Positions 1 through 21,056 of a stretch of 21,056 bases of DNA are shown here, in pieces. The notes beneath the pieces were generated by a model. It had not been told where the DNA came from. It did not search any database and was given only the letters and a program-made list of their open reading frames with translations. This stretch comes from a virus. Position 1 is the first letter of the stretch; each line of letters opens with the position of its first letter. Made by a program: the position numbers and the translations under genes. The stretch spans positions 1-21,056 of the IMG/VR virus record IMGVR_UViG_3300032322_001863, one strand, 5' to 3'.

Positions 1-74
1 CGCATCTTTTCGCCCGATCCAGCGGCGATGCGGGCCTTCTTGGCGTGAATGTTGGCGTAAAGGCCCTTTTTCAT
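1..74 (-). CDS. Small basic phage protein, N-terminal part only
   Basis: The reading frame runs off the left edge of the window, so only 24 residues are visible. The protein begins MKKGLYANIHAKKARIAAGS and continues GEKMR. From memory this matches a small Lys/Arg-rich protein common in tailed phages, whose members usually continue with a KPGSKGAPTA-like stretch. No function is known to me. The ATG at 72-74 overlaps the stop of the preceding gene (ATGA), which supports the start and puts it in the same operon as the large terminase. It ends outside the window, so its length is unknown. Confidence 0.75.
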   Translation of the reverse strand, partial: MKKGLYANIHAKKARIAAGSGEKM

Positions 75-331
75 CCGCACTTCCACCGTCTCATCGAGGC
101 TTTCGCCCGCTCTGCGTTCTTGGATTTGGCAACCACACCGCCCATTCGGGCGCAAAAACTGGCCTTCCGGCCCTTGTCCGCAGCCGTCTTGGGTGAAGGC
201 GCGGGCGGCTTCAGCTTGCTGCCCGTTGCGCGGTTATAGACGGCGCGGCCCTTGGCTGTCAGCCCCGCGCCCTTGCTGACGGGCAGCTTCTCGCCGCGTC
301 CGACTGACAGAGATACGCCCTTGCGCGCCAT
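71..331 (-). CDS. Small basic DUF6321-like phage protein
   Basis: An 86-aa, very basic protein. It has an N-terminal GAGLTAKGRAVYNRATGSKL segment, a linker rich in Pro, Lys and Ala, then ASFCARMGG and a C-terminal RRWKCG. From memory this layout matches a family annotated DUF6321 in many phages, found near structural or packaging genes; its role is unknown. I chose the ATG at 329-331 because it forms a TGATG overlap with the terminase stop, the same junction seen at the terminase start. A TTG further upstream (346) is in frame but adds only five residues. The high positive charge would fit DNA or capsid binding, which is inference. Confidence 0.75.
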   Translation of the reverse strand: MARKGVSLSVGRGEKLPVSKGAGLTAKGRAVYNRATGSKLKPPAPSPKTAADKGRKASFCARMGGVVAKSKNAERAKASMRRWKCG

Positions 332-1857
332 CACGACCCTAGCCAAGAGGTTGAAACACTACCCGAACCATAAGCCTTGCGCGGCGTCCTGTCAACGCGC
401 TCTCCTCTGGAGGCCACGGGGAACGCGAATGTAACGGCTATCGCGTCCGCGGCGTCGGGGCTTGCGAGCCCACGGGCTTTCATCTCCTTCTTGCCTTCGA
501 GGAAGATCGTGCCCTTGCTGTCCGGCTTCATCAGCGGCGAAATCATGTCCGTCTTCAGCACCCTGTCCGGCGGGATCGACGCGCTTTTCAGCCATTCCCG
601 CATGGCTCCCCACATCTCAGCCCGCTTGTTGCCGTACATGACCGGCTTGCTGCTCTTCGACCCAAAGTTGACCCCCTTGACCTTGTACCGCTGCTCCTTG
701 AGCCTGTCCACGACCCCTGCGCCCAGGCCCCCCTCGTCGATCACGACCATCGCGGGCCGGAACTCCTCCATCGCCTCGATGACGCGGCCTACGACTTCCA
801 TGGTGTCGTCACCGCGGTAGCGCTTGATTGCCACGATGTCCCGGCCTTGCCGTACCGCGATAACTGTAGCGTCGGCACCGAAGCGTGCCGGGTCCACGCC
901 GAGGACAATCGGGGCAGAGGCATCCTTATAGCGGGGTCGTTCCATGGCGTCGTCGACGAGATGGATGGGGATGAACTGGTCATCTCCAGCCGAGGGAAAC
1001 TCACCGTAGACTTCAACATGAGCCTGAGAACTGTCAGGCCCGTATTCCTGGATGATCTGCTCATAGACCGCCTTGTCCGTCCCTTCGACCGTGCGGGCGT
1101 CCACGGTCTTGTTGCGCCAGAAGTCCCGCTTGGCGTTGAACGCCTCGTAGAAGTAGCCCGTGTTGCGGCGGGGGTTGGAGAACGCCATCCAGAAGCGGTG
1201 CGGCGTGTTCTCGGTGAAGAAGCCCGCCGCGACCTGCCAGATGGCGTCGGCAATGCCCGAGGCTTCGTCGAACACCAGCAGCACACCATCGAAGTTGTGA
1301 ACGCCCGCGTAGGCGTCCGGGTTCTCTTCCGACCACAGCCGGCCTTCGACACCCCAGTAGCGCGTGCCCTTCTTCAGGTCGCGCTCGACCAGTTCGGCCA
1401 GCCACTTGGCGGGCATGACACGGGTGGCGCTGACCTCGAACCAGTGGCTGTTCAGAGATAGTGCCAGCCACTTGGTGATCTCGGCCCATGTGATCGACCG
1501 GAGCTGCGTCTCGGAGTTGGCCGACACGATGGTCGTGGACCCGATCCGGGTGGTCAGCATCCAGATGATGAGCCAACTGACAAGGGCCGACTTGCCGATG
1601 CCGCGGCCCGAACTGACCGCCATGCGGAATACGTCGAAGTCCACCTTGCCGTTGTTCTGCCGGATGTGCTCGGTCAGGTCGCGCAGCACCTCGCGCTGCC
1701 ATCGGCGCGGGCCGGAGAAGTGCTCCAGCGGCGTGCCGGGCTGGCCCCACGGAAACAGGTAGAGCACGAACTTGTACGGGTCGTCCTTGAGGCTGGGCGA
1801 CCACAGGGTCGCCATCAGCGTCTGTTCGTCGTCAGCGCTGTAAATGGGGGTCTGCAT
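331..1857 (-). CDS. terL: Terminase large subunit (packaging ATPase and nuclease)
   Basis: A 508-aa protein of normal length for a phage large terminase, the motor that pumps DNA into the prohead and cuts the concatemer. The ATPase half shows a Walker A motif, SGRGIGKS at about 83-90, and a Walker B with catalytic acid, VLLVFDEAS at 192-200. The RNase H-like nuclease half shows three acidic clusters: GVDPARFGAD (Asp322), VVIDEGG (Asp374) and SPDAADA (Asp468/Asp471). It starts at an ATG overlapping the upstream stop (TGATG), so it is probably translationally coupled. The product and domain order are clear. The headful or cohesive-end packaging type cannot be read from the protein alone. Confidence 0.96.
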   Translation of the reverse strand: MQTPIYSADDEQTLMATLWSPSLKDDPYKFVLYLFPWGQPGTPLEHFSGPRRWQREVLRDLTEHIRQNNGKVDFDVFRMAVSSGRGIGKSALVSWLIIWMLTTRIGSTTIVSANSETQLRSITWAEITKWLALSLNSHWFEVSATRVMPAKWLAELVERDLKKGTRYWGVEGRLWSEENPDAYAGVHNFDGVLLVFDEASGIADAIWQVAAGFFTENTPHRFWMAFSNPRRNTGYFYEAFNAKRDFWRNKTVDARTVEGTDKAVYEQIIQEYGPDSSQAHVEVYGEFPSAGDDQFIPIHLVDDAMERPRYKDASAPIVLGVDPARFGADATVIAVRQGRDIVAIKRYRGDDTMEVVGRVIEAMEEFRPAMVVIDEGGLGAGVVDRLKEQRYKVKGVNFGSKSSKPVMYGNKRAEMWGAMREWLKSASIPPDRVLKTDMISPLMKPDSKGTIFLEGKKEMKARGLASPDAADAIAVTFAFPVASRGERVDRTPRKAYGSGSVSTSWLGS

Positions 1858-2222
1858 CAGGCGCGGCGGCCCAACATGCGGTTCGTCGCGAACGACATCG
1901 CGCCCATCCTCTGGCCTGCCCCCAGCGCGCGTCCTGACAACATGCGCGCAAACGAATTTTCCTGCGGCGGCGCCCCGCCGGCGGGCGGCGACATGAAGTT
2001 GTGGAACATCTTGCCAAGCCCGCCCGGCATGGACGGCCCGAACATTCGCAGCAGGCCCTCCATGAAATCCGCGCGCTCGCCAAGGTCCTGGCGAAACTCC
2101 GGCTTCAGCGACCAGCCGCTGTAGTCGGGAAACGCGGGCTTTGACGCGCGCGAGGAAGACTGAAAAGGCATCATTCCCCGCAACTGCGTTTGCAGGGAGG
2201 CGTCAGGGGGTTTCGGAAGCAT
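1857..2222 (-). CDS. Hypothetical protein between the terminase subunits
   Basis: A 121-aa protein starting MLPKPPDASL. The start ATG at 2220-2222 lies inside the last codons of the small terminase (20-nt overlap), and the stop overlaps the large terminase ATG. It is rich in Met, Gly, Pro and Phe in its second half (for example RMFGPSMPGGLGKMFHNFM) and shows no motif I recognise. A longer reading of the frame, up to 2450, runs antiparallel to nothing but overlaps the small terminase in another frame with Arg/Ser-rich filler, so I rejected it. Its place between the two terminase genes suggests a packaging or head-assembly accessory role; this is inference from position only. Confidence 0.7.
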   Translation of the reverse strand: MLPKPPDASLQTQLRGMMPFQSSSRASKPAFPDYSGWSLKPEFRQDLGERADFMEGLLRMFGPSMPGGLGKMFHNFMSPPAGGAPPQENSFARMLSGRALGAGQRMGAMSFATNRMLGRRA

Positions 2223-2622
2223 CGAGTATCTCCGTGGCAGCCAGTTCAATGACGCGGTGCTGCGCCTGCTCCAGCGCGGCCGTGATGCTGATCTTCTGGT
2301 CGATGCTGACCTCGATGGCCTGCTTGGCCGCCCAGCCGTGAGCGTAGCGCAAGACCTCAAGCGCCGCCTTGGCGTCGCCCGCGCGTGCGGCGTCGTGCAG
2401 CACGGTGGCCATCTCATGCTCGCCGTCGGCGCGGCCCTTCTGCTCGGCATACTCCGCGATGGGGTCCATCTGGCAGAGCCTGCGGTACTCGGTCGGCGTC
2501 ATGCCCGCGGCGAGAGCGAGGGTGTCACCTTTCAGCCCCAGCCGGGCAGCAGAATAGATCGCCTCCAGACGCGCCTCGGTGGCGGTCAGCGGACGCGGGT
2601 CGTATGGGAGCGAATAGAACAT
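2203..2622 (-). CDS. terS: Probable terminase small subunit
   Basis: A 139-aa, mostly helical protein. It begins MFYSLPYDPRPLTATEARLE and has a helix-turn-helix-like segment (about 20-55, including LALAAGMTPTEYRRL), then a central helical region and a C-terminal ISITAALEQAQHRVIELAA segment. Its position just upstream of the large terminase, the helix-turn-helix and the length fit small terminases, which recognise the packaging site. I did not find a diagnostic signature, so this is motif and context evidence. I chose the ATG at 2622; its ribosome site is weak (ACGGA close to the ATG). A TTG at 2748 would add 42 residues including a polyglycine run encoded by a C9 tract, which I think is non-coding. 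Confidence 0.75.
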   Translation of the reverse strand: MFYSLPYDPRPLTATEARLEAIYSAARLGLKGDTLALAAGMTPTEYRRLCQMDPIAEYAEQKGRADGEHEMATVLHDAARAGDAKAALEVLRYAHGWAAKQAIEVSIDQKISITAALEQAQHRVIELAATEILDASETP

Positions 2623-2760
2623 TCCGTGTTTTGTAACATGAGGCCGTGTTGCGGGAAATAAAAAATTTTTCTTGTGGCCCTTGGCCTCGGCAACAGCAAC
2701 CGCGCTCGGCCCTGTCCCCCCCCCTGCCCTGACTGACTGCTCAATCAATCAGCATCTAGC

Positions 2761-2804
2761 TGACTGGCTAGTCAATCAGCCTCCACTGACTGGCTAGTCA
2801 GTCA
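2761..2804. repeat. Two 18-bp near-palindromic direct repeats
   Basis: The sequence TGACTGGCTAGTCAATCA at 2761-2778 recurs with one change (A to G) at 2787-2804, a period of 26 bp. Each copy carries 5-bp inverted arms, TGACT and AGTCA, around a 4-bp centre. Further TGAC/GACT tetramers lie just upstream (2730-2751). Position about 140-180 bp upstream of the small terminase start makes an operator or a terminase-binding site plausible. Neither is shown by the sequence alone. Confidence 0.7.
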
Positions 2805-2865
2805 ATGCTTGCAGCGTGCGAGCCTGGCGGCTGTGTGCGCATGGCCATATGGCCTAGCGTCAAGC

Positions 2866-3060
2866 ATGGGCAATGCCTGGAAGCGCCAGCTCGAGGCAGG
2901 GCTCGAGGCAGGGCTCGAGGCAGGGCTCGAGGCAGGGCTCGAGGCAGGGCTCGAGGCAGGGCTGGAGGCAGGGCTGGAGGCAGGGCTGGAGGCAGGGCTG
3001 GAGGCAGGGCTGGAGGCAGGGCTGGAGGCAGGGCTGGAGAAGGCCAAAAAACACAACTAA
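2866..3060 (+). CDS. Doubtful repeat-encoded peptide (LEAG)n
   Basis: If translated from the ATG at 2866, the minisatellite would give a 64-aa peptide. It would have a basic head MGNAWKRQ, about twelve LEAG tetrapeptides predicted to be helical, and a basic tail KAKKHN. In this frame the single base that separates the two repeat blocks is silent (CTC to CTG, both Leu); this also holds for one minus-strand frame (TCG to TCC, both Ser). There is no good ribosome binding site before the ATG and no obvious operon partner on this strand. I list it so that it is not lost, but think it more likely non-coding. Confidence 0.15.
   Translation: MGNAWKRQLEAGLEAGLEAGLEAGLEAGLEAGLEAGLEAGLEAGLEAGLEAGLEAGLEKAKKHN
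2889..3039. repeat. 12-bp minisatellite, 12 full copies in two blocks
   Basis: Six perfect copies of GCTCGAGGCAGG (2889-2960) are followed by six perfect copies of GCTGGAGGCAGG (2961-3032) and a 7-nt partial copy. The two unit types differ by one base and are cleanly segregated, not interspersed. The period is a multiple of three and the unit has no stop in any of six frames, so all frames stay open. Each unit of the first block holds a CTCGAG palindrome. The G-rich strand of the second block has short GG/GGG runs that could form a two-tetrad quadruplex. Confidence 0.97.
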
Positions 3061-3138
3061 AAGGAAGGGGCAAAATGGGTTTTTCTAGCGTTAGTTGAAT
3101 AGCCAATGATTACAGCGGCTTAGGCAAGGGATGGGCAA

Positions 3139-3265
3139 GATGGGCAATATGGGCAACGGTTTTTAAATCGGTCTGACCTGACAGTGCACTGCAATATAAA
3201 GACTTCCTTATATCGTTATAACTTATCTTTGAAGTCTAAAAAACAGATAACCCATATTGCCCATC
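3139..3265. repeat. 15-bp perfect inverted repeat around an AT-rich stretch
   Basis: GATGGGCAATATGGG at 3139-3153 is matched by its exact reverse complement CCCATATTGCCCATC at 3251-3265. The 97 bp between them are much richer in A and T than the flanking genes (for example the stretch at 3190-3250). The left arm is part of three tandem 9-bp units (GATGGGCAA, GATGGGCAA, TATGGGCAA; 3130-3156). Paired arms around an easily melted stretch, with iteron-like units beside them, fit a replication origin or a protein-bound control site. That function is inference. Confidence 0.75.
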
Positions 3266-3295
3266 ACAGCATGGCATAAGGATTTTAGCCGCTCT

Positions 3296-3331
3296 GGCAA
3301 TGCCCCAAACACTGCCCAGGCAATGCCCCAA
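3296..3331. repeat. Two 13-bp direct repeats GGCAATGCCCCAA
   Basis: Perfect copies lie at 3296-3308 and 3319-3331, with a 23-bp period, close to two turns of the helix. A degenerate relative (ACTGCCCA) sits between them and another (ACCATTACCCCA) follows. They share a GGCAA/TTGCC core with the 9-bp units and the inverted repeat arms about 60-160 bp to the left. This suggests one family of protein-binding sites across the region. Confidence 0.7.
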
Positions 3332-3347
3332 CCATTACCCCAAAAGA

Positions 3348-3373
3348 AAACGGCGGCCATTGGGCCGCCGTTT
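3348..3373 (-). terminator. Intrinsic terminator after the 82-aa minus-strand gene
   Basis: A perfect 11-bp stem, AAACGGCGGCC on the plus strand at 3348-3358 pairing with 3363-3373, with a 4-nt loop (ATTG). Read on the minus strand it is followed by TTTCTTTTG, a usable U-tract. It lies about 40 nt beyond the stop codon at 3416. The plus-strand side has only a short T run, so it should work mainly for minus-strand transcripts and insulate the repeat region and terminase operon from upstream reading. Confidence 0.75.
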
Positions 3374-3378
3374 GTTGA

Positions 3379-3396
3379 CTACACGCTAGCGTGTAG
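3379..3396. promoter_or_regulatory. 18-bp perfect palindrome
   Basis: CTACACGCTAGCGTGTAG equals its own reverse complement. It lies between the terminator hairpin and the stop codon of the 82-aa gene. It could be a dimeric protein-binding site or, as RNA, a second hairpin (nine base pairs without a loop, so effectively shorter). The absence of a T-tract argues against a terminator. Confidence 0.55.
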
Positions 3397-3415
3397 CACG
3401 TCCATTGCCGCGTCG

Positions 3416-3664
3416 TCAAGCGCGCTCAATTGCCTTGAAACGATAGTTCGGTCCGTACACAATCCGCCATTCGTTTCCGCCGGCTGTCCAAACGCGGATG
3501 ACGTCGCCGCGAGACTTCTTTGCCTTGACCGGCGCCGACGTGCCGCGTTTGGCAAATTCGGCGCCGGCCATATAGGCGAGCCAGGCATCGCTTGACCACA
3601 AGTAAGGGTTATCAATGTCGGCCTGCGAGCTGTTATAGCCTTCCATGAATTCCGCCGTCAGCAT
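3416..3664 (-). CDS. Small hypothetical protein, possibly RMF-like
   Basis: An 82-aa protein with a good ribosome site (GAGAGAAG before the ATG at 3664). The N-terminal half, EFMEGYNSSQADIDNPYLW followed by SSDAWLAYMAGAEFAKRG, has the layout of small ribosome-modulation-factor-like proteins: a helix ending in G-Y, an N-P-Y turn, then a W..Y..G helix. The second half is basic and has a V-I-R-V-W...W-R-I-V-Y pattern I do not recognise. The RMF resemblance is weak and by eye. It stands alone as a monocistronic gene, divergent from the plus-strand early operon and closed by its own terminator. That arrangement suits a regulator or an early host-directed factor, by inference. Confidence 0.65.
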   Translation of the reverse strand: MLTAEFMEGYNSSQADIDNPYLWSSDAWLAYMAGAEFAKRGTSAPVKAKKSRGDVIRVWTAGGNEWRIVYGPNYRFKAIERA

Positions 3665-3687
3665 TGCTCTATCTTCTCTCGTTTAGT

Positions 3688-3773
3688 GTTGACAATATGT
3701 GGACAGTCTCATATCTGCGTCATGCTGTCAACTATATTTTGTTGTTGACATAGTGTGGAGGGTATAATATTGT
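3688..3773. promoter_or_regulatory. Divergent control region with three GTTGACA copies
   Basis: The 139 bp between divergent genes (3664 and 3804) hold GTTGACA in direct orientation at 3688-3694 and 3744-3750 and inverted (TGTCAAC) at 3726-3732. The two direct copies extend to GTTGACAATATGTGGACAG and GTTGACATAGTGTGGAGGG. As plus-strand promoters they read TTGACA-N17-TATCTG (3689-3717) and TTGACA-N17-TATTGT (3745-3773). A consensus-like TATAAT (3763-3768) also occurs but only 12 bp from the nearest -35. The inverted copy could serve a minus-strand promoter or be an operator half-site. Confidence 0.55.
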
Positions 3774-3803
3774 TCGGGCGTCATCAACAAGAAAGGAAAC
3801 GAC

Positions 3804-3995
3804 ATGGAAGCCCTAATCGCCAAAGTCCAAGCCAAACGCCTAGCAGCTGGCCTAGTGGTCAGCTTCGACCGTGAAACACCGGAAGAAACAGTTGCCTATG
3901 GCCGCGCTACTCACGCATTTGCCAGCGTCAAGGACCGTGACGAAAAGATTGACGTTTGGACGTGGCTCGGTCGCAATCCGCGAATTGAGCAATAG
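3804..3995 (+). CDS. Small hypothetical protein, first gene of the early operon
   Basis: A 63-aa acidic protein (MEALIAKVQAKRLAAGL then VVSFDRETPEETVAYGRA). It has a strong ribosome site, AAAGGAAA, 6 nt before the ATG, within the leader GAAAGGAAACGACATG that recurs almost unchanged before the clamp-like gene at 4436. I recognise no family or motif. The N-terminus should form a helix and the rest a compact alpha-beta fold by its hydrophobic pattern, but this is only impression. It is the first gene after the promoter region and likely made early. Confidence 0.7.
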   Translation: MEALIAKVQAKRLAAGLVVSFDRETPEETVAYGRATHAFASVKDRDEKIDVWTWLGRNPRIEQ

Positions 3996-4011
3996 CGATT
4001 AGGATCTAGCC

Positions 4012-4033
4012 AACGGGCGGCTAGCCGCCCGTT
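4012..4033 (+). terminator. 22-bp perfect GC-rich palindrome between genes
   Basis: Arms AACGGGCGGC and GCCGCCCGTT meet with only TA between them. There is no T-tract, so as an intrinsic terminator it is poor; it could attenuate transcription or protect and define mRNA ends. The stem core GGGCGGC recurs in hairpins at 5020 and 7001. Confidence 0.45.
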
Positions 4034-4055
4034 CACTAGACCCTAGTAAACTCAA
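4033..4055 (+). promoter_or_regulatory. Repeated ACTAG-N3-CTAGT leader motif, copy 1
   Basis: TCACTAGACCCTAGTAAACTCAA lies just after the hairpin and 15 nt before the start of the 96-aa gene. Apart from one substitution and a 2-nt indel it is identical to 4392-4416, which precedes the next gene. The 5-bp arms ACTAG/CTAGT are inverted around ACC. It may be a promoter -10 region, an operator or an mRNA structure; the sequence does not decide. Confidence 0.5.
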
Positions 4056-4069
4056 TTGGAGACGACACC

Positions 4070-4360
4070 ATGACCCATGAAGAATTCCCCGGCGAATATG
4101 CGCAAATCAGGGCGGAATATGCCGAGTACCAGCGCCGCGCGAGCAATATTCTCGTCTGGGCGCAGGCTCAGTACGCGGCCGGAACAATGACCGTGGCGCA
4201 GATAAAGCGCCGGGTTGACGCCATGTTTGACGCGCTTGACGCCGACTACATGAGCCCAGGCATCGAACGGGTGCAAACGCGCGCGGATGTCGATGCCAAC
4301 GATGACGGTCCGTATCCCGGCTGGCCGTCCGAGCAATCGGCCGTGCAGTATAATTGGTAG
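4070..4360 (+). CDS. Hypothetical helical protein
   Basis: A 96-aa acidic protein (MTHEEFPGEYAQIRAEYAEY...), mainly helical by composition, ending in a disordered-looking GPYPGWPSEQSAVQYNW tail. Its ribosome site is GGAGA, 7 nt before the ATG, inside a leader (GAGACGACACC) related to those of the genes before and after it. No family is recognised. The 70-100 bp spacers on both sides carry hairpins and the ACTAG-N3-CTAGT motif, so the gene may have its own transcription start rather than being tightly co-translated. Confidence 0.7.
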   Translation: MTHEEFPGEYAQIRAEYAEYQRRASNILVWAQAQYAAGTMTVAQIKRRVDAMFDALDADYMSPGIERVQTRADVDANDDGPYPGWPSEQSAVQYNW

Positions 4361-4370
4361 GACCTAGACG

Positions 4371-4391
4371 GCCGCCGGCAAGCCCGGCGGC
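4371..4391 (+). terminator. GC-rich hairpin after the 96-aa gene
   Basis: An 8-bp perfect stem (GCCGCCGG with CCGGCGGC) and a 5-nt loop CAAGC. It sits 10 nt after the stop codon and just before the second ACTAG-N3-CTAGT motif. There is no T-tract. Its position repeats the pattern gene, hairpin, motif, leader, gene seen at 3995-4070. Confidence 0.45.
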
Positions 4392-4416
4392 TCACTAGTC
4401 CCTAGTCTAAACTCAA
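4392..4416 (+). promoter_or_regulatory. Repeated ACTAG-N3-CTAGT leader motif, copy 2
   Basis: TCACTAGTCCCTAGTC followed by TAAACTCAA, the second copy of the motif at 4033-4055, here 19 nt before the clamp-like gene. The leader that follows (GAAAGGAAACGACACT) also matches the one before 3804. Repetition at the same place before two genes argues that it is a functional control element. Confidence 0.5.
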
Positions 4417-4435
4417 ACCGAAAGGAAACGACACT

Positions 4436-5005
4436 ATGCTTATCGCAACGGATCTACTCAAGGCCGCGTTGCTTTGCGCCTCGCAGGAAGAAACGCGCTA
4501 TTACTTGCGCGGTGTGTTCCTGTCCACGTCCGGTCACTTGGTGACCACTGATGGCCACCGGATGTTTGTCGCCCGTCTTAACGAGCGGCCGGCCGCTGAC
4601 GTCATCGTACCCTATGCCGACGTGCAAGCGGCGCTCAAGCTGGCCGGCGCGCGCGCGAAAGACATTGACGTGACGGCCGACCGTATCGGGCAAATTGCCT
4701 ATACGCCGGTTGACGGTACCTTCCCGAACTGGCGCAACGTCGTGCCGACGGGCGAAGAAACGCCCGCAAAGGACAAGACGGAGGATCTTCCCGGTAACGT
4801 TCATTTCAACCACGTCTACATCGGCGATTTGGCGAAGATGGGCAAGATCCTTGGCGGATCTTCCACGCTGCACCCTGTTACGGCAAGCAATCCCGCCTTG
4901 GTGACGTTTGGTGATCGCGCGGATTGTTTCGGCGTCCTTATGCCGATGCGCCGCACGATTGACCGCAGCGCCGTCCTCACGCGCAATAGCGTGATGGCAG
5001 GCTGA
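4436..5005 (+). CDS. Shortened beta sliding clamp-like protein
   Basis: A 189-aa protein that resembles the middle and last domains of the bacterial beta clamp (DnaN, about 370 aa), which tethers DNA polymerase to DNA. Residues 20-46 (RYYLRGVFLS...GHLVTTDGHRMFVA) match the RYYLNG...ATDGHR block of clamp domain 2. Residues 57-104 (VIVPYADV...DGTFPNWRNVVP) match its IVP...DG.FPDY..V.P block. Residues 155-172 (ALVTFGDRADCFGVLMPMR) match the end of domain 3, where MPMR lines the partner-binding pocket. Domain 1 is missing and a 17-aa tail follows. Whether it forms a ring, blocks the host clamp or serves the phage polymerase is open. Strong ribosome site AAAGGAAA. Confidence 0.75.
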   Translation: MLIATDLLKAALLCASQEETRYYLRGVFLSTSGHLVTTDGHRMFVARLNERPAADVIVPYADVQAALKLAGARAKDIDVTADRIGQIAYTPVDGTFPNWRNVVPTGEETPAKDKTEDLPGNVHFNHVYIGDLAKMGKILGGSSTLHPVTASNPALVTFGDRADCFGVLMPMRRTIDRSAVLTRNSVMAG

Positions 5006-5015
5006 CAACAAACAC

Positions 5016-5045
5016 TTGACGGGCGGCTCCGGCCGCCCGTATACT
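5016..5045 (+). promoter_or_regulatory. Promoter-like boxes with a hairpin in the spacer
   Basis: TTGACG at 5016-5021 and TATACT at 5040-5045 are separated by 18 bp. The spacer is almost filled by a hairpin with an 8-bp perfect stem (CGGGCGGC with GCCGCCCG, 5020-5039) and loop TCCG. The same DNA could end a transcript from the clamp-like gene (weakly, no T-tract) and start one for the gene at 5077, whose ATG is 32 nt beyond the -10 box. Confidence 0.5.
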
Positions 5046-5076
5046 ATCTGCGCAATGTCAACTAAGGGAGACTAAA

Positions 5077-5445
5077 ATGACCGATATCTATGAACAGCAC
5101 CGCGCCAGCTTCCCGCATGTTTCCGCGTTTGTGGTGATGCACGGATCCAGACATGTGGGCTCAATTGCCTTCAAATTCCCGCGTGACGGCGCCGGCCGTC
5201 TGTATGCATATGTCCATTGGTTCGGCGTGCCTATGGTGCGCGGCTATGCTGGCGGCTATGGCTACGACAAAAAGTCCGCCGCGTGCTCTAGCGCCGCACG
5301 CAAGATGCCGGAGCACCTGCCGGAAGGCTACGACGGCGCGGACGACGTCTACGGCCGTTTCGTTGACGCCCTGAGGCGTGATGATGGCCAGGAGTGGCAC
5401 AACCACTTGCGCAAGGCGGGCTTTGACGTTCTGCAGGCGGTGTGA
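5077..5445 (+). CDS. Hypothetical phage protein
   Basis: A 122-aa protein with a clear ribosome site (AAGGGAGA, 6 nt before the ATG). Its centre, RGYAGGYGYDKKSAACSSAA, resembles from memory a Gly/Tyr-rich segment in uncharacterised phage proteins, followed by an acidic helical tail (DGADDVYGRFVDALR...). I know no function. The N-terminal half alternates hydrophobic residues as beta strands would (VSAFVVMHGSRHVGSIAFKF). The stop overlaps a possible GTG start of the next gene, so the downstream genes are probably co-translated. Confidence 0.75.
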   Translation: MTDIYEQHRASFPHVSAFVVMHGSRHVGSIAFKFPRDGAGRLYAYVHWFGVPMVRGYAGGYGYDKKSAACSSAARKMPEHLPEGYDGADDVYGRFVDALRRDDGQEWHNHLRKAGFDVLQAV

Positions 5446-5447
5446 CC

Positions 5448-5636
5448 ATGACATTGGATCAATTCGCCCGCGACTATGTCGCAACGCTCAACGCTCCGGC
5501 TAATGGCTTGGGCCAGCATGTCCACCCGACGCACGGCCGCTCTGACGTCATGCTGTACCGCATGGTAAAGACATATGGCGACGCCGCGGCGCACGCGGCA
5601 ATTGACGCCGCATTTGCAAAGTCGCGCACGGCATGA
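5448..5636 (+). CDS. Small hypothetical protein
   Basis: A 62-aa protein (MTLDQFARDYVATLNAPANG, ending IDAAFAKSRTA), helical at both ends. I prefer the ATG at 5448. A GTG at 5442 is in frame, overlaps the upstream stop as GTGA and would add two residues, so the start is uncertain by two codons. No family is recognised. It ends in an ATGA overlap with the 31-aa membrane peptide, which supports translation of both. Confidence 0.6.
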   Translation: MTLDQFARDYVATLNAPANGLGQHVHPTHGRSDVMLYRMVKTYGDAAAHAAIDAAFAKSRTA

Positions 5637-5728
5637 CTGACGCCCTTTACCTCGCCCTGCAGCTCGCCAAGGTCGCGCTTGTGTGCGGCGGCGCCTATGC
5701 CTTCACCTGGTTCATGCTCGCTATCTGA
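5633..5728 (+). CDS. 31-aa single-pass membrane peptide
   Basis: The peptide starts MTDALYLALQLAKVALVCGG and continues AYAFTWFMLAI, nearly all hydrophobic and long enough for one transmembrane helix. The ATG overlaps the previous stop (ATGA), good evidence of coupling. It has no recognised family. Tiny membrane peptides in phage early operons often act on host membrane functions; for this one that is only a possibility. Confidence 0.5.
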   Translation: MTDALYLALQLAKVALVCGGAYAFTWFMLAI

Positions 5729-5742
5729 CGGGGAACTCGACC

Positions 5743-5766
5743 GCCGGCGCACCATGCGGCGCCGGC
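5743..5766 (+). terminator. GC-rich hairpin between genes
   Basis: An 8-bp perfect stem (GCCGGCGC with GCGCCGGC) and an 8-nt loop, in the 68-bp gap after the 31-aa peptide. A second short stem (GCGGG-CAAT-CCCGC) follows at 5769-5782, immediately before the ribosome site of the next gene. There is no T-tract; a processing or attenuation role is as likely as termination. Confidence 0.35.
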
Positions 5767-5796
5767 GTGCGGGCAATCCCGCCCGGAGGAAATACA

Positions 5797-6138
5797 ATGA
5801 AATACGTTTATGTGCCGCTCACGATCGGCATCTACCGCTATGTGCCGGTCACGATCGGCATCTACCGCGGCGACGTCCACTTGGTGGACGTCGATTGCGA
5901 GGCCCGCGTAGAATATGAATTGCCGGACGGCCGCGCGGGCGTGCTGGATTGGGACGTGACCGCGTTTCACTTTACGGACATGTACGACGGCCGGCAGGTC
6001 TATCACGAACTCGGCAAGACGGATCCGCTTTTCAAAGACCTGTATGACCACATGGACCGTGAATGGATCCACGACCAGGCGCGCGAAATGCTCGCGGCGG
6101 ATGGCCTCTGTGATCTTTACATGGACCCGGACCTGTGA
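5797..6138 (+). CDS. Hypothetical protein with an internal 10-aa duplication
   Basis: A 113-aa acidic protein. The start at 5797 has a strong ribosome site (GGAGGAAA, 5-6 nt before the ATG); an upstream ATG in the same frame at 5683 lies within another gene and is rejected. Residues 5-14 (YVPLTIGIYR) and 15-24 (YVPVTIGIYR) come from a 30-bp tandem duplication with one base changed. The rest (RVEYELPDGRAGVLDWDVTA...) is unrecognised. It ends in a GTGA overlap with the next gene. The duplication may add a beta strand to the N-terminus. Confidence 0.7.
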   Translation: MKYVYVPLTIGIYRYVPVTIGIYRGDVHLVDVDCEARVEYELPDGRAGVLDWDVTAFHFTDMYDGRQVYHELGKTDPLFKDLYDHMDREWIHDQAREMLAADGLCDLYMDPDL

Positions 6139-6305
6139 CGCGGCCGTTGTACGACGCCCGCGGGCTTGTGCCAGACCCGCAACGGCTCGCGGACGCGCGT
6201 CACGTCACGCGCGACCCGGTAACAGATGAAATATCATGGCCGCCGTCGCGCATGGCGGACGTGCTGCGTGAGCTCAAACTGATAGACGAGGAGACAGACA
6301 CATGA
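6135..6305 (+). CDS. 56-aa hypothetical protein starting with GTG
   Basis: A GTG at 6135 overlaps the upstream stop (GTGA), and the frame ends in an ATGA overlap with the next ATG, filling exactly the gap between two genes. The product begins MTRPLYDARGLVPDPQRLAD and ends ADVLRELKLIDEETDT. Its central PVTDEISWPPSRMADVLREL stretch looks like a small structured domain. I recognise no family. It is too short for a length-filtered gene call, but the tight fit on both sides makes it credible. Confidence 0.65.
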   Translation: MTRPLYDARGLVPDPQRLADARHVTRDPVTDEISWPPSRMADVLRELKLIDEETDT

Positions 6306-6541
6306 GCGACTACACATACCTGAACCAACTGACCGTTGAGGACCTGCTCGACCACGCGCGCGAGGCCGGACCGGATAACCATCTGGTTCGCGCCCTTGCG
6401 GACCGGCTTGAGGAATACGCCGACGCCTATGACACGGTGAACAGCCTGGAAGCCGAATTGGCGGACGCCAACCAACGCGCCGACGGCTGGCGCGAGGAAG
6501 CGCAGGCGGTGCAGCGCCAGCTCGACCAGGTGCGCGGATGA
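6302..6541 (+). CDS. Small acidic coiled-coil protein
   Basis: A 79-aa protein, strongly acidic, with ribosome site GAGGAGA upstream. Residues 40-77 (DTVNSLEAELADANQRADGW, then REEAQAVQRQLDQV) show heptad-like spacing of Leu, Ala and Val and probably form a coiled coil. Small proteins of this type are common next to the NARLIAAAPDLLEAL family gene that follows, which it overlaps by 4 nt (ATGA). The function is unknown. Confidence 0.7.
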   Translation: MSDYTYLNQLTVEDLLDHAREAGPDNHLVRALADRLEEYADAYDTVNSLEAELADANQRADGWREEAQAVQRQLDQVRG

Positions 6542-6843
6542 GCAAGCACACGCCAGGGCCTTGGACGTTTGGGCATTGGGGTGATGACTTTTGGGTCGGC
6601 CCTGACAGTAGCGGCTTGACCCAGAAAGTTGCCCGCGTGACATGGGGCATGGGTGAGGAGCGCGAAGAGGGGCGGGAGAACGCCCGCCTGATAGCGGCAG
6701 CGCCTGATCTGCTGGAGGCTTTGACGGATGTGCTGCCGCTGGCAGAAAGCTATCTCAACATGATGCCGGATCGACACGGCATTCACATCCCGAAACTGAA
6801 GCGCGCCCTCGCCGCAATCGCCAAAGCGGAGGCCACCGAATGA
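6538..6843 (+). CDS. Conserved phage protein of the MSKHTPGPW family
   Basis: A 101-aa protein with two hallmarks of a very widespread but uncharacterised phage family: the N-terminal MSKHTPGPWTFGHWGDDFWV and the central NARLIAAAPDLLEAL. The family is recognised from memory. Members sit among early small genes of many temperate and lytic phages; no biochemical role is known to me. It overlaps the genes on both sides by ATGA junctions, so it belongs to one translational run. Confidence 0.85.
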   Translation: MSKHTPGPWTFGHWGDDFWVGPDSSGLTQKVARVTWGMGEEREEGRENARLIAAAPDLLEALTDVLPLAESYLNMMPDRHGIHIPKLKRALAAIAKAEATE

Positions 6844-7049
6844 ACCCTAACCGCGCCTATTGGGCGGCCCATTGCGCTGCGTTCTCAGACGGTCGCCTGC
6901 GCCGCTTCATCAACGAGACCGACCGCCTGCGGGACCACTACGCGACCGCGCAACAAGCCGCGGAAGCGGAAGCCCGCTACCGCAACCTCATCAAAGAAAA
7001 GGCCGCCCTCGCGGGCGGCCAGTCAACTCTAGGGAGGAAACAGCCTTGA
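6840..7049 (+). CDS. Small hypothetical helical protein
   Basis: A 69-aa protein, basic, with a likely long helix (INETDRLRDHYATAQQAAEA...KEKAAL). It overlaps the upstream gene (ATGA) and the TTG start of the DnaA-like gene (TTGA). Its 3' end contains an 8-bp GC hairpin (7001-7020) placed 10 nt before the ribosome site of the next gene. No family is recognised. Confidence 0.65.
   Translation: MNPNRAYWAAHCAAFSDGRLRRFINETDRLRDHYATAQQAAEAEARYRNLIKEKAALAGGQSTLGRKQP
7001..7020 (+). promoter_or_regulatory. GC hairpin just upstream of the DnaA-like gene
   Basis: GGCCGCCC pairs perfectly with GGGCGGCC across a TCGC loop. It lies inside the end of the 69-aa gene and ends 10 nt before the AGGGAGGAAA ribosome site. 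It uses the same GGGCGGC core as the hairpins at 4012 and 5020. It could modulate translation of the DnaA-like gene or stabilise the transcript. Confidence 0.4.
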
Positions 7050-7513
7050 CCTATCATGAGCAGGCCCTTGATGCAACAGAGATCGAGCGCCGCCTGTGCG
7101 CGTACCTCGATGACCTGGTCCAGCTTGCCGGCGGCCCGCTGACCGTCTGGCGCGTCGCCCGCGTCGCAATGGAGCGCCTGCGGTACGCCGCCGGTGCGCC
7201 GCTGGACGAGCCGGTGACGCAACCGATCGTCAAGCCCGAGGCGGTGCTGACGGCCGTCGCCACGGCCCATGGCCTGACGGTGGACGACCTGCGCAACCTC
7301 GACCGCTCGCGCCGGGTCAGCGCCGCGCGCCACCACGCGGCATGGGAGCTTCGCCTGCGGCGGCCCGACCTGCCGCTGGTCAAAGTCGGCGCACACCTGA
7401 ACCGGCTGGACCATGCCACAATGATCAACAGCCTGCGGCGGTTTCAGGGCTACATCATGACCGGCCAATACGCGGCAGAGCGCGCCCAGGTGGAGCGCGC
7501 CCTGTCATGCTGA
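7046..7513 (+). CDS. DnaA domain IV-like DNA-binding protein
   Basis: A 155-aa protein whose residues 65-135 resemble domain IV of the replication initiator DnaA, the part that reads DnaA boxes. An N-terminal helix (VLTAVATAHGLTVDDL) is followed by the basic loop NLDRSRRVSAARHHAAWEL, then LVKVGAHLNRLDHATMINSL. The last corresponds to the helix-turn-helix and R-D-H-T/S-T signature of DnaA, here L-D-H-A-T. There is no AAA+ ATPase domain. The start is TTG at 7046 with a near-perfect ribosome site AGGGAGGAAA and a TTGA overlap upstream. It may bind phage origin or promoter sites, or compete with host DnaA. Confidence 0.75.
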   Translation: MTYHEQALDATEIERRLCAYLDDLVQLAGGPLTVWRVARVAMERLRYAAGAPLDEPVTQPIVKPEAVLTAVATAHGLTVDDLRNLDRSRRVSAARHHAAWELRLRRPDLPLVKVGAHLNRLDHATMINSLRRFQGYIMTGQYAAERAQVERALSC

Positions 7514-7566
7514 TACTGATCGCGGTTCTATTGGCGGCCCTTGTGGCCGCCTGGCTCGACCTTTAG
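7507..7566 (+). CDS. 19-aa hydrophobic peptide at the operon end
   Basis: The frame MLILIAVLLAALVAAWLDL is one transmembrane-like helix. Its ATG lies within the last codons of the DnaA-like gene, and it ends 4 nt into the convergent primase-helicase gene. It contains a 7-bp hairpin (GGCGGCC-CTTGT-GGCCGCC, 7533-7551) that could also act between the convergent operons. There is no independent proof of translation. The composition is too uniformly hydrophobic to be a random frame, but the length makes the call tentative. Confidence 0.35.
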   Translation: MLILIAVLLAALVAAWLDL

Positions 7567-9869
7567 GACTTCACGACGGTAAGACCCGGACCTGCGGCGT
7601 GCTCGACCATGCGCCGCAGGTCGCTCTTTGTGTAGTTGCGCGTCATGTCCTCGCGTGCCCAGATGTTCTTTTTCGTTTGGAACTCGGCCGATTTGACCGC
7701 GCCCAGGTCGATCCAGCCCGCCTCCTTGAGCCCATGCAGCAGCGCCGCCTGTGGCAGCTTAACGCCACCGGGCGCGCCCTGCTGGAGCGCATTGCAAAGC
7801 CTGTGGAACGGGGAGGCGATGACGCCGGCGGCAAACTCAGGCGATGGCCGCATGACCTGCTCGATGACATAGCTCTCCGCCATGCTGCGGCCCGTCTCGA
7901 TCAGGCGCGTCCGATAGTCGGTCCAAGGCGGCATTGCCTTGGGGCTGAACGCCGACACGTCCCGCACCTTGAGCCATCGCGCGACCGTCTGGAGCCCGCC
8001 GCCCTTGTACCAGCCCCAGAGCACCGCGGCGTCAGCCTTGGTCATGCGCGGCGCATAGGACCAGACACAAAACCAGCGCCGGTCCTGCGTCGGAAGCGTG
8101 ATCGGCACGGGGTCATTGGTGAAGGCCAGCACGAACAGGCGGTTGACCATGTCATACGGGTGCAGGCCCTTGCGCTCGATGGTCAGCGTATCGGGCGGGG
8201 CGGCGATGATCGGCTTAAGCTTGTTCGACAGCGCCCGGCGCTCCTTCGCCTCCGGCTCCTTCAACTCATTCAGGATCAGGATTTCGCTTTCCAAGGCATA
8301 GCCCCAGCGCGAATTGATGCCGTCGGCGTCAACAAGCCCCCGGTTCCGCAGGTTCGGCCCGCAGACCGACCAGATGAACGGGAACCAGAGCGTGTCTTTA
8401 CCGCAACCTTCGTCGCCGCCATGCAACACGGCGTGATTGATCTTCACCTCCGGGTGCTGGAGCTTGTAGGCCATCACGTCCAGGACGTGCTCGCGCTCGA
8501 CCGGGTCGGGGATCAGCAGCTCGGCGTGGGCCAGCCATGGCGCGACATCGCCCGGCGCACCTTCGCCCAGGTCCGGCCGCGCGTCAACCCAGCGGTTGCC
8601 GTAGACCTCGCCGTCGCGCGCCACCAGCACGCTCTCGCCGGCGGCGTAGGTCAGACCGCGCAGCACCCGCGCCCCGGACGCCTGGCGGTTTTCGTCGTAG
8701 CATGTCGCGGCCTCGATCTTGCGCTGGTTGTGGATCGACTTGCAGTCAACGTGCCGGAACACTGCGTTGAACGCGCCGCGCGTCATGTCGCGACGGTCGA
8801 CCATGTCGAAATAAGCGTCATCCTCGACGATGTAGGCGAAACGTGAATACCACTCTCGCTTGGTCAGGCGGCCTAGTTCCTTGCGGTCCACCTCGGCCAC
8901 GACCTCGGCGGCGGTGTCGGGGAACGCCTCGGTCGGCTGGATCGCCGCGGCGACCTTGGCCATGCGCTCGGCCACCAGTTCCTCCCGGAAGCCCGCCTGC
9001 ACGGTCGGCCCGCCCTGCTCGGCCACCCACGCGAGGAATGCGTTGCTGTCGAGGTGCTCGCAGTGGGCGTGGTAGCAGCAGAACGCCCGGTTGACGGGCG
9101 AGTAACGGCCCTCGATCTGGCCATCCGTATGTTCGTGATTGTTCGGGCAGACGATGCCGCACCAGCCCTCGCGGTTGACCTGCGAGAGCACCAGCCCCTG
9201 GTCGGAAAGCCACTTCAGCACGCTGTCGGACCCGGTGTCGCGCAGTCGGATGACCTGCGGCCCGGCGCTGTCGGCGGGCGCCGGCGTGACGCCCAGGCCC
9301 TCGCAGATCTGCGGCAGCGTGTACTCGCGGTCAGGATGGAACTCGACCAGACGGGCCTCGAACCCGTCCCGCCCCGGCTTCATGTTTGGCGAGCCCGGCA
9401 GGCGGCAGTTCCTGACGGCATTGGTGGCGCCGGGGTCGGTGTAGCCCGCCTCGGCAATGGCCGTGATGGCCGCGACGAACTCGCCCTTGCTCGGCTGCTC
9501 CTTGAATGCGTAGCCCCACTGGCAGTTGCCGGGCGACGTCTCGACGATCCACGTCGGCGGCACGGGCGGCGTTTTCGACTTCGTGCCGATGTCGTCCAGC
9601 ATCATGAACAGGACATATTCGCAGTTGGCAGCACTTGCTGACGGCTTGCCGTCCGTGAAGCGGTCGATGATGAACGAGCCCGTATTGATGAACCAGCTCT
9701 CGCCTTCCTTGCGCTTGCGCGACGGCAGGAATGCGGGCCACGTGAATTTCGGCGTGCCATCGCGATGGGTTGCCTGCACGCCGTCACGCATGACGGCTTT
9801 CTGGCGCACGATCAGAGCGGTCTCGCCCGGTGGGGCCAAGGCCGTCAGGTAGTCAAGCAGGTCTGTCAT
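7563..9869 (-). CDS. Primase-helicase (DUF5906/D5-like ATPase)
   Basis: A 768-aa protein that probably primes and unwinds phage DNA. The N-terminal 200 residues look like an archaeo-eukaryotic primase-type domain (YVLFMMLDDIGT at 85-96, ETSPGNCQWGYAF at 110-122, RNCRLPGSPNMK at 153-164). Residues 237-270 hold a likely zinc finger (CPNNHEH...CCYHAHC). The C-terminal helicase half has Walker A GGDEGCGKDT at 484-493 and Walker B LILNELKE at 531-538, with Asn in the usual first acidic position. I chose the ATG at 9869 for its ribosome site GAGGAAAC and because the longer frame overlaps the transglycosylase gene. It ends the replication operon. Confidence 0.88.
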   Translation of the reverse strand: MTDLLDYLTALAPPGETALIVRQKAVMRDGVQATHRDGTPKFTWPAFLPSRKRKEGESWFINTGSFIIDRFTDGKPSASAANCEYVLFMMLDDIGTKSKTPPVPPTWIVETSPGNCQWGYAFKEQPSKGEFVAAITAIAEAGYTDPGATNAVRNCRLPGSPNMKPGRDGFEARLVEFHPDREYTLPQICEGLGVTPAPADSAGPQVIRLRDTGSDSVLKWLSDQGLVLSQVNREGWCGIVCPNNHEHTDGQIEGRYSPVNRAFCCYHAHCEHLDSNAFLAWVAEQGGPTVQAGFREELVAERMAKVAAAIQPTEAFPDTAAEVVAEVDRKELGRLTKREWYSRFAYIVEDDAYFDMVDRRDMTRGAFNAVFRHVDCKSIHNQRKIEAATCYDENRQASGARVLRGLTYAAGESVLVARDGEVYGNRWVDARPDLGEGAPGDVAPWLAHAELLIPDPVEREHVLDVMAYKLQHPEVKINHAVLHGGDEGCGKDTLWFPFIWSVCGPNLRNRGLVDADGINSRWGYALESEILILNELKEPEAKERRALSNKLKPIIAAPPDTLTIERKGLHPYDMVNRLFVLAFTNDPVPITLPTQDRRWFCVWSYAPRMTKADAAVLWGWYKGGGLQTVARWLKVRDVSAFSPKAMPPWTDYRTRLIETGRSMAESYVIEQVMRPSPEFAAGVIASPFHRLCNALQQGAPGGVKLPQAALLHGLKEAGWIDLGAVKSAEFQTKKNIWAREDMTRNYTKSDLRRMVEHAAGPGLTVVKS

Positions 9870-9886
9870 TGTTTCCTCGGGGGTTT

Positions 9887-10303
9887 TTATCGTGTGACCT
9901 TGCGGGCGTAGGCTTGGATCGACTTCGGAATGCGCTTCCACTTGAGGACGCCAAACCCGCCGTTGTGGCAGGCGGCGGCGCGGAACTGGTTGCCCTTGGC
10001 CCCGCGGTAGCAAACCGCCAGGTGCTTCATGCCGGCGCTGGTCTGGGTGGCGCAGGACGCATTGCGGACGTTCTTGTAGCCCAGCCCGGCGGCAGTCCGG
10101 GGCAGCACCTGCAACGGCCCCCGCTCACCTGCGGCACCCACGCGGCCGCACCTGATACCACTCTCGACGCGGGCCACGCGCAGCGCGAAGGACTGCGGCA
10201 CGCCGTGCTTGTGCGCCATCTGCTTCACGATGCCCGTCGCATCCGCTGCCTGTACGGCCGATGTAGCGATGGCGAGTGCCGTCACGGCAATAATAAATCT
10301 CAT
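9887..10303 (-). CDS. Secreted lytic transglycosylase (SLT-like)
   Basis: A 138-aa protein with a signal peptide (MRFIIAVTALAIATSAVQA, likely cleaved after residue 19) and a lysozyme-like SLT domain. Catalytic Glu47 lies in RVARVESGIRCG, followed by GERGPLQVLPRTAAGLGY (59-76) and the ACHNGG loop (111-116). Four or more Cys suggest disulfides in the periplasm. It would cleave peptidoglycan glycan strands. The start at 10303 is 2 nt after the polymerase stop, with ribosome site AAAGGG inside the polymerase end. A much longer frame upstream covers polymerase DNA and is rejected. A cell-wall enzyme between polymerase and primase-helicase is an odd place. Confidence 0.88.
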   Translation of the reverse strand: MRFIIAVTALAIATSAVQAADATGIVKQMAHKHGVPQSFALRVARVESGIRCGRVGAAGERGPLQVLPRTAAGLGYKNVRNASCATQTSAGMKHLAVCYRGAKGNQFRAAACHNGGFGVLKWKRIPKSIQAYARKVTR

Positions 10304-10305
10304 GA

Positions 10306-12294
10306 TTAACCCTTTCCGTATCTGTCCATAATCGAGGCTTCGGCTGCCAGCGGCAGGCCCTCGGCCCATGCAGGCGGCGTGCTCATCACCCGCTGCATCT
10401 GTTCGAGCACTTTTTCGGGCTGGTCCGTTTCGATGACGATCTCGTCGTGGACATGCAGCACCACGTCCGGCAGTTGCCGCAACGCATGACGGAGAATGTC
10501 GGCGGCGGTGGCCTGCGTGATGTTCTCGCAGGCCAGACCCTTCCAGAGCCGCGCGCGGGGCCACTGCTTGGCGTCCGCTGCGGGCTTCCACGCCGCCTTG
10601 GCATAGGTCACGCCATCCTCCTCCAAAAGAGCATGAGGATAACAGAGCACGCGACCGCTCGGCAACAAGTACCAAAGATGAACGCCATCGTAATAATATG
10701 TAACGCGGCCCGCTACCATTTGTGTCTTGGGGTTGCGGATCGCGCGCGTATAGGCCACCTCCAGATCGAACCAGTAGGGCGCGGCCCATGCGTTGGCGCG
10801 GCGCCAGCCGTCCACCATCTTGCGGGCCTCGCTCTCGGGCAAAACGATGCCGTAGGCGCGGCCCATGGCAGCGAAGGCTCCGACGCCGCCGGCGAAGCCG
10901 CAGGCAAGCTCCTGCACCTTGCCGACCTGGCGCATGTCGCTGAACGTCTTGTCCTTGGCGCGGTGACCGTCAAGGATCGTCTGGTACGGCGTTTGAAACG
11001 TCGCGGCAGCATTGTAGCAGTAGACATCCTCGCCATTGCGGAACAGGTCCAGCTTGCCCTCGCCGGGCTTGCCGCTGCACCATGGCGTGACGCGGGCCTC
11101 GATGGACGACCAGTCGGCCACGACGAATTTCTTGCCTTCGGCGGGGATCAGCGCCGGGCGCAGCATGGACTTGAGCACGTCGGTCACGCGCTTGCCGAAT
11201 TGCGGCACGATGGCGTGACGGCGCACCATGGCCTGCCGGGTCAGTTCAGGCTCGGCGGCGCACTTTCGGGGGAAGTTGTGGACCTGGAGGCCATAAGACG
11301 AAGCTCGTCCTGTAGCTGCGCCGCCACAGAATACAAACGCACCCCGGACGCGACCGTCGAGATCATCTGCGAGCGATGCAGCTCGCTCAAACTTCGCCAC
11401 GGACGATGCCCAGACATCGTCCGCGCACTGCACCACCTCAAGGACTTCCGGTGAGATTTCATCAGGGTTCTCCATCGCCAGCAGGTTGGCACGCACGGCC
11501 TTGTCGATACTAACCTTCGCCTCGCCGTCCTTCCAGACCGTCATCAGCCTGCGGGCTTCCGGCCCGACACGCTCCCAGACCCACTCCCTCATGCGCGGGC
11601 TGCGGATGCTGGTCAAGCCCGTGATCTCGCGGAACGTGATCTCGATTTCATCCAGTTCGGCTGCCGCATAGGCGACCGCCGCCTTGGCCAGCGGCACGTC
11701 CAGCCGGACGCCGCGGTCGTTGATGCGCTCGTTGATGTGGTAGTCGGCCAGTTCCTCGTCCGTCAGGTCGCGCATGGCCTTGGAGAAGGCCCGCATGGCC
11801 AGCACGTCCTGCTCGCAGTAGCGGATCATCTCGGCCATCAGGTCGGCGTCCTCGCGGAATTGCCCGTCTGCCTGCGGCACGGACAGCGCGCGGATGAGTG
11901 CCGCGCCCCGGTGGTCCTTCTTCATGGACGCCCCCGCGAAGCGGCCCACGTCCTCCAGAGAGCCTGGCGCGCAGTTGGCGCGGGCCTGCGTCGCGGTGCA
12001 GTAGAACTGCTCCAGCGCGGGCTCGGGCACCTTGAAATCAGGACAGATCACATACCAGAACAGCAGCCGCTCGAACGCAGCGTTGTGGGCGCGGATCTGT
12101 ACGCCGGACAGAATTGCGTCAGAAACTTTCTGCGGAAAGGACTGGTCGGGCGTCCATGTGATCACGTCTTCGTCATCGAAGGCGTAGGACATGCACAGCA
12201 CCTCGGTGCTGGCGTCCTGCATATAGTTGTAAACGCCGCGCCCCGGCAGGTCGCAGCGGCTGCGGGTCTCGAAGTCAAGCCAAAGTGTGTTCAT
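10306..12294 (-). CDS. Family A DNA polymerase with 3'-5' exonuclease
   Basis: A 662-aa replicative polymerase. The exonuclease domain shows LDFETRS (6-12), AHNAAFE (69-75) and YCEQD (159-163), the DEDDy set, so proofreading should be active. The polymerase domain shows GRASSYGLQVHNFPR (329-343), motif A VADWSSIEARV (392-402; catalytic Asp394), motif B RQVGKVQELACGFAGG (455-470) and motif C HVHDEIV (614-620). Motif A differs from the E. coli PolI form (D-Y-S-Q-I-E), as in many phage enzymes. There is no 5'-3' nuclease domain. The ATG has no visible Shine-Dalgarno sequence and lies 11 nt after a strong hairpin, so its translation may be regulated. Confidence 0.95.
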   Translation of the reverse strand: MNTLWLDFETRSRCDLPGRGVYNYMQDASTEVLCMSYAFDDEDVITWTPDQSFPQKVSDAILSGVQIRAHNAAFERLLFWYVICPDFKVPEPALEQFYCTATQARANCAPGSLEDVGRFAGASMKKDHRGAALIRALSVPQADGQFREDADLMAEMIRYCEQDVLAMRAFSKAMRDLTDEELADYHINERINDRGVRLDVPLAKAAVAYAAAELDEIEITFREITGLTSIRSPRMREWVWERVGPEARRLMTVWKDGEAKVSIDKAVRANLLAMENPDEISPEVLEVVQCADDVWASSVAKFERAASLADDLDGRVRGAFVFCGGAATGRASSYGLQVHNFPRKCAAEPELTRQAMVRRHAIVPQFGKRVTDVLKSMLRPALIPAEGKKFVVADWSSIEARVTPWCSGKPGEGKLDLFRNGEDVYCYNAAATFQTPYQTILDGHRAKDKTFSDMRQVGKVQELACGFAGGVGAFAAMGRAYGIVLPESEARKMVDGWRRANAWAAPYWFDLEVAYTRAIRNPKTQMVAGRVTYYYDGVHLWYLLPSGRVLCYPHALLEEDGVTYAKAAWKPAADAKQWPRARLWKGLACENITQATAADILRHALRQLPDVVLHVHDEIVIETDQPEKVLEQMQRVMSTPPAWAEGLPLAAEASIMDRYGKG

Positions 12295-12304
12295 GATGAT
12301 GGTC

Positions 12305-12334
12305 GGGGCGCGATCTCGGCAGAAACCGCGCCCC
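12305..12334 (-). promoter_or_regulatory. Hairpin directly upstream of the polymerase gene
   Basis: An 8-bp perfect stem (GGGGCGCG with CGCGCCCC) around a 14-nt loop fills most of the 47-bp gap between the 212-aa gene and the polymerase ATG. No purine-rich ribosome site is visible between it and the ATG. It could limit read-through or translation of the polymerase, or shield the mRNA end. Confidence 0.5.
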
Positions 12335-12341
12335 TTGCCCG

Positions 12342-12980
12342 TTACGCGCTGCGACGGCGGCGGGTGGGTGTCTCCACCGGCGCTTCGCTCACGGACTGCT
12401 CGTCAGCCTGCCCATCGAGGCTCACCCACGCGGTGATGTCGAACACCGGCGTGAAGATGCGGCCGTAGGACTTGTGCGTGTAGTGCTCCTTCTTCAGGCG
12501 CACCACCGGCACGGGCTTGGACTGGTCCTGTTCGACCTGCGCGGCGATGTCAAGGGCCAGCTTCTGAACGGCGCGCTTGCCGCCCACGGAGGTGACGTTG
12601 TAGACGACCTCCAGCCCCTTGTCCTCGCCGCTCATGCACTTGAGGCTTGCGCCGACCTGCAACTCCCAGCCCTTCTTGGCGTTAGGCGGTGCGGGATCAA
12701 GCTCCGGCAGCGGATCGGCCACCGGCACCATCTTCTCGGCCAGCACCTCGCCGTCACCCCATGCAATGTAGCCATGGACAAACGAGAAGGGGTTGACCGC
12801 CCAGGTCGAGGTTTCCTCAACCTCGGTCTGGTCGGCGCCGTACACCCAGTGGCCCGTCTTGTCCATCTTGAGGATGGCCATCCCGCTGCCGCCGACCTCA
12901 TGCTCAAGCGAGCGCAGGGCCTGGGACAGCGACTGGACGGAGGGGAGCTTGGCGTTGCCAAAAGTCACGATGTCGTTCAT
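12342..12980 (-). CDS. Conserved phage protein, possible ssDNA-binding protein
   Basis: A 212-aa protein of a family I recall from many prophages. Its segments MAILKMDKTGHWVYGAD (34-50), STWAVNPFSFVHGYIAWGDG and PNAKKGWELQVGASLKC are characteristic, as is the VVRLKKEHYTHKSYGRIFTP stretch near 160-185. The C-terminus is acidic then basic (ETPTRRRRSA). A role as single-strand DNA-binding or recombination partner is inferred from its place between a RecB/Cas4-like nuclease and the polymerase and from its probable beta-rich fold. No catalytic motif is visible. Ribosome site GGAGAAG precedes the ATG. Confidence 0.75.
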   Translation of the reverse strand: MNDIVTFGNAKLPSVQSLSQALRSLEHEVGGSGMAILKMDKTGHWVYGADQTEVEETSTWAVNPFSFVHGYIAWGDGEVLAEKMVPVADPLPELDPAPPNAKKGWELQVGASLKCMSGEDKGLEVVYNVTSVGGKRAVQKLALDIAAQVEQDQSKPVPVVRLKKEHYTHKSYGRIFTPVFDITAWVSLDGQADEQSVSEAPVETPTRRRRSA

Positions 12981-13008
12981 TGTCTTCTCCTATACTAGTT
13001 TACCAATT

Positions 13009-13024
13009 GCCGGGTTAGCCCGGC
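13009..13024 (-). terminator. Short hairpin after the homing endonuclease gene
   Basis: A 6-bp perfect stem (GCCGGG with CCCGGC) with a TTAG loop, in the gap between the HNH gene stop (13028) and the next ATG (12980). On the minus strand it is followed by AATTGG and no U-run, so termination would be weak. Confidence 0.3.
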
Positions 13025-13027
13025 GCT

Positions 13028-13513
13028 TTATTCAGCGCGCGCAAACGCGCCAAATTCCTTTTCCGCAGCGGCCCTATAGGCTGCGTGCGCTTCTTCCTCA
13101 GTGTTGTAGTCGCCGAGGTAAATATTTTTTCCTTTCACACATATTTTTGCGCGAAACTTTCCGCGGTACGGAAAAGCACCTTTCAAACCGCATTTTACGC
13201 CCCGGCGTTTTTTACTGTTGTGGGCGTTCTGTGTGTGCGTTGCTTGGCGTAAATTTACGATGCGGTTGTTATGCCGAACACCATCAATATGATCTATTTG
13301 ATTTTCCGGCCAATCTCCGTACGTGTATACCCAAGCTAGTCGATGCGCCCCGTACTCATGGCCAAAAATTTTAACGGCGATGTATCCAGTTTGTCGCAGA
13401 CTACCTGCGGTTCGGCCTTCTCTAATGTGGTTAGCAAAAGATGTTTTCCACGTAAACACACCGGTTGTCGGGTCGTAATGCAACAGTTCTTTCAGTTCCT
13501 GTTGGGTCAGCAT
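13028..13513 (-). CDS. HNH-AP2 homing endonuclease
   Basis: A 161-aa free-standing endonuclease. Residues 74-89 (DHIDGVRHNNRIVNLR) form an HNH motif, and the C-terminal 118-155 (KFRAKICVKGKNIYLGDYNT...EEAHAAY) form an AP2-type DNA-binding domain. This pairing is typical of selfish endonuclease genes in phages. The start ATG at 13513 is 1 nt past the upstream stop; the longer frame overlaps the nuclease gene and is rejected. The gene is visibly richer in A+T than its neighbours, a sign of recent arrival. It splits the nuclease gene from the 212-aa gene. Likely target: the same locus in phages lacking it. Confidence 0.92.
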   Translation of the reverse strand: MLTQQELKELLHYDPTTGVFTWKTSFANHIREGRTAGSLRQTGYIAVKIFGHEYGAHRLAWVYTYGDWPENQIDHIDGVRHNNRIVNLRQATHTQNAHNSKKRRGVKCGLKGAFPYRGKFRAKICVKGKNIYLGDYNTEEEAHAAYRAAAEKEFGAFARAE

Positions 13514-13514
13514 G

Positions 13515-14639
13515 TCAGGCAATCTTTCCCAAAGCCTTCGCCAAATGCTTGCCGACCTGCAACGACGCCGGGCGCGGATCATCCGCGGGTGCCAGCGTGT
13601 CACCCGATGAGACGGCGGTGATGAGCCCTTCCGGCATGGCGATCTTGTGCTTCTTCAGCACCTTCTCGACCTGCGCCGGGCTCTTCAGCTCCGTCAATTC
13701 CTCAGCACTACAGCCTGCTTCGGCAAGGGCTGTCAATGCCGTCTGTTCGTTCACCCACTGACGCGTCGCCCGCTTGGGCACCAGCTTCCAGCCGGGGATC
13801 GGCGTCCCGGCTTCCATCAGTTCAAACGCGGTCTCCTTCGCGTCCCTGATCCAGCCCTCCAGCAATTCGATCTGGTTCAGGGCTTCCGACAGACGGAAGA
13901 TGTTAGCCCCCTTGATGTTCTCGCGGCGGGTGCGCTCGACGGCGCCATTGACCAGCGGGCAGACCGACTTGGCGGCGCACCAGCGGCAGTGGTCGCCGGT
14001 GGCCAGCGGCGCGTCCGGCTGCTCGGAGGCGCGCACGGCGAGGATCAGGTCGGCCTCGAACCGCTTGATGCGGGCGAGGTCGGTCGTCCACTTCTTCACG
14101 AACGGCGGCTGGACGATGTAGACGTCGATGGCCTCGACATCCTCGAACGCCCATTTGGTCGCCGTGGTGTGAAGAGCGGCAGCGATGTAGAACATGGCCT
14201 GCGGGTTCTCTTCCGCCTCGACCGCCACGCCATCACCGAACTTCCAGTCCACCAGAATGCCACGGTCGCCAATACGGCCAACCACATCGGCGGAACCAAA
14301 AACACCAGGGAGAGTATCGCCAAAGCCGACAACCTTTTCGACATCGTATTCCATCATCTTGTTGGGGTCGATTTCGTCAAGCGCCGCAAGCGCCGGCAGC
14401 AGCTTGCTCTCCAGCCGGTCTTCCGTCAACTCGATGCCGTTGTAGAAGGTGCCGAGGAAGTCCTCCGGCGGCTTGCCCGTCTCCAGCACCGCCGCGATGA
14501 CGTGGTGCAGCAGCGTGCCCTCGTCGGCGTATGCGCTGGACGGCTTGGACGGCACCTGTTGCACAAGCGCGACGCTGCCGGGGCAAGCTATTACGCGCTT
14601 CGCGGTCGAGCCGCCGACGATGGTTGAGTGTTGGGCCAA
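13515..14639 (-). CDS. PD-(D/E)XK nuclease, Cas4/RecB-like (DUF2800-type)
   Basis: A 374-aa nuclease probably used in phage recombination or DNA-end processing. The active-site region is FGSADVVGRI (114-123; Asp118) and LVDWKFGDG (129-137; Asp131, Lys133), with a downstream Gln147. A single early Cys19 (RVIACPGS) and a late cluster CRWCAAKSVC (Cys218, 221, 227) match the four-cysteine iron-sulfur arrangement of AddB/Cas4-type nucleases. The start is TTG at 14639, with an ideal ribosome site GAGGAGA; the only in-frame ATG nearby upstream lies beyond the promoter and the next is at residue 95. It is the first gene of the replication operon. Confidence 0.88.
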   Translation of the reverse strand: MAQHSTIVGGSTAKRVIACPGSVALVQQVPSKPSSAYADEGTLLHHVIAAVLETGKPPEDFLGTFYNGIELTEDRLESKLLPALAALDEIDPNKMMEYDVEKVVGFGDTLPGVFGSADVVGRIGDRGILVDWKFGDGVAVEAEENPQAMFYIAAALHTTATKWAFEDVEAIDVYIVQPPFVKKWTTDLARIKRFEADLILAVRASEQPDAPLATGDHCRWCAAKSVCPLVNGAVERTRRENIKGANIFRLSEALNQIELLEGWIRDAKETAFELMEAGTPIPGWKLVPKRATRQWVNEQTALTALAEAGCSAEELTELKSPAQVEKVLKKHKIAMPEGLITAVSSGDTLAPADDPRPASLQVGKHLAKALGKIA

Positions 14640-14669
14640 GTTTAGTCTCCTCTCTTGTGTTGAGCCCCA

Positions 14670-14715
14670 CCGATACAAAATGCTTGTTGACCTGTCAAGC
14701 GATGTTTGATAACAG
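14670..14715. promoter_or_regulatory. Overlapping divergent promoters
   Basis: For the minus strand, TTGACA (14693-14698) and TATCGG (14670-14675) are 17 bp apart, upstream of the nuclease TTG start. For the plus strand, TTGACC (14687-14692) abuts it, giving the palindrome TTGACCTGTCAA. A plausible -10 is the ATAACA/TAACAG region at 14709-14715, just before the VRR-NUC gene. Because each promoter lies within the other, the two operons probably cannot be fired at the same time from this site. The minus-strand boxes are the better match. Confidence 0.55.
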
Positions 14716-14721
14716 GACGGC

Positions 14722-15036
14722 ATGGGCGCTGAAAGACAGATCGAGAAGTACTTCGTGGAGACGGTCGCGCGCATGGGCGGGACGGCGTACAAGTTCACGT
14801 CGCCCGCCCACCGCGGCGTCAGCGACCGCATCGCCTGCCTGCCGGGCGGCGCGGTGTGGTTCGTGGAACTGAAAGCCCCCGGCGGGCGGCTGTCGCCGCT
14901 CCAGAAGCTCTTCGCGGCCCGCATGAAGGAACTCGGACAGAACTACACGACACTATGGTCAAAAACGGAGATAGACGAATGGCGGCATACTATAACGAGT
15001 TCGACCCCTACGCAGCCCAATGGCTGCGCAACCTGA
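14722..15036 (+). CDS. VRR-NUC domain nuclease
   Basis: A 104-aa protein that is almost only a VRR-NUC domain, a PD-(D/E)XK-fold nuclease. An N-terminal helix with Glu8 (RQIEKYFVETV) is followed by GVSDRIACLPGG (catalytic Asp), VWFVELKAPGG (E-x-K) and RLSPLQKLFAARMKELG (Gln). Stand-alone VRR-NUC proteins are frequent in phages and may act on branched DNA; the substrate here is unknown. It is the first gene of the rightward operon, divergent from the other PD-(D/E)XK nuclease. Its last 58 nt overlap the methyltransferase start, and its C-terminal 20 residues look unstructured. Confidence 0.9.
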   Translation: MGAERQIEKYFVETVARMGGTAYKFTSPAHRGVSDRIACLPGGAVWFVELKAPGGRLSPLQKLFAARMKELGQNYTTLWSKTEIDEWRHTITSSTPTQPNGCAT

Positions 15037-16031
15037 TCGACAGTAAACTGATAGCGGAAGGTGACGTAGATGACAGATCAATTCGGGACGTGGCTCCGGG
15101 CGACCTCAAAGGCTACACCCAGTGCCACTTCTTCGCCGGTATCGGCGTCTGGTCCCACGCCCTCCGTCTCGCAGGATGGCCTGACGACCGGCCCGTCTGG
15201 ACCGGCTCTTGCCCTTGCCAGCCCTTCAGCGCCGCCGGAAAGGGAGCAGGATTTGCCGACGAGCGTCACCTCTGGCCTGAGTTCTATCGCCTCATTGCAG
15301 AGTGCCGCCCTCCAGTTGTCTTTGGAGAGCAGGTTGCGAGCAAGGACGGCCTCGCTTGGCTCGACACTGTACAGTCTGACATGGAAGCATCGGGCTACGC
15401 CATTGGGGCGGCAGATCTGTGCGCTGCGGGCGTCGGCGCCCCGCATATCCGCCAGCGCCTCTGGTTTGTCGGAGAGCGGCCGGGCCACGCCGACCGTCCA
15501 CGACACGAAGGGCACGGACTACAACCGCTACTCGGAAGCGGGGAAGGGCGAGGGCAGATCGGGGGCACTACAAGATCAGGCGCAACTGGCGGGCTGGGTC
15601 ACCACCACCACCAGGGACTGGAAGGACAGCGGCGTGGACATCAGGCCGAGGGAGGACGGCTCGGAGCGGTACGACCAGTTGCCGAGACAGGCCAATCTAA
15701 CGGGCTGGCCGACACCGACCAAGGGAAACGCAGACGGTTCGCAGATGGCGAAGGACGCCAGCCCGACTGGTCGCAGGCCGGATGGCAGCAAGGCGACGGT
15801 AAGCCTCAATCAAGTGGCTCAACAAGCAGGCCCCGCCCGACTAACGGCCACTGGCGATCTGCTGACTGGCTCCACTGCCGCGATGGAAAGTGGCGGCCAG
15901 TTGAACCCGGCACATTCCCGCTGGCTCATGGGGCTCCCGCCCGAGTGGGACGCCTGCGCGCCTACGGCAATGCCATCGTCCCGCAAGCAGCGGCCGAAGT
16001 GATAGGAGCCTACCTTGACGCTCGCCCTTAG
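14979..16031 (+). CDS. C5 cytosine DNA methyltransferase
   Basis: A 350-aa enzyme that transfers methyl from SAM to cytosine C5. Motif I is FFAGIG (51-56), motif [11 protein letters not shown] (77-84; catalytic Cys80), motif VI GEQV (116-119, Gln replacing the usual Asn), motif [11 protein letters not shown] (159-165) and motif X AYGNAIVP (328-335). Between VIII and X lies a Gly/Gln/Arg-rich region of about 120 residues where target recognition would sit. The start ATG at 14979 has ribosome site ACGGAGAT. From 15070 on, the +1 frame holds a second long gene, so the low-complexity look of the recognition region may reflect dual coding. Likely role: protection from host restriction. Confidence 0.92.
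15070..16002 (+). CDS. Gene nested in the +1 frame of the methyltransferase
   Basis: A 310-aa open frame wholly inside the methyltransferase gene, with its own start and ribosome site (GAAGGTGA before the ATG). The first 130 residues are Ser/Ala/Thr/Pro-rich. The second part holds [49 protein letters not shown] and a C-terminal [20 protein letters not shown] then PTAMPSSRK. From memory, these blocks are strongly conserved in many prophage proteins, often annotated as hypothetical or as methyltransferase parts. The host frame is also conserved, up to motif X at its end. No function is known. Repeated G-W-x-T-P-T modules hint at a modular binding protein. Confidence 0.72.
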
Positions 16032-17319
16032 ACCATACCAGAACGACGCTGTGACGTTCCTCTACGAGCGTGACCGCGCCATGATCCTGGCCCCTGTGGG
16101 CGCCGGCAAGACCGCCATCACGCTGCGGGCCATGGCCGAGATGAAGCGGGACGGTCACGCCAAGCGGTGGCTGGTGGTGGCGCCCAAGCGTGTGTGCACC
16201 GACGTGTGGCCGGTCGAGGTCAAGAAGTGGGCACCCGACCTGACCATGGCTGTCGCCATCGGCAACGCCGCCCAGCGCAAGGTGGCGTTTGCGGCCAAGG
16301 TGAACATCGTCGTGTTCAACTACGACAACCTCGACAAGATGCCCGAGGGCGACTTCGACGGCATCGTCTTCGACGAACTGACCCGGCTCAAAAACCCGTC
16401 CGGCCTGCGCTTCAAGGCGCTGGCCAAGGTGCTGGACCGCTTCAAGGTGCGCTGGGGTCTTACGGGCTCGTTCACCTCCAACGGGTTGGAGGATGTGTTC
16501 GGCCAGTGCAAGGTGATTGACGAGAAGCTGCTGGGCCGGGCCAAAGGTGCGTTCCTGCAGCAGTACTTTGTGTGCATGAACCGGGACTTTGGCGACTGGG
16601 CTCCGCGGCGCGGTGCGCTGGAGCAGATCATGACCCGCATCCGCCCGGCGACGTTCGTGCTTGAGCCTGGCGTCTATAAGGACAAGCTGCCGCCGTGCCA
16701 TGTGGTCGAGATGCGCTGCGACCTGCCTGACCGCGAGCCATACGAGAAGATGAAGAAGGAGTTCGTGGTCGAGATGCAGGGCAAGGAGATCAGCGCGCCG
16801 TCGGCCGCCGCGGTCACGACCAAACTGCAGCAGATGGCCGGCGGCTGGGTCTATGCCGAGGATCGGCGCCCGTCATGGTATTCGACGCACCGCTTCGACC
16901 TGCTGGACGAGGTGCTGGACGGCAACCAGCGGGCCAATACGCTGATCGTCTACAACTTCGTCGAGGAGTTGGCGGAACTGAAGCGCCGCTATCCCGGCAA
17001 GCTCTGGACGCTGGACGACGGCGCCGACGTCATCGAACGCTGGAACGCAGGCAAGATCCCGCTGCTGGCGGTCCATCCCAAGTCGGCGGGGCACGGCCTC
17101 AACCTGCAACACGGCGGCCATCACCTGGTGTTCCTGTCGCTGCCGTGGTCGCTGGAACTCTACGAGCAGGTGGTTGGCCGGCTGCACCGCAGCGGGCAGG
17201 AGCGCGACGTGTGGGTCTACGTCCTGCTCACGAACAAGACCATCGACGAGCGCATCTGGGCGGCCCTTGCCGACAAGCGCGCCATATCGGATATTGCACT
17301 GGAGGAGTTGAAAGGATGA
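16015..17319 (+). CDS. SNF2-like superfamily 2 helicase
   Basis: A 434-aa ATPase. It has an N-terminal RPYQNDAV Q-motif-like segment, Walker A APVGAGKT (26-33), motif II VFDELTRLKN (118-127, D-E-L-T instead of D-E-A-H), motif III LTGS (149-152), motif V SAGHGLNLQ (357-365) and motif VI QVVGRLHRSGQ (385-395). This is the compact phage form without accessory domains; it probably translocates on duplex DNA during replication or recombination. It starts at TTG 16015 with an AGGAG ribosome site 6 nt upstream; starting at the next ATG would cut off the N-terminal motif. It overlaps the methyltransferase end by 17 nt. Confidence 0.93.
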   Translation: MTLALRPYQNDAVTFLYERDRAMILAPVGAGKTAITLRAMAEMKRDGHAKRWLVVAPKRVCTDVWPVEVKKWAPDLTMAVAIGNAAQRKVAFAAKVNIVVFNYDNLDKMPEGDFDGIVFDELTRLKNPSGLRFKALAKVLDRFKVRWGLTGSFTSNGLEDVFGQCKVIDEKLLGRAKGAFLQQYFVCMNRDFGDWAPRRGALEQIMTRIRPATFVLEPGVYKDKLPPCHVVEMRCDLPDREPYEKMKKEFVVEMQGKEISAPSAAAVTTKLQQMAGGWVYAEDRRPSWYSTHRFDLLDEVLDGNQRANTLIVYNFVEELAELKRRYPGKLWTLDDGADVIERWNAGKIPLLAVHPKSAGHGLNLQHGGHHLVFLSLPWSLELYEQVVGRLHRSGQERDVWVYVLLTNKTIDERIWAALADKRAISDIALEELKG

Positions 17320-17591
17320 AAAAACCCGAAATCACTACGCGATTAGGTCCGTATGACCCTGATACCGGCGTGTTTGTTGAACAACAAGTATTATACTACG
17401 CTGGGTTGTCCAATTGGCACGATCTAAACGTGGTTCTGATGATGCGCAGCGAGGCCCAGGTCAAGGCCATGCTGGATGAGGAGGTCGAGGTCCACAAGCG
17501 CCCGACCTACGCGGTGCGCATTCACCAGCGGTACACGACGCTGCGCGCGCAGCGGGAGCGGAAGGAAATCATGGAGAAGATCAATGGCTGA
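17316..17591 (+). CDS. Hypothetical protein after the helicase
   Basis: A 91-aa protein (MKKPEITTRLGPYDPDTGVF...). It starts in an ATGA overlap with the helicase stop and has an A/G-rich ribosome site (GGAGGAGTTGAAAGG). The C-terminal third is a charged helix (YTTLRAQRERKEIMEKING). I recognise no family. Coupling to the helicase suggests related timing, not necessarily related function. Confidence 0.7.
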   Translation: MKKPEITTRLGPYDPDTGVFVEQQVLYYAGLSNWHDLNVVLMMRSEAQVKAMLDEEVEVHKRPTYAVRIHQRYTTLRAQRERKEIMEKING

Positions 17592-18318
17592 CGTTTATTC
17601 CGACCCTGCGTGGGACTGGGCAATTGCGGAGCGCGACGCCGAGATCACCCGCCTCAAGGAGGAGGTGGAGCGGCTGCAATCCATCATCACGGCTGCGGAT
17701 CGTGGCTCTCCGATCTACAAAGCGATTGAACGGACGCTGGACGAAAAATCAGCGTGGATCGCGCGTCCCAATCATGACGTTACACAGGCGGTAGCCCTGA
17801 CGGCAGGCATTGCGTGGAGCATTCACTATCCGCAGGAGGTGGTGGAACAAAATCTGTCATTGCAACTAGACAATCACCGCCTCCGTGAGGAGGTGGAGCG
17901 GCTGGTTCAGTCGCGCAATCGCTGGGGCCAGAAATACAACAAGCTCCTAAGCGCGGTTCGCACTGAACACGCTTATGGGGTTTATACCGAAGCCCGTGAT
18001 GAATATCGCCGGGTCATCACCGAACAGGCATCGGAGATAGAGAGACTGAGGACCGATGTGCGCCTCGCTGTGATGTCTGACAGTAAAGAATGCACAGCAA
18101 TCAGCGAGGTGAACGCCAGCCTCCGTGCGGAGGTGGAGCGGATGACAAAGGCGCTGACCATCAGCGCTGCCAGCCTTGTCGCAGCAATCAGACTTCTGAA
18201 ACGCGCGGGGAAGAAAGGCGCACCGTCCGACAAGATGTTCGCAATGATGCTGGCCGATTACAACAAAGCCCTAGATGAAGCCCGCGCCGCCCTCACATCT
18301 CAGGAGCCCCGCACATGA
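17584..18318 (+). CDS. Coiled-coil protein with a repeated LREEVERL module
   Basis: A 244-aa protein, mostly coiled coil. The module L-K/R-E/A-E-V-E-R-L/M appears three times (about residues 22-31, 98-107, 178-187). It is encoded by a nearly unchanged 16-nt core (GGAGGTGGAGCGGCTG) at 17661, 17889 and 18129. Start: ATG 17584, overlapping the previous stop by 8 nt; a longer upstream frame is a shadow of the previous gene. A few hydrophobic residues (VALTAGIAWSIHYP) break the coil. No enzymatic motif is seen. Such proteins may be scaffolds or inhibitors; nothing in the sequence decides. Confidence 0.7.
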   Translation: MADVYSDPAWDWAIAERDAEITRLKEEVERLQSIITAADRGSPIYKAIERTLDEKSAWIARPNHDVTQAVALTAGIAWSIHYPQEVVEQNLSLQLDNHRLREEVERLVQSRNRWGQKYNKLLSAVRTEHAYGVYTEARDEYRRVITEQASEIERLRTDVRLAVMSDSKECTAISEVNASLRAEVERMTKALTISAASLVAAIRLLKRAGKKGAPSDKMFAMMLADYNKALDEARAALTSQEPRT

Positions 18319-18530
18319 TCCGACTCGAACAGATACCGGAGGAAGTTCTCCGCGCGTTGTGCGCCAGCATGGGCTGCGAGTGGGCCATGCAAGATAAAGA
18401 GGACCAGATAATCTTGCGGCGTCACATCGCCGCCGCCCTCATATCATGGCCGAACAGCCTCACGCGCGATACCGGGATGGGTTTCGTGGATGTCATCCTC
18501 CCCCTCAAGGAGACACCCGATGGAAAGTGA
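18315..18530 (+). CDS. Small hypothetical protein
   Basis: A 71-aa protein (MIRLEQIPEEVLRALCASMG...), starting in an ATGA overlap with the coiled-coil gene. The first half is helical and acidic with two Cys (CASMGC); the middle (RRHIAAALISWPN) is an amphipathic helix. It ends 11 nt into the next gene. No family is recognised. Confidence 0.65.
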   Translation: MIRLEQIPEEVLRALCASMGCEWAMQDKEDQIILRRHIAAALISWPNSLTRDTGMGFVDVILPLKETPDGK

Positions 18531-18735
18531 CCCCGCACACGATGAAATGGTGGAGAAGGTGGCGCGGGCGATTTGTGCCGAGAAATGCGCCTTCATGGGA
18601 GAGCCGCCCTGCCACACGGTAATGGACGGCACCGAGTTTTCATGGCCACCAGAGACATGCTGTGAGCCGGGATGCATTGCAGAAGCCCGCGCCGCTCTCG
18701 CAGTAGTCCGCGCGATGACAAAGGAAAGCGAATGA
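18520..18735 (+). CDS. Small cysteine-rich protein, possible zinc binder
   Basis: A 71-aa protein with ribosome site AAGGAGA before the ATG at 18520. A helix (DEMVEKVARAICAEKCAF) is followed by a loop with Cys residues (PPCHTV, ETCCEPGC) and an Ala-rich helix (IAEARAALAVVRAM). Six Cys and one His in 71 residues suggest one zinc site. The helix-ARAAL-helix layout is common among phage early proteins of unknown role. An alternative upstream ATG (18490) lies within the preceding gene and lacks a ribosome site. Confidence 0.65.
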   Translation: MESDPAHDEMVEKVARAICAEKCAFMGEPPCHTVMDGTEFSWPPETCCEPGCIAEARAALAVVRAMTKESE

Positions 18736-18830
18736 TGTGTGATTATGAAACAGGCTGGGCAATTTGGGGGCTTGGTGTCAGTATGGGGGTGGTAATCATG
18801 CTGTGCGTTTTTGCGTGGTTCGACCGATGA
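18732..18830 (+). CDS. 32-aa single-pass membrane peptide
   Basis: The frame MMCDYETGWAIWGLGVSMGV followed by VIMLCVFAWFDR has one clear transmembrane helix (about residues 9-29). The first ATG overlaps the preceding stop (ATGA) and the end overlaps the next ATG (ATGA), so it exactly bridges two genes. No family is recognised. Its fit in the run makes translation likely. Confidence 0.6.
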   Translation: MMCDYETGWAIWGLGVSMGVVIMLCVFAWFDR

Positions 18831-19111
18831 CTAGCAACGTCCTGGACGAACGCCAGAAGACCCACGGCGATTACTACAACACCGCCGCGACGGCGCAGGC
18901 TCTCAAGGATGTGATGCGCCGGGGGAAGAACTGGACGTCGCTGGATGACAGGCAGCGCGAGACGCTGGAGATGGTCGCCACCAAGATCGGCCGCATCCTG
19001 TCAGGCAACCCGCATGAGGTCGATCACTGGAAAGACATCGCGGGCTATGCCCAGTTGATTGAGCAATGGCTCACGCCACCGGCTGGCCTCGAAACCAAGC
19101 CTGACCTTTGA
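18827..19111 (+). CDS. DUF6378-like phage protein
   Basis: A 94-aa protein with the features I recall for DUF6378: an N-terminal LDERQKTHGDYYNTA, then ALKDVMRRGKNW, a central ETLEMVATKIGRILSGN and the C-terminal HWKDIAGYAQLIEQWL. The helical pattern with conserved H-W-x-D resembles the small nucleotide-handling MazG-like folds, but that link is only a guess. Start: ATG in an ATGA overlap. It is the last gene of the rightward operon and overlaps the convergent phosphoesterase gene by 41 nt. Confidence 0.82.
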   Translation: MTSNVLDERQKTHGDYYNTAATAQALKDVMRRGKNWTSLDDRQRETLEMVATKIGRILSGNPHEVDHWKDIAGYAQLIEQWLTPPAGLETKPDL

Positions 19112-20027
19112 TGACGCGGCAGAACTCCGGCTCCAGCAACATGCCGCTAGGTGCAAAATGCAATACAGTAAAACCCTGTGACCAGTTCACAGGGTTATCT
19201 TCTGCGTAGGAGAACTTGTCGTTTTCCGGGCCGAAGTCAGATAGCGTGCCGCATTCGACGCCCCAGCGAAGGCCGTTGTAATCGGCAAACATGACCGCCT
19301 GAAGCCGATGCGTGTGCCCGGTCACGATGGACTTGCCGCTCTTCAGCGTGTTATTGTACGCCCCGTGCACCCCTTGATGGATGCGGTGCTTCACGACCGT
19401 GTGATCGTTCAGCCACAGGCTTGTGCAGAACTGCCACGCAGGGAAGTGGTGGGCGATATCAAACCCATGCACCAGCTCGTATTCCGGCGCCGCTTGCGCC
19501 AGCCGTGCCATGAAGCGGTTGTCGTGGTTGCCGGCGGTCCACATCAGATAGCAGCCGGGAGGCGCGTATGCCTCGATCTCTGCGTGACGCTCCTTGACTG
19601 CCTCCAGCTCCTCGGCCACGCTTGGCAACTGCACGTGCGCGCCTGGCGGGTGTCGGCTGATCTTTGCCCCGTCGAAGCTGTCGCCGTTCATGATGATCAT
19701 CGACGGCTGCAATTCCTTGATGATCTCGATCAGGGCCCCAAACGCCTTGCTGCGCTCGCCAGGCCAGAAATGCCCGTCGCTGCCGATGATGACGGGACCA
19801 ACGATGTTCTCTTTTAGCGCACGGAAACCTTGTGTCGGCACCTCGATCTTTGGCCGTTTTGCTGGCTGCGACACGGTGTCCAATATGATCCCGTGCCGTT
19901 GCTCGATGCCATTCCGCCGCGCAATGACCCCGCGCAGGTTAAGATTTAACTCTTTGGCGACCACAGACGGCGATCCTAGACGCTTCCAGGCGTCAATGAA
20001 CTCCTGGTCAGAGTATTTCTTGGGCAT
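19071..20027 (-). CDS. Metallophosphoesterase with N-terminal helix-turn-helix
   Basis: A 318-aa calcineurin-like phosphoesterase. The two-metal motifs are visible: SDGH (83-86), NGDSFDG (114-120), GNHD (166-169), a His-rich segment HRIHQGVHG (214-222) and GHTH (237-240). Residues 5-45 (SDQEFIDAWKRLGSPSVVAK, then ELNLNLRGVIARRNGIEQ) look like a helix-turn-helix, as found in many phage members of this group. The substrate could be DNA, RNA or a small phosphate ester; the DNA-binding-like N-terminus favours nucleic acid. It lies 3 nt after the HExxH gene, in the leftward operon with the lysis genes. Confidence 0.9.
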   Translation of the reverse strand: MPKKYSDQEFIDAWKRLGSPSVVAKELNLNLRGVIARRNGIEQRHGIILDTVSQPAKRPKIEVPTQGFRALKENIVGPVIIGSDGHFWPGERSKAFGALIEIIKELQPSMIIMNGDSFDGAKISRHPPGAHVQLPSVAEELEAVKERHAEIEAYAPPGCYLMWTAGNHDNRFMARLAQAAPEYELVHGFDIAHHFPAWQFCTSLWLNDHTVVKHRIHQGVHGAYNNTLKSGKSIVTGHTHRLQAVMFADYNGLRWGVECGTLSDFGPENDKFSYAEDNPVNWSQGFTVLHFAPSGMLLEPEFCRVIKGQAWFRGQPVA

Positions 20028-20030
20028 TCG

Positions 20031-20279
20031 CTACTCCTGCGCGCGGCGGAAGTTCAACCGCCAGATCACGTCCGCAACTTGCTTGCCGAGCGTGTCGATC
20101 TGTTTTTCTTCGGCATCGGGAAAAACAAGATGTGCTACTTCGTGAGCGGCTATTTCCAAAAGCATCTTCGGCTTCTGAAGGAGGCGCGGATCTAGCTGGA
20201 TGTGGTCTTCGTCAATATAGGCCCAGCCCCAGGCACGCTCACAAGTTTTCCATTCGATGGTGATCTTGCGGCGTTTCAT
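20031..20279 (-). CDS. Small HExxH metalloprotease-like protein
   Basis: An 82-aa protein with a zincin signature HEVAH at 46-50, preceded by a hydrophobic helix (MLLEIAA) and followed by LVFPDAEEKQIDTLGKQVAD. The third zinc ligand is not obvious; the Asp/Glu at 55-58 could serve. Small one-domain proteins with H-E-x-x-H and a trailing V..W-R-L helix occur in many phages. Whether they are active proteases is unknown to me. The start ATG at 20279 follows the previous stop by 3 nt. Confidence 0.78.
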   Translation of the reverse strand: MKRRKITIEWKTCERAWGWAYIDEDHIQLDPRLLQKPKMLLEIAAHEVAHLVFPDAEEKQIDTLGKQVADVIWRLNFRRAQE

Positions 20280-20282
20280 ACG

Positions 20283-20525
20283 TCAATCCTTGCATCGCTT
20301 GCGGCGGTGATCCCACTCGCCGCCGCGGCGGATGCAGTCGCGCCACTCTTGCTCTTTCTCGGGCGGCATCCGCTTCGTGACATATTTGAGAATGGATGGC
20401 CACAGCTTCTGCGTCAGCCGCCATCCGAACTCGATCCAGAACGACGGACGCTGGGCGAACAGGAAAGCCCCTGCGCCCAGCCCCAAGAGTACAACGACAG
20501 TCGCTATGGCCTCTTGCCAAGTCAC
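20283..20525 (-). CDS. One-TM protein of the lysis cassette, possible spanin
   Basis: An 80-aa protein. A GTG start at 20525 overlaps the holin-like stop (GTGA) and gives a hydrophobic segment TVVVLLGLGAGAFLFAQ (about residues 8-24). A Trp-rich linker and a basic, charged tail with two Cys (EWRDCIRRGGEWDHRRKRCK) follow. A longer frame to 20603 adds residues read from the holin-like gene and is rejected. An N-terminal anchor and a charged tail next to holin and endolysin would suit an inner-membrane spanin or holin modulator. No coiled coil is evident, so this stays tentative. Confidence 0.6.
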   Translation of the reverse strand: MTWQEAIATVVVLLGLGAGAFLFAQRPSFWIEFGWRLTQKLWPSILKYVTKRMPPEKEQEWRDCIRRGGEWDHRRKRCKD

Positions 20526-20689
20526 TTCTTGTTGGGGATCGCCCAGACAAGGACCGGCGTCAGCAGGCCGACGATGGTCGCCACCGTCTCCTGACTGATC
20601 CACGACAGCGAGAAGCCGGTGTAGGTCTGCACGATGAAGAGCACACCCATGATGAGCGCGACAAGCGCCTTGTCGATCGACGTAAACAT
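20522..20689 (-). CDS. Two-TM holin-like protein
   Basis: A 55-aa protein starting MFTSIDKALVALIMGVLFIV and ending TPVLVWAIPNKK. It has two hydrophobic segments (about 8-25 and 35-50) joined by a short loop (YTGFSLSWISQE) and a charged C-terminus, the class II holin layout. From memory, similar M-F-T-x-I-D-K-A-L-V...P-V-L-V-W...P-N-K-K proteins are common beside phage endolysins. Ribosome site GAAAGGAAAGAAG precedes the ATG. It sits between the endolysin and the one-TM protein with a GTGA overlap. It is shorter than 60 aa and easily missed. Confidence 0.75.
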   Translation of the reverse strand: MFTSIDKALVALIMGVLFIVQTYTGFSLSWISQETVATIVGLLTPVLVWAIPNKK

Positions 20690-20690
20690 T

Positions 20691-21056
20691 TCACTTCTTT
20701 CCTTTCGTTGTGCCGGGGTAGGACACCCACGGCAGTTGAAAATGTGGCCCGTCCTTAAACGTCTTCCAGTCGCCGCCCCACTCCAGAGGCACGTTTTCCT
20801 TCTTGGCCGCAGACTTCATGCGCGTGGCGAGGCGGTCGTAGAGCGGCCAGTCCCAGCGCACCTGGCCCTTGATCGTGCAGGCCAGATCGACGGCGTGTGC
20901 AAAACCATTTGCCGCAGGGATATGTCGGGACCGTAACGTTTTGGATGCGCCCTTGGCCTTGAGGATCTTCTGCTCCTCCAGCGTGCGGACGCCGCAGGTG
21001 ACGATGAAGCCCGTCGCCGGGTCGGCCCAGTCGGCAGCGCAGCGCATGACGACACG
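20691..21056 (-). CDS. M15-type peptidase endolysin, N-terminus outside window
   Basis: At least 121 residues of a peptidoglycan peptidase of the M15 group (L-alanyl-D-glutamate or D-Ala-D-Ala type). Visible motifs are GVRTLEEQKILKAKGAS, SRHIPAANGFAHAVDL (zinc ligands His and Asp), WDWPLYDRLA and WGGDWKTFKDGPHFQLP (catalytic and third-ligand region). The frame is open to the window edge (R-V-V before the first Met), and family members have about 10-20 more residues upstream. The Met at 21047 is therefore probably not the start. It leads the leftward lysis operon and ends 2 nt before the holin-like start. Confidence 0.9.
   Translation of the reverse strand, partial: RVVMRCAADWADPATGFIVTCGVRTLEEQKILKAKGASKTLRSRHIPAANGFAHAVDLACTIKGQVRWDWPLYDRLATRMKSAAKKENVPLEWGGDWKTFKDGPHFQLPWVSYPGTTKGKK

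Follow-up and report, generated by a model that had tools for sequence, protein, structure and literature searches.

A stretch of 21,056 bases from a virus record of IMG/VR (IMGVR_UViG_3300032322_001863), referred to here in its entirety as the window, contains a gene for a C5-cytosine methyltransferase (alpha, the host frame) that harbours a second open reading frame, beta. The latter opens with an ATG, runs for 310 codons in the +1 frame and lies wholly inside the alpha gene. Does this DNA really encode two conserved proteins and, if so, what does the nested one do? The first-pass annotation had taken both frames for genuine conserved genes, the inner one having its own ribosome site, and had considered that its product might be a partner or an inhibitor of the methyltransferase, or an anti-restriction factor. 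The nested frame, the ribosome site and all the peptides it quoted are indeed present in the window (Table 1). The comparisons described below make it very likely that the two subunits of a bipartite C5-cytosine methyltransferase are read from the same piece of DNA, alpha being the catalytic chain and beta carrying the target-recognition domain (TRD) and motif IX, since beta matches the TRD and motif IX region of single-chain enzymes while the corresponding alpha segment does not.

The start of alpha is better placed at ATG 14979, preceded by a GGAG sequence, than at the mechanically listed GTG 14856; in an alignment of relatives, it is ATG 14979 that yields the conserved N-terminus of the family. 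The surroundings of the pair form a phage replication module, with genes for DUF2800/PD-(D/E)XK, DNA polymerase A, DUF5906/primase and SNF2 helicase proteins. Directly upstream, a 104-residue open reading frame (14722-15036), with no Pfam match, extends into the first codons of alpha, in a different frame.

Table 1. Features of the alpha/beta locus (positions are those of the window)
Feature	Position	Strand	Basis
Alpha: C5-cytosine methyltransferase catalytic chain, 350 aa, motifs I-VIII and X, without motif IX	14979..16031	+	PF00145, phrog_363, HhaI profile alignment, AF2 and Foldseek
Alpha ribosome site GGAG (likely)	14967..14970	+	sequence
Beta: nested +1-frame gene, 310 aa, probable target-recognition cassettes and motif IX	15070..16002	+	phrog_31772, phrog_1008; dual-frame selection; homology to single-chain TRD and motif IX
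Beta ribosome site AAGGTGA, 5 nt upstream of the beta ATG	15058..15064	+	sequence; SD and ATG kept in relatives
Alpha motif I, FFAGIG region	15129..15146	+	invariant columns, alpha alignment A2
Alpha motif IV, PCQPFS, including the catalytic Cys	15213..15230	+	invariant columns, alpha alignment A2; HhaI alignment
Alpha motif VI, GEQV (ENV-type motif)	15324..15335	+	invariant columns, alpha alignment A2; aligns with HhaI ENV
Alpha motif VIII, HIRQRLW	15444..15464	+	invariant or near-invariant columns, alpha alignment A2
Alpha motif X, YGNAIV	15963..15980	+	YGN invariant in alpha alignment A2; confident C-terminal helix just downstream in AF2 model
Beta conserved N-terminal block, predicted helix and two strands	15289..15447	+	beta alignment A1; pLDDT about 80; constraint in segment A2
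Beta TRD-like cassette 1	15478..15591	+	beta alignment A1; same cassette type in other loci
Beta TRD-like cassette 2	15592..15702	+	same type in 29 loci, ordinal positions 1-4
Beta TRD-like cassette 3	15703..15831	+	same type in other loci at different ordinal positions
Beta motif IX block	15901..15951	+	near-invariant in beta alignment A1; aligns with single-chain LAPAFSEWMMGWPAGW
SNF2-type helicase gene, overlapping the alpha 3' end; context, outside the enzyme	16015..17319	+	PF00176, E 2e-17

Alpha matches PF00145 (E 6e-15) and phrog_363 (E 3e-86). Beta matches phrog_31772 (E 5e-38) and phrog_1008 (E 4e-29), with no match in Pfam, NCBIfam or PADLOC. The earlier statement that the nested protein is widely annotated as hypothetical was only partly right: both PHROGs are labelled 'DNA methyltransferase', and for phages K1ind2 and Jacopo the two overlapping genes are both annotated in the records. 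These two nested-frame families bear that label, yet they have no catalytic motif, just the recognition and motif IX half. Within the open-access part of the literature, no paper on this phage family was found, and the name 'Mte8-like' gave no lead.

The two frames travel together. When alpha and beta were used as separate queries against viral contigs, the nested frame was found at the same phase in 156 of 156 loci, 76 of them new loci picked by the host frame; these were the best-scoring loci, so that the sample may contain too few divergent members lacking a nested frame. In almost all of the 156 the nested frame is open across nearly the whole overlap. A scan of bacterial genomes added 80 prophage loci, mostly in Proteobacteria, with both frames in the same register in every one of the 80; within the Enterobacteriaceae, 21 of 295 genomes carry the pair. 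Relatives include phages N15, K1ind2, eiAU and Erwinia 59 and the Paenibacillus phage Jacopo.

Judged by the sequences of 209 relatives, both frames are under purifying selection. In synonymous shuffles of the window's host gene, a +1 frame as long as the real one arose in just 1 of 200, and most of 65 de-duplicated relatives show a similar or stronger length excess. Over the same 65 genes, the +1 frame contains on average 2.75 stops versus 4.92 expected from synonymous shuffles, while the +2 frame, serving as control, shows no depletion (14.8 versus 13.4). The divergence of host third codon positions is 0.57 before the overlap, then 0.50, 0.36 and, in the C-terminal overlap, 0.22, and rises to 0.65 once the nested frame has ended. 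In the variable middle of the overlap the usual order is even reversed, first positions diverging more than third ones (0.51 versus 0.45), which is taken as a sign that another frame is being read as a gene. The comparison of codon positions that the first-pass annotation had suggested thus reveals constraint in both frames, and neither of the patterns that it named as contrary to its claim, nested stops at chance level or constraint in one frame only, was encountered.

Substitutions between close relatives were then classed by their effect in both frames, the overlap being divided into segments A1, A2, B and C and the host-only part of the gene serving as control. In segment B, changes that are nonsynonymous in alpha and synonymous in beta reach 2.25, versus 0.39 for those altering both proteins; in segment A2 the corresponding values are 1.07 and 0.16. 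Indeed, a host-nonsynonymous change is 6 to 7 times commoner throughout A2, B and C when it is synonymous in the nested frame, whereas in the host-only control the nested effect is irrelevant (0.17 versus 0.27). Among these close relatives, host-silent changes that create a nested stop number 0 in A1, A2, B and C versus 11 of 270 in the control; pairs of 65-80% identity do show a few, most of them close to where the overlap begins or ends.

The start codon and ribosome site of beta, whose conservation at 15070 had also been proposed for comparison, are under selection by the same kind of evidence. A Shine-Dalgarno sequence with an ATG is found near the nested start in 58 of the 65 relatives versus 17.4 expected (maximum 26 in 100 trials). 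In addition, an Arg-Ser pair in the host protein is spelled AGG-AGN only where the ATG follows (17/17 versus 16/43; p 4e-6, a value inflated somewhat by the relatedness of the genes).

These results bear directly on the idea that the nested frame is a mere by-product of how the host gene uses codons and of its GC content, with no functional protein made from it. Long open +1 frames are typical of high-GC genes, in some loci up to about 12% of the synonymous shuffles reach similar lengths, and a +1 frame inherits some similarity from a conserved host protein. However, the substitution classes, the avoidance of stops and the selection on the start site contradict this idea, and they rule out an open frame due to chance or GC content. 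Moreover, the +1 excess is extreme in nested genes of the Paenibacillus type, whose GC content is 44-59%, extreme +1 frames being seen at 44-53%; as a negative control, single-chain relatives were examined, and most of them show no such excess (L172 and L174/L175 do); in segment B, beta is even more constrained than alpha. That the nested frame is such a by-product is hardly credible.

What alpha contains, and what it lacks, gives a first indication of the role of its partner. The catalytic motifs I, IV (PCQ), VI and VIII of C5 methyltransferases are all found in alpha, as indicated by the PF00145 match, the HhaI alignment and the invariant columns of the family alignment. Residues 72-175 of HhaI align with alpha by profile, and a Foldseek search with the AF2 model of alpha returned HhaI and HaeIII over the catalytic part (E about 1e-7). 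In this model residues 1-175 are mostly confident, residues 178-327 or so have a pLDDT below 50, and the C-terminal helix of motif X is again confident. Canonical monomers have a TRD and motif IX between motifs VIII and X of the same chain, and alpha has neither there. Its VIII-X segment is predicted to be disordered, bears no resemblance to a target-recognition domain and does not match the TRD and motif IX region of single chains (E 0.48). The first-pass annotation had considered that the overlap explains why the target-recognition region of the enzyme looks of low complexity. The overlap does account for the look of the host frame, but the region is not the host's TRD, which by homology lies in the nested protein.

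Beta consists of a conserved N-terminal block, tandem modules of the form GWPTPxxxD...L and a motif IX-like block, in that order (beta alignment A1). The window's beta has three TRD-like cassettes; elsewhere, automatic counting gave none to five. In profile comparisons, beta matches the TRD and motif IX region of single-chain enzymes of the mycobacteriophage type with an E value of 3e-7, and Paenibacillus-type beta matches it at 5e-14; for reference, beta against beta gives 2e-15. The same division of motifs recurs in the family: among 151 classified group-A loci, 143 have motif IX in the +1 frame and motif X in alpha, 2 are classed otherwise and 6 are without the IX/X pair; the Paenibacillus query gave 22 loci with IX in the +1 frame and X in alpha; and the actinophage query gave 12 with IX and X in one chain and 8 with both on an overlapping second gene, it being understood that the survey left 75 loci without a motif match and 52 without an IX/X pair, and that many loci of the latter two queries are unclassifiable. 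Beta is thus most likely, as far as homology can tell, the missing small-domain half of the enzyme, made of target-recognition cassettes and the motif IX that alpha lacks.

The cassettes themselves point in the same direction. When 192 modules were grouped into 70 clusters, the ordinal position of a given cassette type was found to vary between loci, from 1 to 4 or 5, which is what one would expect if target-recognition domains are exchanged. Single chains have nothing that corresponds to the N-terminal block (segment A2), which is possibly the part that binds alpha. This block is also the sole part with a pLDDT of about 80 in the AF2 model of beta alone, a model that is poor as a whole (pLDDT 55, pTM 0.23) and, for this reason, unfit for a fold search. 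A comparison of the beta profile with the sequences of solved structures gave chance matches alone, among them no solved methyltransferase. On three contigs (L256, L317 and L320, two of which gave identical results), motifs I-VIII, TRD-like cassettes and motif IX are fused in one open reading frame, with motif X in the other frame.

Two other readings of a genuine beta protein have to be weighed. It might act independently as an effector, inhibiting its own or the host's methyltransferases or counteracting restriction; its place in a phage replication module, its separate start and the absence of a known homologue of segment A2 would be in keeping with this. But motif IX and the cassettes of beta are homologous to parts of single-chain enzymes, and exactly to those that alpha lacks; furthermore, no standalone nested gene, that is, beta without the alpha frame, was found among the 156 viral and 80 prophage loci. 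Of the roles first envisaged, that of a partner therefore fits, since beta carries the cassettes and motif IX, and the other two do not: an independent effector is highly improbable, and very probably the nested protein is not an inhibitor. Alternatively, a programmed frameshift near motif VIII, rather than internal initiation, could produce a fused I-VIII-TRD-IX chain, a type of protein of which the three natural in-frame fusions offer examples. Constraint on the beta frame upstream of the junction, in segment A2, and a selected internal Shine-Dalgarno sequence and ATG would then be pointless, and an unsystematic search identified no shift site. We consider a frameshift very unlikely.

A split C5 methyltransferase has precedents. 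M.EcoHK31I (YGGCCR) and, beside it, M.EaeI are presumably the closest two-polypeptide enzymes. Lee, Kam and Shaw reportedly found in 1995 that the beta gene of M.EcoHK31I lies in another frame within its alpha gene, both chains being needed in vitro. The larger polypeptide of M.EcoHK31I carries motifs I-VIII and X and the predicted TRD, and the smaller one motif IX (PMC3404938). The first-pass statement that no role is described for such a nested protein was thus somewhat inaccurate: M.EcoHK31I, a C5 methyltransferase of two polypeptides, has been published, and the principle of a split enzyme is already known from it. Similarly, the window's alpha has motifs I-VIII and X without IX, and motif IX is on the smaller, other-frame polypeptide. 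The two systems differ in several respects: the predicted TRD is on the large subunit of M.EcoHK31I, while here the TRD-like cassettes, 1-5 in number, are by homology on the nested beta; the window's pair is phage-borne, and no restriction enzyme was noticed in a Pfam scan of the window; and the present family has several, shuffled cassettes and a wide distribution among phages. When M.EcoHK31I was sought on plasmids, the candidates were single-chain enzymes or RM-linked single-chain enzymes.

Enzymes of the M.AquI type also consist of two polypeptides, with the TRD and motif IX on the second chain, but this chain carries motif X as well and the genes overlap only slightly, whereas here X is in alpha and beta is wholly nested. 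An M.AquI-like arrangement, in which a second, overlapping gene carries the TRD, IX and X, is seen in mycobacteriophage WalterMcMickey (gp78/gp77, L163) and in 8 loci of the actinophage query. Single chains such as gp70 of mycobacteriophage ShiLan (L162), which has motifs I-VIII, LPTPxxxD repeats, a motif IX of the form LAPAFSEWMMGWPAGW and motif X, share the motifs, the TRD-like cassettes and the form of motif IX with the window's pair; they differ in having all parts in one frame and, mostly, no exceptional +1 frame. Tandem TRDs are also a feature of the multispecific methyltransferases of Bacillus phages SPR, phi3T and rho11s, which are monomeric, read in a single frame and of proven multispecificity. 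The three TRD-like cassettes of the window's beta resemble them in this respect, as far as the sequence goes. The multispecific phage class is mentioned in a paper that also deals with M.BatI, a C5 methyltransferase encoded by a prophage; its TRD region is reported to be unusually short and its toxicity to be independent of methylation (PMC8936443).

According to the bipartite model, the large domain with the catalytic motifs I-VIII would come from alpha, as would motif X, the two being joined by an unstructured linker. Beta would be translated in the +1 frame by ribosomes that initiate on their own at the internal ATG, and would supply in trans the tandem cassettes and motif IX, parts that monomers have in cis between VIII and X. 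We infer that the two chains assemble, that both are needed for a working enzyme and that this enzyme methylates DNA at a target set by beta. Phage methyltransferase genes of this kind usually serve to protect phage DNA from host restriction, and this would be the presumed role here too. As to origin, one possibility is that the TRD and motif IX segment was moved into the +1 frame by two compensating shifts, since actinophage relatives have the same parts in one frame. We also lean slightly towards the view that the specificity of the family, encoded in the overlapping frame, evolves by cassette swapping, modules recombining between loci even though each would have to serve as a TRD when read in +1 and as an open linker when read in the host frame.

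What is new with respect to M.EcoHK31I is the scale, the presence of TRD-like cassettes in the overlapping frame and their shuffling between loci, and the demonstration of dual-frame selection. Among nested gene pairs on the same strand in phages, alpha/beta appears to rank with the longer and more widespread ones, and it comes with a definite functional hypothesis, namely that both readings make parts of the same enzyme. This suggests that many phage 'DNA cytosine methyltransferase' genes are read as one protein while their specificity half is in the other frame. In such cases, the annotated protein would not allow the specificity to be predicted, and a recoded (codon-optimised) gene used for cloning would no longer encode the second subunit. 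The locus also offers a testable model for the origin of overlapping genes, in which a domain is pushed out of frame and supplied in trans.

A few loci depart from the common arrangement. The host frame is interrupted by stops while the nested one is open in L020, L136/L137, L340 and L379, where sequencing error, decay or a split alpha are possible; the reverse, an interrupted nested frame within an intact host frame, is seen in L142. Finally, in a Pseudodesulfovibrio metagenome-assembled genome (L347, about 2849-4754), two alpha and two nested matches were obtained, and two alpha/beta pairs appear to lie adjacent to each other in one prophage.
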